Positions 1-64,000 of a stretch of 64,000 nucleotides of DNA are shown here, one piece after another. The translations under genes and the position numbers were made by a program. Source of the DNA: Pseudomonas paralcaligenes (lineage in GTDB: Bacteria > Pseudomonadota > Gammaproteobacteria > Pseudomonadales > Pseudomonadaceae); contig NZ_BPFX01000025.1 of NCBI RefSeq assembly GCF_019655855.1, positions 1 to 64,000 on the forward strand, given 5' to 3'. The notes below the pieces were generated by a model that was given only the letters and a program-made list of their open reading frames with translations, was not told the origin of the DNA and searched no databases. The stretch's first letter is position 1; every line of letters begins with the position of its first letter.

Positions 1-21
1 GGACCCAGAAACACCGCGCAT

Positions 22-48
22 GGATTCCCGCGTGCGCGGGAATGACGG
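22..48. repeat. Short palindrome, family D
   Basis: A palindrome of the form ATTCCCGC-N-GCGGGAAT followed by GACGG. Two further copies in opposite orientations lie at 55521-55548 and 55574-55602. It sits just upstream of the first gene and is a REP-like intergenic element. Confidence 0.7.
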
Positions 49-146
49 AATTCACAGGCTCTTCACCCGATTGCCAGGGCCAGTCGACGGAACGGGGCCG
101 CGGGCCTTAAGCTGCGCGCCTGCTCAATCCACGGAAGGATACCCTC

Positions 147-644
147 ATGTTCAGGCTCGCCCGTTCCACGCTCTACCTCAAGCTCGGCGCCCGGCGCCTC
201 AGCGGCCTGCATCTGCCCTCGGGCAAGGCATTCGACGAGCTGCCGATGCTGGCCATCGAGCACGCCCGCGACGGCTCGCGCAAGGGCGTCGCCATGGGTA
301 CGGAGGCTCTGAAGCTGCAGGAGCGGTCGGAAATCCGCATCGTCAACGGCTTCGACCATCCGCGCACGCTGCTGGCCGACTTTCCCGTCGCAGAGCAGAC
401 GATCAAGCTGTTCCTCCGCCGCTGGCGCCCGCGCTTTCCCTGGAGCCGCCCTCCCGTGCTGGTCCTGCATCCACGGGAGCGCCTGGAAGGCGGGCTGACC
501 CAGGTGGAAATCCGCGCGTTCACCGAGCTGTTCATGGCCAACGGCATCCGCACGCTGTATATCTGGACCGGCCGCGAGCTGACCCCCGAGGAGCTGCGCG
601 ACCTGGCGTTCCCCACCGCAGAGGGAACGCTGATCGCGCACTGA
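147..644 (+). CDS. Stand-alone MreB-like N-terminal domain protein
   Basis: 165 residues, with AAGGAT about 6 nt before the ATG. The sequence aligns by eye with the first ~150 residues of MreB. Residues 8-37 match the MreB N-terminal strand region. A GVAMGTEAL segment matches the conserved VA-x-G-x-A stretch, NGFDHPRTLLADF matches RPMKDGVIADF, and PPVLVLHP matches PRVLVCVP. The phosphate-binding loop (LGTANT in MreB) reads LGARRL here, and everything after subdomain IA is absent, so ATP binding and polymerisation are unlikely. It could be a degenerate relic or a small protein that binds the cell-shape machinery. It converges tail-to-tail with apbC, with only 3 nt between stops. Confidence 0.6.
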   Translation: MFRLARSTLYLKLGARRLSGLHLPSGKAFDELPMLAIEHARDGSRKGVAMGTEALKLQERSEIRIVNGFDHPRTLLADFPVAEQTIKLFLRRWRPRFPWSRPPVLVLHPRERLEGGLTQVEIRAFTELFMANGIRTLYIWTGRELTPEELRDLAFPTAEGTLIAH

Positions 645-647
645 GGC

Positions 648-1742
648 TCAGTCGTCGCTGATCTCGATGATCGGCATGGCGCCACTGCCCAGGCCGCCCT
701 GGGCGATGCGCGCACCGACGCTGCGGGCCGTGGCCTGGTAGATCATGGCGATCTGGCTCTCGATGTCGGCCACCACGGTCGGCTTGCCGCCGTCGGCCTG
801 CATGCGGATGGCCATCGACAGCGGCAGCGAGGCCAGCAGGTCGACGCCGTACTGGGCGGCCAGCTTCTCGCCGCCGCCCTCACCGAACAGATGCTCGGCG
901 TGGCCGCAATTGCTGCAGATGTGCACGGCCATGTTCTCCACCACGCCCAGCACCGGGATGTTGACCTTGCGGAACATCTCCACGCCCTTGCGCGCATCCA
1001 GCAGGGCCAGGTCCTGCGGGGTGGTGACGATCACCGCGCCGGCCACCGGCACCTTCTGCGCCAGGGTCAGCTGGATGTCGCCGGTGCCCGGCGGCATGTC
1101 GACGATCAGGTAGTCCAGGTCGTCCCAGGCGGTCTGGGTCACCAGCTGCAACAGCGCGCCGGAGACCATCGGCCCGCGCCACACCACCGGGGTGTTGTCG
1201 TCGGTGAGGAAGGCCATGGACATCACCTGCACGCCGTGGGCCTCCAGCGGCACGAAGAACTTCTGGTCGCGCACCTTGGGCCGGGTGCCCTCGGGGATGC
1301 CGAACATGATGCCCTGGCTGGGGCCGTAGATATCGGCGTCGAGAATGCCGACGCGCGCGCCCTCGCGGGCCAGCGCCAGGGCCAGGTTGGCCGCGGTGGT
1401 GGACTTGCCCACCCCGCCCTTGCCGGAGGCCACGGCGATGATGTTCTTCACCCCGGCCAGCGCCGGCACCTGCTCCTGGGCCTTGTGCGGCTCGATCACC
1501 ACGTCCACCTGCACCTGGGCCGACTCCACGCCGTCCAGCCCCTCCAGCGCCATCTGCAGCATCTGCGCCCAGCCGCTCTTGAACAGCCCGGCGGCATAGC
1601 CCAGCTCAAGGCGCACGGCGACCTTGCCGCCCTGGATGTCGATTTCGCGCAGGCAGCCGGCGCTGACCGGGTCCTGGTTCAGATGGGGGTCGGTGAACTG
1701 ACGCAGGCAGGCTTCGACCGCTTCGCGGGTGACGGCGCTCAT
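648..1742 (-). CDS. apbC: Iron-sulfur cluster carrier ATPase ApbC (Mrp family)
   Basis: 364 residues. Mrp/ApbC proteins bind an Fe-S cluster at a dimer interface and pass it to apo-proteins in an ATP-dependent way. The N-terminal ~85 residues are a MIP18/DUF59 domain. The deviant Walker A motif GKGGVGKST follows near residue 108, then the switch DADIYGPSQ and VDMPPGTGD. The cluster-binding pair is CSNC in the C-terminal third. The start [10 protein letters not shown] was chosen because the 20 residues upstream in the same frame are untypical and run into the promoter region shared with metG. The gene is divergent from metG, as I recall for other pseudomonads. Confidence 0.93.
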
Positions 1743-1911
1743 GGGCAACTCCGAAAGACTGAGCAAAACAGGCGGGCATCTTACAGCAGGGCGGAAAACC
1801 ACCGTAGGTCCTTTTCGCCGCAGCGGGTCATCCGGGCACGCGGGTGAAAAAAAACCGCCGCGCCTATATAGTGGCCGACTTCCCTCGGTTCACCTGTACG
1901 GCCCGCTCACC

Positions 1912-3948
1912 ATGTCCGAAGCCCGCAAGATACTCGTCACCAGCGCCCTGCCCTACGCCAACGGCTCGATTCACCTCGGCCACATGCTCGAGTACCTGCA
2001 GACCGACATGTGGGTGCGCTTCCAGAAGCTGCGCGGCAACCAGGCCATCTACGTCTGCGCCGACGACGCCCACGGCTCGGCCATCATGCTGCGCGCCGAG
2101 AAGGAAGGCATCACCCCGGAACAGCTGATCGACAACGTGCGCGCCGAGCACATGGCCGACTTCGCCGACTTCCTGGTGGACTTCGACAACTACCACTCGA
2201 CCCACTCGGAAGAGAACCGCGAGCTGTCCGCCGCCATCTACCTGGCGCTGCGCGACCGGGGCCACATCGCCACCCGCGCGGTGACCCAGTACTTCGACCC
2301 CGAGAAGGGCATGTTCCTGGCCGACCGTTTCATCAAGGGCACCTGCCCGAAATGCGCGGCCGAGGACCAGTACGGCGACAACTGCGAGAAGTGCGGCGCC
2401 ACCTACGCGCCCACCGAGCTGAAGAACCCGAAATCCGCCATCTCCGGCGCCACCCCGGTGCTCAAGGAGTCCCAGCACTTCTTCTTCAAGCTGCCGGACT
2501 TCGAGGCCATGCTCAAGCAGTGGACCCGCTCCGGCACCCTGCAGGAGGCCGTGGCCAACAAGATCGCCGAATGGCTCGACGGTGGCTTGCAGGAGTGGGA
2601 TATCTCCCGCGACGCACCCTACTTCGGCTTCGAGATTCCGGACGAGCCGGGCAAGTACTTCTACGTCTGGCTGGACGCACCGATCGGCTACATGGCCAGC
2701 TTTAAGAACCTGTGCGCACACCGCCCGGAGCTGGACTTCGACGCCTTCTGGGGCAAGGACTCGACTGCCGAGCTGTACCACTTCATCGGCAAGGACATCG
2801 TCAACTTCCACGCCCTGTTCTGGCCGGCCATGCTCGAAGGTGCCGGCTACCGTAAGCCGACCGCGGTCAACGTGCACGGCTATCTGACGGTCAACGGCCA
2901 GAAGATGTCCAAGTCGCGCGGCACCTTCATCAAGGCGCGCACCTACCTGGATCACCTGAACCCGGAATACCTGCGCTACTACTACGCCTCCAAGCTCGGC
3001 CGCGGCGTGGACGACCTCGACCTGAACCTCGAGGACTTCGTGCAGAAGGTCAACTCCGACCTGGTCGGCAAGGTGGTCAACATCGCCAGCCGCTGCGCCG
3101 GCTTCATCCACAAGGGCAATGCCGGCGTGCTGGTCGACGCCAACCCCGAGCCTGAGCTGTGGGAGGCCTTCCAGGCCGCCGCGCCGAGCATCGCCGACGC
3201 CTACGAGGCCCGCGACTTCTCCCGCGCCATGCGCGAGATCATGGCCCTGGCCGACCGCGCCAACGCCTGGATCGCCGACAAGGCGCCCTGGGCGCTGAAC
3301 AAGGTCGAGGGCAAGCAGGCCGAGGTGCAGGAAATCTGCGCCCTGGGCATCAACCTGTTCCGCCAGCTGGTGATCCTGCTCAAGCCGGTGTTGCCGAACC
3401 TGGCCCGCGACGCCGAGGCCTTCCTAAACGTCGCTCCGCTGGGCTGGACCGACTTGGCCACGCCGCTGGCCGACCACCAGTTGAACCCGTTCAACCCGCT
3501 GCTGACCCGCATCGAACCCGCGAAGATCGAAGCCATGACCGAAGCCTCCAAGGAAGACCTCGCCGCCGAAGCCTCCAAGCCCCAAGGCAATGGCGAACTG
3601 GCGAAAGACCCGCTGGCCGCCGAGATCAACTTCGACGCCTTCGCCGCCGTGGACCTGCGCATCGCCCTGATCGAGAAGTGCGAGTTCGTCGAGGGCGCCG
3701 ACAAACTGCTGCGCCTGTCCCTGGACATCGGCGACGAGAAGCGCAACGTGTTCTCCGGCATCAAGAGCGCCTACCCGGACCCGAGCAAGCTGGAAGGCCG
3801 CCTGACCCTGTACGTCGCCAACCTGGCCCCGCGCAAGATGAAGTTCGGCATCTCCGAGGGCATGGTCCTGGCCGCCGGCCCGGGCGGCGAGGAAATCTAC
3901 CTGCTCAGCCCGGACAGCGGCGCCAGGCCCGGCCAGCGGGTGAAGTAG
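1912..3948 (+). CDS. metG: Methionine-tRNA ligase
   Basis: 678 residues, the usual length for the long proteobacterial form. It charges tRNA-Met, including the initiator. The HIGH signature is HLGH at residues 21-24, the zinc knuckle is CPKC...CEKC at 145-161, and KMSKS is at 331-335. The last ~105 residues form the EMAP/Trbp111-type tRNA-binding and dimerisation domain. The ATG at 1912 was chosen over the open frame from 1729 because [18 protein letters not shown] is the conserved N-terminus and the upstream part overlaps the divergent apbC start. The stop codon abuts a tandem heptamer array. Confidence 0.97.
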
Positions 3949-4079
3949 CAAGCTGCAAGCTGCAAGCTGCAAGCTGCAAGCTGCAAGCTGCAAGCTGCAA
4001 GCTGCAAGCTGCAAGCTGCAAGAATCAGTGTACAGGCCGAAACTCCGTCAAATGCTTTTCCGCTTTTACTTGCAGCTTG
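3949..4079 (+). repeat. Ten-copy CAAGCTG heptamer array with a downstream inverted match
   Basis: CAAGCTG is repeated ten times without variation from 3949 to 4018, starting directly after the metG stop. At 4069-4079, CTTGCAGCTTG is the reverse complement of two units, so RNA could fold back over about 50 nt onto any register of the array. Perfect 7-bp tandem repeats are prone to slippage, so copy number probably varies between isolates. It lies between metG and the rnfA-like gene and overlaps neither. Confidence 0.9.
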
Positions 4080-4104
4080 TGGCTTGCGACTTGAGGCCGC
4101 CTCT

Positions 4105-4653
4105 ATGACCGACTTCCTCTTCGCCCTGATCGGCGCCGCGCTGGTCAGCAACCTGATCCTCGGCCTGCCGCTGGCCGCCGACGCCCTGCGCCATGCCCGC
4201 GTCCAGGCCCTGGGCCCGGCCGGCGCGCTGCTGATCCTGTTCGCCGCGCCAGTGTCCTGGCTGGTGCAGCAGGCGCTGTCGGCGACGGGGCCGGCCTACC
4301 TCCACCTGCTCGCCTGCCTGCCGTTGCTGGCCGCCCTGGGCTGGCTCTGCCTGGCCCTGCTGGCGCGCCTGCGCCCCGCGCTGGACCTGACCGGCCTGTG
4401 GCCGCTGCTGCTCGGCAACGGCCTGGGCGCCATGGTCCTGGCCGCAACCCTGGACGACTTCGCCAGCTCGATGGCGCTGGGGATCGGCGGCGGACTGGGC
4501 TTCTGGCTGGTGCTGCAGTTGATGAGCGACCTGATCGAACGCACCGAGCGCTGCGATGTGCCCACCGCCTTCCGCGGCGCGCCGATCCTGCTGGTGGTGG
4601 CCGGCCTCACGGGGCTGGCCTTCCTCGGCTTCGGCGGCCTGGGGGCGGCATGA
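4105..4653 (+). CDS. Divergent RnfA/RsxA-like membrane subunit
   Basis: 182 residues, nearly all hydrophobic, with about six membrane segments. It is the first gene of the rnf cluster, the place of RnfA in proteobacteria. RnfA and RnfE are paralogous inner-membrane subunits that help hold an Fe-S centre in the Rnf electron-transport complex. The usual Cys-containing signature of RnfA (NNFVL...LGLCPF) is not recognisable; the matching stretch reads SNLILGLPL. Assignment rests on position, length and topology. The ATG at 4105 (MTDFLFALIG) was preferred over the open frame from 4084, which adds residues from the repeat region. An unusual product of an altered Rnf machine is possible. Confidence 0.62.
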   Translation: MTDFLFALIGAALVSNLILGLPLAADALRHARVQALGPAGALLILFAAPVSWLVQQALSATGPAYLHLLACLPLLAALGWLCLALLARLRPALDLTGLWPLLLGNGLGAMVLAATLDDFASSMALGIGGGLGFWLVLQLMSDLIERTERCDVPTAFRGAPILLVVAGLTGLAFLGFGGLGAA

Positions 4654-4698
4654 ACGAGACGATGCTCCCGATGCTTGGGGCGGGCGCAATCCCGCCGT

Positions 4699-4770
4699 TG
4701 TGGGAGCGGACTTGTCCGCGAGCTTCTAGCTGCCGTTACCCAAGCTTCGCGGCCAAGGCCACTCCCACAG
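4699..4770. repeat. REP-like palindrome, family A
   Basis: Starts TGTGGGAGCGG and ends with a CTCCCACA-type complement. One arm carries GACTTGTCCGCGA, the other TTCGCGGCCAAGGCC. Related copies lie at 10121-10189, 13679-13746, 46574-46622, within 55340-55777 and at 59371-59436. It separates the rnfA-like gene from rnfB. Confidence 0.85.
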
Positions 4771-4804
4771 GTGCGCTCCCCCGAGTGTCTGCGGGGGCAT
4801 GGCC

Positions 4805-5950
4805 ATGAACAACGCCCTGCGCATCGACGCGCGCGTCCAGGCCATCGACGCCCTGCTGCCGCAGACCCAGTGCGGCAAGTGCGGCCATCCGGGCTGCAAG
4901 CCCTACGCCGAGGGCATCGCCGCCGGCGAGGCGATCAACAAGTGCCCGCCCGGCGGCACCGCCACCCTTCACGCCCTGGCCCAGTTGCTCGCGGTGCCGG
5001 AATTGCCACTGGAACTGCCGGAAGTACCGCCGCAGATCGCCCTGATCCGCGAGGCCGAGTGCATCGGCTGCACCAAGTGCATCCAGGCCTGCCCAGTGGA
5101 CGCCATCGTCGGCGCGGCCAAGCTGATGCACACGGTGATCCGCGACGAATGCACCGGCTGCGAGCTGTGCGTGGCGCCCTGCCCGGTGGACTGCATCGAC
5201 ATCCTGCCGCTGGCCGCCGCGCAAGCGCAGCAGCAGCGCGAGCGTGCCGACCAGTTCCGCCGTCGCCACGAGGCCCACCTCGCCCGCCTGGCGCGCGACG
5301 AGGCCAGGCGCCAGGCCGAGCGCGCCGCCCGTGTGCCCGCCGTGGCGGCAGCGGTTCCGACGCCGCCACCGGCCGGCGGTGACGACACCTACAAGCGCCT
5401 GAAGATCGAGGCGGCCATGGCCAAGGTGGTGCTGACAAAGGCCGAGAAGCAGCTGGCCCAGCGCGGCAATCCCGAGCTGCAGCGCCAGGTGGACGAACTG
5501 CGCCGCGCCGCCGAGCGGGCCCAGCAGGCCTTCGACCAGGCCACCCCGCCGGCCCCGGCCGCGCCCAGCGCGGGCGTCGCCGCGCTCAAGCAGGCGAAGA
5601 TCCAGTTCGCCCTGCGCCGCGCCGAGCTGGACAAGGCCCTGCGCCAGGGCGCCGACGACGCCACGGTGCAGGCGCTGCGCCGGGCGCTGGACGCCGCGGC
5701 GCAGGCCCTGCATGCCGCCGAGGACGCCAGCGGCAAGCCGGCGCCCGAGCTGGTGCGCGTCGACAAGCGGCCGGTCGATCCCGCGCTGCGCGAGCTGAAG
5801 ACCGAGCACGCCTATGCCCGCGCCGAGCTGCAGCGCCTGGAGCGACGCCTGGCGGCCAACGCCGCGGCGGTCGAGGCCGACGTCCTGCAGCGGGCCCGCC
5901 AGCGTCTGGCGGAGGCGGAGCGACGCCTGCATGACCACCAGCAGTCCTGA
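4805..5950 (+). CDS. rnfB: RnfB/RsxB ferredoxin subunit with long coiled-coil tail
   Basis: 381 residues, about twice the length of ordinary RnfB. There is no N-terminal membrane anchor. Residues 14-50 carry the RnfB [4Fe-4S] motif (CGKCGHPGC...KCPPGG). Two ferredoxin-type clusters follow: [12 protein letters not shown] and [12 protein letters not shown]. From about residue 140 the protein becomes Ala/Arg/Glu/Lys-rich, with charged repeats such as [17 protein letters not shown], predicted to be long helix or coiled coil. Such tails are usually a feature of RnfC, which is absent here. ATG 4805 was chosen over 4799 because the only G-rich ribosome site (GGGGG, ~4793) is too close to 4799. The 3' end overlaps rnfD by 20 nt. 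Confidence 0.88.
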
Positions 5951-6935
5951 ACTCGCCTTCGACCCGCGCCCGGCCATGCAGCGGGTGCTGCTCGCCTGCC
6001 TGCCCGGTGCCATGGCCCTGCTCTGGTTCAACGGCTGGGGACTGCTGATCCAGCTGCTGCTGGCCGCCCTCACCTGCTGCGCCTGCGACCTGCTGGCCCG
6101 GCGCCTGCGCGGCCGGCCGCGCCACGACGGGCGCCACAGCCTGTTCGGCCAGCCGCTGCTGGCCGAGGGCAGCGGCCTGGTCACGGCCCTGCTGCTGGCC
6201 CTGGCCCTGCCCGGCTACGCACCCTGGTGGCTGACCGTCGCCAGTGCCGCCTTCGCCAGCCTGTTCGGCAAGGCGCTGTTCGGCGGCTTCGGCCACAACC
6301 CGTTCAACCCCGCCATGCTCGGCTACGCCTTCGCCCTGGTGGCCTTCCCGGCGCAGATGGTGCACTGGCCCGCGCCGGGCGGCGGACACGACCTGCTGGC
6401 CGGCCTGCAGCAGATATTCGCCATCGGCCCCGGCCTGCCGGACGGCTGGAGCCAGGCCACCGTGCTGGACAGCCTGCGCCACAACGACCGTCTGACCGTC
6501 GACGAACTATTCGCCAGCCACCCGGCCTTCGGCGGCATCGGCGGGCGTGGCGCGGAATGGGTCAACCTGGCGTTTCTCGCCGGCGGCCTGTTCCTCCTGC
6601 AACAGAAGACCATCCGCTGGCAGGCGCCGGCCGGCATGCTCGGCGCCCTGTTCGTCGCCAGCCTGCTGTGCTGGAACGGCTCCGGCTCGGATTCCAACGG
6701 CTCACCGCTGCTGCACCTGTTCAGCGGCGCCACCATGCTCGGTGCCTTCTTCATCGTCACCGAGCCGGTCAGCGGCGCCGACAGCCCGCGCGGGCGGCTG
6801 TACTTCGGCATCGGCGTCGGCCTGCTGACCTATGCCATCCGCACCTGGGGCGGCTACCCGGACGGCCTGGCCTTCGCCGTGCTGCTGATGAACCTGTGCG
6901 TCACCCGCCTGGATCGCCTGGGAGCGCCGCGATGA
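5931..6935 (+). CDS. rnfD: Rnf complex subunit D (flavin-carrying membrane protein)
   Basis: 334 residues with 8-10 membrane segments. RnfD carries a covalently bound FMN on a threonine; the expected attachment motif SGAT is present, with Thr at residue 268, followed by [13 protein letters not shown]. The [18 protein letters not shown] segment is highly conserved in RnfD/NqrB. The gene begins inside the last codons of rnfB (20-nt overlap) and ends in a 4-nt ATGA overlap with rnfG, so translation is probably coupled. The direct rnfB-rnfD junction leaves no room for rnfC. Confidence 0.92.
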
Positions 6936-7531
6936 AGCGCGCCGCGCCGCTGCTGCTGGCGATCGCCCTGCTCGGCGCCGGGCTGCTCGCGCTGCTCCAG
7001 CACTTCGCCGCGCCGCGCATCGAGGCCCAGCGCCAGGTCGCCGCCGAGCGCGCCCTGCTCGACCTCCTGCCCGCCGGCAGCTACGACAACCGCCCGCTGC
7101 AGCAGCCCATCGCGCTGGCGCCTGGCGGCCTGCTGGGTAACGCCCGCGCGCAGCAGGGCCATCTCGCCACCCTCGGCGGCCGACCCAGCGCCGTGCTGCT
7201 GCCGGTCGACGCGCGCGGCTATGAGGGGCCAATCCGCCTGCTGGTGGCGATCGCCGCGGATGGCCGGCTGCTCGGCAGCAAGGTGCTGCAGCAGCAGGAA
7301 ACCCCGAGCCTGGCCGACCTCCTGGCGCCCGAGCGCGCCCGCTGGCTGCGCGGCTTCGACGGCAGGACGGCAGCCGACGGCGAAGCCGCCTGGACCCTGC
7401 GCGCGGACCAGGGCCAGGTCGACCAGATCGCCGGTGCCACGGTCACCTCCCGCGCGGTCACCGACGCCCTGCGGCGCGCCCTGCGCTTCTTCGATGCCGA
7501 GCGCGACCGGCTGCTGGAGGTTCGGCCATGA
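6932..7531 (+). CDS. rnfG: Rnf complex subunit G (periplasmic FMN subunit)
   Basis: 199 residues. One N-terminal membrane helix (residues 4-22) anchors a periplasmic FMN-binding domain. FMN is attached through phosphothreonine in the motif GATVTS (QIAGATVTSRAV), present near residue 165. The family's ETPGLG segment appears as ETPSLAD, a mild departure. The gene overlaps rnfD and rnfE by 4 nt on each side (ATGA). Confidence 0.9.
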   Translation: MKRAAPLLLAIALLGAGLLALLQHFAAPRIEAQRQVAAERALLDLLPAGSYDNRPLQQPIALAPGGLLGNARAQQGHLATLGGRPSAVLLPVDARGYEGPIRLLVAIAADGRLLGSKVLQQQETPSLADLLAPERARWLRGFDGRTAADGEAAWTLRADQGQVDQIAGATVTSRAVTDALRRALRFFDAERDRLLEVRP

Positions 7532-8082
7532 AGCGCGCCCTGCCACTGCTCGCCCTGGCCCCCCTGCTGGGCGCCACCGACCTGCTGGTCAAGGGCCTCG
7601 GCATCGGCGTCGCCGGCCTGCTGGTGACAACGCTCTGTGGCCTGGCGCTGGCGCCCCTGCGCGGGCGACTGGCGGGCAACGCCCTGCTGCTGGCGGCCCT
7701 GCTGCTGGGCGGCATCCTGGCCAGCGCCGCCAGCCTGGCCCTGCAACTGCTCAGTGCCGAACTGGCGAGCGCGCTGGCGCTGTTCCTGCCGCTGCTGATC
7801 CTGCCCTGCCTGGCGCTGGCCCTGGGCGATTCCACGGGCGCCCTGGCGGGACTCCGGCCCGGCCTGCTGTTCGCCCTGGCCGCCGTGCTGCTCGGCGCGC
7901 TGCGCGAGGTATTCGGCCATGGCAGCCTGTTCGCCCACGCCGACTGGCTGCTGGGTCCGGCGGCGAGCGGCTGGAGGTGGTCGAGCGGCATGCCGTTGCT
8001 GACGCACGCCGCCGGCGCCTTTATCCTGCTCGGCCTGCTGCTCGCCCTGTTCCACCATTTCAACCAAGACGACGCCCGATGA
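7528..8082 (+). CDS. rnfE: Rnf complex subunit E-like membrane protein
   Basis: 184 residues, about six membrane segments, a paralogue of the RnfA-like gene. LGALREVFGHGSLF corresponds to the conserved GALREIIG-type segment of RnfE. It is shorter than most RnfE (200-230 residues), and like the RnfA-like protein it is divergent. Its first residues (MKRALPLL) resemble those of rnfG (MKRAAPLL). Overlaps: 4 nt with rnfG and 4 nt with nth. Confidence 0.82.
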   Translation: MKRALPLLALAPLLGATDLLVKGLGIGVAGLLVTTLCGLALAPLRGRLAGNALLLAALLLGGILASAASLALQLLSAELASALALFLPLLILPCLALALGDSTGALAGLRPGLLFALAAVLLGALREVFGHGSLFAHADWLLGPAASGWRWSSGMPLLTHAAGAFILLGLLLALFHHFNQDDAR

Positions 8083-8717
8083 ACGCCGCCAAGCGCTACG
8101 AGATCTTCCGCCGCCTGCGCGAAGACAACCCCGAACCCAGGACCGAACTGGCCTACACCACCCCCTTCGAGCTGCTGATCGCGGTGATCCTCTCCGCCCA
8201 GGCCACCGACGTGGGCGTGAACAAGGCCACGGCCAGGCTGTACCCGGTGGCCAATACCCCGGAAGCCATCCATGCCCTGGGCGTGGAGGGCCTGAGCGAG
8301 TACATCAAGACCATCGGCCTGTACAACAGCAAGGCGAAGAACGTCATCGAGACCTGCCGCATCCTCGTCGAGAAGCACGGCAGCCAGGTGCCGGACAACC
8401 GCGAGGACCTGGAGGCGCTGCCCGGCGTCGGCCGCAAGACCGCCAACGTGGTGCTCAACACCGCCTTCCGCCAGCCGACCATGGCGGTGGACACCCACAT
8501 CTTCCGGGTCAGCAACCGCACCGGCATCGCGCCCGGCAAGAACGTGCTGGAAGTGGAGAAGAAGCTGCTCAAGTTCGTGCCCGGGGAGTTCCTGCTGGAC
8601 GCCCACCACTGGCTGATCCTGCACGGGCGCTACGTCTGCCAGGCGCGCAAGCCGCGCTGCGGGGCCTGCCGGATAGAGGATCTGTGCGAATACAAGGCGA
8701 AGACTTCGGACGATTGA
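8079..8717 (+). CDS. nth: Endonuclease III (DNA glycosylase/AP lyase)
   Basis: 212 residues, full length. It removes oxidised pyrimidines and cleaves at abasic sites. The helix-hairpin-helix LPGVGRKTANVV holds the catalytic lysine and VDTHIFRV the catalytic aspartate. The C-terminal [4Fe-4S] loop is C-x6-C-x2-C-x5-C (CQARKPRCGACRIEDLC). Placement as last gene of the rnf operon is standard in gammaproteobacteria. The start overlaps rnfE by 4 nt. Confidence 0.97.
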   Translation: MNAAKRYEIFRRLREDNPEPRTELAYTTPFELLIAVILSAQATDVGVNKATARLYPVANTPEAIHALGVEGLSEYIKTIGLYNSKAKNVIETCRILVEKHGSQVPDNREDLEALPGVGRKTANVVLNTAFRQPTMAVDTHIFRVSNRTGIAPGKNVLEVEKKLLKFVPGEFLLDAHHWLILHGRYVCQARKPRCGACRIEDLCEYKAKTSDD

Positions 8718-8824
8718 CGAGCCATTGAATCGACCAATGCGTCGATTGAAAAAATCTTTTTTACCGACCCCTGCTTTGCCGCTATAAGGTGCGCCATCAG
8801 CCTCCGAACCTTTGGAGTGGGCCT

Positions 8825-9007
8825 ATGAGCACTGGCAAAGAAGAACTCGAACTCGAAGACGATTTCGTCGCCGAAGACAGCGAAGACGCTGGCGAGCGTA
8901 CCGTGGAGGTCGCCAAGACCAACCTGACCAAGCGCCGCATCATCGACAATCTGCTCGACGAGCGCCGCCTGCAGAAGCAGCTGAGCGACTACGACTACGA
9001 TTTCTGA
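8825..9007 (+). CDS. PA3496-family small acidic protein
   Basis: 60 residues. The first third is strongly acidic (EELELEDDFVAEDSED), the rest basic/helical (TKRRIIDNLLDERRLQKQL), ending SDYDYDF. It matches the small Pseudomonas family typified by PA3496, labelled in databases as a putative envelope-integrity protein; its function is not established. GGAG stands 6-9 nt before the ATG. A TATAAG box at 8783-8788 with TTTACC about 18 bp upstream could be its own promoter, and a strong terminator follows, so it is probably a monocistronic unit. Confidence 0.8.
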   Translation: MSTGKEELELEDDFVAEDSEDAGERTVEVAKTNLTKRRIIDNLLDERRLQKQLSDYDYDF

Positions 9008-9048
9008 GTCTTCAGCCACCCTCTCGCGGAGGGACTGAATCCAACCCA

Positions 9049-9075
9049 CACCCTGCCCCGGCAGGGTGTTTTTTT
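9049..9075 (+). terminator. Rho-independent terminator after the PA3496-family gene
   Basis: CACCCTGCC and GGCAGGGTG form a 9-bp stem with a very short loop, followed by seven T residues (9069-9075). Confidence 0.93.
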
Positions 9076-9104
9076 GGCTCCGTCATTGGCTGTGGCGGTA
9101 TTGC

Positions 9105-9169
9105 CGTAGGGTGCGCCGTGCGCACCGGCAAGCCCGTATGCGCCCTTGGTGCGCGCGGCGCACCCTACG
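9105..9169. repeat. REP-like palindrome, family B
   Basis: CGTAGGGTGCGCCGTGCGCACCG on the left and its near-complement on the right, ending CACCCTACG. Full or half copies recur at 12782, 16271, 27841, 28005, 34764 and 36904. A GTAGGGCGGGTGAAACCCGCG variant occurs at 46655, 53047 and 59251. The right arm supplies the stop codon of the minus-strand ORF at 9165-9410. Confidence 0.85.
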
Positions 9170-9410
9170 GAGCATGAGCGCTCGGCCCTTCGCCAAGCCC
9201 TGCCAAGCGCTCCTCCAGGCCCACCAGGGCATGGTTGATGGAGACGCAGTTGGCCAGCATCTCCTCCATCTTCGGTTGCAGTTCGAGGGTGAGTTCGGAG
9301 ACGCCGCTGCGCAGGAACCAGCGCGACATCAGCTGCATCGAGTCCGCCAGGGCGACCTGGTTCTGGTGCAGCAGCCATACGACGGCGAGGAATGCTTGCT
9401 GATCTTTCAC
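9165..9410 (-). CDS. Small helical protein of unknown function
   Basis: 81 residues from a GTG start with GGAG 7 nt upstream. Longer in-frame starts up to 9518 exist but would run through the Fur box, so the GTG is preferred. The sequence is mainly amphipathic helix (AFLAVVWLLHQNQVALADSMQLMSRWFL and LEERLAGLGEG). I recognise no family. Its last few codons (SAHAP and the TAG stop) are supplied by the adjacent family-B repeat, so the original C-terminus may have been replaced. Confidence 0.5.
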   Translation of the reverse strand: MKDQQAFLAVVWLLHQNQVALADSMQLMSRWFLRSGVSELTLELQPKMEEMLANCVSINHALVGLEERLAGLGEGPSAHAP

Positions 9411-9503
9411 CTGTCGGCTCCGAGAAATTGGCCTTCGCCAAGATCGGACGTAGGCGGCGAACATGCCATACCCCGATGGTGATACCTCTCTCTCTTCATA
9501 AAA

Positions 9504-9522
9504 ATTGACGAGAATCATTATC
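9504..9522. promoter_or_regulatory. Fur box
   Basis: ATTGACGAGAATCATTATC matches the 19-bp Fur consensus (GATAATGATAATCATTATC) at 14 of 19 positions, including an unbroken AATCATTATC. It lies 58 nt upstream of the P19-like gene, as expected for iron-repressed transcription of the uptake operon. It could also repress the divergent small ORF. Confidence 0.82.
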
Positions 9523-9579
9523 GATAACCCTCAACCTTCCTACGCTGGCCCGGTCATCTCCGAACCGGAAACCCAGCGC

Positions 9580-10113
9580 ATGAAGACCTCTACCCTGCTG
9601 CCCCTGATCGCCCTCTTCGCCGCCGCCTCCGCCAGCGCGAAGGAATACCCCATCGGCGAGCCCCAACAGTGCGCCGGCATGGAGGTCGGCGCCGTGTACC
9701 TGCAGCCGATCGAGATGGACCCGCCCGGGATGATGCGCCCGGCGGCCGAGTCCGACGTGCACATGGAAGCGGATATCAGCGCCCTGGAAAGCAACCGCCA
9801 CGGCTTCCAGGAAGGCAGCTTCGTTCCCTATCTGTCCATCAGCTACACCCTGCAGCGGGTGGGCAGCGACAAGCTGATCCAGGGCGAATTCCACGCCATG
9901 GTCGCCAGCGACGGCCCGCACTACGGCGACAACGTGAGGCTGGACGGCCCCGGCAAGTACCAGCTCACCTACCGCGTCGCCGCACCCGGCGGCGGCCATC
10001 ACGCCTTCGGCCGCCACACCGACAAGGAAACCGGCGTGGCGCCCTGGTTCGAGCCCTGCGAGCTGGAATACAGCTTCACCTACGCCGGTATCGGCAAGAA
10101 AGGTGGCTACTGA
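9580..10113 (+). CDS. P19/Tpd-family periplasmic iron-uptake protein
   Basis: 177 residues with a signal peptide cleaved after ASASA (~residue 20). The family (Campylobacter P19, E. coli FetP) binds copper and iron in the periplasm and works with an FTR1-type permease. Visible family features are QQCAGMEVGAVYLQPIEMDPPG, a Met/His-rich DVHMEADI stretch, YLSISYTLQR, a DGPHYGDNV loop and GRHTDKETG near the C-terminus. It is the first gene of a Fur-linked operon with a cupredoxin, FTR1 and a membrane ferredoxin. Confidence 0.9.
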   Translation: MKTSTLLPLIALFAAASASAKEYPIGEPQQCAGMEVGAVYLQPIEMDPPGMMRPAAESDVHMEADISALESNRHGFQEGSFVPYLSISYTLQRVGSDKLIQGEFHAMVASDGPHYGDNVRLDGPGKYQLTYRVAAPGGGHHAFGRHTDKETGVAPWFEPCELEYSFTYAGIGKKGGY

Positions 10114-10120
10114 GCCACCT

Positions 10121-10189
10121 TGTAGGAGCGGCCTTGGCCGCGAACCGAGGCAGCACAGCAAGAGCTTCGCGGCCAAGGCCGCTCCTACA
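10121..10189. repeat. REP-like palindrome, family A
   Basis: TGTAGGAGCGGCCTTGGCCGCGAA facing TTCGCGGCCAAGGCCGCTCCTACA, with a 21-nt centre. It lies within the iron operon, between the P19-like gene and the cupredoxin gene, and may affect the relative level of the two parts. Confidence 0.9.
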
Positions 10190-10221
10190 ACTGCGGAACC
10201 AACCGACACGCGGAGACCCGC

Positions 10222-10542
10222 ATGAGAACTCTCTTCGCCCTCCTGGCGCTGCTGGCGTTGCCGGCCTGGGGCGCACCGCTGCCGAGCTACGAGCTGAGCA
10301 TCAGCGACGGGCACTTCACGCCCCCCAGCCTGACGGTGCCGGCCGGCCAGCGCTTCAAGATCGTCGTGCGCAACATCGGCCAGGGACCGGTCGAGTTCGA
10401 GAGCCTGCCCCTGCGGGTGGAGAAGGTGCTCGGCCCCGGCGTCACCTCGTTCGTCGTGATCCACCCGCTCAAGCCGGGGCGCTACACCTTCTTCGACGAA
10501 TTCCACCTCGACCTGCCGGGCGGCTACATCGAGGCGCAGTAG
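10222..10542 (+). CDS. Periplasmic cupredoxin-domain protein of an iron-uptake operon
   Basis: 106 residues with a signal peptide (cleavage near PAWGA, residue ~18) and one cupredoxin-like beta domain (YELSISDGHFTPPSLTVPAGQRFKIVVRN). It resembles the N-terminal cupredoxin domain of EfeO. The classical Cys/Met type-1 copper ligands are not evident; HPLKPGRYTFFDEFH is the likely metal-ligand loop. It may help oxidise or deliver iron to the FTR1 permease 8 nt downstream. Confidence 0.85.
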   Translation: MRTLFALLALLALPAWGAPLPSYELSISDGHFTPPSLTVPAGQRFKIVVRNIGQGPVEFESLPLRVEKVLGPGVTSFVVIHPLKPGRYTFFDEFHLDLPGGYIEAQ

Positions 10543-10550
10543 GAGCGGAC

Positions 10551-11405
10551 ATGGAACAGGCACTTCTGATCGTCTGGCGCGAAAGCATCGAGGCCCTGCT
10601 GGTCATCGGGCTGCTCCATGCCTGGCTGAGGCGCCAGCACGACGGGCACCGGCACGTCCACCTGCTGTGGCTGGGCGTGCTCGGCGGCGGCGCCCTGGCG
10701 GCGGTGCTGGCGGCCCTGATGATCCTGGCGGGAAACTGGATGAGCGGCCCGTCGGGCGAGTGGTTCCAGGCGACCATGAGCGCCCTGGCCAGCGTGCTGA
10801 TTCTGCAGATGGTGATGTGGATGCGGCACAACGGCCGGCAGCTGCGCGGCAGCCTGGAGAGCCGCGCCGAGCACGCCCTTACCCAGGGGCGGCGCAGCGG
10901 CCTGATGCTTCTCGCGGCCATCGCCGTGGCCCGCGAGGGCAGCGAGATCGCCATCTTCCTCTACGGCGCCGCCGGCGCGGCAAGCGCCTCGTCGATGCTG
11001 CTCGGCGCGGGACTCGGCGTGCTGCTCGGGGCCCTCAGTTTCGCCCTGCTCCAGGCCGGCAGCCACCTGCTAAACTGGCGGCGCTTCTTCGCCATCAGCG
11101 AACTGCTGATGATCTCCCTGGGCGGCGCCATGCTGATGAACGCCCTCGACCGCGCCACGGGGCAATGGATGGGCATGGACCTGCCCGAGCGGTTCTACGG
11201 CTGGCTGGGCGACCCGCTCTGGGACAGCTCGGCCTGGCTCGACGACGGCTCGCGCCTGGGCGGCATGATCGCCGGGCTGACCGGCTACCGGGCCATGCCC
11301 TCCCTCGTCGCGGTGCTGACCCTGACCGGCTTCTGGCTGCTCGCCTACCGCTGGCGGCGCGCGCCCCGCCAACCCGCCGAGGAGACACCCCGGAGCGCCG
11401 CATGA
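10551..11405 (+). CDS. FTR1-family high-affinity iron permease
   Basis: 284 residues, about seven membrane segments. The two R-E-x-x-E iron-translocation motifs of FTR1/EfeU are present: RESIE at residues 10-14 and REGSE at residues 128-132. GGAG precedes the ATG by about 5 nt. The gene ends in an ATGA overlap with the next gene. It is the permease of this Fur-linked uptake system. Confidence 0.93.
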   Translation: MEQALLIVWRESIEALLVIGLLHAWLRRQHDGHRHVHLLWLGVLGGGALAAVLAALMILAGNWMSGPSGEWFQATMSALASVLILQMVMWMRHNGRQLRGSLESRAEHALTQGRRSGLMLLAAIAVAREGSEIAIFLYGAAGAASASSMLLGAGLGVLLGALSFALLQAGSHLLNWRRFFAISELLMISLGGAMLMNALDRATGQWMGMDLPERFYGWLGDPLWDSSAWLDDGSRLGGMIAGLTGYRAMPSLVAVLTLTGFWLLAYRWRRAPRQPAEETPRSAA

Positions 11406-12766
11406 ACGTCGCGCTGAATCGCCGGCTCGCCGCCCTGGGCGACGGCATGCGCCGGCATGCCGGCCTGATCCGCCGACTGCAGTGGGCGGTGGTGCTGGTC
11501 TACGCCGCGCTGCTGGTGGCGCCGGCCGCCCTGCCGCTGCCGGATACCCACGCGCGCATCCTGGACAACCTCGCACTGCTGGCGCAGTTCGTCTTTTGGG
11601 GTATCTGGTGGCCCTTCGTGCTGCTCTCGGTGGTGCTGTTCGGCCGCCTGTGGTGCGGCCTGCTGTGTCCCGAGGGCGCGCTCAGCGAGTGGGCCAGCCA
11701 GCGCGGCCTGGGGCGCGGCGCGCCGCGCTGGATGCGCTGGGCCGGCTGGCCCACGGTCGGTTTCCTTCTGACCACCCTCTACGGCCAGCTGATCAGCGTC
11801 TACGACTATGCCCAGGCAGCCCTGCTGATCCTCGGCGGCTCCACTCTCGCAGCGATGCTGGTGGGTTTTCTCTATGGCCGCGGCAAGCGCGTGTGGTGCC
11901 GCTACCTGTGCCCGGTCAGTGGCGTGTTCGCCCTGCTGGCGAAGCTGGCGCCGGTGCATTTCCAAGTGGACGAGCAGCGCTGGCGGGCCAATCTTCCGCC
12001 GCACCGCCCGCCGCCCAACTGCGCGCCATTGCTGGATATCCGCCGCATGCAGGGCGCGTCCGCCTGCCATGCCTGCGGCCGTTGCAGCGGGCAGCGCGAC
12101 GCCGTGCGCCTGATCGCCCGCTCCGGCAGCGCGGAGATCGTCGACCTAGGCGGCGAGGCGGACGGCTGGGAGTCGCGCCTGCTGCTGTACGGGGTGATCG
12201 GCCTGGCCATGGGCGCCTTCCAGTGGACGGTCAGCCCCTGGTTCATCGCCCTGAAGCAGGCCATGGCCGAATGGCTGGTCGGGCACGATATCTTCTGGCC
12301 GCTGCAGGCCTCGGCCCCCTGGTGGCTGCTGACCCACTACCCGTCGAACAACGATGCGTTCACCTGGCTCGACGGCCTGGCGATCTGCCTCTACCTCGCC
12401 GCCAGCAGCCTCGCGCTGGGCGGATCGCTGCGGCTCCTGCTGGGTCTCGGCGGCCGCATGGCCGGACAGCCGGCGGCCTTCGCCCGCCACCTGGCGCTGT
12501 GCCTGGTGCCGCCCGGCGCCGCGGGGCTGTTCCTCGGGCTGTCTTCCACCACGGTGAAGCTGCTGCGCTACGAAGGCCTGGTTCTGTCCTGGGTGCCAAC
12601 CGCGCGAGGCGTCCTGCTGCTGGGCGCGGCCTGCTGGAGCCTGTGGCTGGGCTGGCGCGTCTGCCAGCGGCTGCAGGCGCGGCAACGGCTGGCGCCGATG
12701 ACCGGCCTGCTGCTGGCCAACGCCCTGCTCGGCTACTGCTGGTGGCTGCAGTTCTGGGGCTGGTGA
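11402..12766 (+). CDS. NapH/NosR-like membrane Fe-S protein of the iron-uptake operon
   Basis: 454 residues with multiple membrane helices. The NapH/NosR-type C-x3-CP motifs occur twice (WCGLLCPEGAL and WCRYLCPVSGVF). A further cluster-type CHACGRC lies near residue 225. Proteins of this kind accompany P19-FTR1 systems and are thought to feed electrons for periplasmic iron redox steps. The C-terminal half is hydrophobic and less conserved. It overlaps the FTR1 gene by 4 nt. Confidence 0.88.
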   Translation: MNVALNRRLAALGDGMRRHAGLIRRLQWAVVLVYAALLVAPAALPLPDTHARILDNLALLAQFVFWGIWWPFVLLSVVLFGRLWCGLLCPEGALSEWASQRGLGRGAPRWMRWAGWPTVGFLLTTLYGQLISVYDYAQAALLILGGSTLAAMLVGFLYGRGKRVWCRYLCPVSGVFALLAKLAPVHFQVDEQRWRANLPPHRPPPNCAPLLDIRRMQGASACHACGRCSGQRDAVRLIARSGSAEIVDLGGEADGWESRLLLYGVIGLAMGAFQWTVSPWFIALKQAMAEWLVGHDIFWPLQASAPWWLLTHYPSNNDAFTWLDGLAICLYLAASSLALGGSLRLLLGLGGRMAGQPAAFARHLALCLVPPGAAGLFLGLSSTTVKLLRYEGLVLSWVPTARGVLLLGAACWSLWLGWRVCQRLQARQRLAPMTGLLLANALLGYCWWLQFWGW

Positions 12767-12781
12767 AGCGATCCGCAGGGC

Positions 12782-12804
12782 CGTAGGGTGCGCCATGCGC
12801 ACCA
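12782..12804. repeat. Half copy of family-B repeat
   Basis: CGTAGGGTGCGCCATGCGCACC without a clear right arm. It lies between the iron operon and the convergent nrdG gene. Confidence 0.7.
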
Positions 12805-12849
12805 GCGGAATCAGCGGCCGCGCACGGCCCACCGGTACGAAACAGGCTT

Positions 12850-13581
12850 TCAGATATCGCGCAGCTCGAAGCGGGCGAACAACTGTCGCAGATAAGACCA
12901 CAGTTCAATGGCCTCGGCCGGGGTCGGAGCGTTGCCCAGGGTGGGGTCCAGCATGCGTCCGGGGCGCGCCAGTTGCACGGCGAAGCGCTGCACACCGACG
13001 GCGGCCAGGCGCTCGGCCAGGCGTTGCAGGCGCTGGCAGTCGAACAGGTGCCAGTGCACCGTGGTGCGACACTCGAAGTCCACGCCGCTGGCGATGAGCA
13101 GCTCCAGGCTTTCCCAGTTGACCCTCCCGCTGCCGGAGACGCCGGTGATCAGCGCCGCGTCCTCTTCCAGCGCCTTGATGTCGAAGCCGACCCAGTCGCA
13201 CAGCGGCAGCACGCGGCGCAGCGCGTTCGGTTTGATGCCGGCGCTGTGCAGGCCGATCTTGAAGCCCAGCTGGCGCACCCGGCGCATGGCGGCCGGCAAG
13301 GCAGGCTGCAGGGTGGCCTCGCCGCCGCTGAACACCACGGCCTGGAGCAGCCCTTGGCGCTTGCGCAGGAACGCGACGACCTCATGCCAGGCGACCGCGC
13401 CCTCCGCCTGCGCCCTGATCAGCTCCGGGTTGTGGCAGTAGCGGCAGCGCCAGGCGCAACCCTGGCAGAACAGCACGCAGGCGATGTGGTCGGGGTAGTC
13501 GATGGTGGTCAGCGGCAACAGCCCACCGACCTTCAGCGAGAATTCGCGCAGGTGCTCCGACCGGCTGCAGGAGGCATTCAT
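12850..13581 (-). CDS. nrdG: Anaerobic ribonucleotide reductase activating enzyme (radical SAM)
   Basis: 243 residues. It generates the glycyl radical on class III ribonucleotide reductase. The radical-SAM cluster motif C-x3-C-x2-C is CAWRCRYC, preceded by LTTIDYPDHIACVLFCQG. The SAM-binding glycine motif is FSGGEATLQ. It belongs to the longer NrdG2-type group (about 230-240 residues), not the short E. coli type. GGAG is 7 nt before the ATG at 13581. It lies 257 nt downstream of the glycyl-radical ORF, past a hairpin and a REP element, so its level may be set separately from nrdD. Confidence 0.9.
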   Translation of the reverse strand: MNASCSRSEHLREFSLKVGGLLPLTTIDYPDHIACVLFCQGCAWRCRYCHNPELIRAQAEGAVAWHEVVAFLRKRQGLLQAVVFSGGEATLQPALPAAMRRVRQLGFKIGLHSAGIKPNALRRVLPLCDWVGFDIKALEEDAALITGVSGSGRVNWESLELLIASGVDFECRTTVHWHLFDCQRLQRLAERLAAVGVQRFAVQLARPGRMLDPTLGNAPTPAEAIELWSYLRQLFARFELRDI

Positions 13582-13678
13582 CAGGGACTCCGGAGGAAAC
13601 CGCCCGAAAGATCCGGGCGGGGTGGGTAATGCCGTTCACCTGGGCCATGTCCCGATTGGGTGTTGCTGGCGAGTGCCC

Positions 13679-13746
13679 GTGGGAGCAGCTGGGCGTCCGC
13701 GAATGGAACTGGCAGCGAAGATTCGCGGACAAGTCCGCTCCCACAG
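13679..13746. repeat. REP-like palindrome, family A
   Basis: CGTGGGAGCAGCTGGGCGTCCGCGAA facing TTCGCGGACAAGTCCGCTCCCACAG, between the glycyl-radical ORF and nrdG. Confidence 0.85.
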
Positions 13747-13780
13747 GGATCGTTCATGACCTTCACCCGCTGGAGAGAAA

Positions 13781-13804
13781 GGACTGAGCGCATCCGCTCA
13801 GTCC
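13781..13804 (-). terminator. Perfect 10-bp hairpin downstream of the nrdD unit
   Basis: GGACTGAGCG and CGCTCAGTCC with a CATC loop. On the minus strand it is followed by TTTCTCTCC, a weak T-rich tract, so it may be a leaky terminator or an mRNA-stabilising hairpin between the glycyl-radical ORF (ends 13839) and nrdG. Confidence 0.6.
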
Positions 13805-13838
13805 TCAGGTGAGCAGCATTACGGGTAGGGATGGCGCG

Positions 13839-13988
13839 CTATCGCGGCTCGCTGAAATGCCGGCGCTCGCGGTGTTCGGACTGCTTGCCCGGGTTGAAGG
13901 CAGATACCGGGCGGTGATAGCCCATCACCCGGGTCCAGACTTCGCAGCGCTGGCGTTGGGCTTCGGGCAGTTGCATGGCTTGTTTCAT
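13839..13988 (-). CDS. Separately encoded glycyl-radical segment of NrdD
   Basis: 49 residues, with AGGAG 9 nt before the ATG. The core CEVWTRVMGYHRPVSAF followed by NPGKQSEHRERRHF is the C-terminal glycyl-radical loop of class III ribonucleotide reductase (E. coli NrdD has RVCGYLG...FNAGKQEEVKRR). The radical glycine would be Gly23. The 671-residue nrdD product upstream stops after its zinc motif and has no such loop, so the enzyme appears to be made as two polypeptides. The ORF starts 34 nt after the nrdD stop in a different frame, so readthrough cannot join them. It is too short to be called by most gene finders. Confidence 0.85.
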   Translation of the reverse strand: MKQAMQLPEAQRQRCEVWTRVMGYHRPVSAFNPGKQSEHRERRHFSEPR

Positions 13989-14022
13989 GGGATGTTGCTC
14001 CTTGCGGTGGGTGGACTCTGGT

Positions 14023-16038
14023 TCAACCGCAGGCGCCGCAGCACGACTGCTTGTGCAGCAGTGCCTCGTCGCATTTCGGGCAGAACTCGTGTTCGCCTGC
14101 CAGGTAGCCGTGCACCGGGCAGATGGAGAAGGTGGGCGTCACGGTCAGGTACGGCAGGCGGAACCGGCCTAGCGCCGTGCGTACCAGCTGCTTGCACGCC
14201 TGCGCCGACGAGATGCGCTCGGCCATGTACAGGTGCAGCACGGTGCCGCCGGTGTACTTGCACTGCAGCGCGTCCTGCAGCTCCAGCGCCTCGAACGGGT
14301 CTTCGGTGAAGCCCACCGGCAGCTGCGAGGAGTTGGTGTAGTAAGGCGCCTCGGGGGTGCCGGCCTGGACGATATCGGGATAGCGCTTCTGGTCTTCCTT
14401 GGCGAAGCGGTAGGTGGTGCCCTCGGCCGGCGTCGCCTCCAGGTTGTAGAGGTGGCCGCTGTCCTCTTGGAAGCGCACCAGGCGTGCACGCACATGGTCC
14501 AGCAGCTGCAGCGCGATGCGCCGGCCGGCCTCGCTGTGCAGGCCTTCGGTGTCGCCCGAAAAGTTGCGCAGCATCTCGTGCAGGCCGTTCACGCCGATGG
14601 TGGAGAAGTGGTTGCGCAGGGTGCCCAGGTAGCGCCGGGTGTAAGGATAGAGGCCGGCGTCCATGTGGTGCTGGATCACCTTGCGCTTGACCTCCAGGCT
14701 CTCGTAGGCCATCTGCAGCAGCTCGTCCAGGCGCCGCAGCAGGCCCGGCAGGTCCTGCCGATGGAGGTGGCCGAGGCGCGCGCAGTTGATGGTCACCACG
14801 CCCAGCGAGCCGGTCTGCTCGGCCGAGCCGAACAGGCCGTTGCCGCGCTTGAGCAGCTCGCGCACGTCCAGCTGCAGGCGGCAGCACATGGAGCGCACCT
14901 GGTTGGGCTGCATGTCCGAGTTGAGGAAGTTCTGGAAGTACGGCAGGCCGTAGCGCGCGGTCATGTCGAACAGGCGCGTGGCGTTGTCGCTGTCCCAGGG
15001 GAAGTCGTGGGTGATGTTGTAGGTCGGGATCGGGAAGGTGAACACCCGGCCCATGGCGTCGCCGGCCATCATCACCTCGATGTAGGCGCGGTTGATCAGG
15101 TCCATCTCCGCCTGCAGCTCGCCGTAGCAGAACGGCATCTCCACCCCGCCGATCACCGGCACCTGCTCACGCAGGTCCTCCGGGCAGACCCAGTCGAAGG
15201 TCAGGTTGGTGAAGGGCGTCTGGGTGCCCCAGCGCGACGGCACGTTGAGGTTGTAGATGAACTCCTGCAGCGCCTGGCGCACCTGCTCGTAGTCCAGCCG
15301 GTCGTTGCGCACGTAGGGCGCCAGGTAGGTGTCGAAGGAGCTGAACGCCTGGGCGCCGGCCCACTCGTTCTGCAGCGTGCCGAGGAAATTGACCATCTGC
15401 CCCAGGGCGCTCGACAGGTGTCTGGGCGGCCCCGCCTCGACCCGCCCCGGGATGCCGTTGAGCCCCTCGTGCAGCAGCGTGCGCAGGGACCAGCCGGCGC
15501 AGTAGCCGGCGAGCATGTCCAGGTCGTGGATGTGCAGGTCGGCCTCGCGGTGGGCGCGGCCGATCTCGGGGCTGTAGACCTCATCCAGCCAGTAGTTGGC
15601 GGTGACCTTGCCGGAGACGTTGAGGATCAGCCCGCCCAGGGAATAACCCTGGTTGGCGTTGGCCTGCACGCGCCAGTCCTCGCGGCGCAGGTATTCGTTC
15701 ATCGACGCGGCCACGTCGACCAGGGTCTTGTGCTCGCGGCGCAGGCGGCCGTGGCGCTCGCGATAGACGATGTAGGCCCTGGCGGTGTCGTAGTAGCCGG
15801 CCTCCATCAGCACCAGCTCGACCTTGTCCTGCACCTGCTCCACGCCCAGGCTGCGGAATTCCAGCAGCCGGGACAGCACCGCGTCGGCCAGCGCCTTCGC
15901 TTCGTACGGCCCGAACTGGCCGGTGGCCTGGCCCGCGGCGGCGATCGCGCGCTCGATCTTGCCGAGGTCGAACGACACCTCGCTGCCGTCGCGCTTGAGC
16001 AGCGTGCGGGGCCGGTAAGGCGGTTGCTGCGGATTCAT
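14023..16038 (-). CDS. nrdD: Anaerobic (class III) ribonucleoside-triphosphate reductase, catalytic part
   Basis: 671 residues. It makes dNTPs without oxygen. An ATP-cone at the N-terminus (TLLKRDGSEVSFDLGKIERAI, residues ~12-32, continuing to ~100) gives allosteric control. The barrel domain includes SMCCRLQLDVRELLKRG with the active-site cysteine. The C-terminal zinc site is CPVHGYLAGEHEFCPKC. The protein ends KQSCCGACG and lacks the RVxGY glycyl-radical loop, which is in the next ORF (13839-13988). AGGGGG stands ~7 nt before the ATG. Transcription is probably ANR-activated and NrdR-controlled. Confidence 0.94.
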   Translation of the reverse strand: MNPQQPPYRPRTLLKRDGSEVSFDLGKIERAIAAAGQATGQFGPYEAKALADAVLSRLLEFRSLGVEQVQDKVELVLMEAGYYDTARAYIVYRERHGRLRREHKTLVDVAASMNEYLRREDWRVQANANQGYSLGGLILNVSGKVTANYWLDEVYSPEIGRAHREADLHIHDLDMLAGYCAGWSLRTLLHEGLNGIPGRVEAGPPRHLSSALGQMVNFLGTLQNEWAGAQAFSSFDTYLAPYVRNDRLDYEQVRQALQEFIYNLNVPSRWGTQTPFTNLTFDWVCPEDLREQVPVIGGVEMPFCYGELQAEMDLINRAYIEVMMAGDAMGRVFTFPIPTYNITHDFPWDSDNATRLFDMTARYGLPYFQNFLNSDMQPNQVRSMCCRLQLDVRELLKRGNGLFGSAEQTGSLGVVTINCARLGHLHRQDLPGLLRRLDELLQMAYESLEVKRKVIQHHMDAGLYPYTRRYLGTLRNHFSTIGVNGLHEMLRNFSGDTEGLHSEAGRRIALQLLDHVRARLVRFQEDSGHLYNLEATPAEGTTYRFAKEDQKRYPDIVQAGTPEAPYYTNSSQLPVGFTEDPFEALELQDALQCKYTGGTVLHLYMAERISSAQACKQLVRTALGRFRLPYLTVTPTFSICPVHGYLAGEHEFCPKCDEALLHKQSCCGACG

Positions 16039-16052
16039 TCACTACCCCCTGA

Positions 16053-16100
16053 ACACATCATCTAGTTATGAATTTATCTTCAACACACAAGATGATGTGA
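16053..16100 (-). promoter_or_regulatory. Two NrdR-like boxes in the nrdD promoter
   Basis: ACACATCATCTAGTTA (16053-16068) and ACACAAGATGATGTGA (16085-16100) resemble the 16-bp NrdR box and begin exactly 32 bp apart, i.e. three helical turns, the usual spacing for cooperative NrdR binding. They lie over the predicted nrdD transcription start (about 16093) and 15-62 nt before the start codon. The left box is the weaker match. Confidence 0.65.
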
Positions 16101-16128
16101 ATCTACGCCAGGAGGCGGTGATCAGAAA

Positions 16129-16142
16129 TTGATCACGATCAA
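16129..16142. promoter_or_regulatory. ANR/FNR box for nrdD
   Basis: TTGATCACGATCAA is a perfect TTGAT-N4-ATCAA site. A minus-strand -10 element TAGATT (16105 to 16100) would place the start near 16093, centring the box about 41.5 bp upstream. This is the standard spacing for class II activation by ANR when oxygen is low. Confidence 0.85.
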
Positions 16143-16270
16143 GTCGGGAGCGATGGCATCCGTGACCCGTTTCACTTCGTCGCCCTCGCGTATGGAGACG
16201 ACCGGATGGCGGGAAAGGGTCGAAAAAGGCGCTGTGCTCATTACCTGTTGTTGGGCAGGGGGCTGTGATT

Positions 16271-16292
16271 CGTAGGGTGCGCTGCGCGCACC
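16271..16292. repeat. Half copy of family-B repeat
   Basis: CGTAGGGTGCGCTGCGCGCACC, in the roughly 500-nt stretch between the nrdD promoter and the CinA-like gene. That stretch holds no gene I can support. Confidence 0.65.
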
Positions 16293-16350
16293 GATAAACC
16301 GGCAACTCCGATCCGATGCCCGGCTGTTTATCCAGTGGCATGAAAGCTCC

Positions 16351-16500
16351 GGTTGCGCCCTCCTGGGAGAGTCACTTTCTCTTGTTTGGCTGTACAGACC
16401 GGACACATAGGTGACAGGTGTGAGGCAAGCGTTTTTGGTTGCTTTGTCCCGGCCGGGCAGGTTCGACTGACAAAAGTGACTCGCCCGGGAGGGCGAAACC
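16351..16500. mobile_element. 150-bp MITE-like inverted-repeat element
   Basis: Arms of 28 bp, GGTT(G/T)CGCCCTCC...GAGTCACTTT (16351-16378) and its complement (16473-16500), match at 25 of 28 positions around a 94-nt centre with no ORF. No transposase is nearby. Size and structure fit a non-autonomous element or a fragment of one. No flanking target duplication is obvious. Confidence 0.55.
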
Positions 16501-16556
16501 AGAAGCCTCGAACTCCCCCGAAAATCAGCTCGAAACTCAGAAAACCTCCAACCCCC

Positions 16557-17039
16557 TCAAAGCCCCCTCAACCGCTCGTAGTAATAAGGCAACTGCAACA
16601 ACGCATACCGCGCCGCCGCATAGCGCACCTCATTACGGTCGCCCTCGAACTTCAGCGTCTCGCTCACCACCCCCTGGTGATCGTTCACCCGCATCGCGCA
16701 GGCGAAGCACTGCACCCCATCCATCGGCCCCTCCGCCTCGGCCAGGCCGGTGTTGGCGATGGCGATGTCGGCGCGGCCCAGCTTCAGTGCGCCCACCGCC
16801 ATCTCCCGTGCCACTTCCTCGCTGGTCAGACCGAAGCGGTCGATGGTCAGCGGGTTGACCCCCAGGCACAGCTGCTTGGCTTCCGGCGAATACACCACGA
16901 AGCCGCTGTCCAGCACCGAGCCGCTGCCGGAAATCTCCGCCAGCAGCGAGGCCATCAGCCCGCCGGTGCAGGACTCGGCGGTGCTCAGGGTGAGGTGGTA
17001 CTTGTCCAGGAAATGCACGACCTGCTCGACGCTCTGCAT
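16557..17039 (-). CDS. pncC: CinA-family nicotinamide-nucleotide amidohydrolase
   Basis: 160 residues, matching the C-terminal CinA domain alone. The family deamidates NMN to nicotinate mononucleotide in NAD salvage. Signature segments are LSTAESCTGGLMASLLAEISGSG near residues 18-40, FVVYSPEAKQLCLGV, and IANTGLAEAEGP; the ESCTGG serine/threonine region is the active site. The ATG at 17039 (MQSVEQVV) was chosen because upstream in-frame residues are low-complexity and non-conserved. It is divergent from glgA. Confidence 0.88.
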   Translation of the reverse strand: MQSVEQVVHFLDKYHLTLSTAESCTGGLMASLLAEISGSGSVLDSGFVVYSPEAKQLCLGVNPLTIDRFGLTSEEVAREMAVGALKLGRADIAIANTGLAEAEGPMDGVQCFACAMRVNDHQGVVSETLKFEGDRNEVRYAAARYALLQLPYYYERLRGL

Positions 17040-17298
17040 GGTGCCCGACCTCTCGCGAAAAAGGGTTCTGCCTCTCCCGGAATGGGAAGCTCGCGCGGCC
17101 CGCAAAGTTCAAGCGAAAGGCCCGGCGCAGAGCCGAAAAAAGTCGAAACTTTCCGGCTTCGGCTCCAGTCAGGGAAAGAGTATGGGGTTAGTCGGTCGCT
17201 CTAGACGACGCCGGTCGGGCCAGGACGCGCCGACGTGGCCGCGGTGCCTCGCCCGGCTACCCCCGGCGGCAGGGAACTCGATTCTACTGGAGGACGAC

Positions 17299-18837
17299 AT
17301 GGGAAACGCTGCAGTGACCGCTCGTATCGATGCACAAGACATGGCCAATCTCCCGGCTCAGCCTCAATTGCACGTCGAGAGTCTGCGTGAACAGAAGAAG
17401 CGGATTCTCTTCGTCTCCTCGGAGTTCGCCGACCTGATCAAGGTCGGCGGCCTGGGCGACGTTTCGGCCGCCCTACCCCGCGCCATGGCCAGCCGCCACG
17501 ACATGCGCGTGCTGATCCCCGGCTACCGCCAGGTAATGGAAAGCGGCCAGCAGATCCGCATCGTCGGCGAGATCGACGGCATGGCGGCGCTGCCGCCGTG
17601 CAAGATCGGCCGCATGGACCTGGCCGACGGGCTGATCGTCTACGTGGTGATCAACCCCGAACTCTACGAGCGCGACGGCACGCCCTACGGCGACAGCCAG
17701 GGCCGCGACTGGCCGGACAACCACATCCGCTTCGCCTGCCTGGGCCTGGCCGCCGCCGAGATCGCCAGCGGCACCGCCTGCATCCGCTGGTGCCCGGAAC
17801 TGGTCCACGCCAACGACTGGCCGGCCGCCATGGCACCGGCCTACATGGCCTGGCGCCAGGTCGGCACGCCCACCGTGCTGACCATCCACAACCTGGCCTA
17901 CCAGGGCCTTTGCGACGTGCATTCCTGCCCCGAGCTGGGCATCCCGGCCGAAGCCTGCGCCAGCGATGGCATGGAGTTCTACGGCAAGCTGTCGTTCCTC
18001 AAGGCCGGCATCGCCTACGCCAGCCACGTGACCACCGTCAGCCACACCTACGCCCAGGAAATCACCACCCCGGACTTCGGCTGCGGGCTGGACGGCATGC
18101 TCCGCGCCAAGGTCGCCAGCGGCGGGCTCAGCGGCATCATCAACGGCATCGACGAGAGCTGGGAGCCACGCACCGACCCGCACCTGGTCGAGGGCTTCGC
18201 CATCCACCAGTGGCACGGCAAGCAGGCCAACCGCGCCTACGTCGAACAGACTTTCGGCCTGGACGCCGACGACGGCCCGCTGTTCGGCGTGGTCTCGCGC
18301 CTGGTGCAGCAGAAAGGCATCGACCTGACCCTCGGCGTGGCCGAGGCGATCGTCGCCCAGGGCGGCCGGCTGGTGGTGATCGGCCGCGGCGAACCGGAGC
18401 TGGAAGCGGCGATGGCCGACCTGGGCCGCCGCCACCCGGGGCGCATCGGCGTGCACGTCGGCTTCAACGAGACCGACGCCCGGCGCATCTTCGCCGGCAG
18501 CGACTTCCTGCTCATGCCCTCGCGCTTCGAGCCCTGCGGCCTGAGCCAGATGTACGCCCAGCGCTTCGGCTCGCTGCCCATCGCCCGGCGCACCGGCGGC
18601 CTGGCCGACACCATTGAGGACGGCGTCACCGGCTTCCTGTTCCGCGAAGCCAGCCACGAGAGCTACCTGGAAGCGGTGCAGCGCGCCTTCAACGTGTTCC
18701 ACCACCCGGAACTGCTCAACGCCATGCGCTGCCGGGCGATGGCCGCGCCACTGTGCTGGCGCCAGTCGGTGGCCCCCTACGACGCGCTGTATCAGCGACT
18801 GCTCGGTGCAGACCGTCTCGCCGCGGACCCGCTTTGA
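17299..18837 (+). CDS. glgA: Glycogen synthase, GT5 family
   Basis: 512 residues, GT-B fold. It elongates alpha-1,4-glucan from a nucleotide-glucose donor. The donor-binding motif KxGGL is KVGGLGDVSAALP near residue 48, after a ~35-residue N-terminal extension. The C-terminal catalytic segment is PSRFEPCGLSQMYAQRFGSLPIARRTGGLADT. GGAGG precedes the ATG by 5-7 nt. It is first of the run glgA-treZ-malQ-treY-DUF2934-glgX, in the order I recall for P. aeruginosa. The stop overlaps the treZ start (TGATG), so the operon is translationally coupled. Confidence 0.95.
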   Translation: MGNAAVTARIDAQDMANLPAQPQLHVESLREQKKRILFVSSEFADLIKVGGLGDVSAALPRAMASRHDMRVLIPGYRQVMESGQQIRIVGEIDGMAALPPCKIGRMDLADGLIVYVVINPELYERDGTPYGDSQGRDWPDNHIRFACLGLAAAEIASGTACIRWCPELVHANDWPAAMAPAYMAWRQVGTPTVLTIHNLAYQGLCDVHSCPELGIPAEACASDGMEFYGKLSFLKAGIAYASHVTTVSHTYAQEITTPDFGCGLDGMLRAKVASGGLSGIINGIDESWEPRTDPHLVEGFAIHQWHGKQANRAYVEQTFGLDADDGPLFGVVSRLVQQKGIDLTLGVAEAIVAQGGRLVVIGRGEPELEAAMADLGRRHPGRIGVHVGFNETDARRIFAGSDFLLMPSRFEPCGLSQMYAQRFGSLPIARRTGGLADTIEDGVTGFLFREASHESYLEAVQRAFNVFHHPELLNAMRCRAMAAPLCWRQSVAPYDALYQRLLGADRLAADPL

Positions 18838-20591
18838 TGTACCGCCACGGCGCCCAGCGCCTGGATGAGCGGCGCACCCGCTTCGCCCTGTGGGCCCCGG
18901 ACTGCCGGGAAGTGGCCCTGGAGCTGCAGGACGAATCGCTGCACCCGCTGCACGCCGGCGAGGACGGCTGGTTCGCCCTGGAACTGGAGTGCCCCGCCGA
19001 CACCTGCTACCGCTTCGTCGTCGACGGCCGCCTGCGCGTGCCCGACCCGGCCTCGCGCCGCCAGTTCGGCGATGTGCACGGCTTCAGCCGGGTGGTCGAC
19101 CACACCGCCTACGCCTGGCGCCATCCACACTGGCGCGGCCGGCCCTGGCACGAGGCGGCGATCTACGAACTGCACGTCGGCCTGCTCGGCGGTTACACCG
19201 GCGTCGAGGCGCTGCTGCCGCACCTGGTGCAACTGGGTGTCACGGCGCTGGAACTGATGCCCCTGGGCGAATTCCCCGGGCGGCGCAACTGGGGCTACGA
19301 CGGCGTGCTGCCGTTCGCCCCGGACGGCAGCTACGGCACCCCGGAACAGCTCAAGCACCTGATCGACAGCGCCCACGGCATGGGCCTGATGGTGTTCGTC
19401 GACGTGGTCTACAACCACTTCGGCCCGGACGGCAACTACCTCGGCCAGTATGCCCGCGACTTCTTCCGCGAGGACCGGCACACCCCCTGGGGGGCGGCCA
19501 TCGACTTTCGCCGCCCGCAGGTGCGCGACTTCTTCTGCGAAAACGCGCTGATGTGGCTGCTCGACTACCGGGTCGATGGCCTGCGCCTGGACGCGGTGCA
19601 CGCCATCGGCGACGACGACTTCCTCGTCGACCTGGCCGCGCGGGTGCGGGCCGCGGTCCAGCCCGGCCGCCACGTGCATCTGGTGCTGGAGAACGAGGAC
19701 AACCGCGCCGGCCTGCTGCAGCGCGGCTACGACGCCCAGTGGAACGACGACGGCCACAACGCCCTGCACGTGCTGCTGACCGGCGAGCGGGAAGGCTACT
19801 ACGCCGACTTCGCCGACGACGCCACCGCCCAGCTGGCCACCTGCCTGGCCCAGGGCTTCGTCTTCCAGGGCCAGGCCGATCGTCGCGGCCAGCGCCGGGG
19901 CGAGCCCAGCGAGCACCTGCCGCCGAGCGCCTTCGTGCTGTTCCTGCAGAACCACGACCAGGTCGGCAACCGCGCCTTCGGCGAGCGCCTGGCCGCCCTG
20001 GCCGACGAGGACGCGCTGAAGGCCGCCACCCTGCTGCTGTTGCTCTCGCCCATGGTGCCGCTGCTGTTCATGGGCGAGGAATGGGGCTCGACCCGGCCCT
20101 TCCTGTTCTTCACCGACCACCAGGGCGAGCTGGCGGACGCGGTGCGCGAAGGCCGCCGCCACGAATTCGCCGAATTCTCGCGCTTCTCCGACCCGCAGCT
20201 GCTGCTGGACATCCCCGACCCCAACGCCCAGGACACCTTCGATGCCTCCCGGCCGGACCTGGCCCCCGCCGACCAGCCGCGGCAGCGCGCCTGGCTGAGC
20301 TTCTACCGGCGCCTGCTGCGCCTGCGCCAGAGCCAGCTGGTGCCGGTGCTGGAAGGCACCCGCGCGCTGGGCGTGGAGGTGCTCGCCCGTGGCGCGCTGT
20401 CCGCCGGCTGGCGCCTGGGCGACGGCCGCCTGCTGCGCATCGACATCAACCTGAGCGACACGCCGGTGCCCACCGGCGCCCGCTCCCAGGCCGGCGACCT
20501 GCTGTGTGCCCACGGCGTCGGCGAAGACGACTACCGCCAGGGCCTGCTGCCGGCGCGCAGTGCCCAGGCCGTTCTGGAGATAGCGCCATGA
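18837..20591 (+). CDS. treZ: Malto-oligosyltrehalose trehalohydrolase
   Basis: 584 residues, GH13. It releases trehalose from the maltooligosyl-trehalose made by TreY. An N-terminal CBM48-like domain (to ~100) precedes the barrel: AAIYELHVG, NWGYDGVLPFAP, FVDVVYNHFGPDG, then DGLRLDAVHAI with the nucleophile Asp, VLENEDN with the acid/base Glu, and QNHDQVGNRAFG. TreZ-type LLLLLSPMVPLLFMGEEWG follows. It is coupled to glgA (1-nt overlap) and malQ (4-nt overlap). Confidence 0.95.
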   Translation: MYRHGAQRLDERRTRFALWAPDCREVALELQDESLHPLHAGEDGWFALELECPADTCYRFVVDGRLRVPDPASRRQFGDVHGFSRVVDHTAYAWRHPHWRGRPWHEAAIYELHVGLLGGYTGVEALLPHLVQLGVTALELMPLGEFPGRRNWGYDGVLPFAPDGSYGTPEQLKHLIDSAHGMGLMVFVDVVYNHFGPDGNYLGQYARDFFREDRHTPWGAAIDFRRPQVRDFFCENALMWLLDYRVDGLRLDAVHAIGDDDFLVDLAARVRAAVQPGRHVHLVLENEDNRAGLLQRGYDAQWNDDGHNALHVLLTGEREGYYADFADDATAQLATCLAQGFVFQGQADRRGQRRGEPSEHLPPSAFVLFLQNHDQVGNRAFGERLAALADEDALKAATLLLLLSPMVPLLFMGEEWGSTRPFLFFTDHQGELADAVREGRRHEFAEFSRFSDPQLLLDIPDPNAQDTFDASRPDLAPADQPRQRAWLSFYRRLLRLRQSQLVPVLEGTRALGVEVLARGALSAGWRLGDGRLLRIDINLSDTPVPTGARSQAGDLLCAHGVGEDDYRQGLLPARSAQAVLEIAP

Positions 20592-22645
20592 GTGACGCCC
20601 TGCTGGCCGAACTGGCCGACGCCGCCGGCCTCAGCATCGACTGGACGGACGCCAACGGGCGCCCGCAACGGGTCAGCCCGGAGGCCCAGCGGCAACTGCT
20701 GGAAGCCCTCGGCCACCCGGCCGCAGACCTGCGGCAGATCGAGAGCAGCCTGGCCGAGCTGAAACAACGCGCCGCCGAGGCCGCCACCCCGCCGCTCCTC
20801 ACCGCCGAACTGGGCCAGCCGATTCACATACCCGGCCAGCGGGCGGACAGCGCCTACAAACTGACCCGCGAGGACGGCGAGACGCTCTCCGGCCGGCTGG
20901 ACGACCAGGCCCGCGTGCCGGCCATCGACCTGCCCGGCTACCACCGCCTGGACATCGGCGACCAGCGCGTCACCCTGGCCGTGGCGCCGCCGGCCTGCCG
21001 CAGCGTCGAGGAGTTGTGCGGCAAGCGCCACGCCTGGGGCCTGACCGCCCAGCTGTACGCCCTGCGCCGCCCCGGCGACGGCGGCCTGGGCGACACCCGC
21101 GCCCTGGAGGACCTGGCCCGCCACGCCGCCAACCTGGGCGCCGACGCCCTGGCCATCAGCCCGGTGCACGCCATGTTCGCCGCCGCCCGCGACCACTACA
21201 GCCCCTACTCGCCCTCCAGCCGGCTGTTCTTCAACGTGCTGCACGCCGCGCCGGGCGCCGTGCTCGGCAGCGACGCGGTGGCCCGCGCCATCGCCGCCTG
21301 CGGGCTGCAGGACGAGATGGCCCGCCTGGAGCGCGACGAACTGATCGACTGGCCCGCCGTGAGCGAGGCCCGCCAGCGCCTGCTGGCCCAGCTCTACCGC
21401 GACTTCCGCGAGAGCGACGGCAGCCTGCTCGGCGACTTCACCTCCTTCTGCGACCAGGGCGGCGACGCCCTGCTCCAGCACTGCCGCTTCGAGGCGCTGC
21501 ACGGCCACATGCTGCGCCGCGGCGAATCCGGCGACTGGCGCGACTGGCCCGAGGCGCTGCGCGACCCACGCAACCCGGCCGTGACCCGCTTCGCCGCCGA
21601 CTACGCCGACGAGGTCGGCCTGCACGCCTTCGGCCAGTGGCTGATCGCCCGCGGCCTGGAGAACGCGCAGACGGTCGCCACCGGCGCCGGCATGGGCATC
21701 GGCCTGATCGCCGACCTGGCGGTGGGCACCGCCTGCAGCGGCAGCCAGGCCTGGACCCGCCAGGACGAGCTGCTGCCCCGGGTCACGGTCGGCGCGCCGC
21801 CGGACATCCTCAACCGCGCCGGGCAGAACTGGGGAGTGTCCGCCTTCTCTCCCGACGGCCTGCGCCGCCACGGCTTCCGCGCCTTCATCGAAATGCTCCG
21901 GGCCAACCTGGCCCACGCCGGCGGCATCCGCATCGACCACATCATGGGCCTGCAGCGCCTGTGGGTGATCCCCCACGGCACGGCCCCACAGGACGGCGCC
22001 TACCTGCGCTACCCGCTCACCGACCTGCTGCGCCTGCTGGCGCTGGAATCCCACCGCCACCGCGGCCTGGTCATCGGCGAGGACCTCGGCACCGTGCCCG
22101 AGGGCCTGCGCGAGGAACTGGCGCGGCGCAACATCCTCGGCATGCGCGTGCTGCTGTTCGAGCAGCAGGACGGCCGCTTCGTGGCGCCGCGCCAGTGGCC
22201 GCGCGACGCCCTCGCCACCACCACCACCCACGACCTGCCCAGCCTCAAGGGCTGGCTGGCCGGCCACGACATCGACTGGCGCCTGCGCGCCGGCCACAGC
22301 CGCGCGGACCAGGAAGACGGCGACCGCGCCGAACGCCGGCGCGAGCGCGCGGCGCTGGTCGAGGCCCTGGGCGAGCACGCCGGTCTGGCGGACGGCGAAG
22401 ACGCCGAGGCCTGCCTGGAAGCCGCCATCGGCTACCTCGGCGGCACCCCGGCGCCGCTGGTGCTGCTGCCCCTGGAAGACGCCCTCGGCGACGACCAGCA
22501 GCCCAACCTGCCCGGCCCCGGCGACGAGCACCCCAACTGGCGCCGGCGCCACGCCCTGCCGGTGCGCGAGCTGCTCGACACCGAAGCCACCCGGCGGCGC
22601 CTGCAGCGCCTCGCCGACGCGCGCCGGGAGGCCGCCGATGACTGA
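20588..22645 (+). CDS. malQ: 4-alpha-glucanotransferase (amylomaltase)
   Basis: 685 residues, GH77. It transfers glucan chains between maltodextrins, feeding TreY and recycling short chains. GH77 motifs visible are SPVHAMFA, DHYSPYSPSSRLFFN, ADLAVGT (nucleophile region ahead of GAPPD), GIRIDHIMGLQRLWVIP, IGEDLGTVP, and TTTTHDLPSLKGWLAG. About 150 N-terminal residues form the extension of the longer MalQ type. It overlaps treZ by 4 nt and treY by 8 nt. Confidence 0.94.
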   Translation: MSDALLAELADAAGLSIDWTDANGRPQRVSPEAQRQLLEALGHPAADLRQIESSLAELKQRAAEAATPPLLTAELGQPIHIPGQRADSAYKLTREDGETLSGRLDDQARVPAIDLPGYHRLDIGDQRVTLAVAPPACRSVEELCGKRHAWGLTAQLYALRRPGDGGLGDTRALEDLARHAANLGADALAISPVHAMFAAARDHYSPYSPSSRLFFNVLHAAPGAVLGSDAVARAIAACGLQDEMARLERDELIDWPAVSEARQRLLAQLYRDFRESDGSLLGDFTSFCDQGGDALLQHCRFEALHGHMLRRGESGDWRDWPEALRDPRNPAVTRFAADYADEVGLHAFGQWLIARGLENAQTVATGAGMGIGLIADLAVGTACSGSQAWTRQDELLPRVTVGAPPDILNRAGQNWGVSAFSPDGLRRHGFRAFIEMLRANLAHAGGIRIDHIMGLQRLWVIPHGTAPQDGAYLRYPLTDLLRLLALESHRHRGLVIGEDLGTVPEGLREELARRNILGMRVLLFEQQDGRFVAPRQWPRDALATTTTHDLPSLKGWLAGHDIDWRLRAGHSRADQEDGDRAERRRERAALVEALGEHAGLADGEDAEACLEAAIGYLGGTPAPLVLLPLEDALGDDQQPNLPGPGDEHPNWRRRHALPVRELLDTEATRRRLQRLADARREAADD

Positions 22646-25445
22646 CCTGCGCGCCACCTTGCGCCTGCAGTTCCACCAGGGCTTCACCCTGCACGACGCG
22701 GTGCCCCTGGTGCCCTACTTCTCGCGCCTGGGCATCAGCCACGTGTACGCCTCGCCGCTGCTCACCGCGCGGCCCGGCTCCACGCACGGCTACGACGTGG
22801 TCGACCCGACCCGGATCAACCCCGAGCTGGGCGGCGAGCCCGGCCTGGTGCGGCTGGTCGAGGCCCTGCGCGGGCGCGGCATCGGCCTGATCCTCGACAT
22901 CGTGCCCAACCACATGGCGGTCGGCGGCGACGCCAACCCCTGGTGGCTGGACCTGCTGGAATGGGGCCAGGACAGCCCCTTCGCCAAGTTCTTCGACATC
23001 CAGTGGCACTCCCACGACCCACTGCTGGCCGGCCAGCTGCTGGTGCCCTTCCTGCGCAGCGACTACGGCGAAGTGCTGGCCAACGGCGAAATCCCCCTGC
23101 ACTTCGACCCGGAGCGCGGCACCTTCTACGCCCAGCACTTCGAGCACCGCCTGCCGCTCACCCCGCCGAGCTACGGCGAGATCCTGCGCGGCAGCGAGGA
23201 CGGCGCGCTGATGCTGCTGGGCGCACGCTTCGAGGCCCTGCGCGACGACCCCGACGCCTGGCAGACGGCCCAGGGCCTGTGCGCCGAACTGGCCCAGCTG
23301 GGCCGCCCGGAGGCCGGCGGCGACGCCGTGCGCCACGCCCTGGCCCGCTACCGATGCGACAGCGAGGAAGGCCTGCAGCGCCTGCACCGGCTGCTGGAGC
23401 GCCAGCACTACCGGGTGGCCAGCTGGCGCACCGCGGCGGACGACATCAACTGGCGCCGCTTCTTCGACATCAACGAACTGGGCGGCTTGCGGGTCGAGCG
23501 CCCGGAAGTCTTCGAGCTGACTCACGCCAAGATTTTCCAGCTGATCGAACAGGGCCTGGTCGACGGCCTGCGCATCGACCACGTGGACGGCCTGGCCAAC
23601 CCGCGTGCCTACTGCCGGCGCCTGCGCCGCCGCGTCGACCTGCTGCTGGCCGGGCGGCCGCAGCCCGAGCAGGGCTTCCCGATCTACGTGGAGAAGATCC
23701 TCGGCCACGGCGAGCAATTGCCCGGCGACTGGAACACCTCCGGCTGCACCGGCTACGCCTTCATGAACCAGGTGTCCCTGCTGCAGCACGACCCGCGCGG
23801 CGAACAGCCGCTGCGGGCGCTGTGGAGCGAGCTGAGCGGGCGCCCGGCGGCGTTCGAGGACGAGGCGCTGGAAGCGCGCCGCCTGGTGCTCACCACCTCC
23901 CTGACCGGCGACCTGGAAGAAGTGGCCCAGGGCCTGCTCCAGGTGGCGCGCAACGACATCGCCACCCGCGACCTGACCCTGGCCTCGATCCGCCGCGCGC
24001 TGCTCGAACTGATCGTGCACTTCCCGGTGTACCGCACCTACGCCAACGCCTGCGGCCGCTCCGAGCAGGATCGCCAGGTGTTCGGCCAGGCCCTGGAAGG
24101 CGCGCGCCGGACCCTGGCCGAGGCCGACTGGCCGCTGCTCGAACACCTCGACCGCTGGCTCGGCGGCCAGCCGCTGCACGAACTGCCGCCGGGCCGCCCG
24201 CGCAAGCTGCGCGCCCGGGTGCTCGGGCGCTTCCAGCAGCTCACCTCACCGGTGGCGGCCAAGGCGGTGGAAGACACCGCCTGCTACCGCGCCGGCGTGC
24301 TGCTGTCGCGCTACGACGTGGGCTTCGACGCCGAGCACTTCAGCTACCCGGCGGAGCACTTCCACCAGTGCTGCAGTGAACGCGCCGCGCGCCTGCCGGA
24401 CAACCTGCTGGCCACCGCCACCCACGACCACAAGCGCGGCGAGGACAGCCGCGCGCGCCTGGCGGTGCTGAGCGAGCGCGCCGACTGGTACGCCGGGCGG
24501 GTGCGCCGCTGGCAGGAGCTGGCCGCACCGCTGCGCGCCGGCCTGGCGGAAGACGCGCCGGATGCCGGCGAGGAGCTGATCCTCTACCAGGCCCTGCTCG
24601 GCAGCTGGCCGCTGGACCTCGACGTGGATGACGACGCCGGCCTGCGCGCCTACCTGGAGCGCCTGCTCACCTGGCAGCGCAAGGCCCTGCGCGAGGCCAA
24701 GCTCAATAGCAGCTGGAGCGCGCCGAACGAGGCCCACGAGGCGGCCTGCCACACCTTCCTCGAACGCCTGCTGACCGCGCCCGAGGGCCGCGAACTGCGC
24801 CGGGAGCTGGCCGAAGCGGTGGCCGCCATCGCCCCGGCCGGCGCCCTCAACGGCCTGGCCCAGTGCCTGCTGCGCCTGACCGCGCCCGGCGTGCCGGACC
24901 TGTACCAGGGCTGCGAATACTGGGACTTCAGCCTGGTCGACCCGGACAACCGCCGCCCGGTGGACTTCGCCGCCCGCGTCGAGTCCCTCGACGGCCTGGC
25001 CGAGCCGGGCGAACTGCTCGCGCACTGGCGCGACGGCCGGGTCAAGCAATGGCTGATCGCCAGCGTCCTGGCCCTCCGCCACGCCCGCCACCCGCTGTTC
25101 GCCCGGGGCGACTACCGGCCGCTGGCGATCGAGGGCGAGCACGCCGAGCGGGCACTGGCCTTCGTCCGCCGCCTGGGCGACACCCACCTGGTGGCCGTGG
25201 TGCCGCGCCTGGCCGCCGGCCTGCTGGGCGACCAGCCATTGCCCCACGTGCCCGCCGAACGCTGGGGCGACACCCGCGTGGTGCTGCCGCCGGAACTGGC
25301 GGGCCTGAGCCTGACCAGCATCCTGCCGCCCGGGCAACTGGACAATCGCGGCCACCTGCCGCTGGCCGAAGTGCTGGCGCAGTTCCCCGTCAACCTGCTC
25401 TGCCTCAAACCCCATCTCCAGGAGCCTAGCCATGAGCATCGATGA
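22638..25445 (+). CDS. treY: Malto-oligosyltrehalose synthase
   Basis: 935 residues, GH13. It rearranges the reducing end of maltodextrin to an alpha,alpha-1,1 bond. TreY signatures: RLQFHQGFTLHDA, YFSRLGISHVYASPLLTARPGSTHGYDVVDP, ILDIVPNHMAVGGDANPWWLD, WRRFFDINELGGLRVE, LVDGLRIDHVDGL (nucleophile region), VEKILGHGEQLP, and TATHDHKRGEDSRARL. Its 3' end overlaps the DUF2934 gene by 14 nt. With TreZ it forms the glucan-to-trehalose route. Confidence 0.95.
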   Translation: MTDLRATLRLQFHQGFTLHDAVPLVPYFSRLGISHVYASPLLTARPGSTHGYDVVDPTRINPELGGEPGLVRLVEALRGRGIGLILDIVPNHMAVGGDANPWWLDLLEWGQDSPFAKFFDIQWHSHDPLLAGQLLVPFLRSDYGEVLANGEIPLHFDPERGTFYAQHFEHRLPLTPPSYGEILRGSEDGALMLLGARFEALRDDPDAWQTAQGLCAELAQLGRPEAGGDAVRHALARYRCDSEEGLQRLHRLLERQHYRVASWRTAADDINWRRFFDINELGGLRVERPEVFELTHAKIFQLIEQGLVDGLRIDHVDGLANPRAYCRRLRRRVDLLLAGRPQPEQGFPIYVEKILGHGEQLPGDWNTSGCTGYAFMNQVSLLQHDPRGEQPLRALWSELSGRPAAFEDEALEARRLVLTTSLTGDLEEVAQGLLQVARNDIATRDLTLASIRRALLELIVHFPVYRTYANACGRSEQDRQVFGQALEGARRTLAEADWPLLEHLDRWLGGQPLHELPPGRPRKLRARVLGRFQQLTSPVAAKAVEDTACYRAGVLLSRYDVGFDAEHFSYPAEHFHQCCSERAARLPDNLLATATHDHKRGEDSRARLAVLSERADWYAGRVRRWQELAAPLRAGLAEDAPDAGEELILYQALLGSWPLDLDVDDDAGLRAYLERLLTWQRKALREAKLNSSWSAPNEAHEAACHTFLERLLTAPEGRELRRELAEAVAAIAPAGALNGLAQCLLRLTAPGVPDLYQGCEYWDFSLVDPDNRRPVDFAARVESLDGLAEPGELLAHWRDGRVKQWLIASVLALRHARHPLFARGDYRPLAIEGEHAERALAFVRRLGDTHLVAVVPRLAAGLLGDQPLPHVPAERWGDTRVVLPPELAGLSLTSILPPGQLDNRGHLPLAEVLAQFPVNLLCLKPHLQEPSHEHR

Positions 25446-25704
25446 ACAACGCGTCCGCGAATTCGCCTACCAGATCTGGGAATCCGAGGGCAAACCCGCC
25501 GGCCAGGAAGAACGCCACTGGGCGATGGCGCGCAAGCTGGCCGAGGCCGAAGCGGTCAGCGAACAGCTGCCGGCCGCGCCCAGGCCGCGCCGCATCAGCA
25601 AACCCAAGGCGGTGACCCTGGCCGAGGCGGAAGCCCAGGCCGCCAACCCCGCCGACAAACCCGCGCTGCTGAAGAAGCCGCGCGCCCCGCGCAACAAGGC
25701 CTGA
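25432..25704 (+). CDS. DUF2934 domain protein
   Basis: 90 residues. The first ~40 match DUF2934 (RVREFAYQIWESEGKPAGQEERHWAMARKL). The rest is Lys/Pro/Ala-rich and likely disordered. The function is unknown. The invariant position inside the glucan/trehalose operon suggests a link to osmotic or desiccation physiology, but that is inference from neighbours only. Confidence 0.85.
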   Translation: MSIDEQRVREFAYQIWESEGKPAGQEERHWAMARKLAEAEAVSEQLPAAPRPRRISKPKAVTLAEAEAQAANPADKPALLKKPRAPRNKA

Positions 25705-25713
25705 GGCCCACCC

Positions 25714-27840
<2,127 letters not shown>

Positions 27841-28069
27841 CGTAGGGTGCGCCGTGCGCACCGATGCTCCGAGGCGGTGCGCACGGCGCACCCTACGACA
27901 GGTCGCAAAAAATCCTGATTTCCTCCGGGCCATCAGCAACCCGGAGGAATTCCCGTTCAGTGTGTAGCCCGGATGAAATCCGGGGATGATCCGGTGCCTG
28001 GTCCCGTAGGGTGCGCCATGCGCACCGATAGCGCCGGGATGGTGCGTACGGCAACCCTGCGAATCACCC
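27841..28069. repeat. Cluster of four palindromic elements after glgX
   Basis: 27841-27897 is a full family-B palindrome. 27920-27949 is a perfect TTCCTCCGGG/CCCGGAGGAA hairpin. 27964-27986 is GTAGCCCGGATGAAATCCGGGG (family C). 28005-28069 is a degraded family-B copy. The approximately 330-nt stretch 27841-28171 has no gene and probably ends transcription from the glucan operon by structure, not by a T-tailed terminator. Confidence 0.8.
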
Positions 28070-28171
28070 GCCCGGGTCTCAAAAAACCCTGAACCGCCTC
28101 CACCCCCTCCAGTCCCAACCTGAGTAGGCGCCGCGAACGCGGCGCCGTCACTTTCGACACAGGGGGACGAC

Positions 28172-28252
28172 ATGAAAACCGGCGAAATCATGACCCGCAC
28201 CGTGCGTCCCACCGAAGACACCGCGCTGCGCGGCGTCGCGCAGGCCCATTGA
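28172..28252 (+). pseudogene. Truncated CBS-domain ORF (26 codons)
   Basis: AGGGGGACGAC precedes an ATG, and the peptide MKTGEIMTRTVRPTEDTALR reads like the opening of a CBS-domain protein (typically M-K-V-G-E-I-M-T-x-x-V-x-T-V-x-P-x-x-T-L). A TGA stops it after 26 codons, and the alcohol dehydrogenase starts 35 nt later. I read it as the 5' remnant of a deleted CBS gene whose good ribosome site survives. It could still be translated as a leader peptide. Confidence 0.6.
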
Positions 28253-28287
28253 GGCCCGCGGGCCGCGCCGGACGGAGGACAGCCGAG

Positions 28288-29571
28288 ATGAAAGCCGTGG
28301 TATTCCATGACGTGGGCGACATCCGCCTCGACGACGTGCCCGAGCCCACGCTGCAGGCGCCCACCGACGCCATCGTCCGCATCACCGCGTCGGCCATTTG
28401 CGGCACCGACCTGCACTTCGTGCGTGGCACGGTCAGCGGCATGGCCAAGGGCACCATCCTCGGCCACGAGGGCGTCGGCATCGTCGAGGCCCTCGGCGAG
28501 GACGTGCGCAACCTGCAGGTCGGCGACCGGGTGGTGATCCCCTCGACCATCGCCTGCGGCAACTGCGCCTACTGCCGCGCCGGCTACTACGCCCAGTGCG
28601 ACGACGCCAACCCCAACGGCAAGCAGGCCGGCACGGCCTTCTTCGGCGGCCCCTCGGCCTCCGGCCCGTTCCACGGGCTGCAGGCCGAGAAAGCGCGCAT
28701 TCCCTTCGCCCACGTCGGCCTGGTGCGGCTGCCCAGCGAGATCAGCGACGACCAGGCAATCCTGCTCTCGGACATCTTCCCCACCGGCTACTTCGGCGCG
28801 GAGATGGCCGAGATCACCCCCGGTGACACCGTGGCCGTGTTCGGCTGCGGCCCGGTCGGCCAGTTCGCCATCGCCAGCGCCAAGCTGCTCGGCGCCGCCC
28901 GGGTGTTCGCCATCGACCATCTCGAAGACCGCCTGCGCATGGCCCGCCAGCAGGGCGCCGAGGTGATCGACTTCGACCGCGAGGACCCGGTGCAGACCCT
29001 GCGCCGGCTGACCAACGGCATCGGCGTGGACCGCGCCATCGACGCCGTTGGCGTGGACGCCGAGTGCCCCTGCCACGCCGCCGCGCCGCAGGTCGGCGCA
29101 TTCCGCGAGGAGATGGCCGAGGTCGCCCCCAACACCCACCCGGACGGCGCCAACTGGCACCCCGGCAAGGCGCCGAGTCAGGCCCTGCAGTGGGCCGTGG
29201 AGGCACTCGACAAGGCCGGCACGCTGTCGATCATCGGCGTCTACCCGGAGCAGGCGCGGCACTTCCCGATCGGCATGGCGATGAACAAGAACCTGACGAT
29301 CAACATGGGCAACTGCCATCACCGCAAGTACATCCCGCAGTTGATCGACCTGGTGCTCAACCGCCGTATCGACCCGGCCAAGATCCTCACCCAGGTCAAG
29401 CCGATGAGCGACGCCATCGAGGCGTTCAAGGCCTTCGACCGGCGCGACGCGGGCTGGATCAAAGTCGAGCTGCACCCGCAGATGCAGCTGGGCGTGGGCA
29501 GCGAGGAACGGATCGAGCGGCAGCCCCTGGACGACGCCATCGAGAACTCCCCAGCGCCCCGCCGGCCATGA
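28288..29571 (+). CDS. Zinc-dependent alcohol dehydrogenase (formaldehyde-dehydrogenase-like)
   Basis: 427 residues, MDR superfamily. Catalytic zinc site: ICGTDLHFVRG and GHEGVG. Structural zinc lobe: CGNCAYCRAGYYAQC. The NAD-binding Rossmann motif is VFGCGPVGQFA. The insert with HAAAPQVGAFREEMAEVAPN resembles the glutathione-independent FdhA-like subgroup. Substrate is unknown. ATG 28288 has GGAGGA upstream. It sits between the glucan operon and DUF72 gene, as I recall for P. aeruginosa. Confidence 0.88.
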   Translation: MKAVVFHDVGDIRLDDVPEPTLQAPTDAIVRITASAICGTDLHFVRGTVSGMAKGTILGHEGVGIVEALGEDVRNLQVGDRVVIPSTIACGNCAYCRAGYYAQCDDANPNGKQAGTAFFGGPSASGPFHGLQAEKARIPFAHVGLVRLPSEISDDQAILLSDIFPTGYFGAEMAEITPGDTVAVFGCGPVGQFAIASAKLLGAARVFAIDHLEDRLRMARQQGAEVIDFDREDPVQTLRRLTNGIGVDRAIDAVGVDAECPCHAAAPQVGAFREEMAEVAPNTHPDGANWHPGKAPSQALQWAVEALDKAGTLSIIGVYPEQARHFPIGMAMNKNLTINMGNCHHRKYIPQLIDLVLNRRIDPAKILTQVKPMSDAIEAFKAFDRRDAGWIKVELHPQMQLGVGSEERIERQPLDDAIENSPAPRRP

Positions 29572-29641
29572 CGGCGCCCAGGCAGCGCTGGAGAAACCCG
29601 GCAGAACGAGCGACCCCGGAGAAAAGGACCCGAGAGACTCC

Positions 29642-30541
29642 ATGAGCGATATCCGCATCGGCATTTCAGGCTGGCGCTACGCCCCCTGGCGTGGCGACTT
29701 CTACCCCAAGGGGCTGGTCCAGCGCCGGGAACTGGAGTTCGCCTCGCGGCAGGTCAATAGCATCGAGATCAACGGCTCCTTCTACGGCCTGCAGACGCCC
29801 GAGCGCTACGCCGGCTGGTACGCCGAGACGCCCGAGGACTTCGTCTTCAGCGTCAAGGCGCCGCGCTACATAACCCACGTGCTGCGCCTGCGCGAGCCGG
29901 CCCAGCCGCTGGCCAACTTCTTCGCCTCCGGGCCGCTACAGCTCAAGGACAAGCTGGGTGCCTTCCTCTGGCAGTTCCCACCCAGTTTCCGCTTCGATGC
30001 CGCGCTGTTCGGCGACTTCCTCGCCCAGTTGCCGCGCGACACCGATCAGGCCCGCGCCTGCGCCCGCCACGCCGAGGCCCGCCTGCATCGGCCCGGCTAC
30101 CTGGAAGCGGCGCCGGACGCCGCCCTGCGCCACGCCGTGGAAATCCGCCACGACAGCTTCGCCACGCCCGCCTTCGTCGAGCTGCTGCGCCGGCACCAGG
30201 TGGCCCTGGTGGTGGCGGACACCGCGGGCAAGTGGCCCTGCGCCGAGGATGTCACCGCCGACTTCCTCTACCTGCGCCTGCACGGCGACGCGGAGCTGTA
30301 CAGCAGCGGCTACACGCCCCAGGCGCTGCGCCGCTGGCAGGCGCGCATCAAGGCCTGGACCGCCGGCGCGCAGCCGGACGACGCCCGCCTGATCGACCCC
30401 GGGCACAAGCCGGCCAGGCGCCGGCGCGACCTGTACTGCTACTTCGACAACGACATGAAGGTGCGCGCGCCTTACGACGCGCGCCACCTGCTGGAAAGCC
30501 TGGGGCTGTCGCCCCGCCCACGCCAAGGAGCCCGGGCATGA
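29642..30541 (+). CDS. DUF72 (YecE-like) family protein
   Basis: 299 residues. DUF72 proteins have a TIM-barrel fold of unknown activity. Family features: [21 protein letters not shown] at the N-terminus, [47 protein letters not shown], and FLYLRLHG in the C-terminal part. The C-terminal [19 protein letters not shown] is also typical. It overlaps the next gene by 4 nt and is thus likely co-transcribed with the ybhP-clsB-ybhN-like set. Confidence 0.88.
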
Positions 30542-31320
30542 GCGACTCCGTGCCGATCATGACCGTCGACAGCGCCCCCGCGGTACACCGGATCAAGGTG
30601 CTGACGATCAACACCCACAAGGGATTCACCCCGCTCAACCGGCGCTTCATCCTGCCGGAACTGCGGGTGGCGGTGCGCGCCACCGGCGCCGACCTGGTGT
30701 TCCTCCAGGAAGTGCTCGGCGCCCACCAGCGCCACGCCCGGCGCCACGACAACTGGCCGCAGACGCCGCACTACGAGTTCCTCGCCGACAGCATGTGGCC
30801 GCAGTTCGCCTATGGCCGCAACGCGGTCTACCCGGACGGCGACCACGGCAACGCGCTGATGAGCAAGTTCCCCATCAGCCACTACGAGAACTTCGACGTG
30901 TCCATCGGCGTGGTCGAGCAGCGCGGCCTGCTCCACTGCGTGCTGGACGTGCCCGGCCCGCGCCAGGTGCACGCCATCTGCGTGCACCTGGGCCTGCGCG
31001 AAGGCCATCGCCGGCAGCAGCTGGCCCTGCTCTGCGGCCTGCTGGAGCGGCTGCCGGCGGACGAGCCGGTGATCGTCGCCGGCGACTTCAACGACTGGCG
31101 CCTGCGGGCCGGCGCGATCCTCGCCGAACAGGGTCTGCACGAGGTCTTCGCCAGCCAGTTCGGCGAGCCGGCCAGGAGCTTCCCCGCCCGCTGGCCGATG
31201 CTGCGCCTGGACCGCATCTACGTGCGCAACGCCACCAGCCATGAGCCGGTGGTGCTGTCCAGTCACCCCTGGTCCCACCTTTCCGACCATGCCCCCCTGG
31301 CCGTGGAGATTCACCTATGA
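30538..31320 (+). CDS. Endonuclease/exonuclease/phosphatase family protein (YbhP-like)
   Basis: 260 residues. EEP-fold metal-dependent phosphodiesterase motifs: [15 protein letters not shown] (metal-binding Glu), [18 protein letters not shown], and [10 protein letters not shown]. It precedes a cardiolipin synthase and a YbhN-like protein, the E. coli ybhP-ybhO-ybhN arrangement, so it probably acts on a lipid-derived phosphodiester. No signal peptide is visible. Overlaps 4 nt on each side. Confidence 0.88.
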
Positions 31321-32528
31321 GTTACGACTGGCGCGAAGGCAATCAGGTAGGGCTGCTGATCAACGGCGAGGAATACTACCCACGGGTGTTCGAGTGCATC
31401 CGCGCGGCCCGCCACGAGGTGCTGATCGAGACCTTCATCATCTACGAGGACAAGGTCGGCAACGAGCTGCAGCAGGTGCTGATCGACGCCGCCCGCCGCG
31501 GCGTGCGGGTGGAACTGACGGTGGACGGCTACGGCACCGCCGAGCTCGGCCGCGAGTACGTCGCCGCCATGACCGGCGCCGGGGTCAACATCCACGTGTT
31601 CGACCCCAGCCCGCGCCGGTTGGGCGTGCGTACCAACCTGTTCCGCCGCCTGCACCGCAAGATCGTGGTGATCGACGGCGAGCGCGCCTTCGTCGGCGGC
31701 ATCAACTACTCGGCCGACCACCTGGGCGACTTCGGTCCGATGGCCAAGCAGGACTATGCGGTGGAAGTCACCGGGCCGATCGTCGCCGACCTGCACCGCG
31801 CCAGCCTGCGCCTGATGCGCCCGGCGCTGGACGCGCCCAGCGAGGTGCGCCCGCAGACCGCCCCGGCCGGCAGCGCGCGCATGCTGCTGTCGATACGCGA
31901 CAACGAGCGCCACAGCCGGGACATCGAGACCCAGTACCTGCAGGCCATCCGCTCGGCCAGGCAACGGCTGGTGGTGGCCAACGCCTACTTCTTCCCCGGC
32001 TACCGCCTGCTGCGCGAGATGCGCAACGCGGCGCGCCGCGGCGTGCGCGTCACCCTGATCCTCCAGGGCCAGCCGGACATGCCCTGGGCCCGGGGCTTCT
32101 CGCGCATGCTCTACAACTACCTGCTGCGCGACGGGGTGGAAATCTTCGAATACTGCCAGCGGCCTCTGCACGGCAAGGTGGCGCTGGCCGACGACGAGTG
32201 GACCACGGTGGGCTCCAGCAACCTCGACCCGCTCAGCCTGGCGCTGAACCTGGAGGCCAACCTGATCATCCGCGACCGCCGCTTCAACCAGCAGCTCCAC
32301 GACCACCTGCAGGGACTGGCCGGCGACCACTGCAAGCGCATCAGCCTGGAACGCGCCATCCGTGGCTACTGGTGGCGCGCGCCGCTGATCTTCCTGTGCT
32401 TCCACTTCACCCGGCTGTTCCCGGCCATCGCCGGCTGGTTCCCGGCCCATGCCCCGCGGCTGGCGTCGCTGCACCCCGAGCCGGCGGACGCGTCGGAGAA
32501 CATCTACCCGCAGGGCAAGGCATCATGA
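31317..32528 (+). CDS. clsB: Cardiolipin synthase B (phospholipase D family)
   Basis: 403 residues with the two HKD motifs of phospholipase D enzymes: [16 protein letters not shown] and [18 protein letters not shown]. It joins phosphatidylglycerol (and possibly phosphatidylethanolamine) to make cardiolipin at the inner membrane. There is a hydrophobic C-terminal stretch ([15 protein letters not shown]). Length and motif spacing fit ClsB (YbhO), not ClsA. Overlaps neighbours by 4 nt. Confidence 0.92.
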
Positions 32529-33508
32529 GCCAGCAGACCCAGACCAACCCCTGGCTGCGCTGGGGCAAGCGCCTGCTCACGGCGCTCTTCTTCATCCTGG
32601 TGCCGGTGCTGCTGTTCATGCTGGTGAAGAACCTCGAATGGAGCGAGGTGGTGCAGGCGCTGAAGAGCTACAGCCCGCTGATGCTGGCTGGCTGCGTGGC
32701 GATCACCGCCACCAGCTTCCTGCTGTTCAGCAGCTACGACCTGCTCGGCCGCGCCTACACCGGCCACCGCCTGCCGGCCCGGCAGATTCTGCCGCTGACC
32801 TTCGTCTGCTACGCCTTCAACCTCAACCTCAGCTCCTGGGTCGGTGCCATCGCCCTGCGCTACCGGCTGTATTCGCGGCTGGGGCTGGGCGTGGCCACCG
32901 TCACCCGCATCCTCACCTTCAGCCTGATCACCAACTGGCTGGGCTACATGATCCTCGCCGGCGGGGTGTTCTCCCTGCGCCTGGTACGCCTGCCCGAGCA
33001 ATGGGAGATCGGTGCCACCGCGCTGCAGGCGATCGGTATCGGCCTGCTGCTGGTCGCCGCCACCTACCTACTGGCGTGCCGCTTCGCCACGCGCCGTTCC
33101 TGGTCCTGGCGCGACCACGAGGTGACCCTGCCGTCGCTGAAACTGGCCCTGGCCCAGGCCGGCATGTCGATGTGCAACTGGTCGCTGTCCAGCCTGCTGG
33201 TGTTCCTGCTGCTGCCCAAGGGCGTCGACTACCCCACGGTGCTCGGCATCATGCTGGTCAGCAGCATCGCCGGGGTGGTCACCCATATCCCAGCCGGGCT
33301 CGGCGTGCTGGAGGCGGTGTTCATCGCCATGCTCCAGGACCAGGTGCCCAAGGGCGCCGTGCTGGCCGCGCTGATCGGCTACCGCGCCATCTACCTGCTG
33401 CTGCCGCTGCTGGTAGCCGTGGTGGTCTACCTGGTGCTGGAGAAACGGGCGAAGAAGCTGCGGCAGAAGTCGGAGCGCGCCGGCCGGCTGGAGTCGGAAG
33501 GCGCCTGA
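32525..33508 (+). CDS. YbhN-like integral membrane protein (LPG-synthase TM family)
   Basis: 327 residues with about eight membrane segments, UPF0104/AglD family, related to the flippase-like part of MprF. Typical motifs: FCYAFNLNLSSWVGAIALRYRLYSRLG and THIPAGLGVLEAVF. Paired with clsB as in E. coli ybhN-ybhO. It may move or regulate a lipid, but the function is not established. Confidence 0.88.
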   Translation: MSQQTQTNPWLRWGKRLLTALFFILVPVLLFMLVKNLEWSEVVQALKSYSPLMLAGCVAITATSFLLFSSYDLLGRAYTGHRLPARQILPLTFVCYAFNLNLSSWVGAIALRYRLYSRLGLGVATVTRILTFSLITNWLGYMILAGGVFSLRLVRLPEQWEIGATALQAIGIGLLLVAATYLLACRFATRRSWSWRDHEVTLPSLKLALAQAGMSMCNWSLSSLLVFLLLPKGVDYPTVLGIMLVSSIAGVVTHIPAGLGVLEAVFIAMLQDQVPKGAVLAALIGYRAIYLLLPLLVAVVVYLVLEKRAKKLRQKSERAGRLESEGA

Positions 33509-33552
33509 GTTGGTGTATAACGGCGCGCTGAACCCTCAGCGCCCGTACCGCC

Positions 33553-33873
33553 ATGCTTCTTGTCGCCAGCCGCAACGTCGCGCCCACCGCCGAGCACGCC
33601 ACCCATCACCTGTACGCCCTGCATCTGGACCGGGCGAGCGCCACGCCTTTCGTCTTCTCCGAGTCCATCGGCGGCGGCCATGGAGAACGGGGCGGCAGCA
33701 TCGCCCTGGGCCTGAGCGATCTGGAGCGCTGGGCGGGCGACTGGCGCGAGCATGTGCGCCTGGCGGGCGCGCCCCATCTGGTGGCCGTGGTCGAAGCGGC
33801 CCTCGCAACGGGCTCCCAGGCCGATCTCGTCGAACGTCTGCTCCGTGAAGCCGGCCGGGAGCGCGCATCATGA
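33553..33873 (+). CDS. Hypothetical protein coupled to a SatA-like acetyltransferase
   Basis: 106 residues, no family recognised. It is soluble, with a central GGGHGERGGS loop, and acidic-helical after residue 50. The stop overlaps the acetyltransferase start (ATGA), which argues that it is a real, co-translated gene. Possibly a partner or self-protection accessory, but nothing in the sequence shows this. Confidence 0.6.
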   Translation: MLLVASRNVAPTAEHATHHLYALHLDRASATPFVFSESIGGGHGERGGSIALGLSDLERWAGDWREHVRLAGAPHLVAVVEAALATGSQADLVERLLREAGRERAS

Positions 33874-34391
33874 TCACCATCCTCCCCGTCGAGGGCCCGG
33901 CGCCCACATTCGACCGCAGCTTCACCGTCACCGAAGAACTGCGGCTCGGTTTCCACGAAGGCGCCTTCACCTACGACATCGTGGCCGTGGAGCCCTACGA
34001 GAAGACCTACGCCGACGAAGACGAGGAAGACAGCGGCGAGCTGTTCGTCGCCTACCTGGATGGCCAGGTGGCCGGCACCCTCGTCCTGTCCGAGGCCTGG
34101 AACGGCTACGCGCTGATCGAAGACATCGCCGTCGCCCGCGACCTGCGCCGCGCCGGCGTGGCCAGCGCCCTGCTCCGCCACGCGATGGACTGGAGCCGGG
34201 CGCGCAAGCTGCCCGGCATCATGCTGGAGACCCAGCACAACAACGTGGCGGCCTGCCGCCTCTACGCACGCCACGGCTTCCGCCTCGGCGGCGTCGACCT
34301 CGACCTTTACCGCGGCCTGCCACACCAGGGCCGCCACGAGATCGCCCTGTTCTGGTACTGGCACGCGGATCGGAGCGGTTCCGCCGACTGA
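33870..34391 (+). CDS. GNAT acetyltransferase, streptothricin acetyltransferase (SatA)-like
   Basis: 173 residues. Acetyl-CoA-binding motif A is IEDIAVARDLRRAGVASALL. The C-terminal half (GIMLETQHNNVAACRLY, HGFRLGGVDLDLY, EIALFWYW) follows the SatA signature closely. SatA enzymes acetylate the beta-lysine amine of streptothricin. The residues before 60 are acidic and less conserved (YADEDEEDSGELFVAYL). Whether streptothricin is the true substrate in this organism is unproven. Confidence 0.85.
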   Translation: MITILPVEGPAPTFDRSFTVTEELRLGFHEGAFTYDIVAVEPYEKTYADEDEEDSGELFVAYLDGQVAGTLVLSEAWNGYALIEDIAVARDLRRAGVASALLRHAMDWSRARKLPGIMLETQHNNVAACRLYARHGFRLGGVDLDLYRGLPHQGRHEIALFWYWHADRSGSAD

Positions 34392-34398
34392 GCGCGGC

Positions 34399-34743
34399 CT
34401 ATTGCTCGGCTTCTTCGACGATCAGGTAACGGTCGCCCCGCAGGTACAGATGATCGCCATCCCAGCCGGTGTAGTCGCCCTGGGCGTCGGGGTCGAAGAC
34501 CGAACCGGCGGGATGTAGCCTCATCGGCCCCCGGTAGGCCAGGTCGCCCGAGGCATGGCGAATCTCTGCCTGGTACAGATCGCCGGCCTTGCTGAGGGTC
34601 ACGAACACTCCGCCGTCATGACCGCCGACCCAGAACGCTTGCTCTGCCACGGAAGCGGGCCTGGGCGGCGATTCGGGGTCGACGGCGACCTCGCAGCCGG
34701 CAACGAGCATGAGAGCCAGGATCAGGAAACAAGAAGTGCGCAT
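34399..34743 (-). CDS. Small lipoprotein of unknown function
   Basis: 114 residues. The signal peptide ends in the lipobox LVAGC (Cys17), so it is lipid-anchored; the +2 residue Glu suggests the outer membrane. The mature part is beta-rich with Gly-Asp turns (GDLYQAEIRHASGDLAYRG, GDYTGWDGDHLYLRGDRYLIVEE). ATG 34743 was chosen because the longer frame from 34839 runs back through a family-B repeat. No family recognised. Confidence 0.75.
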   Translation of the reverse strand: MRTSCFLILALMLVAGCEVAVDPESPPRPASVAEQAFWVGGHDGGVFVTLSKAGDLYQAEIRHASGDLAYRGPMRLHPAGSVFDPDAQGDYTGWDGDHLYLRGDRYLIVEEAEQ

Positions 34744-34763
34744 ATCGGGGAATCCATTCACAT

Positions 34764-34818
34764 GTAGGGTGCGCCGTGCGCACCGCGAGGCCTGCTGGTG
34801 CGCATGGCGCACCCTACG
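34764..34818. repeat. REP-like palindrome, family B
   Basis: GTAGGGTGCGCCGTGCGCACC facing GGTGCGCATGGCGCACCCTAC, located upstream of the lipoprotein gene. Confidence 0.85.
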
Positions 34819-34937
34819 AAAGCGAGGCGCCGGGCGCAACCCGGCCGACGGTTAGCCGGAAATCGCCTTGAACTCCCCCCCGCCCTTCGGTGGTCTACCC
34901 ACCGGAGGCCTTCGGGCCAGGAAACCGGAGCGGGAGC

Positions 34938-35156
34938 ATGAAGAAGTACGACTTTCTGGTCAGCTACATCCTCGACAACCAGCCGCAATCGACCACCGTG
35001 CAGGCGGACAGCCAGTCGCTTACGCCCGACCAGGCGCTGTTCTACCTGCGGTCCCTGCACAGCCAGGCGGCTGCCGGGGCCATCACCGATGTGCAGGTGG
35101 CGCGCATCGACGTGGACAAGCTGCAAGACGCTCCCGCCCATCACCTGCAGCCCTGA
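34938..35156 (+). CDS. Small hypothetical protein
   Basis: 72 residues: MKKYDFLVSYILDNQPQ, then SQSLTPDQALFYLRSLH. It looks like a compact alpha/beta domain with no signal or membrane segment. GGAGCGGGAGC precedes ATG 34938, so this start is favoured over 34890. It is followed after 3 nt by a Rossmann-fold gene and is probably co-transcribed. Confidence 0.65.
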   Translation: MKKYDFLVSYILDNQPQSTTVQADSQSLTPDQALFYLRSLHSQAAAGAITDVQVARIDVDKLQDAPAHHLQP

Positions 35157-35159
35157 GCG

Positions 35160-35771
35160 ATGAAGAACCTAGAAACCCCAGCAACCAAGCTGGCCGTCTA
35201 CGGCGCCCGGGGCAGCCTGGGCAGCGCGGTGCTGGTGGAGGCGCTGCACCGGCAGTACGAGGTCACGGCAATCGTCGATGAACTCAACGCACTGCAGGCG
35301 CGCCCCGGCCTGCGCACCAAGGGCGGCACGCCCGCCGACGCCATCGAGGTGAACCGCGCCGTGGCCGGGATGGACACCGTGGTCTGCCTGCTGGGCGAGG
35401 AACTGCCGGGTGACGCGCGGGACGATTTCCAGGTGGTGTTCAAGACCCTGCTTGCCCTGCTCGACGGCCTGGAGGTGGCCGGCGTGAAGCGCCTGCTGGT
35501 GGTCGACGACTTCGCCTGGCTGGACGAGGGCGGTGGCTCCGCCGCCGCCCCGGTACGCCACCTGCGCGAGCGGCTGATCGCCAGCCCGCTGGCCTGGACC
35601 CTGGTGGAGGCGCCCGTGCGCCCCGACGAGACGCTGGGGCCCGATGACTTCCTGCAACCGAGCGAGGCCGCCCAGGCCTTGCGCCGCTTCGCCGCGGGGC
35701 TGCTGGATGAGATGAACCTGGCGCTGCACGTTCGCGAGCGTGTGCGCATCGCAGAAGAAGGAGTCCGCTGA
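35160..35771 (+). CDS. NAD(P)-binding, NmrA/SDR-like Rossmann protein
   Basis: 203 residues. The N-terminal dinucleotide motif is GARGSLGSAVL (G-x-x-G-x-x-G) after KLAVY. Downstream MDTVVCLLG and VKRLLVVDDFAW match atypical SDR/NAD(P)H-binding proteins used as reductases or redox sensors. No YxxxK is visible. The stop overlaps the next start (TGATG). Confidence 0.75.
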   Translation: MKNLETPATKLAVYGARGSLGSAVLVEALHRQYEVTAIVDELNALQARPGLRTKGGTPADAIEVNRAVAGMDTVVCLLGEELPGDARDDFQVVFKTLLALLDGLEVAGVKRLLVVDDFAWLDEGGGSAAAPVRHLRERLIASPLAWTLVEAPVRPDETLGPDDFLQPSEAAQALRRFAAGLLDEMNLALHVRERVRIAEEGVR

Positions 35772-36010
35772 TGGGACCGGAAAGCATCATTCTGCTCATG
35801 ATCTCGGCCTGGTTTCTGGTAGCCGCCGCCATGCTCTGGGGCATGCTGCGCATCGCTCGCCGCCACGCCACCTACAGCCAGCCGCGGCCGGTGGAACGCG
35901 CGCCGGCGCCGCGCAACGCCGGCAAGCGCCGCCCGGCACAGCGGCCGAAGCTGCCGCGCCCGGTGCTGTCACCGGCGTACCGGGCCGCGCATCACTTCGC
36001 GCACCGCTGA
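35771..36010 (+). CDS. Small single-pass membrane protein
   Basis: 79 residues: one N-terminal membrane helix (ESIILLMISAWFLVAAAMLWGML), then a very basic, proline-rich cytoplasmic tail (NAGKRRPAQRPKLPRP). Coupled to the Rossmann protein by a 1-nt overlap. Function unknown. Confidence 0.6.
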   Translation: MGPESIILLMISAWFLVAAAMLWGMLRIARRHATYSQPRPVERAPAPRNAGKRRPAQRPKLPRPVLSPAYRAAHHFAHR

Positions 36011-36093
36011 CGGCCGACGAAATTCCCGGCACTCGCGGCGGGCAGCCCTGTCGAAAACGCCATTCCGAAAAGATCAACAAGGTAAGGCGATAG

Positions 36094-36483
36094 ATGAACA
36101 ACGAGAGAATCTTCCGTGAAGCCCTGCTGGCGGCCCTGGTGGAGCACGCCGCGCATCACTTCGAGGAAGCCGCCCATTGCGCCTACGTCAACGGCCTGCA
36201 GGCGCGCACCCTGCTGACCAACTCCGGGCGCACCGAGCTGTGCCTGAGCCTGACCCGGCCGAGCGACGGCGCCCCGTGCAGCTACCGCATAGCTGCCCTT
36301 GCGGAGCGCGGGCGGGTGCTGCACGAGAAGGTCTACGGCGACGAAGTGGAGCGCCGCGAGGCGTCGCTGGAGTCGATCCGCGACAGCCTGGTGGAAGACG
36401 AACTGGCGGAATTCTTCATCAGGGCCACCGCCCTGCCGCTGGGCGCGATGGCGGAACTGCCGCGGCAACAGGGCGCGGCCTGA
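36094..36483 (+). CDS. Hypothetical protein, first of a tandem paralogue pair
   Basis: 129 residues, soluble. It shares with the next gene the blocks RPSDGAPCxYRI, VLHEKxYG, ER-x-EA and ELAxFFIRxxALPL. I recognise no family. AAGGCGATAG precedes the ATG. A possible small ligand-binding or regulatory domain; nothing definite can be said. Confidence 0.7.
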   Translation: MNNERIFREALLAALVEHAAHHFEEAAHCAYVNGLQARTLLTNSGRTELCLSLTRPSDGAPCSYRIAALAERGRVLHEKVYGDEVERREASLESIRDSLVEDELAEFFIRATALPLGAMAELPRQQGAA

Positions 36484-36505
36484 CGCGCCCATGGAGATCC
36501 GAGCC

Positions 36506-36886
36506 ATGCCTGTGATCGACGACGCCACTGTCCAACCCACCCTGAGCGGCGCCCTGGACGCGGTGCAGGTGCACTTCGAGGAAGCCGTCGACTATGCGCG
36601 GCACAACGGCCTGCTGGCCGAACTGGCGCGCCAAAACGGCGAACTGGTACTGCGCCTCAAGCGGCCCAGTGATGGTGCGCCCTGCCACTACCGCATCGTT
36701 GCGCTGCCAGGCACCGCACAGGTGCTGCACGAGAAATGCTACGGCGCCGAGACCGAGCGCCTGGAGGCTGCGCCGGACTCGGTCAACCAGACCGTGGTGG
36801 AGACCGAACTGGCCAGCTTCTTCATCCGCTCCGCGGCGCTGCCGCTGGACTACATTGCCCAGCGCCACCAGCCGGGTTTCATCTAG
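36506..36886 (+). CDS. Hypothetical protein, second of a tandem paralogue pair
   Basis: 126 residues, paralogous to 36094-36483 over nearly the whole length (HFEEAVDYARHNGLLAEL against HFEEAAHCAYVNGLQARTL, then RPSDGAPCHYRIVAL and LASFFIRSAALPL). ATG 36506 follows GGAG by 9 nt; ATG 36491 has no ribosome site. The pair arose by local duplication and has diverged considerably. Confidence 0.7.
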   Translation: MPVIDDATVQPTLSGALDAVQVHFEEAVDYARHNGLLAELARQNGELVLRLKRPSDGAPCHYRIVALPGTAQVLHEKCYGAETERLEAAPDSVNQTVVETELASFFIRSAALPLDYIAQRHQPGFI

Positions 36887-36903
36887 CGGTGGTGACCGCC
36901 GCA

Positions 36904-36961
36904 GAGTGCGCAGTGGGCACCAGGAGGCCACGCATACCCGGTGCGCACGGCGCACCCTACG
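36904..36961. repeat. Degraded family-B repeat
   Basis: A poor left arm (AGAGTGCGCAGTGGGCACC) and a good right arm (GGTGCGCACGGCGCACCCTACG), in the 237-nt gap upstream of the stressosome operon. Confidence 0.7.
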
Positions 36962-37123
36962 CTGGCACGGCAGCCGATCTCGAAGAAAGGTTGAACCCAT
37001 TCAGGACCCGGCGGGTCCGTTGTGCGATCCCGATAATGGCCATCCGCCAAATCGCTGGTACGCAGCGATCGGCGGGATGCTAGTGTTCCCGCCACCTAAG
37101 CCCCTGCGACAAGGAAATCCGCG

Positions 37124-37966
37124 ATGTCCGTCTCCGTGCTTGCCGAGCTGCTCAAACAGAACGAACAGAACCTGCTGGAAAAATGGATGGCCGCCCAGCG
37201 CGTCGCCGGCATCCGCGTCGACCTGATCGACGAGAACACCGTGGAGGAGAACTCCCGGGAGCTGATCAAGGCCTTCATCATGGCCCTCGCCCAGGGCTCG
37301 GACAGTATCGAGGACCCGGCCTGGAAGCCGCTCAAGGCCCAGCTCGAACGCCTGTCGGTGAGCCAGGCCCGCCAGGGCTTCAGCCCGTCCGAGACCGCCA
37401 CCTTCGTGTTCTCCCTCAAGGAACCGCTGTTCGACCTGATCCAGAACCAGGGCGAAAAGGCCATCGAACTGGTCTGGCTGCTCAGCAAGCTGATCGACAA
37501 GCTCGGCCTGTTCAGCCTCGAATACTTCATGGCCGGCCGCGAGCTGGTGATCCGCGAACAGCAGGAAAGCCTGCTGGAGCTGTCCACCCCCGTGGTCCAG
37601 CTGTGGGACGGCGTGCTGGCCGTGCCGCTGATCGGCGCGCTGGACAGCAACCGCACGCAGATCGTGATGGAGGCGCTGCTGGAGAAGATCGTCGAGACCG
37701 AGTCCGACATCGCCATCATCGACATCACCGGCGTACCGACCGTGGACACCATGGTCGCCCAGCACCTGCTCAAGACCATCACCGCCGCCAAGCTGATGGG
37801 CGCCAAGTGCATCATCAGCGGCATCCGCCCGCAGATCGCCGCCACCATCGTCCACCTCGGCGTGGAACTGGGCGACGTGGTGACCAAGGCCTCCCTGGTC
37901 GACGCCTTCAAGCTGGCCCTCAAGGAGCTGAACGTCCGCATGACCCGCGTGGAAAAGACGCGCTGA
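37124..37966 (+). CDS. rsbR: Stressosome scaffold/sensor RsbR
   Basis: 280 residues. The N-terminal ~150 residues are an all-helical RsbRD_N-like sensor domain (NLLEKWMAAQ, QARQGFSPSETATFVFSL), not a globin. The C-terminal STAS domain (~160-275) carries IIDITGVPTVDTMVAQHLLK; Thr209 corresponds to the RsbT-phosphorylated Thr205 of B. subtilis RsbRA. The second site, Thr171, is Ser175 here (ALDSNRT). RsbR and RsbS assemble the stressosome shell, which holds RsbT until phosphorylated. First gene of six; AAGGAAA precedes the ATG. Confidence 0.9.
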   Translation: MSVSVLAELLKQNEQNLLEKWMAAQRVAGIRVDLIDENTVEENSRELIKAFIMALAQGSDSIEDPAWKPLKAQLERLSVSQARQGFSPSETATFVFSLKEPLFDLIQNQGEKAIELVWLLSKLIDKLGLFSLEYFMAGRELVIREQQESLLELSTPVVQLWDGVLAVPLIGALDSNRTQIVMEALLEKIVETESDIAIIDITGVPTVDTMVAQHLLKTITAAKLMGAKCIISGIRPQIAATIVHLGVELGDVVTKASLVDAFKLALKELNVRMTRVEKTR

Positions 37967-37976
37967 GGAGCCCGCC

Positions 37977-38402
37977 ATGGTAGATCGCATTCCGATTCTC
38001 AAGATGGGCAGATACCTGCTGCTGAGCATCCAGGTGGACATGCACGACCAGCTGGCCATGGACCTGCAGGAGGACCTCACCGAGCAGATCGTGCGGCACA
38101 AGGCCAAGGGCGTGCTGATCGACATCTCTTCGCTGGAGATCGTCGACTCGTTCATCGGCCGCATGCTGTCCCACATCGCCAACGTGTCGAGGATCCTCGA
38201 CGCCAAGGTCATCGTCGTCGGCATGCAGCCCGCGGTGGCCATCACCCTGGTCGAGCTGGGGCTGTCGCTGGATGGCATCGCCACCGCACTGAACATCGAA
38301 AAAGGCATGCGCTGGCTGGAAAACAGTGTCAGCGAGGACGATATCGCCGGGGAGCCCGAGAGTGACGAAGACACAGACGCTCCCACTGAAACAGGAAACT
38401 GA
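37977..38402 (+). CDS. rsbS: Stressosome core STAS protein RsbS
   Basis: 141 residues. One STAS domain with VLIDISSLEIVDSFIGRML; Ser58 matches the RsbT target Ser59 of B. subtilis RsbS. An acidic C-terminal tail (SEDDIAGEPESDEDTDAPTE) extends beyond the usual ~120 residues, and part of its coding sequence overlaps the rsbT start by 41 nt, so the tail may be a by-product of the overlap. 10 nt after rsbR. Confidence 0.92.
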   Translation: MVDRIPILKMGRYLLLSIQVDMHDQLAMDLQEDLTEQIVRHKAKGVLIDISSLEIVDSFIGRMLSHIANVSRILDAKVIVVGMQPAVAITLVELGLSLDGIATALNIEKGMRWLENSVSEDDIAGEPESDEDTDAPTETGN

Positions 38403-38760
38403 CATCGTCCTCATCCGCCAGCAGGTGCGCAAGGCGGCCGAGGAGGCCCGCCTGGGCCTGGTCTCGCAGACCAAGATCGTCACCGCGGCCAGCGAGATCG
38501 CGCGTAACGCGCTGATCTACGGCGGTGGCGGCGAGTGCCTGCTCGAAACCACCCTGCGCGGCGGGCGCACCGCGCTGCGCCTGGTCATTTCCGACCAGGG
38601 CCCCGGCATCGCCGACATCGAACGCGCGCTGGTCGACGGCTACACCTCGGGCAGCGGCCTGGGGCTGGGCCTCAGCGGCTCGCGGCGGCTGGTGGACGAA
38701 TTCTCCATCGAGAGCCAGCCCGGCCTCGGCACGACGGTGGAACTGTGGAAGTGGAAATGA
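38362..38760 (+). CDS. rsbT: Switch serine/threonine kinase RsbT
   Basis: 132 residues from a GTG with GGGGAG about 8 nt upstream. HATPase (GHKL) kinase: N-box AASEIARNALIYG, G1 DQGPGIADIERAL, G2 GSGLGLGLSGSRRLVDEF. It phosphorylates RsbS and RsbR, is then released, and activates a downstream partner. In Bacillus that is RsbU; here the likely partners are the two kinases encoded downstream. Ends in an ATGA overlap with the next gene. Confidence 0.92.
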   Translation: MTKTQTLPLKQETDIVLIRQQVRKAAEEARLGLVSQTKIVTAASEIARNALIYGGGGECLLETTLRGGRTALRLVISDQGPGIADIERALVDGYTSGSGLGLGLSGSRRLVDEFSIESQPGLGTTVELWKWK

Positions 38761-39731
38761 TCGAGCGGCCCCTCCAGTTCGCCCATGCGGTGACCCACGA
38801 GGCGCACGCGGACGCCGTGCGCCGCGCCGTGGTCCGCCATGCCGGCCAGTTGTGCGACGACGAGGCGCTGAGCGGCCGCGTCGCCGTGGTGGTGCAGGAG
38901 ATGGCGCGCAACCTGGTGCTGCACGCCAATGGCGGCGAAATGTTCCATTACCAGGACGACGAGCGCCTGGAACTGCTGGCGGTCGACCGCGGCCCCGGCA
39001 TGGCCGACGTCGCCCGCTGCCTCACCGACAGCTATTCCACCACCGGCACCCTGGGCGCCGGTCTGGGCGCCATCAGCCGGCTGTCCGACCGTTTCGACAT
39101 CTATTCCCAGCCGGGCCAGGGCACGGTGGTGTTCGCCCAGTTCCGCTTCCGCCCGGCACCGGCGCCACTGCTGTCGGCAGGCCTGTGCACGCCCTACCCG
39201 GGCGAGGAGGTCAGCGGCGATGCCTGGGCGGTCAGGGACAACCGCGTGCTGGTGTGCGACGGCCTCGGCCACGGCCACGCCGCCCACGCGGCCAGCGGCA
39301 AGGCGCGCCAGCTGTTCCTCCAGCACGACCCGGCGCTGCCGCTGGAAAACCTGCTCGAACGCCTGCACCGGGCGCTGGCCTCGACCCGCGGCGGCGCCGT
39401 GGCCCTGGCCGAGATACTGCCGGAGCAGGCCCAGGTGCGATTCTGCGGCATGGGCAACATCGCCGGCGTGCTGCACGACGGCCGCAGCCGCAGCATGGTG
39501 TCCGGCAACGGCACGGTGGGCTACCGGATCGGCCGCATCCAGAGCTTCAGCTATCCCTGGTCGCCGGACACGCTGATGATGCTGGCGTCCGACGGCATCA
39601 ATACCCGCCACGACCTGTCCGCCTACCCCGGCCTGGCCAGGCGGCATCCGGCGGTGATCGCCGCGGTGATCCACCGCGACTTCAGGCGCCATAACGACGA
39701 CGCGACGGTGGTGGTGATGAAGCATGCATGA
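38757..39731 (+). CDS. RsbT-like ATPase fused to RsbX/SpoIIE-type phosphatase
   Basis: 324 residues. Residues 1-138 are a GHKL ATPase domain resembling RsbT/RsbW (VVVQEMARNLVLHANGGE, DRGPGMADV, GTLGAGLGAI). Residues ~145-324 are a PP2C/SpoIIE phosphatase (EEVSGDAW, VCDGLGHGHAAHAASG, ASDGINTR, HNDDATVVVM) like RsbX, which strips phosphate from RsbS-P and RsbR-P to reset the stressosome. Bacillus RsbX is only the phosphatase half. Overlaps rsbT by 4 nt and the hybrid kinase by 8 nt. Confidence 0.88.
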   Translation: MIERPLQFAHAVTHEAHADAVRRAVVRHAGQLCDDEALSGRVAVVVQEMARNLVLHANGGEMFHYQDDERLELLAVDRGPGMADVARCLTDSYSTTGTLGAGLGAISRLSDRFDIYSQPGQGTVVFAQFRFRPAPAPLLSAGLCTPYPGEEVSGDAWAVRDNRVLVCDGLGHGHAAHAASGKARQLFLQHDPALPLENLLERLHRALASTRGGAVALAEILPEQAQVRFCGMGNIAGVLHDGRSRSMVSGNGTVGYRIGRIQSFSYPWSPDTLMMLASDGINTRHDLSAYPGLARRHPAVIAAVIHRDFRRHNDDATVVVMKHA

Positions 39732-41487
39732 CACACGGCGTATCGCCACCCTGCACATCCGCGAGGAAACCGACGTGGTCGCCTGCCGGCAGAGTGCCAA
39801 GCGCATCGCCGGCTGGCTCGAACTGCCCCAGCTGGAGCAGATCCGCTTCGCCACCGCCGTGTCGGAACTGGCGCGCAACGTGTTCCAGTACGCGGGCCAG
39901 GGCACCTTCCATTTCGACCTGGCGGAGAACGCCGCCGGCCAGCTCGCCGGCCTCTGCTTCGAGGCCGTGGACCAGGGCCCGGGCATCGCCGCGATAGAGC
40001 GCATCCTCGACGGCAGCTACGTCTCGCCCACCGGCATGGGCATCGGCCTGCGCGGCGCCCAGCGGCTGATGGACGACTTCGACATCGAAACCTCGGCCAG
40101 GGGCACCCGCATCCACGCGCGCAAGCTGATCCACCCGCCCCGCCCCTTCCCCACGCCGTCGCGGATCGGCGCGATCCGCGACCAGTTGCAGGACGAAGGC
40201 GCGGCCGACCCCTACATCGAGCTGCAGGTGCGCGGCACCGAACTGATGCTGACCGCCGCCGAGCTGCAGACCAAGCAGCAGGAGCTGGAAGCTACCAACC
40301 AGGAGCTGGAGAACACCAACAAGGGCGTGGTGGCGCTCTATTCCGAGCTGGAGAAGGCCACCGAAGAAGTGCGCGAGGCGAGCGAGTCGAAGAGCCGCTT
40401 CTTCGCCAACATGACCCACGAGATCCGCACGCCGATCAACATCGTCGAGAACATCAGCAAGCTGCTGCTCAAGGGTATCGACGGCCCGCTCAATCCCGAG
40501 CAGTACAAGCAGGTGTCGTTCATCAGCGACGCGGCCTCCGAGCTGTCCGACCTGGTCAACGAGCTGCTCGACATCTCCGAGGCCGAGTCCGGGCGCATCG
40601 AGATCACGCCGGTATGCTTCACCCTCGGCGACTTCGTCGAGCAGCTGCGCCAGTTCGTCGGTGCGCTGTCCCAGCGCTTCCCGGCGCTGGACTGGGAAGT
40701 GGCCGGCGCGCCGCATGACGTGGAGCTGGAGACCGACCGTCACCGGCTGTTCCAGATCATGCGCAACCTGATCGGCAATGCCTTCAAGTACACCCCGTCC
40801 GGCCGGGTCTGCGTGCGCGCCTACCTGCCGGACGAGGACAGCGTCGAGTTCCTGGTGGAAGACACCGGCATCGGCATCGCCCCGGAGAACCACGCCCGGG
40901 TGTTCGAGGAATTCCTCCGCGTGCGCAACCCGAGCCGCACCCAGATCCAGGGCACCGGCCTCGGCCTGCCCCTGGCGCGGCGCCTGGCCGCCCTGCTGCA
41001 TGGCGAGATCAGCCTGAACAGCGAGCTGGGCCAGGGCAGCCGCTTCCTGCTGCGGGTCGACCGCCGCCACGGCAGCGTCGACGGCGAACCGGCCGCGCTC
41101 GACCTCGAGGGCATCAACATCCTGCTGATCGACGACAGCGAAGCCGACCGCTACCTGCTCTCGCGCCTGCTGCAGCCCTACCACCCGGTGATCATCGAGG
41201 CCGTCACGGCGGCGTCGAGCATCGACAAGCTGCACGCCATCCGCCCGGACATCATCTTCCTCGACCTCGACCTGCCGGACATCGCCGGCGAGGACCTGCT
41301 GGAGAGCATGGACTGGAGCATGCACGCGCGGGTGCTGGTCAATACCGCCAAGGCGCTCGACGACACCATGCTGGAGCGCCTCGGCCGCCAGTGCCGGGCT
41401 ATCCTGCACAAGTCCCGTCCCGATTACCCGGAGCAGGTCCTGCACCATGTGCGGCGCCTGGCGGAGGAGCAACGCGATGCGTACTAG
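39724..41487 (+). CDS. Hybrid histidine kinase with N-terminal RsbT-like domain
   Basis: 587 residues. Order: RsbT-like GHKL domain (1-135: AVSELARNVFQYAG, DQGPGIAAIERIL, GMGIGLRGAQRL); coiled coil (~165-225); HisKA with MTHEIRTPIN (His232); HATPase_c (NLIGNAFKYTP, EDTGIGIAP, GTGLGLPLARR); C-terminal receiver (ILLIDDSEADRYLL, phosphoacceptor Asp ~514 in FLDLDLPD). No membrane segment, so a cytoplasmic sensor. The RsbT-like domain could dock on the stressosome in place of, or together with, RsbT. Confidence 0.88.
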   Translation: MHDTRRIATLHIREETDVVACRQSAKRIAGWLELPQLEQIRFATAVSELARNVFQYAGQGTFHFDLAENAAGQLAGLCFEAVDQGPGIAAIERILDGSYVSPTGMGIGLRGAQRLMDDFDIETSARGTRIHARKLIHPPRPFPTPSRIGAIRDQLQDEGAADPYIELQVRGTELMLTAAELQTKQQELEATNQELENTNKGVVALYSELEKATEEVREASESKSRFFANMTHEIRTPINIVENISKLLLKGIDGPLNPEQYKQVSFISDAASELSDLVNELLDISEAESGRIEITPVCFTLGDFVEQLRQFVGALSQRFPALDWEVAGAPHDVELETDRHRLFQIMRNLIGNAFKYTPSGRVCVRAYLPDEDSVEFLVEDTGIGIAPENHARVFEEFLRVRNPSRTQIQGTGLGLPLARRLAALLHGEISLNSELGQGSRFLLRVDRRHGSVDGEPAALDLEGINILLIDDSEADRYLLSRLLQPYHPVIIEAVTAASSIDKLHAIRPDIIFLDLDLPDIAGEDLLESMDWSMHARVLVNTAKALDDTMLERLGRQCRAILHKSRPDYPEQVLHHVRRLAEEQRDAY

Positions 41488-42583
41488 ACGAGTCCTCATC
41501 GTCGACGACATGGAAGCCAACCGCTACGTGCTGCGCAAGATCCTCGCCAGCGAGTCGAACTTCCAGATCCTCGAGGCCGGCACCGGCGCCGCGGGCCTGG
41601 CGCTGATGGTCGAGGGTGTCGACCTGGTGATCCTCGACATCAACCTGCCGGACATGACCGGCTTCGAGCTGATCCAGCGGGCCGAACAGGCCCTCGGCCC
41701 GGCACGCCTGCCGGCGATCATCAACATCTCTGCCACCTTCATCAGCGGCAAGGACAAGGCCACCGGCCTCAACACCGGCGCCCGTGCCTACCTGACCCAC
41801 CCGATCAACCCGGAAGAGGTCATGGCCACCATCACCAGCCTGCTCAATAGCAACACCCGGCTGGAGCGGGTCGAGCGCCAGCGCAACTGGGCCGAGGCGC
41901 GCAACGAGCAGTTGGGCAAGGAAAAGATCATGCTCGAGCGCTTCATGCGCTCGTTCAGCCACGACCTGCGCTCGCCGCTGGCCGCGGCGGTGATGGCCAC
42001 CGGCCTGATGCAGCGCAACCCGGCGCGGCGCACCGAGCAGTTGCTGGACGTGCTGCAGGAGAACCTCAAGCGCATCGACGAGATGGTCGCCAACCTGCTG
42101 GACATTTCCCACGTCAGCGTCGGCGGCGGCATCAAGCTCAGCGGCGAGCCGCTGGAGCTGCCCGCCCTGCTGCGCGATGCCACGGCCAACCTGGCGCTGC
42201 AGGTGGAGAACCCGCTGCAGCTGCGCATCGACGAGGACTCGGGCGTAGTGGAATGGGACCGGGCGGCCTTCCTGCGGATTCTCGACAACCTGGTGGGCAA
42301 CGCCGCCAAGCACGGCGTCGAGGGCGAATCGATCCACATCGAGCAGCGCCGCGAGGGCGACTGGGTGCGGCTGGTGGTCAGCAACCGGGGAGCATTCCCC
42401 GAGGAAGTGCTGAGCAACCTCGCCACGCCCTACTTCATCTCCAGCCGCAGCGACACCAAGGGCTGGGGCCTGGGCCTGCCGATCGTCAAGGCGCTCATCG
42501 AAAGCTTCGGCGGCCAGGTGCGCTTCGGCAACGCCGACGGCATGGCCCAGGTCGAGCTGCAGTTGCCGGTGTCGATCAGGTAG
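41477..42583 (+). CDS. Response regulator-histidine kinase (REC-HisKA-HATPase)
   Basis: 368 residues. N-terminal receiver (VLIVDDMEANRYVL, phosphoacceptor Asp54 in LVILDINLPD), helical linker, HisKA with SFSHDLRSPL (His162), HATPase_c (LDNLVGNAAKHG, GWGLGLPIVKAL). No output DNA-binding, GGDEF or phosphatase domain. A phosphorelay from the upstream hybrid kinase to this receiver is plausible, with a further target elsewhere in the genome. Overlaps the previous gene by 11 nt. Last gene of the operon; a terminator follows. Confidence 0.88.
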   Translation: MRTRRVLIVDDMEANRYVLRKILASESNFQILEAGTGAAGLALMVEGVDLVILDINLPDMTGFELIQRAEQALGPARLPAIINISATFISGKDKATGLNTGARAYLTHPINPEEVMATITSLLNSNTRLERVERQRNWAEARNEQLGKEKIMLERFMRSFSHDLRSPLAAAVMATGLMQRNPARRTEQLLDVLQENLKRIDEMVANLLDISHVSVGGGIKLSGEPLELPALLRDATANLALQVENPLQLRIDEDSGVVEWDRAAFLRILDNLVGNAAKHGVEGESIHIEQRREGDWVRLVVSNRGAFPEEVLSNLATPYFISSRSDTKGWGLGLPIVKALIESFGGQVRFGNADGMAQVELQLPVSIR

Positions 42584-42665
42584 TAGCCCCGGCGCGGCCT
42601 CGAAGGGCGCATCTTGCGATTGCTGTCAGCAGATAGGCCGCGCGAACCGAGAAAGATGAGCAATG

Positions 42666-42694
42666 AAAAACGCCCGGGCATGCCCGGGCGTTTT
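42666..42694. terminator. Bidirectional terminator
   Basis: AAAAACGCCCGGGCA/TGCCCGGGCGTTTT: a 9-10 bp GC stem flanked by A and T runs, between the convergent stressosome operon and the symporter gene. It serves both strands. Confidence 0.92.
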
Positions 42695-42709
42695 CGTTTA
42701 CAGAAGGGA

Positions 42710-43606
42710 TCAGCCTGCCGCCTTGGCCTCCTCGGCCAGTTCCTTGCCGTGGGCGTAGTTGACCCACCAGCCGAAGGCGGCGGCGGTGAAGAACATGAAG
42801 AAGCTGTAGATGGCCGCCGGGATGCCCATGGTCGGGTTGTTCAGCAGCGACGGGCTCAGCGCCAGGGCGATGGCCAGGGTGCCGTTGTGGATGCCGATCT
42901 CCATGCCGATGGCCACGGCCTGGCGCTGGGGCAGCTTGAGCAAGCGCGGCACGAAGTAGCCGACCCCCAGGCTGATCAGGTTGAACAGCAGCGCCGCCAT
43001 GCCGACCACCGGGGCGTACTCGACCACGGTCTGCCAGTCCTTGACGAAGGCCAGCACGATCACCAGCACCAGGAACAGCGCGGAGATGATCTTCACCGGC
43101 TTCTCCATGGCCTGGGCGAAACCCGGCGCCAGCCTGCGGATCACCATGCCGATGGCCACCGGGCCGAGGACGATGGCGAACACCTGCACCACCTTGGCGA
43201 ACTGCAGCGGAATGGCCTGGTCGCCCTCCATGAAGTAGGCCAGCGACAGGTTGACGATGAACGGCATGGTGAGGATGGCGATCACCGAGTTGACCGCCGT
43301 GAGGGTCACGTTCAGCGCTACGTCGCCGTGGGCCAGGTGGCTGTAGAGGTTGGCCGAGGTGCCGCCGGGCGAGGCCGCCAGCAGCATCAGGCCGACCGCC
43401 AGCGCCGGCGCCAGGCCGAAGCCCTTGGCGATCAGGAAGCACAGGAACGGCAGCAGCAGGATCTGGCAGACGAGGCCGATCAGCACCGGCTTGGGAAATT
43501 TCACCACCCGGGCGAAGTCGGCCAGGGTCAGGGACAGGCCCAGCCCGAGCATGATGATGCCGAGGGCAATGGGGAGGAACGCGGTCAGCAAGGGCGAAGC
43601 GGTCAT
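42710..43606 (-). CDS. Bile acid:sodium symporter family transporter
   Basis: 298 residues, about nine to ten membrane segments. BASS/SBF family: PVLIGLVCQILLLPFLCF, AASPGGTSANLYSHLAHGDVALNVTLTAVNSV (conserved sodium/substrate crossover), and GIHNGTLAIALA. The bacterial substrates vary (organic acids, steroids, pantoate), so the substrate is unknown. ATG 43606 was chosen because the frame stays open far beyond, through the antisense of the P-type ATPase, an artefact of GC bias. Divergent from that ATPase. Confidence 0.9.
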   Translation of the reverse strand: MTASPLLTAFLPIALGIIMLGLGLSLTLADFARVVKFPKPVLIGLVCQILLLPFLCFLIAKGFGLAPALAVGLMLLAASPGGTSANLYSHLAHGDVALNVTLTAVNSVIAILTMPFIVNLSLAYFMEGDQAIPLQFAKVVQVFAIVLGPVAIGMVIRRLAPGFAQAMEKPVKIISALFLVLVIVLAFVKDWQTVVEYAPVVGMAALLFNLISLGVGYFVPRLLKLPQRQAVAIGMEIGIHNGTLAIALALSPSLLNNPTMGIPAAIYSFFMFFTAAAFGWWVNYAHGKELAEEAKAAG

Positions 43607-43822
43607 TATTCTTGTATCTCCGATTGAACCGCCCCGATTCTTGACGAGACGGTTAGGCGATGTAACTGGCCGATCGTGCCAAACATGAGGGTTTCTCGTT
43701 ACAGAATGCAAAAAATTCGCCGGTAACCGGGGCCGGCGATGCCGTCTAGCCTTGCTCTGGGTCAAGACCGGCGCATCGCTGCTCGCCCAGCGTGTAATAA
43801 AAGAGAGCGAAGGAACCCCCGC

Positions 43823-46540
43823 ATGAGCGAACAGACCAGTCCCCCCTCCTGGCATGCCCTCGCGGCCGAAGAGGTCCAGCGCGAGCTGGCCACCGGCCCC
43901 GGCGGGCTCGACCCGGCGGAAGTCGACCAGCGCCTGCAGCAATACGGCCCCAACCGCCTGACCCCGCCCAAGCGGCGCGGCCCGCTGATGCGCCTGCTGC
44001 TGCAGTTCCACAACATCCTGCTGTACGTGATGATGGCCGCCGCCCTGGTCACCGCCCTGCTCGGCCACTGGGTCGACACCGGCGTGCTGCTGGCGGCGGT
44101 GCTGATCAACGCCATCATCGGCTTCATCCAGGAGGGCAAGGCCGAAGCCGCGCTGGATGCCATCCGCGCCATGCTCTCGCCCCACGCCACGGTGATCCGC
44201 GCCGGCAAGCGCCAGGAGATCGACGCCGGCGAGCTGGTGCCCGGCGACCTGGTGCTGCTCGCCTCCGGCGACCGCGTGCCGGCCGACCTGCGGCTGATCG
44301 CGGTGAAGGAGCTGCGGGTCGAGGAAGCCGCGCTCACCGGCGAATCCCTGCCGGTGGAGAAGGCCGTCGACGCGGTAGCCGAGGATGCGCCGCTGGGCGA
44401 CCGCTACGGCATGGCCTACTCCGGCACCCTGGTGGTCTACGGCCAGGCCACCGGCGTGGTGGTCGGCACCGGCGTGGCCACCGAGCTGGGCCAGATCAAC
44501 CGCATGCTCGCCGGTGTGCGCGTGATGGCGACCCCGCTGCTGCGCCAGATCGACCGTTTCGGCCGCATGCTGGCCATCGCCATTCTCGCCATCGGCGCCC
44601 TCACCTTCGTCCTTGGCACCCTGTGGCGCGGCCACTCGCCGGAAGAGATGTTCATGATGGTGGTGGCCCTGGTCGCCTCGGCGATTCCCGAGGGGCTGCC
44701 GGCCATAATGACCGTCACCCTCGCCCTCGGCGTGCAGCGCATGGCCCGGCGCCACGCCATCGTGCGCCGCTTGCCGGCGGTGGAGACCCTCGGCTCGGTG
44801 ACCGTGATCTGCTCGGACAAGACCGGCACCCTGACCCGCAACGAGATGACCGTGCAGCGCGTGGTCTGCGCCGGCCACGTGTTCGACGTCGGCGGCGTCG
44901 GCTATGCGCCGGTCGGCGACCTCAGCGTCGACGGGCGCAAGGTCGAAGTCGGCCACTACCCCGCCCTCGAATGGGCGATCCGCGCCGGCGTGCTGTGCAA
45001 CGACGCGCGCATGCGCGACGACGACGGCCTGTGGCAGGTCGAAGGCGACCCCACCGAAGGCGCGCTGCTGGTGCTCGGCAGCAAGTGCCGCCACGAGCAC
45101 GACCCGATCTGCAGCGCCTGGCCGCGCCTGGACAGCATCCCCTTCGAGTCCCAGCACCGCTTCATGGCCACCCTGCACCGCGGCCTCGACGACGAGCGCT
45201 GGATACTGGTCAAGGGCGCGCCGGAGCGCATCCTCGAAATGTGCGACCGCCAGCTCGGCCACGGCAGCCTGGAGCAGCCGCTGGACGCCGACCACTGGCG
45301 ACGCATGGCCACCGACACCGCCGCCCAGGGCCTGCGCCTGCTGGCCCTGGCGCGCAAGCCGGTTGGGCCGGACACCCTCAGCCTGGACTTCGACGACACT
45401 CAGGAGGGCTTCACCCTGCTGGCTCTGGTCGGCATCATCGACCCGCCGCGCGACGAGGCCATCGCCGCCATCGCCGACTGCCACCGGGCCGGCGTGCGGG
45501 TGAAGATGATCACCGGCGACCACGCCGAGACCGCCCGGGCCATCGGCGCGCAGCTGGCCATCGGCGTCGGCAAGCCGGCGGTGACCGGCGCCGAGGTGGC
45601 GATGATGGACGAGCGCGCGCTGCGCCGGGTCGCCATGGAGATCGACGTGTTCGCCCGCGCCAGCCCCGAGCACAAGCTGCGCCTGGTGCAGGCGCTGCAG
45701 GACGACGGCCAGGTGGTGGCGATGACCGGCGACGGGGTCAACGACGCGCCGGCGCTCAAGCGCGCCGACGTCGGCGTGGCCATGGGCCTCAAGGGCACCG
45801 AGGCGGCCAAGGAGGCCTCGGACGTGGTGCTGGCCGACGACAACTTCGCCACCATCGTCCGCGCCGTGCGCGAGGGACGCGCGGTCTACGACAACCTGAA
45901 GAAATTCATCCTGTTCATGCTGCCCACCAATGGCGGCGAGGCGCTGGTGGTGATCGCCGCGATCCTGCTCCAGCTCACCCTGCCGCTGAGCCCGGCCCAG
46001 GTGCTGTGGATCAACATGGTAACTTCCAGCACCCTGGGCCTGGCCCTGGCCTTCGAGCCCGCCGAGGGCGACATCATGGGCCGCCGCCCCCGTCCGCCGG
46101 GCACGCCGCTGCTGTCGGGCTTCTTCGTCTGGCGCGTGCTGCTGGTGTCGGTACTGATGATGTTCGGCGCCTTCGGCCTGTTCTACTGGGAGCTGCAGGC
46201 CGGCACCAGCGTGGAGCAGGCGCGGACCATTGCGGTCAACGCGGTGGTGGTGTCGGAGATGTTCTACCTGATCAACAGCCGCTACATCCTGGCGCCGGCG
46301 CTCAACCGCCGCGGCCTGCTGGGCAACCCCTACGTGCTGATGGCAATCGCCGCATGCATCCCGCTGCAACTGGCGTTCACCTACTGGGGGCCGCTGCAGG
46401 CGGTGTTCGGCTCCACCGACCTGGCGGCCGGCGAGTGGCTGAAGATCGTGGCGGCCGGGCTGATGGTGTTCTGCGTGGCCGAGCTGGAGAAATGGGTGAT
46501 CCGCCGCAGCGGGCTGGATCGGCGCCTGGGGTTGTCCTGA
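43823..46540 (+). CDS. P-type cation-transporting ATPase (type II, Ca2+/Na+-like)
   Basis: 905 residues, about ten membrane segments. N-terminal cation_ATPase_N domain, actuator motif TGES, M4 ASAIPEGLPAIMTV (PEGL as in type II pumps), phosphorylation site DKTGTLT, nucleotide-binding KGAPE, hinge TGDGVNDAPAL, and M6 WINMVTSSTLGLALAFEP. The M4/M6 pattern suggests Ca2+, Mn2+ or a monovalent cation; it is not a heavy-metal (CPx) pump. ATG 43823 follows GAAGGAA. Confidence 0.92.
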   Translation: MSEQTSPPSWHALAAEEVQRELATGPGGLDPAEVDQRLQQYGPNRLTPPKRRGPLMRLLLQFHNILLYVMMAAALVTALLGHWVDTGVLLAAVLINAIIGFIQEGKAEAALDAIRAMLSPHATVIRAGKRQEIDAGELVPGDLVLLASGDRVPADLRLIAVKELRVEEAALTGESLPVEKAVDAVAEDAPLGDRYGMAYSGTLVVYGQATGVVVGTGVATELGQINRMLAGVRVMATPLLRQIDRFGRMLAIAILAIGALTFVLGTLWRGHSPEEMFMMVVALVASAIPEGLPAIMTVTLALGVQRMARRHAIVRRLPAVETLGSVTVICSDKTGTLTRNEMTVQRVVCAGHVFDVGGVGYAPVGDLSVDGRKVEVGHYPALEWAIRAGVLCNDARMRDDDGLWQVEGDPTEGALLVLGSKCRHEHDPICSAWPRLDSIPFESQHRFMATLHRGLDDERWILVKGAPERILEMCDRQLGHGSLEQPLDADHWRRMATDTAAQGLRLLALARKPVGPDTLSLDFDDTQEGFTLLALVGIIDPPRDEAIAAIADCHRAGVRVKMITGDHAETARAIGAQLAIGVGKPAVTGAEVAMMDERALRRVAMEIDVFARASPEHKLRLVQALQDDGQVVAMTGDGVNDAPALKRADVGVAMGLKGTEAAKEASDVVLADDNFATIVRAVREGRAVYDNLKKFILFMLPTNGGEALVVIAAILLQLTLPLSPAQVLWINMVTSSTLGLALAFEPAEGDIMGRRPRPPGTPLLSGFFVWRVLLVSVLMMFGAFGLFYWELQAGTSVEQARTIAVNAVVVSEMFYLINSRYILAPALNRRGLLGNPYVLMAIAACIPLQLAFTYWGPLQAVFGSTDLAAGEWLKIVAAGLMVFCVAELEKWVIRRSGLDRRLGLS

Positions 46541-46573
46541 GTGCCTGTGCCGGCGAGGTGTGAAGGCAATTTC

Positions 46574-46679
46574 TGTGGGAGCGGCCTTGGCCGCGAAGTT
46601 CGCGGCCAAGGTCGCTCCCACAAGAGCTTTCAGCACTGACAAGCGTTTCAGCGCCGTAGGGCGGGTGAAACCCGCGCCG
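46574..46679. repeat. Family-A palindrome plus half family-B variant
   Basis: 46574-46622: TGTGGGAGCGGCCTTGGCCGCGAA directly abutting TTCGCGGCCAAGGTCGCTCCCACA, almost a perfect 24-bp hairpin. 46655-46679: CGTAGGGCGGGTGAAACCCGCGCC. Both lie between the convergent ATPase and SDR genes and may act as a joint transcript end. Confidence 0.88.
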
Positions 46680-46688
46680 ATTCTCGAC

Positions 46689-47450
<762 letters not shown>

Positions 47451-47589
47451 GTCTGCATCCTCGCAGGGAGTTGGAAGTGGGCGAAGAGTCTAGCCAGCGC
47501 GGACGGCGGCGAGCAGCACTATCAGGGTGCGATGTGCCGGATCATCCAGAGGAATGATGGAGCGCCCCATTCTCCATCACGCTTCGGAC

Positions 47590-47612
47590 GTAGCCCGGAT
47601 GCAATCCGGGAT
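47590..47612. repeat. Palindrome, family C
   Basis: GTAGCCCGGATGCAATCCGGG, also seen at 27964-27986, located just downstream of pyrF. Confidence 0.75.
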
Positions 47613-47626
47613 GGCGTGGCGGCGTC

Positions 47627-48322
47627 TCAGCCCAGCTGGGCGACGATCTCGGCCAGTGCCCTGGCCGGGTCGGCGGCCTGGCTGATCGGACGGCCGATCA
47701 CCAGGTAGTCGGAGCCGGCCTGCAGGGCTTGGGCCGGGGTGAGGATGCGGCGCTGGTCGTCGACCGCGCTGCCGGCGGGGCGGATGCCCGGGGTCACCAG
47801 CTGCAGGCCCGGCTGGGCGATCTTCAGCGCCGGCGCCTCCTGGGCCGAGCAGACCAGGCCGTCCATGCCGGCGCGGGCGGCCAGGGCGGCCAGGCGCAGC
47901 ACCTGCTCCTGCGGCTCCACGTCCAGGCCGATGCCGGCCAGGTCCTCGCGCTCCATGCTGGTCAGCACGGTCACGCCGATCAGCAGTGGCTTCGGACCGG
48001 CGAACTTGTCCAGCGTCTCGCGGCAGGCCGCCATCATGCGCAGGCCGCCGGAGCAGTGCACGTTGACCATCCACACGCCCATCTCCGCCGCCGCCTTGAC
48101 CGCCATGGCGGTGGTGTTGGGGATGTCGTGGAATTTCAGGTCGAGGAACACGTCGAAGCCGCGCTCGCGCAGGGTCGAGACGATTTCCGCGGCGCAGCTG
48201 GTGAACAGCTCCTTGCCCACCTTGACCCGGCACAGCTTCGGGTCGAGTTGGTCGGCCAGGGCCAGGGCGGCGTCACGGGAGGGGAAGTCGAGGGCAACGA
48301 TGATCGGGGTCTGGCAGGACAT
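47627..48322 (-). CDS. pyrF: Orotidine 5'-phosphate decarboxylase
   Basis: 231 residues. Last step of UMP synthesis. [12 protein letters not shown] at the N-terminus, catalytic [10 protein letters not shown] with the Asp-Lys-Asp set, [17 protein letters not shown], and [10 protein letters not shown] for phosphate binding. ATG 48322 ([11 protein letters not shown]) was chosen over a frame open to 48688. Divergent from the thioesterase gene. Confidence 0.97.
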
Positions 48323-48457
48323 GGCGGGCTCGCAGGAATCGAAAACCGCGGCATTGTAGCGGAAGCCGGGGGCAGCGGTCAGATCGTCGGCCGCTGGAAA
48401 TGCGCGATGCAGGCGGTAGACTGGCGCCCTTTTTCCCAGACCAGGCAGCAGTGATCC

Positions 48458-48898
48458 ATGGCCCGTCTCCAGCTCGACTTCTCGCAGCAGCAGTTCCGCT
48501 ACAGCACCCACATGACCGTGCGCAGCACCGACATCAACGCCAGCAACCACCTGGGCAACGACGCTATGATCTCGATGATCTCCGAGGCCCGGGCGCGCTT
48601 CCTGTTCGATTCCGGCATCCGCGAGACCGACAGCCAGCAGGGCATCATCGTCACCGACCTGGCCACCATGTACCGCGCCGAGTCCCACGCCCGCGACCAG
48701 CTGCTATTCGAGGTCGGGGTGATGGACTTCAACCGCTACGGCGGCGACATCATCTTCCGCATCACCCGCCCGGCCGACGACACCCTGATCGCGCTGGCCA
48801 AGTCCGGCTTCGTATTTTTCGACTACCGCCAGGGCAAGGTGATAGCGATGCCGGAGGAATTCAGCGCCACTTTCCCCGAGGTCAACTGGCTGGACTGA
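48458..48898 (+). CDS. Hotdog-fold acyl-CoA thioesterase
   Basis: 146 residues, 4-hydroxybenzoyl-CoA thioesterase-like (YbgC/FadM type). [32 protein letters not shown] carries the active-site Asp/Asn-His-x-Gly pattern. [15 protein letters not shown] is the second strand pair. The substrate is unknown. The TGA stop is followed at once by a 140-bp MITE-like element. Confidence 0.85.
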
Positions 48899-49038
48899 GA
48901 ACCTGCCTGCAATCGCCTGACTCGCGGCCAGGCTGTGTTGAAAGCGGCCTCAAAATGCTCATTTACACTTCGTAAACTGCGCTTTTTCGGCCGCTTTTGC
49001 CTTGCCTGGCTCTAATTCAGGAGTTAGTAAGCAGGTTC
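48899..49038. mobile_element. 140-bp MITE-like element with GAACCTGC termini
   Basis: Begins GAACCTGC at 48899 (the base after the thioesterase stop) and ends with the inverted GCAGGTTC at 49031-49038. The interior has nested near-complements: GCGGCC...GGCCGC around AAATGCTCATTTACACTTCG, and CAGGC...GCCTGG further out. No ORF. The base after the LysR stop at 57241 begins a related sequence (GAACCTGTTTACGATCTGC). A sequence of this type is, in my memory, repeated in other Pseudomonas genomes. Confidence 0.7.
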
Positions 49039-49109
49039 TGCGGCGGTACGAACGCTCGGCGAACGCTGACCGGGGATAACGGGGCTCCGACATTCAGCGA
49101 GCCGACGCC

Positions 49110-49580
49110 ATGCCCCGCACCACCCCTTCCCTTTCCGCCCTCGTCATCCTGTTCTGCGCACTGACGGTCCGGGCCGAGTCCTCCGCCGAGCACGGCCGCT
49201 ACCTAGTCGAGGTGGCGGGCTGCAACGACTGCCACACCGCCGGCTATTCCATGGCGCCGGAGCAGGTGCCGCAGAGCGCCTGGCTGACCGGAGGCAGCCT
49301 TGGCTGGAGCGGCCCCTGGGGCACCACCTACCCGAGCAACCTGCGCCTGCTGCTGCCGAAGCTCAGCGAGGAACAGTGGGTGCGCCTGGCGCGCGGCGCC
49401 AGCTACCGCCCGCCGATGCCCAACCGCGCCCTGCACCTGATGAGCGAGGACGACCTGCGCAGCATCCACCGCTTCGTCGTCCAGCTCGGCGAGGCCGGCC
49501 AGCCGGCGCCCGCCGCGCTGCCGCCGGGCCAGGAGCCGAACGGCCCGGTGGTACGCTTCCCGACGCCGCCGGCACCCTGA
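49110..49580 (+). CDS. Periplasmic monohaem cytochrome c
   Basis: 156 residues. Signal peptide (LSALVILFCALTVRAES), then a single haem site CNDCH near residue 38. The distal Met is probably in PPMPNRALHLMSEDDL. It resembles small cytochromes c that donate to periplasmic dehydrogenases or oxidases. Nothing nearby fixes its partner. A Pro/Ala-rich C-terminal tail. Confidence 0.85.
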   Translation: MPRTTPSLSALVILFCALTVRAESSAEHGRYLVEVAGCNDCHTAGYSMAPEQVPQSAWLTGGSLGWSGPWGTTYPSNLRLLLPKLSEEQWVRLARGASYRPPMPNRALHLMSEDDLRSIHRFVVQLGEAGQPAPAALPPGQEPNGPVVRFPTPPAP

Positions 49581-49682
49581 TCGCGCCCCGACTCGGTGCA
49601 CCCGCCTCGCGGCACGCACCGTCTTGCACCAGGCGAACCACCCGAATACCTCCCAAGGGGCGATTTAACAGGGATTCGCGGC

Positions 49683-49699
49683 TTGGCCCGAGTCTTGCT
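49683..49699 (+). promoter_or_regulatory. Sigma-54 promoter of nasA
   Basis: TTGGCCCGAGTCTTGCT has the -24 GG (49685-49686) and -12 GC (49697-49698) with exactly 10 nt between them, as in TGGCAC-N5-TTGC. It lies about 300 nt before the nasA start and just upstream of an attenuator-type leader. NtrC-dependent nitrogen control is the likely meaning. Confidence 0.8.
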
Positions 49700-49743
49700 C
49701 AAGCCCTGCCAAGGCATCCAACGGCGGTTGCCACCGATACGAC

Positions 49744-49792
49744 AAAGGCGTCGCACCATCCCGCTCCGGCGGCCAGTGGTGCGGCGCCTTTT
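49744..49792 (+). terminator. Leader attenuator of nasA
   Basis: AAAGGCGTCGCACCA (49744-49758) pairs with TGGTGCGGCGCCTTT (49777-49791), a 15-bp stem (one G-U) followed by TTTTG. It lies in the untranslated leader between the sigma-54 promoter and nasA (start 49991). This is the arrangement of NasT/NasR (ANTAR-protein) controlled nitrate-assimilation leaders, where the terminator is overridden when nitrate is present. Upstream leader RNA can form further small hairpins. Confidence 0.8.
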
Positions 49793-49990
49793 GCGTTTCA
49801 GCCCCAGTGCATGGGGCGGTGGGTGGACCGCGATCCGGGCACCTGCCGGTCACTCTCTCAACTGTCTGTGGCTTCGGCCACGGGGCCCGGCGCCACAAGC
49901 GCCGGGCTCTCCCCTCGGCGGCGCGGTGGCGTGTCCACGACCACTTCGCCGCGCCGCCGGCGGGATTTTCACTCGATGACGAGGTGTTGG

Positions 49991-51202
49991 ATGAATACGA
50001 GTTTCTGGAAGGCCGGCCACGCCCCGACGCTGTTCGCCGCGTTCCTCTATTTCGACCTGAGCTTCATGGTCTGGTACGTGCTCGGCCCGCTGGGCGTGCA
50101 GATCGCCAGCGACCTGGGCCTGACCACCCAGCAACGCGCCATGATGGTCGCCACGCCGATCCTGGCCGGCGCGGTGCTGCGTTTCCTGATGGGCCTGCTG
50201 GCCGACCGCACCTCGCCGAAGAGCGCCGGCCTGGTCGGCCAGGTGATCGTCATCGCCGCCCTGGCGGTGGCCTGGCAGCACGGCATCCACAACTACCAGC
50301 AGGCGCTGCTGCTCGGCCTGTTCCTCGGCTTCGCCGGCGCCTCCTTCGCGGTGGCCCTGCCGCTGGCCTCCCAGTGGTACCCGCCGCAGCACCAGGGCAA
50401 GGCCATGGGCATCGCCGGGGCCGGCAACTCCGGCACCGTGCTGGCCGCCCTGTTCGCCCCGGTGCTGGCCGCCAGCTTCGGCTGGAACAACGTGTTCGGC
50501 TTGGCGCTGATCCCGCTGGTGCTGACCCTGGTCATCTTCGCCGGCGTGGCCCGCAACGCGCCGACCCGCCCCGAGCCGAAGGCGCTGGGCGACTACCTCA
50601 AGGCCCTCGGCGACCGCGACAGCTGGTGGTTCATGTTCTTCTACAGCGTGACCTTCGGCGGCTTCCTCGGCCTGGCCAGCACCCTGCCCGGCTACTTCCA
50701 CGACCAGTACGGCTTCGACCCGGTCAAGGCCGGCTACTACACCGCCGCCTGCGTGTTCGCCGGCAGCCTGATGCGCCCGCTGGGCGGCGCTCTGGCCGAC
50801 CGCATCGGCGGCATCCGCTCGCTGCTGGTGATGTACACCTGCGCCTCCGTGTGCATTGCCGCGGTCGGCTTCAACCTGCCCAGCGCCTACGCCGCCCTGG
50901 CCCTGTTCGTGCTCGCCATGCTCAGCCTGGGCGCCGGCAACGGCGCGGTGTTCCAGCTGGTGCCCCAGCGCTTCCGCCGGGAGATCGGCGTGATGACCGG
51001 GCTGATCGGCATGGCCGGCGGCATCGGCGGCTTCTGCCTGACCGCCGGGCTCGGCGCCATCAAGCAGACCACCGGCGACTACCAGCTCGGCCTGTGGCTG
51101 TTCGCCAGCCTTGGTGTGCTGGCCTGGTTCGGCCTGCACGGTGTCAAGCTGCGCTGGCGCACCACCTGGGGCTCGGCCGCCGTCACCGCCGCCCGCGTGT
51201 AG
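49991..51202 (+). CDS. nasA: Nitrate/nitrite transporter (NasA/NarK-type MFS)
   Basis: 403 residues, 12 membrane segments. Nitrate-porter signatures: GFAGASFAVALPLASQWYPPQHQGKAMGIAGAGNSGTV and LGAGNGAVFQLVPQRF, with the conserved GNxG/GAGNG loops. It imports nitrate for assimilation. The frame is open upstream through the leader and attenuator, but MNTSFWKAGHAPTL is the normal N-terminus. It is followed, as I recall for P. aeruginosa, by a kinase gene and then nirB. Confidence 0.92.
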   Translation: MNTSFWKAGHAPTLFAAFLYFDLSFMVWYVLGPLGVQIASDLGLTTQQRAMMVATPILAGAVLRFLMGLLADRTSPKSAGLVGQVIVIAALAVAWQHGIHNYQQALLLGLFLGFAGASFAVALPLASQWYPPQHQGKAMGIAGAGNSGTVLAALFAPVLAASFGWNNVFGLALIPLVLTLVIFAGVARNAPTRPEPKALGDYLKALGDRDSWWFMFFYSVTFGGFLGLASTLPGYFHDQYGFDPVKAGYYTAACVFAGSLMRPLGGALADRIGGIRSLLVMYTCASVCIAAVGFNLPSAYAALALFVLAMLSLGAGNGAVFQLVPQRFRREIGVMTGLIGMAGGIGGFCLTAGLGAIKQTTGDYQLGLWLFASLGVLAWFGLHGVKLRWRTTWGSAAVTAARV

Positions 51203-51240
51203 CCCTGCGGGCGCCGGGTCCGCCCGGCGCCCGCCAGGAC

Positions 51241-51341
51241 GTTTGCGACAAAGGCGGAGCCGGCCGACGCTCATCGCACTGGTCAGGAAAGGCGGAGCGG
51301 CAACGCTCCGGAGCCACACCGGCCCCGCCTTTGTCCCAAAC
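51241..51341. repeat. 101-bp inverted-repeat element
   Basis: Arms GTTTGCGACAAAGGCGG (51241 on) and its near-complement CCGCCTTTGTCCCAAAC (to 51341) match at 21 of 23 positions; the centre contains GGAAAGGCGGAGCGGCAACG and a small nested palindrome. No ORF. It separates nasA from the phosphatase-kinase gene. The arms contain ACAAAGGCG, also present in both nitrogen-regulated attenuators, which may be coincidence. Confidence 0.6.
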
Positions 51342-51386
51342 GCCCGCAGGGTGCGCCCTGCGCATCCGCCACCACAGAGAACCCGC

Positions 51387-53051
51387 ATGGCCCTGCAACT
51401 GAGCTTCGGCGAAGCCACCGCCACCGGCCCCCGCGCGGAGAACCAGGACGCCATCCGCGTGGTCACCCCGGCGCCGGCCCTGGCGACCAGCAAGGGCTTC
51501 CTGTTCGCCCTGGCCGATGGGGTCAGCCAGTGCGCCGACGGCGGCCTGGCCGCCCGCGCCACCCTGCAGGCCCTGGCGCTGGACTACTACTCCACCCCCG
51601 AGACCTGGGCCGTGGCCCAGTCGCTGGACCGCCTGCTGGTCGCCCACAACCGCTGGCTGCAGGCCAACGGCGGCGGTCAGCCGCTGCTCACCACCCTTTC
51701 CGCTCTGGTCCTGCGCGGGCGGCGCTTCACCCTGGCCCACGTCGGCGACTGCCGCGTCTACCGCTGGCACGCCGGCGAACTGGAACGCCTCAGCGAGGAC
51801 CACGTGTGGGAGCAGCCGGGCATGCAGCACGTGCTCAAGCGCGCCCTGGGCCTGGACCAGCACCTGGTGGTGGATTATCTGGAGGGCGAGCTGCGCGAGG
51901 GCGAGCGCTACCTGCTGGTCAGCGACGGCGTCTGGTCGGCCCTGGGTGACGCCGGCATCCGCCGCCTGCTGCTCGACGAGGACGATCCGGCCGCCGCCTG
52001 CCAGGCGCTGGTCGCTGCCGCCCACCTGGCTGGCAGCCAGGACAACGCCAGCGCCGTACTGGTCCGGGTCGACGCCCTGCCGGAGAGCGGCCTGGCCGAC
52101 ACCCTGGCCCAGCTGCAGCAGTGGCCGCTGCCGCCCAAGCTGCGTGAGGGCCAGGACTTCGAGGGCTGGCAGATCGAGCGCCTGCTGGCCGAGTCGCGCC
52201 AGTCGCTGGTCTACCGGGTGCGCGACGCCCAGGCCCGGCGCTGGCTGCTCAAGACCCTGCCGCCCAGCCGTCACGACGAAGTCCAGGCCGGGCCGGCCCT
52301 GCTGCAGGAGGAATGGTTCCTGCGCCGGGTGGCCGGCCGCCATTTCCCCGAGGCGCATCCGCTGCCGCAGCGCCAGCACCTCTATTACGTGCAGCGCGAG
52401 TACGCCGGCCAGACCCTGGCCGAGCACCTGCGCCTGTCCGGCCCGCTGGGCCTGCCGGAATGGCTCGACCTGGCCCCGCGCCTGCTCCGCGCCCTGGGCC
52501 TGCTGCACCGGCGCAACATCCTGCACCGCGACATCAAGCCGGAAAACCTGCTGTGGTGCGACGACGGCGAACTGCGCCTGCTCGACTTCGGCCTGGCCTA
52601 CTGCCCCGGCCTGTCCCGCGACGAGCAGCACGCCCTGCCCGGCACGCCCAGCTACATCGCCCCCGAAGCCTTCGCCGGCGCCGCCCCGGACCACCGCCAG
52701 GACCTCTACGCCGCCGGCGTCACCCTCTACCGGCTGCTCACCGGCCACTACCCCTACGGCGAGATCGAGGCCTTCCAGCACCCGCGCTTCGGCAAGCCCG
52801 CCGCACCCAGCCGCTACCGCCCGGACCTGCCGGCCTGGCTCGACGACGGTCTGCTGCGCGCCGTGGCCGCCAGCCCGGGCGAACGTTTCGAGACGGCCGA
52901 GGAATGGCTGCTGGCCCTGGAACAGGGCGAGCGCCAGGCGCTCGGCGTGCGTCCGCGGCCGCTGCTGGAGCGCGAACCGCTGAAGGTCTGGCGCGGGGTG
53001 GCGCTGCTGTCCCTGCTGGTCAACCTGATCCTGCTGGTCGCGCTCCTGTAG
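51387..53051 (+). CDS. PP2C phosphatase-serine/threonine kinase fusion, membrane-anchored
   Basis: 554 residues. Residues 1-235 are a PP2C-type phosphatase (RAENQDAIRV, FALADGVSQCADGG, AHVGDCRVYRW, LLVSDGVWSAL, SQDNASAVLVRV). Residues ~262-520 are a Hanks-type kinase (WLLKTLPP for the ATP lysine, HRDIKPENLLW catalytic loop, LLDFGLAY, GTPSYIAPEAF, DLYAAGVTLYRLLTG). A single C-terminal helix anchors it. The same gene follows nasA in P. aeruginosa by memory, so it may tune nitrate assimilation. The stop codon TAG is provided by the start of a repeat (53047). Confidence 0.9.
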   Translation: MALQLSFGEATATGPRAENQDAIRVVTPAPALATSKGFLFALADGVSQCADGGLAARATLQALALDYYSTPETWAVAQSLDRLLVAHNRWLQANGGGQPLLTTLSALVLRGRRFTLAHVGDCRVYRWHAGELERLSEDHVWEQPGMQHVLKRALGLDQHLVVDYLEGELREGERYLLVSDGVWSALGDAGIRRLLLDEDDPAAACQALVAAAHLAGSQDNASAVLVRVDALPESGLADTLAQLQQWPLPPKLREGQDFEGWQIERLLAESRQSLVYRVRDAQARRWLLKTLPPSRHDEVQAGPALLQEEWFLRRVAGRHFPEAHPLPQRQHLYYVQREYAGQTLAEHLRLSGPLGLPEWLDLAPRLLRALGLLHRRNILHRDIKPENLLWCDDGELRLLDFGLAYCPGLSRDEQHALPGTPSYIAPEAFAGAAPDHRQDLYAAGVTLYRLLTGHYPYGEIEAFQHPRFGKPAAPSRYRPDLPAWLDDGLLRAVAASPGERFETAEEWLLALEQGERQALGVRPRPLLEREPLKVWRGVALLSLLVNLILLVALL

Positions 53052-53099
53052 GGCGGGTGAAACCCGCGGGCTCGCGGCGCGGGTTTCACCCGCCCTACG
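53047..53099. repeat. Palindrome, family-B variant
   Basis: TGTAGGGCGGGTGAAACCCGCGG facing CCGCGGCGCGGGTTTCACCCGCCCTACG-type complement. Its first bases contain the TAG that ends the PP2C-kinase gene. Confidence 0.85.
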
Positions 53100-53201
53100 A
53101 CGGCGCATCGTGGCGGCGCCGGGTTCTAAAACAGTGCGCCGGTGCTGGGGGAAATCCGGAAAAACCGCGCGAAAGCGCCGTAAACGATGGCATCGGCCAG
53201 T

Positions 53202-53219
53202 TGGCATGCCCTCTGCAAT
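53202..53219 (+). promoter_or_regulatory. Sigma-54 promoter upstream of the NirB-like gene
   Basis: TTGGCATGCCCTCTGCAA has GG (53204-53205) and GC (53216-53217) with 10 nt between. With the attenuator at 53296 it repeats the layout seen upstream of nasA. Confidence 0.82.
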
Positions 53220-53295
53220 GAAGAATTCGCAAATCTACAACGGCACCGCCCTCAATGCGGAAGACGGTGCCCTCCCGCTCGATCGGGACCTGGAC

Positions 53296-53336
53296 AAAGG
53301 CGTCCTCGCCAGGCAACTGGTGGGACGCCTTTTTTG
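53296..53336 (+). terminator. Leader attenuator upstream of the NirB-like gene
   Basis: AAAGGCGTCC (53296-53305) and GGACGCCTTT (53323-53332) form a perfect 10-bp stem followed by a T run. The transcript leader from ~53230 also folds as GGCACCG...CGGTGCC and TCCCG-CTCGAT-CGGGA (a six-base loop). ANTAR antiterminators such as NasT/NasR recognise two hairpins with six-base loops ahead of such a terminator, so nitrate-dependent antitermination is likely. Confidence 0.85.
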
Positions 53337-53420
53337 TCTCCCGCCTGCCTGGCCCTGAGATCAACCTCGGCAATCGCCCCGGCGATCCCGGTTTCACGCG
53401 TTCAGGCAGGAGACGGCGAA

Positions 53421-54497
53421 ATGGACAGACTCAAACTGGTGATGGTGGGCAACGGCATGGCCGGGGTCAGGACCCTGGAGGAACTGCTCCGGCTCGCCCC
53501 GGACCTGTACGACATCACCGTGTTCGGCGCCGAGCCGCACCCCAACTACAACCGCATCCTGCTGTCGCCGGTACTGGCCGGCGAACGCACCTTCGACGAC
53601 ATCGTGCTCAACGGCCTCGACTGGTACGCCGGGCACGGCATCGATCTGCGCCTGGGGCGCAAGGTGGTGAGCATCGACCGCAAGCAGCGCGTGGTGCTCG
53701 CCGACGACGGCAGCAGCGCCCGCTACGACCGGCTGATCCTCGCCACCGGCTCCACTCCGGTGATCCTGTCGATACCGGGCAACCGCCTGGGCGGCGTGAT
53801 CGCCTACCACGACATCGCCGACACCGAGAAGATGCTGGAGATCACCCGCCGCCACAGCCACGCGGTGGTCATCGGCGGCGGCCTGCTCGGCCTGGAGGCG
53901 GCCAATGCCCTGCGCCAGCGCGGCATGGACGTGACCGTGGCGCACCTCGCCGACTGGCTGCTGGAGCGGCAGCTGGGCCAGGCCGCCAGCAAGCGCCTGC
54001 AACAGGCCCTGGAGGCCCGCGGCATCCGCTTCCGCCTGGGCGAGCAGACCGAAGAACTGCTCGACCACGGCACCGGCCGCGTCTGCGCCGTGCAGTTCGA
54101 GGGCGGCGACAGCATCGCCGCCGACCTGGTGGTGATGGCCACCGGCATCCGCCCCAACACCGGGCTGGCCGAGAAGGCCGGGATTCCCTGCAACCACGGC
54201 ATCCAGGTGGACGACACCCTGCAAACCTTCGACCCGCGCATCTACGCGGTCGGCGAATGCGTCAGCCATCGCGGCATCGCCTGTGGCCTGGTGGCCCCGC
54301 TGTTCGAGCAGGCCCGGGTCTGCGCCAACCACCTGGCGATGCTCGGCACCGCCCGCTACCGGGGCACGGCGAGCGGCGACAGCCCCGCCCACTTCGACCC
54401 CGTCGGCAGCCTGTACCGCAAGCTGGCGCTCGAAGGCGACGCGCCGCTCGGCGGCGGGCTGTACGACGACAGCGGCTTTTCCGCCGCCTCCGCCTGA
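53421..54497 (+). CDS. NirB-type FAD/NAD(P) reductase domain, truncated
   Basis: 358 residues, against ~850 for NirB. FAD site VMVGNGMAGVRTLEELL, NAD site AVVIGGGLLGLEAANALR, ATGIRPNTGLA, and YAVGECVSHRG follow the N-terminal third of assimilatory nitrite reductase closely. After ANHLAMLGTARYRG about 30 residues are missing, then FDPVGSLYRKLALEGDAPLGGGLYDD resumes the NirB pattern, and a stop follows within 15 residues. The bis-Cys, ferredoxin-like and sirohaem-sulfite reductase parts are absent. Either a nirB pseudogene or a retained NAD(P)H:acceptor module. Its sigma-54/attenuator control is intact. Confidence 0.75.
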   Translation: MDRLKLVMVGNGMAGVRTLEELLRLAPDLYDITVFGAEPHPNYNRILLSPVLAGERTFDDIVLNGLDWYAGHGIDLRLGRKVVSIDRKQRVVLADDGSSARYDRLILATGSTPVILSIPGNRLGGVIAYHDIADTEKMLEITRRHSHAVVIGGGLLGLEAANALRQRGMDVTVAHLADWLLERQLGQAASKRLQQALEARGIRFRLGEQTEELLDHGTGRVCAVQFEGGDSIAADLVVMATGIRPNTGLAEKAGIPCNHGIQVDDTLQTFDPRIYAVGECVSHRGIACGLVAPLFEQARVCANHLAMLGTARYRGTASGDSPAHFDPVGSLYRKLALEGDAPLGGGLYDDSGFSAASA

Positions 54498-54558
54498 AAC
54501 AGACAGATCGAATACCCAGGCGCCGCAGAGCGCCACGGACAAGCCCGAGGAGAATCTC

Positions 54559-55296
54559 ATGAACGCAAAAGTCTGGCTGGTGGGCGCCGGCCCCGGCGAC
54601 CCGGAGCTGCTGACCCTCAAGGCGGTGAAGGCCCTCGCCCAGGCCGACATCGTGATGATCGACGACCTAGTCAATCCGGCTGTGCTGGAACACTGCCCCG
54701 GCGCCCGCGTAGTACCGGTGGGCAAGCGCGGCGGCTGCCGCTCCACCCCGCAGGACTTCATCCATCGCCTGATGCTGCGCTATGCCCGCCAGGGTAAGTG
54801 CGTGGTGCGCCTGAAAGGCGGCGACCCGTGCATCTTCGGCCGCGGCAGCGAGGAAGCCGACTGGCTGGCCGAGCACGGTGTCGAGGTGGAGATGGTCAAC
54901 GGCATCACCGCCGGCCTGGCCGGCGCCACCAGCTGTGGCATCCCGCTGACCCTGCGCGGCGTGGCCCGCGGCGTGACCCTGGTCACCGCCCACACCCAGG
55001 ACGACAGCACGTTGAACTGGCAGGCCCTGGCCCAGGGCGGCACCACCCTGGTGGTGTACATGGGCGTGGCCAAGCTGCCCGAGGTGCGCGACAGCCTGCT
55101 GGCCGGCGGCATGCGCGCCGACATGCCGGTGGCGATGATCGAGAACGCCTCGCTGCCGCAGCAGCGCGAGTGCCGCAGCACCCTGGCCGCCATGCAGCAG
55201 GCAGCCGCCGACTTCCAGCTGAAGAGCCCGGCGATCCTGGTGATCGGCGAGGTGGCCGCGCAGCAGCAGATCGAATCCCTAGCAGAAACCGCCTGA
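54559..55296 (+). CDS. cobA: Uroporphyrinogen-III C-methyltransferase
   Basis: 245 residues. SUMT makes precorrin-2 for sirohaem (and cobalamin). Motifs: VWLVGAGPGDPELLTLKA, DDLVNPAVLEHC, GKRGGCRSTPQ, VVRLKGGDPCIFGRGSEE, GITAGLAGATSCGIPLTLRG, TLVVYMGVAKL. It lacks the CysG N-terminal dehydrogenase-chelatase domain. It lies 61 nt after the NirB-like gene; sirohaem is the cofactor of nitrite reductase, which explains the usual linkage. GAGGAGA precedes the ATG. Confidence 0.95.
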   Translation: MNAKVWLVGAGPGDPELLTLKAVKALAQADIVMIDDLVNPAVLEHCPGARVVPVGKRGGCRSTPQDFIHRLMLRYARQGKCVVRLKGGDPCIFGRGSEEADWLAEHGVEVEMVNGITAGLAGATSCGIPLTLRGVARGVTLVTAHTQDDSTLNWQALAQGGTTLVVYMGVAKLPEVRDSLLAGGMRADMPVAMIENASLPQQRECRSTLAAMQQAAADFQLKSPAILVIGEVAAQQQIESLAETA

Positions 55297-55312
55297 TCCC
55301 CTTGCTCCACTC

Positions 55313-55339
55313 GCCCGGCCTCTGGCCGGGCTTTTTTTT
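55313..55339 (+). terminator. Rho-independent terminator after cobA
   Basis: GCCCGGCC-TCT-GGCCGGGC followed by eight T residues. Confidence 0.95.
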
Positions 55340-55777
55340 GGCTATGTTCCCGTTAGTGGTGGCACACCTTGTGGGAGCGGCCTTGGCCGCGAATGTCACG
55401 GCCAATCGGGATGCCGCAATGACCGCGGCACCGCCGGTGGGTTACGCCGGCAAGCGGCCAATCCACCCTACGCGTTGCTCGGCCAAGTCCCTCTATCTGA
55501 ACACTGCGGCTGCCTGCCCCTGGATTCCCGCCTGCGCGGGAATGACGGTTTCGGAAGAAATTCCACCCCTACCTCGTCATCCCCGCGCAGGCGGGGATCC
55601 AGAAGGTGTCAGGGCACTACAACAGCTAACGGGGACATAGCTTTTCAGCTATGTCCCCTCTACCTGTTGCACCTATCCTGCTTTGTAGAAGCGGCCGGGC
55701 GGCGAACCGCTTCAGCCGCGACATTCGCGGCCAAGGCCGCTCCCACAAGGTGGGCCACCACTAACAGGGACACAGCC
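55340..55777. repeat. 438-bp nested palindrome island
   Basis: Outer arms of about 63 bp (55340-55402 and 55715-55777) are near-perfect inverted copies, each containing a family-A REP unit and the sequence GTTAGTGGTGG/CCACCACTAAC. Inside are two oppositely oriented family-D palindromes (55521-55548, 55574-55602) and a hairpin GGGGACATAGC...GCTATGTCCCC (~55632-55662). No gene; the open frames here are read through repeats. Possibly a composite non-autonomous element. Confidence 0.8.
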
Positions 55778-55796
55778 TGTTTTGCATGAACCGAAG

Positions 55797-56240
55797 TCAC
55801 CCGTTCCGACTCTCGCGGCCACTGGCCGACACCGGCACGCCGAACGCCAGGTCGAACGCCCACTGGAAGACGAAGGCGTAGAAAAAGAAGAACACCAGCA
55901 GGCCGAGGTCCGCCAGCAGCGCGGTCAGTGCATCGATGTCCAGCCACCAGGCCATCACCGGTACGAGGATGATCGCCAGCCCGCCTTCGAAGCCGGCGGC
56001 ATGCAGCAGGCGTCGCCGCAGGTTGCGCGTGCGCCGGGCCTGACGTGCCTCCCAGCGCTCGAACAGGGCGTTGAACAGCACGTTCCAGGCCATCGCGATC
56101 AGTGACAGCAGGATGGCCAGGGTGCCCGAGTAGACCATGCTCTCGCCAAACCACCAGGCGATCATGGGCGAGACGAAGAGGATCGCCACCAGCTCGTACA
56201 ACAGCGCCTGTGCGATCTTGCGACGTGACCCTTGCATCAT
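55797..56240 (-). CDS. PACE-family efflux transporter
   Basis: 147 residues, four membrane helices arranged as two bacterial-transmembrane-pair units. Signatures: KIAQALLYELVAILFVSPMIAWWFGES, AMAWNVLFNALFERWEAR, HAAGFEGGLAIILVPVMAWWLDI, FFYAFVFQWAFDLAFG. PACE proteins (AceI type) export biocides such as chlorhexidine and short-chain diamines. It is divergent from a LysR regulator, the usual genetic pairing. Confidence 0.92.
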   Translation of the reverse strand: MMQGSRRKIAQALLYELVAILFVSPMIAWWFGESMVYSGTLAILLSLIAMAWNVLFNALFERWEARQARRTRNLRRRLLHAAGFEGGLAIILVPVMAWWLDIDALTALLADLGLLVFFFFYAFVFQWAFDLAFGVPVSASGRESRNG

Positions 56241-56362
56241 CTGCCTCCCAGGCTGCCGGCCTCGGAATGAGGCGTCTGCATGGGCGCCAATCTAGGCAGC
56301 CGGGGGCGGTGGAACAAATGACGTATAGTGCAGCGAGATGAACAGAACTCACCTGGAGCGCC

Positions 56363-57241
56363 ATGTTCTCCCACCTGCCGCTGAGCGCCCTGCGCACCTT
56401 CGAATCCGCCGCCCGTCTGGGCAGTTTCAAGGCGGCCGCCGAGGAACTGAACGTCACCCCGACCGCGGTTTCGCACCAGATCCGCGGCCTGGAGGACTGG
56501 CTGGGCAAGCCGTTGTTCGTGCGCCTGGGCCGCGGTGTGCGCCTCAGCGACGAGGGCGAGCGGCTGCAGGACGGCCTGCACGGCGCCCTGCTGGAGATCG
56601 GCCGCACGGTCGACGCGCTGCGCCCGCAGCCGCACGACGACAGCCTCAGCCTGAGCGCTACGCCGGCGTTCGCCGCGCTCTGGCTGATCCCGCGCCTGGG
56701 CCGCTTCTACCGGCGCCACCCCGGTATCCGCGTGCGCATCGAGACCAGCAACACCCTGGTCGACCTGCAACGCGACTCCAGCCTCGACCTAGCCATCCGC
56801 TGTGGCTTCGGCGAACACCCGCAGTTGCTGGAAATCCCGCTGATGGAAGAATGCTTCGCTGCCTACGGCACGCCCGCGCTGGTGCAGCGCCTGCCGACAG
56901 GCGCGACGGAGCTGATCGGCGTCGCCTGGCCCGCGCCGCAACCCGAGCTGCCCGACTGGCAGGACTGGATCGCCGCCGTCGGCGAGGACTGGCCCCTGCA
57001 CAGCGTGCGCCGCGACTATCCCGACGAGCACTACGCGCTGCAGGCGGCCATCGCCGGCCAGGGGCTGGTGCTGGCCAGCTCGGTGCTGGTCTCGGACAGC
57101 CTGGAAAAAGGCCTGCTGCGCGCCTACCGCGCGGACATCAGCCTACCCGGCGCGCGCTACAGGGTGCGCCATGTGCCGGGCCGCGAGCGGCGGCCGGCGG
57201 TCAGGGCGCTGCTGGACTGGCTGGCGGAGGAAGCCGCCTAG
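56363..57241 (+). CDS. LysR-type regulator (GcvA-like)
   Basis: 292 residues. N-terminal winged helix (LSALRTFESAARLGSFKAAAEELNVTPTAVSHQIRGLEDWLGKPLF) and a substrate-binding effector domain (LSLSATPAFAALWLIPRLGRF). Divergent from the PACE gene across a 122-nt gap, so likely controls it. The effector is unknown. The TAG stop is immediately followed by a MITE-type sequence. Confidence 0.9.
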   Translation: MFSHLPLSALRTFESAARLGSFKAAAEELNVTPTAVSHQIRGLEDWLGKPLFVRLGRGVRLSDEGERLQDGLHGALLEIGRTVDALRPQPHDDSLSLSATPAFAALWLIPRLGRFYRRHPGIRVRIETSNTLVDLQRDSSLDLAIRCGFGEHPQLLEIPLMEECFAAYGTPALVQRLPTGATELIGVAWPAPQPELPDWQDWIAAVGEDWPLHSVRRDYPDEHYALQAAIAGQGLVLASSVLVSDSLEKGLLRAYRADISLPGARYRVRHVPGRERRPAVRALLDWLAEEAA

Positions 57242-57288
57242 AACCTGTTTACGATCTGCTGAGCGTCGGCCAGGTGTCGTTAAAAACG
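57242..57288. repeat. Partial MITE-type repeat at the LysR stop codon
   Basis: AACCTGTTTACGATCTGCTGAGCG...GCCAGGTGTCGTTAAAAACG shares its first bases (GAACCTG including the last stop base) and internal GGCCAGG with the 140-bp element at 48899, but has no matching right terminus. It is probably a degraded or different member. Confidence 0.45.
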
Positions 57289-57375
57289 CGAACCGGTCGG
57301 GGTTCCTTTCCCCGGGGCGATGCCGCTAGCATCCGCGACAGGCCTTCATGTCGAAGGCATTTCCGAGGAAGGTCG

Positions 57376-57825
57376 ATGAACAAGCTCGCGCTGTCCCTGC
57401 TCTGCCTGCTCGCCCCGTTCGTCCATGCCGACACCACGCTGACCGAGGCCAGCATCCGCGCGCTGTACGACGATGTGGCCGCCGCTGCCACGCAGCGGGA
57501 CATCGACGCCACCCTGGCGCACATGAGCGACGACGTGCGCATCCACATCTCCGCCCCCCAGGGCAGCGTGGAACTCGACGCGGAGCAATACCGCCAGTTG
57601 CTGAAGCAGGGCTGGAGCGCGCCGGACAGCTACCGCATGGAGGTGGACATCGAGTCCATCGAGATCGCCGAGGACGGCCAGAGCGCGACGGTCAGGGACC
57701 GCACCCGCGAGACGCTGTCGATGAACGGCCACGAGATGACCACCGGCATGCAGGAAACCGCCAGCGTGCGCCTGATCGACGGCACGCCCAGGATCGTCCG
57801 GGTCGAGGCGACCATCAAGCCCTGA
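57376..57825 (+). CDS. Secreted SnoaL/NTF2-like protein
   Basis: 149 residues with a signal peptide (LALSLLCLLAPFVHA, cleavage ~19). The mature part is an NTF2-like alpha+beta fold (ASIRALYDDVAAAATQRDIDATLAHMSDDVRIHI, QYRQLLKQGW, VRLIDGTPRIVRVEATI), as in DUF4440/SnoaL proteins. Role unknown. Its stop directly abuts the opmB stop on the other strand, with no terminator between. Confidence 0.75.
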   Translation: MNKLALSLLCLLAPFVHADTTLTEASIRALYDDVAAAATQRDIDATLAHMSDDVRIHISAPQGSVELDAEQYRQLLKQGWSAPDSYRMEVDIESIEIAEDGQSATVRDRTRETLSMNGHEMTTGMQETASVRLIDGTPRIVRVEATIKP

Positions 57826-59325
57826 CTATTCCTCCACCACGCCCGGCCAGCCGCCGCCCAGGGCGGCGATCAGCTGGACGCTGGCGGTCAGCCGGCTGCC
57901 CTGCAGGCTCAGGCGGGTGCGCTCGTTGGACAGCGCGGTGGTCTGCACGCTGACCACGTCGGTGAACTCCACGGTGCCGGCCTTGTACTGGTTGAGCATC
58001 AGGCGCAGCGATTCGCGGGCGGCGTCGAGGGCCTCCTGCTGCACCACCGCCTCGCGCTCCAGCACGGCCAGCTGCACCAGGTAGTCCTCCACCTCGCGGA
58101 AGCTGGTGAGCACCGTCTGCCGGTAGTCGGCCACGGTCTGGTCGTAGCTGGCCTCGGCCTGCTCGACCCGGGAGCGGATCAGGCCGCCGTCGAACAGGGT
58201 CATGGCGAACGACGGGCCGATGGACCAGAAGCGGTTGGGCGAGCTGATCCAGTTGTCCAGGCTGCCGCTGCGGTAGCCGCCGGTGGCCGACAGACTCAGC
58301 TCCGGGTAGTAGGCGGCCTTGGCCACGCCGATCTGGGCGTTGGCGGCGATCACCCGGCGCTCCGCGGCGGCTACGTCCGGGCGCCGCTCCAGCAAGGTCG
58401 ACGGCAGGCTGACCGGCACGGCCGGCAGAGCCGGCACCTGGTCACGCACCACCAGCTCGAACTCCGAGGGCGCCACGCCGACCAGCACGGCGATGGCGTG
58501 CTCCAGTTGGGCGCGCTGGTATTCCAGGTCGACCGCCTCGGCCTCGGTGCCCTTGAGCTGGGTCAGCGCCTGGGTCACGTCGGACTTCGGCACGATGCCG
58601 GCCCGGTACTGGTTCTCGGCGATACGGAAGGCCTGGCGATAGGCCGCCACGGTTTCTTCCAGCAGGCGCTTCTGCTGGTCCATCACCCGCAGTTGCAGGT
58701 AGTTCTGCACCAGTTCCGACTGCTGGCTCAGGCGCACCGCGGCCAGGTCGCCGGCGCTGGCCTCCAGGCCGGCGCGGTCCGACTCCAGCTGGCGGCGCAG
58801 CTTGCCCCACAGATCCAGCTCCCAGCTCACGCCCAGGCTGGCCTCGTAGCTCTTGGAGACGGTCGAGGCATTGGCGCCGCTGACGCTCACGCCGTCGGAG
58901 GTGCTGATGGTGTTGTCGCCACCGCCCTGCCCCGCGCGGGTCACGCCGGTGTTCAGGCCCAGGGTCGGGAAGAAGCCGGCCCGCGCGCCACGCACCAGGG
59001 CCCGGGCCTGGCGGTAGCTGGCCTCGGCGCTGGCCAGGCTCTGGTTGTTGGCGTTGAGGCGCGCCACCAGCGTGTCCAGCTCGGCGTCGCCGTAGAGCGT
59101 CCACCAGTCGCCGCGCAGCTCGGTGTCGGCCGGCGCGGCGGATTTCCAGCCGGCGGCCTGCTTGAAGGCCGGGGATGGCGCGCTGTCCGGGCGCCCGTAG
59201 TCCGGGCCGACGGCGCAGCCGGCGACCAGCAGCGCCAGGGCGATCGCCGCTGGGCGGGTGAAACCCGCGAGGCGACGCAGAGAGGAGCGCGCGGGTTGCA
59301 CCCACCCTACGTGGAGAGGGTTCAT
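57826..59325 (-). CDS. opmB: Outer-membrane efflux lipoprotein OpmB
   Basis: 499 residues, RND outer-membrane factor family. A lipobox ALLVAGC places the lipidated Cys near residue 37; the mature start CAVGPDYGRP is typical. Two outer_membrane_efflux repeats contain the coiled-coil helices (ANNQSLASAEASYRQARALV, ERRPDVAAAERRVIAANAQIGVAKAAYYPELSLSA). It forms the exit duct of the MuxABC system. ATG 59325 gives an N-terminus whose residues 4-24 are encoded by a palindromic repeat (59251-59311), making the signal peptide n-region unusually long. It follows muxC as in the known muxABC-opmB order. Confidence 0.92.
   Translation of the reverse strand: MNPLHVGWVQPARSSLRRLAGFTRPAAIALALLVAGCAVGPDYGRPDSAPSPAFKQAAGWKSAAPADTELRGDWWTLYGDAELDTLVARLNANNQSLASAEASYRQARALVRGARAGFFPTLGLNTGVTRAGQGGGDNTISTSDGVSVSGANASTVSKSYEASLGVSWELDLWGKLRRQLESDRAGLEASAGDLAAVRLSQQSELVQNYLQLRVMDQQKRLLEETVAAYRQAFRIAENQYRAGIVPKSDVTQALTQLKGTEAEAVDLEYQRAQLEHAIAVLVGVAPSEFELVVRDQVPALPAVPVSLPSTLLERRPDVAAAERRVIAANAQIGVAKAAYYPELSLSATGGYRSGSLDNWISSPNRFWSIGPSFAMTLFDGGLIRSRVEQAEASYDQTVADYRQTVLTSFREVEDYLVQLAVLEREAVVQQEALDAARESLRLMLNQYKAGTVEFTDVVSVQTTALSNERTRLSLQGSRLTASVQLIAALGGGWPGVVEE
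59251..59311. repeat. Family-B variant palindrome inside opmB
   Basis: TGGGCGGGTGAAACCCGCGAGG on one side and CGCGCGGGTTGCACCCACCCTACG on the other. It lies wholly within the opmB signal-peptide coding region and keeps the reading frame (peptide VGWVQPARSSLRRLAGFTRPA). Confidence 0.85.
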
Positions 59326-59370
59326 AGCATGATGCTGTTCACATGAGGAATGATCGGGTTGGGCCAACCC

Positions 59371-59436
59371 TGTGGGAGCGGACTTGTCCGCGAACGGGGC
59401 GGACAGCAAAGCTTCGCGGCCAAGGCCGCTCCCACG
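59371..59436. repeat. REP-like palindrome, family A
   Basis: TGTGGGAGCGGACTTGTCCGCGAA facing TTCGCGGCCAAGGCCGCTCCCACG, in the 131-nt muxC-opmB gap. Confidence 0.88.
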
Positions 59437-59456
59437 GGAGCTGAACAGCATTGGAT

Positions 59457-62400
59457 TCATAGCGGGGTTTCCAAGGCGGCGTCGCTGCGCACGCCGCGCC
59501 AGCGGTTGATCCGGTGGCGCAGGCGGTCGAGGTACAGGTAGACCACCGGTGTGGTGTAGAGGGTGAGCAACTGGCTGAGCACCAGGCCGCCGACGATGGC
59601 CAGGCCCAGCGGCTGGCGCATCTCGGCGCCTTCGGCCTGGCCCAGCAGCAGCGGCAGTGCGCCGAGCATCGCGGCCAGGGTGGTCATCATGATCGGCCGG
59701 AAGCGCAGCAAGCAGGCGCGGCGGATCGACTCCTGGGGCGTCAGCCGCAGGTCGCGCTCCAGTTCCAGGGCCAGGTCGATCATCAGGATCGCGTTCTTCT
59801 TCACCACGCCGATCAGCAGGAACAGGCCGAGCAGCGACACCAGGCTGAACTCGCCGCCGGTGATCAGGATCGCCAGCAGCGCGCCGACGCCGGCCGACGG
59901 CAGGGTGGAGAGGATGGTCAGCGGGTGGATGTAGCTCTCGTAAAGGATGCCGAGCACGATGTACACCACCAGCAGCGCGGTGAGGATCATCAGCGGCTGG
60001 CCCTGGGCCTCCTTCTCGAACTGGCCGCCGGTGCCGCCGAGCACGCCCTGCACCTCGGTGGGCAGGTTGACCTCGGCCACGGCGCGGGCGATGGCGCGGT
60101 TGGCCTGTTCCTGGGTCACGTCCTTGGCCAGGGCGTAGCCGATGCTCTCGGCGGCGAACTGGCCCTGGTGGTTGACCCGGTCCTCTTCCAGGCTGCGGGT
60201 CCAGCGGGCGAAGGCGGACAGCGGCACGCGCCCGCCGCTCTCGGTGATCAGCTGGATCTGGTCCAGCGCCTCGGGGTACTGGGCGTACTTCGGGTTGATC
60301 TCCATCACCACGCTGTACTGGTTGAGGGTGTCGTAGATGGTGGAAATCTGCCGCTGGCTGAAGGCGTTGTTCAGCACCGAGGTGACCATGGCCATGTCCA
60401 CGCCCAGGCGCTGGGCGGTGATGCGGTCGATCTCCAGGCTGATCTGCTGGGCGCCCTCGCCTTCGTTGGCGTCGATGTCGGTCAGCTCCGGCAGTGCCGC
60501 CAGGGCGTCGCGCACCTTGGGCAGCCAGGTGCGCAGGTCGCTCAGCTCGCTGGCCAGCAGCACGAACTCGTTCTCGGTGCTGCGGCCCTGGCGGCCGCCG
60601 AACTGCAGGTCCTGGTCGGACATCAGCATCAGGCGCCCACCGGGCACCTTGGGCATGGTCTCGCGCAGCCGGTCGATCACCTCCTGGGAGGACGCCCGGC
60701 GCTCGTCTATGGGCTTCAGGCGGATCACCAGGGTGGCGTTGTTGATCCCGCCGGAGCCGCCGATGAAACCGGCCACGCTGTGGATCGCCGGGTCCTTGAG
60801 CAACGCGCGGCGGTAGATTTCCATCTTCGGCTGCATGACCTGGAACGACAGGCCGTCGTCGCCGCGGATGAAGCCGAGCAGTTGGCCGGTGTCCTGCTGC
60901 GGCATGAAGGTCTTGGGCACCTCGACGAACAGGTAGACGTTGAAGCCGATGGTCAGCAGCAGGCTGAACAGGGTCAGCCGGGAGTGGCGCAGCGCCCAGT
61001 CCAGGCTGCGCGAATAGGCCGCCACCACCCGCTCCTGCACCCGCGCGCCGACGCGCTGCACACGCCCCGGGGCGCGCTCGCCGCCCTCCGCGCGCAGCCA
61101 GCGGGCACAGAGCATGGGAGTGAGGGTCAGCGACACCAGCAGCGAGACGACGATGGCCGCCGTGAGGGTGATGGAGAACTCGCGGAACAGGTTGCCGACG
61201 ATACCGCCCATGAACAGGATGGAGAGGAACACCGCGACCAGCGACAGGTTCATCGACAGCAGGGTGAAGCCGACCTCCTTCGAGCCCTTGTAGGCCGCCG
61301 CCAGCGGTTTCTCGCCGGCCTCGATGTGGCGCGAGATGTTTTCCAGCACGACGATGGCGTCGTCCACCACCAGGCCGGTGGCGATGATCAGCGCCATCAG
61401 CGACAGGTTGTTGAGGGAGAAATCCAGCAGGTACATCACCGCGAAGGTGCCGACCAGCGACACCGGCACCGCCAGCGCCGGGATCAGCGCGGCGCGCCAG
61501 CGGCCGAGGAAGGCGAACACCACCAGGATCACCAGGCCCACGGCGATCAGCAGGGTGCGCTCGGCCTCGTGCAGGGTGGCGCGGATCACCGGCGAGCGGT
61601 CCATCGCCACTTCCAGGTGCACGCTGGGCGGGATCACCGCCTGCAGGCCGGGCAGCTCGGCGCGGATGTCCTCGATGGTCTCGATGATGTTGGCGCCGGG
61701 CTGGCGGTTGATCACCATCAGCACGGAGTCGTTGTCGTTGTAGAAGCCGCTGTTGTAGCGGTCCTCGACGCCGTCGACGACCTGGGCGACGTCGCCCAGG
61801 CGCACCGGCGCGTTGTTCTGGTAGCGGATCACCAGCGGTCGGTAGTCGGCGGCCTTGTCGAGCTGGTCGTTGGCCTGGATCTGCCAGTGGCGCTGGTCGT
61901 CCTCCAGGGCGCCCTTGGGCCGGTCGACGCTGGCCTGGACGATGGCGTTGCGCACCTCGTCCAGGGCGATGCCGTACTGGTCGAGCAGGCGCGGCTCCAG
62001 TGCCACCCGCACCGCCGGCAGGGAGCTGCCGCCGATCTGCACCTCGCCGACGCCGGTGACCTGCGACAGCTTCTGCGCCAGCACGGTGGCGGCCACGTCG
62101 TACAGCTGGCTCTTGCCGAGCACGTCGGAGGTCAGCGACAGCACCATGATCGGCGCCTGGGACGGGTTGAACTTGCGGTAGGTCGGCATGCTGCGCATGC
62201 CGCTGGGCAGCAGGTTGCGCGAGGCGTTGATGGCCGCCTGCACCTCGCGGGCGGCGGCGTCCACGTCGCGGCCGATGTCGAACAGGATGATGATCCGCGT
62301 GTTGCCCTGGCTGCTGCGGCTGGTCATCTCGCTGATCCCGGCGATGCTGCCGAGCGAGCGCTCCAGCGGCGTGGCCACGCTCGACGCCATGATCTGCGGG

Positions 62401-62564
62401 CTGGCGCCGGGCAGGTTGGCGTCGACCACGATGGCCGGGAAGTCCATCTTCGGCAGCGGCGCCACCGAGAGCAGGCCGAAGCTCACGGCGCCGAGCAGGA
62501 TGATCGCCAGGCTGAGCAGCAGCGTCGCCACCGGGCGCGCGATGAAGGGCGCGGAGAGGTTCAC
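59457..62564 (-). CDS. muxC: RND efflux permease MuxC (MdtC-like)
   Basis: 1035 residues, complete. Twelve membrane segments and two large periplasmic loops. N-terminus NLSAPFIARPVATLLL, TM4 GLVVDDAIVVLEN with the proton-relay Asp pair, and C-terminal GVVKKNAILMIDLALE. Of the heteromeric MdtBC/MuxBC type; it needs MuxB (next gene upstream) and the adaptor MuxA (beyond the window). In P. aeruginosa the system exports novobiocin, aztreonam and macrolides. Confidence 0.93.
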   Translation of the reverse strand: MNLSAPFIARPVATLLLSLAIILLGAVSFGLLSVAPLPKMDFPAIVVDANLPGASPQIMASSVATPLERSLGSIAGISEMTSRSSQGNTRIIILFDIGRDVDAAAREVQAAINASRNLLPSGMRSMPTYRKFNPSQAPIMVLSLTSDVLGKSQLYDVAATVLAQKLSQVTGVGEVQIGGSSLPAVRVALEPRLLDQYGIALDEVRNAIVQASVDRPKGALEDDQRHWQIQANDQLDKAADYRPLVIRYQNNAPVRLGDVAQVVDGVEDRYNSGFYNDNDSVLMVINRQPGANIIETIEDIRAELPGLQAVIPPSVHLEVAMDRSPVIRATLHEAERTLLIAVGLVILVVFAFLGRWRAALIPALAVPVSLVGTFAVMYLLDFSLNNLSLMALIIATGLVVDDAIVVLENISRHIEAGEKPLAAAYKGSKEVGFTLLSMNLSLVAVFLSILFMGGIVGNLFREFSITLTAAIVVSLLVSLTLTPMLCARWLRAEGGERAPGRVQRVGARVQERVVAAYSRSLDWALRHSRLTLFSLLLTIGFNVYLFVEVPKTFMPQQDTGQLLGFIRGDDGLSFQVMQPKMEIYRRALLKDPAIHSVAGFIGGSGGINNATLVIRLKPIDERRASSQEVIDRLRETMPKVPGGRLMLMSDQDLQFGGRQGRSTENEFVLLASELSDLRTWLPKVRDALAALPELTDIDANEGEGAQQISLEIDRITAQRLGVDMAMVTSVLNNAFSQRQISTIYDTLNQYSVVMEINPKYAQYPEALDQIQLITESGGRVPLSAFARWTRSLEEDRVNHQGQFAAESIGYALAKDVTQEQANRAIARAVAEVNLPTEVQGVLGGTGGQFEKEAQGQPLMILTALLVVYIVLGILYESYIHPLTILSTLPSAGVGALLAILITGGEFSLVSLLGLFLLIGVVKKNAILMIDLALELERDLRLTPQESIRRACLLRFRPIMMTTLAAMLGALPLLLGQAEGAEMRQPLGLAIVGGLVLSQLLTLYTTPVVYLYLDRLRHRINRWRGVRSDAALETPL

Positions 62565-62664
62565 GCCGTGGCCCCTGTAGGAGCCAGCTGGCTGTGGTTC
62601 GGCACGCCGACGATCGTTGCCTCGGCCGCTTGCAGCAGGTCGGATAAGGACCGAGTGGCCGAGA

Positions 62665-62702
62665 TCCCCCTCACCCCAACCCTCTCCCGGAGGGAGAGGG
62701 GG
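62665..62702. repeat. Palindromic repeat, family E
   Basis: CCCCCTCACCCCAACCCTCTCCC facing GGGAGAGGGGGC, in the 160-nt muxB-muxC gap. These two genes normally lie close together, so the repeat insertion has widened the gap. The rest of the gap holds nothing I recognise. Confidence 0.75.
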
Positions 62703-62724
62703 CGGTTTATGCCAGAGGTTGGCA

Positions 62725-64000
62725 TCACACCGCCACTCCCGCCGCGCTACGGCCCGAGAAGCGCCGGGCCAGGCGGTCGAACCACAGGTAGATCACCGGC
62801 GTGGTGAACAGCGTCAGCACCTGGCTCAGCAGCAGGCCGCCGACCATCACCAGGCCCAGCGGCTGGCGCAGCTCGGCGCCGGAGCCGGTGGCCAGCATCA
62901 GCGGCACGGCGCCGAACAGCGCGGCCAGGGTGGTCATCAGGATCGGCCGGAAGCGCAGCAGCGCGGCCTGGTAGATCGCCTCCTGCGGGGTCATGCCCTG
63001 GTGCCGCTCGGCCTCCAGGGCGAAGTCGATCATCATGATCGCGTTCTTCTTGACGATGCCGATCAGCAGGATGATGCCGATGATGGCGATCAGGCCCAGG
63101 TCGTTGCCGGTCAGCAGCAGCGCCAGCAGCGCGCCGACGCCCGCCGAGGGCAGCGTCGAGAGGATGGTGATCGGGTGGATGTAGCTCTCGTAGAGCACGC
63201 CGAGCACGATGTACATGGTGACGATGGCCGCCAGGATCAGCAGCAGCGTGCTCGACAGCGACGCGCGGAACGCCTCGGCGGCGCCCTGGAACTGGCTCTG
63301 GATGCCGGCCGGCATGCCGATGTCGCGCTGCACCCGCTCGATGACCTCGACGGCCTCGCCCAGCGACACCCCGCTGGCGAGGTTGAACGACATGGTCACC
63401 GCCGGGAACTGGCCGATGTGGTTGACCACCAGCGCCGCGGCGCGCTCGTCGACGCGCGCCAGCGAGGCCAGCGGCACCTGCTGGCCGTCGGCAGTGGCGA
63501 CGTGGATCTGCTGCAGCGCCTGCGGGCCGATGCGGCCGCCGTCCTGGCTCTCCAGCACCACGCGGTACTGGCTGGCCTGGGTATAGATGGTGGAGATCTG
63601 GCGCTGGCCGAAGGCGTCGTACAGCGCGTCGTCGATGGCGCTGACGCTTACCCCCAGGCGCGAGGCGGTGTCGCGGTCGATGCTCAGGTACACCTGCAAA
63701 CCGCGGTTCTGCAGGTCGTTGGCCACGTCGATCAGCTCCGGCTGGTCGCTCAGCGCCTCGGTCAGCCTGGGCGTCCATTCTTCCAGCAGGGCGGCGTCCG
63801 GCGACTCCAGGCTGAACTGGAACTGGGTGCGGCTGACCCGGTCCTCGATGGTCAGGTCCTGCACCGGCTGGAGGAACAGCTGGATGCCGGCGACCCTGGC
63901 CAGCTCCGGCCGCAGGCGCTCGATCACCGCGCTGGCGGTGACGTCGCGCTCGGCATGGGGCTTGAGGTTGATCAGCAGGCGGCCGCTGTTGAGGGTGGCG
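62725..64000 (-). CDS. muxB: RND efflux permease MuxB (MdtB-like), partial
   Basis: The last ~424 codons; the frame is open to the right edge of the window, so the 5' part lies beyond. The C-terminal periplasmic loop and TM7-12 are visible: [77 protein letters not shown], and [23 protein letters not shown]. It is paralogous to muxC. The start at 63927 seen in the open frame is only an internal GTG. Confidence 0.92.

Follow-up and report, generated by a model that had tools for sequence, protein, structure and literature searches.

Class III (anaerobic) ribonucleotide reductases are textbook one-chain radical enzymes. At an nrdD locus of Pseudomonas paralcaligenes, the large nrdD product stops just past its zinc ribbon, without a glycyl-radical loop, and this raises the question of where the radical glycine of the enzyme is to be found. 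The original prediction, made from the DNA alone, was that NrdD is split into two genes and that the loop is encoded by a separate ORF of 49 codons. This claim was followed up by computational analysis of the window (the whole 64,000-nt stretch of contig NZ_BPFX01000025.1 that was analysed), of the genome to which it belongs, and of related bacterial, plasmid, and virus sequences. As set out below, the locus very probably encodes a class III reductase whose catalytic protein comes from two genes, with the radical glycine on the small one.

Layout of the nrdD locus

The features of the locus are listed here by their positions in the window.

12850..13581, minus strand: nrdG, radical-SAM activase of the NrdG2 type, 243 aa (NCBIfam TIGR02495, E 1.9e-62, above cut-off)
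13839..13988, minus strand: small ORF, 49 aa, putative stand-alone NrdD glycyl-radical domain (profiles and conservation)
13920..13922, minus strand: GGC codon of Gly23, the predicted radical glycine (in register with T. maritima Gly621)
13989..14022, minus strand: 34-nt spacer between nrdD and the small ORF
13998..14003, minus strand: AAGGAG Shine-Dalgarno sequence of the small ORF, 9 nt before its ATG
14023..16038, minus strand: nrdD, large subunit, 671 aa (ORF and NRDD profiles, predicted fold)
14071..14121, minus strand: zinc-ribbon ligands CPVH...CPKC (Cys640, His643, Cys653, Cys656; from the sequence)
14881..14886, minus strand: Cys385-Cys386 codons in an SMCCR motif, counterpart of T. 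maritima SCCR (Cys329/330)
15499..15501, minus strand: Cys180 codon in a GYCAGWS motif, aligned with the T. maritima YCFAYTL segment
15748..15999, minus strand: ATP-cone domain, residues 14-97, overall-activity regulation (Pfam PF03477, E 6.4e-20)
16129..16142, no strand assigned: perfect Anr/Fnr-type palindrome TTGATCACGATCAA (TTGAT-N4-ATCAA), about 90 nt upstream of nrdD

The nrdD product ends with CPVHGYLAGEHEFCPKCDEALLHKQSCCGACG, followed by a TGA stop, and the small ORF, which carries WTRVMGYHRPVSAFNPGKQSEHRERRHF, lies in a frame that differs from that of nrdD. ORF calls agreed with the original prediction on the coordinates and on both ORFs (671 aa; 49 aa, 34 nt downstream, in another frame and with its own AAGGAG). 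The next gene after the small ORF encodes the cognate activase NrdG, as expected of a class III reductase. The sequence TTGAT-N4-ATCAA, which we take to be the Anr/Fnr-type consensus, has one match in the whole window, compared with 0.01 expected from shuffled sequences.

Division of the NRDD domain between the two ORFs

Comparison of the two products with complete NrdD, a check proposed with the original prediction, revealed that the profiles divide between them without a real gap. In Pfam NRDD (562 positions), the long ORF matched model positions 2-529 (2e-170) and the small ORF positions 531-562 (3.8e-9), so that the two ORFs abut on the model; in NCBIfam TIGR02487 (581 positions), the corresponding ranges were 2-548 and 547-580. 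The NRDD domain is covered end to end by the two ORFs together, with barrel and loop not on one chain, and a radical-glycine loop of the RVxGY type was found only in the small ORF, at Gly23. Among Pfam families, the small ORF matched NRDD and, as a chance hit, DUF6191 (E up to 1), with no match to Gly_radical (GrcA/PFL-type). Moreover, the genome of origin (5.47 Mb, 351 contigs) contained no second NRDD protein beyond the two pieces.

As regards other reductases, this genome has one PF02867 match to a large subunit (G000 C7:467983-469590); its frame of 1042 codons also matches the ATP-cone, and the protein is probably of class I. No match to a separate class II reductase was found in the genome.

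In a 31-row alignment of the large subunit, Cys180 and Cys385-386 were invariant, as were the zinc-ribbon residues C640, H643, and C653; Gly644, in the HGYL motif of the zinc ribbon, was invariant as well. In T. maritima NrdD, according to PMC4493059, the SCCR motif comprises Cys329/330, the zinc ribbon follows the last strand of the barrel and precedes the C-terminal loop, its motif CxxxHx6CxxC stands just ahead of the radical loop, and Gly621 dips into the barrel. The split point in the window falls directly after the zinc ligands. For the large chain alone, AlphaFold gave, from the shallow 31-row alignment, a model with a pLDDT of 76.9 and a pTM of 0.72, whose best PDB match was a class III reductase (8p2c, E 8.8e-26). 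In this model, pLDDT was below 50 at residues 638-652 and 660-671, that is, in the zinc ribbon and at the C-terminus, which fits a missing partner but also the shallowness of the 31-row alignment. The corresponding region of a fused relative, P0133, was modelled better (pLDDT in the 70s to 80s), a contrast that is suggestive only, as the two alignments were both shallow and different.

Conservation and translation signals of the small ORF

Gly23 of the small ORF aligned with T. maritima Gly621 with a weak score (E 0.56) and in exact register. Gly23, Arg20, Arg26, Pro27, Asn32, Gly34, Lys35, Glu38, and Arg42, residues that were not forced by a motif, were constant in 158 of 158 gap-free alignments. 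When motif-forced columns were excluded, pN/pS over 137 cellular cores was 0.236; in a motif-selected set of 138 cores, it was 0.190 in the real frame, compared with 0.338 to 2.88 in the other five frames. Purifying selection on the small ORF is strong. Cys15 was also considered as a signature of splitting, with cysteine present in 153 of 156 alignments and all three exceptions (L133, L149, and L130) fused; this candidate was dropped because fused Caldicellulosiruptor-type proteins have cysteine there too.

Translation signals were assessed in 140 distinct split loci, the window included (150 before duplicates were removed). Most of these were drawn from lists ranked by similarity (one of which contributed the best 80 of its 577 entries), and the sample is therefore weighted to Pseudomonas. 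The small ORF starts with ATG in 139 loci and with TTG in one. A Shine-Dalgarno sequence of at least four bases precedes it in all 140, a count that is somewhat favourable because the best-scoring start candidate was taken at each locus. Relative to nrdD, the small ORF is in frame 0 in 25 loci, in frame 1 in 54, and in frame 2 in 61; nrdD stops with TGA in 115, TAA in 18, and TAG in 7; and the distance between the two genes ranges from -38 to 410 nt.

In one genome, G456, the parts lie well apart. Its loop ORF (C4:33667-33768) adjoins an NrdG match (33057-33623), the nrdD match is at 22532-24490, and the stretch of about 9 kb between this pair and nrdD holds six opposite-strand ORFs of 247-463 aa. 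No loop-like sequence was found after G456 nrdD. If the assembly is right, the two products of G456 must be translated separately and act in trans. The split is not a sequencing error, since the product is conserved across loci that differ in frame, stop codon, and spacing, and since one genome has the small gene elsewhere. On the points named beforehand as able to overturn the original prediction, we thus found a long product with no loop, a genome with no other NrdD, and a split that is real in the DNA.

Distribution of split and fused NrdD

A survey of Pseudomonas for the short ORF had likewise been suggested. NrdD was present in 31 of 149 sampled congeners, and all 31 had the radical segment, 30 of them as a separate match and one (G015) in a single match that runs through an in-frame TGA. 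At wider range, 16 of 398 genomes in the phylum set and 33 of 369 in the class set scored above the PRK08270 cut-off, each count including the genome of origin. Among the 42 other genomes with this NrdD subfamily in the union of the two sets, 36 are split, each with a radical-domain ORF, five are fused (G175, G261, G522, G751, and G853), and one is cut by a contig end (G862). Taken together with the abutting profiles and the single NrdD of the genome, this recurrence bears out the claim that the radical-glycine segment has a gene of its own.

The split was also found in annotated plasmid records of Cupriavidus necator H16, Azospira, Bradyrhizobium, Sulfuricurvum, Shinella, Aquabacterium, Thiothrix, and Sulfuricystis. 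Fused, one-chain relatives that join both parts came from Actinomyces and Acidiphilium, plasmids among them, and from Geoalkalibacter. The predicted two-gene class III reductase is widespread, and the named split hosts are nearly all facultative anaerobes or denitrifiers. In the loci whose annotation was examined, nrdD, the small ORF, and nrdG form one operon-like run. Because RefSeq labels the small gene nrdD in several plasmids, the split is already visible in annotation; a 48-aa relative in P. aeruginosa is listed as 'oxidoreductase'.

A small ORF was not seen nearby in six of 167 loci with a body match. Three of these (L097, L103, and L172) are truncated where their contigs stop; L136, at 25% identity, is a member of a different NrdD subfamily; and L120 is the G456 case described above. 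In the last, L089 (P. lini), an array of near-identical repeats runs from straight after the nrdD stop to the contig end, which accounts for the small ORF not being seen. Desulfuromonadales NrdD proteins of 659-663 aa are likewise devoid of the loop; P0134, P0196, P0214, and P0237, which are of this type and 661-663 aa long, end at the zinc ribbon, with the last CxxC degenerate. A search for a partner of these proteins found none, yielding one 89-aa protein; absence of the loop therefore need not always be paired with this small ORF.

The relationship of split and fused proteins was analysed in a 57-row tree, with the root chosen on P0138/P0136 and with two long branches of an earlier 67-row tree (L131 and L134) dropped. 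Under this root, fused proteins lie outside the split group, and there are fused rows inside it too. A single origin of the split was considered and rejected: one clade of all split rows failed the AU test (p 1.5e-6), since the split Sulfuricurvum groups with the fused G522. When Sulfuricurvum was left out, one split clade was not rejected (p 0.175). The rejection implies that the split or fused state changed more than once. The two states thus interconvert, as fits parts that can work either joined or apart.

Other interruptions of nrdD were seen in passing. The NrdD body of P0159 contains an intein Pfam domain (PF14890), and in G668 and the virus records G919 and G926, the NRDD match falls into pieces within one long frame; these interrupted bodies are perhaps inteins as well. 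In the Bradyrhizobium japonicum plasmid NZ_CP126016.1, the nrdD match is in two pieces over an annotated IS3-like ISRj2 transposase.

Solitary radical domains in virus contigs

One genome, G795, has a second, solitary radical-domain ORF (L190, G795:C3:15000-22000) besides a normal operon, with SSB, RecT-like, and reductase C-terminal sequences as neighbours. For this reason, IMG/VR was searched. The window query gave 77 loci, and 80 of 140 were kept from the G795 query, resulting in 142 loci (L191-L332) on 118 contigs. The flanks showed a short loop ORF without NrdD body or NrdG in 135 of the 142; in the other seven, the motif was absent (three), lay in a long frame (one), or had a body nearby (three). 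When contigs of at least 30 kb, which may themselves be fragments, were searched over the whole record, the radical piece was present in all 46, and a reductase body was found in G910, G919, and G926 only. None of these 46 contigs had a class I or class II large subunit. Virus contigs that carry the NrdD radical piece, 43 of 46 without the reductase body, are new here. Neighbours in five of the virus loci (L199, L204, L218, L238, and L256) included portal, head protease, tape measure, integrase, and endolysin, as well as terminase, DNA polymerase, and thymidylate synthase.

Among 90 distinct virus cores, there was no variation at Arg12, Met22, Arg26, Pro27, Lys35, Glu38, and Arg42 (the search motif itself imposed Gly23, Asn32, and Gly34, and in part Lys35), and pN/pS was 0.36 with the forced columns excluded. 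As a counterpoint, no Shine-Dalgarno-like string stood at the chosen start in 25 of 93 virus cores, and in three, no start was in view. Among the isolated phages of INPHARED, protein queries returned 12, 3, 11, and 2 records, mostly annotated NrdD, and no clear solitary copy was found among them. PHROG 4132, a phage family to which PHROGs assigns no function, matched both the window small ORF (6.2e-9) and the virus copies (8.3e-10 to 2e-5); its profile is longer (179 positions), with the radical part at 116-154. The solitary copies may be phage spare parts for the NrdD of the host. We lean slightly towards a broader proposal, in which Proteobacteria have a detachable radical cartridge, many uncultivated phages carry the cartridge alone so as to keep or restore the anaerobic deoxynucleotide supply of the infected host, and PHROG 4132 is this spare radical subunit.

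Alternative explanations

The two ORFs could in principle be one gene, expressed as a fused protein through programmed frameshifting or stop readthrough. Such a reading would suit the 25 of 140 split loci in which the two ORFs share a frame and are separated by stops alone, and also the G015 match through a TGA. However, it must contend with all three frame offsets, a varying stop codon, and spacings of -38 to 410 nt, with a Shine-Dalgarno sequence and start ahead of the small ORF in 140 of 140 loci, with the G456 copy about 9 kb away beside nrdG, and with the 43 of 46 virus contigs that have the small ORF without any body. We consider it extremely improbable. That the small ORF is a pseudogene, an assembly error, or a chance ORF has next to no probability; its short length favours this and nothing else does, whereas the same layout recurs in independent assemblies of many genera, pN/pS is 0.236 over the 137 cores, and RefSeq annotates the small ORF as nrdD in several plasmids.

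Two further readings accept the small ORF as a gene and assign it another role. The radical might reside on Gly644, a residue of the large subunit in the zinc-ribbon HGYL motif, with the small ORF as an accessory. A 1999 J. Bacteriol. report on the enzyme of A. eutrophus (C. necator) H16 reportedly pointed to Gly650 of NrdD; residue 650 of H16 NrdD (L113, pHG1) is the glycine of CPTHGYLAGEH, and HGYL resembles a radical loop of the CGYL type. However, HGY is found also in fused relatives, where the true loop follows at a later position, and we therefore assign it to the zinc ribbon. The invariance of Gly644 fits either reading, and it is Gly23, not Gly644, that falls on Gly621 of T. maritima, the radical site known from crystallography, and is kept in 158 of 158 alignments. 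A radical on Gly644 thus seems very unlikely. Alternatively, the small ORF could be a repair part of the YfiD/GrcA kind for an otherwise complete NrdD rather than a constitutive subunit. PMC8683613 describes YfiD and T4 Y06I as doing this for oxygen-cut PFL, and the solitary virus copies do resemble spare parts. Against this, the genome of origin has no complete NrdD, and the large product has no loop in 36 of 42 genomes, so that the small ORF would be needed from the start; in the annotated loci examined, it is also part of an operon-like run that includes nrdD and nrdG. A mere repair role has very little chance of being correct.

A two-subunit model

We favour, with high confidence, a two-subunit class III reductase, a model supported by the structure of the genes, by homology and conservation, by independent translation signals, and by the one trans arrangement. 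NrdD-large has the ATP-cone, a 10-stranded barrel that holds the active-site cysteines, and the zinc ribbon, and NrdD-small (49 aa) has the glycyl-radical loop. The two would be translated separately, after which NrdD-small would dock beside the zinc ribbon and thread its loop into the barrel. NrdG, with S-adenosylmethionine, would take a hydrogen from Gly23 and so leave the radical on the mini-subunit, from which it would be transferred to the active-site cysteine in the manner of one-chain NrdD. With the oxygen-labile residue on a cheap subunit of 5-6 kDa, an oxygen-cut copy could be swapped for a new one without remaking the 75-kDa chain. An inexpensive radical carrier that can be exchanged in this way would be of use to cells exposed to oxygen.

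If the mini-subunit is indeed separable, barrel and radical could be purified, labelled, mutated, and mixed apart, and the radical-transfer and activase-docking steps would become directly testable. The split would also explain why survey alignments and crystallography of this NrdD branch would look truncated.

Comparison with known systems

Like the one-chain NrdD of E. coli, phage T4, T. maritima, and Prevotella copri, the window system has the NRDD profile, ATP-cone, zinc ribbon, active-site cysteines, and radical loop, with the NrdG activase adjoining; what sets it apart is a radical loop encoded by a gene of its own, with a separate start. In a search of open-licence literature, no description of a split NrdD or of a virus-borne NrdD radical domain was found, and priority for the split is uncertain. 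A reductase spread over two consecutive genes is known in the same genus from the class II NrdJa/NrdJb of P. aeruginosa, both parts of which are needed (PMC4520616 and PMC4009431), although that is a B12 enzyme of another class. PMC4520616 presents split NrdJ as the sole case of a divided reductase in a free-living organism, a statement that a two-gene NrdD would correct.

The original prediction likened the small ORF to YfiD acting for pyruvate formate-lyase. YfiD/GrcA of E. coli and Y06I of phage T4 are described in PMC8683613 and PMC12338860 as autonomous glycyl radical cofactors of PFL. Like the small ORF, they are small stand-alone glycyl-radical domains that complete a barrel enzyme, and one of them is viral. 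The likeness therefore holds as a way of working. It does not extend to family membership, as the small ORF matches NRDD and not the GrcA/PFL family, with no Gly_radical match in Pfam; nor does the window large subunit have a radical domain of its own to replace, whereas YfiD/GrcA and Y06I rescue a PFL whose own loop has been cut by oxygen. Spare-part proteins for other glycyl-radical enzymes have been speculated upon (PMC8683613). The solitary virus copies are direct candidates for such parts, serving DNA synthesis rather than a fermentation enzyme, and the proposed phage cartridge would be the reductase counterpart of what T4 Y06I is for PFL.
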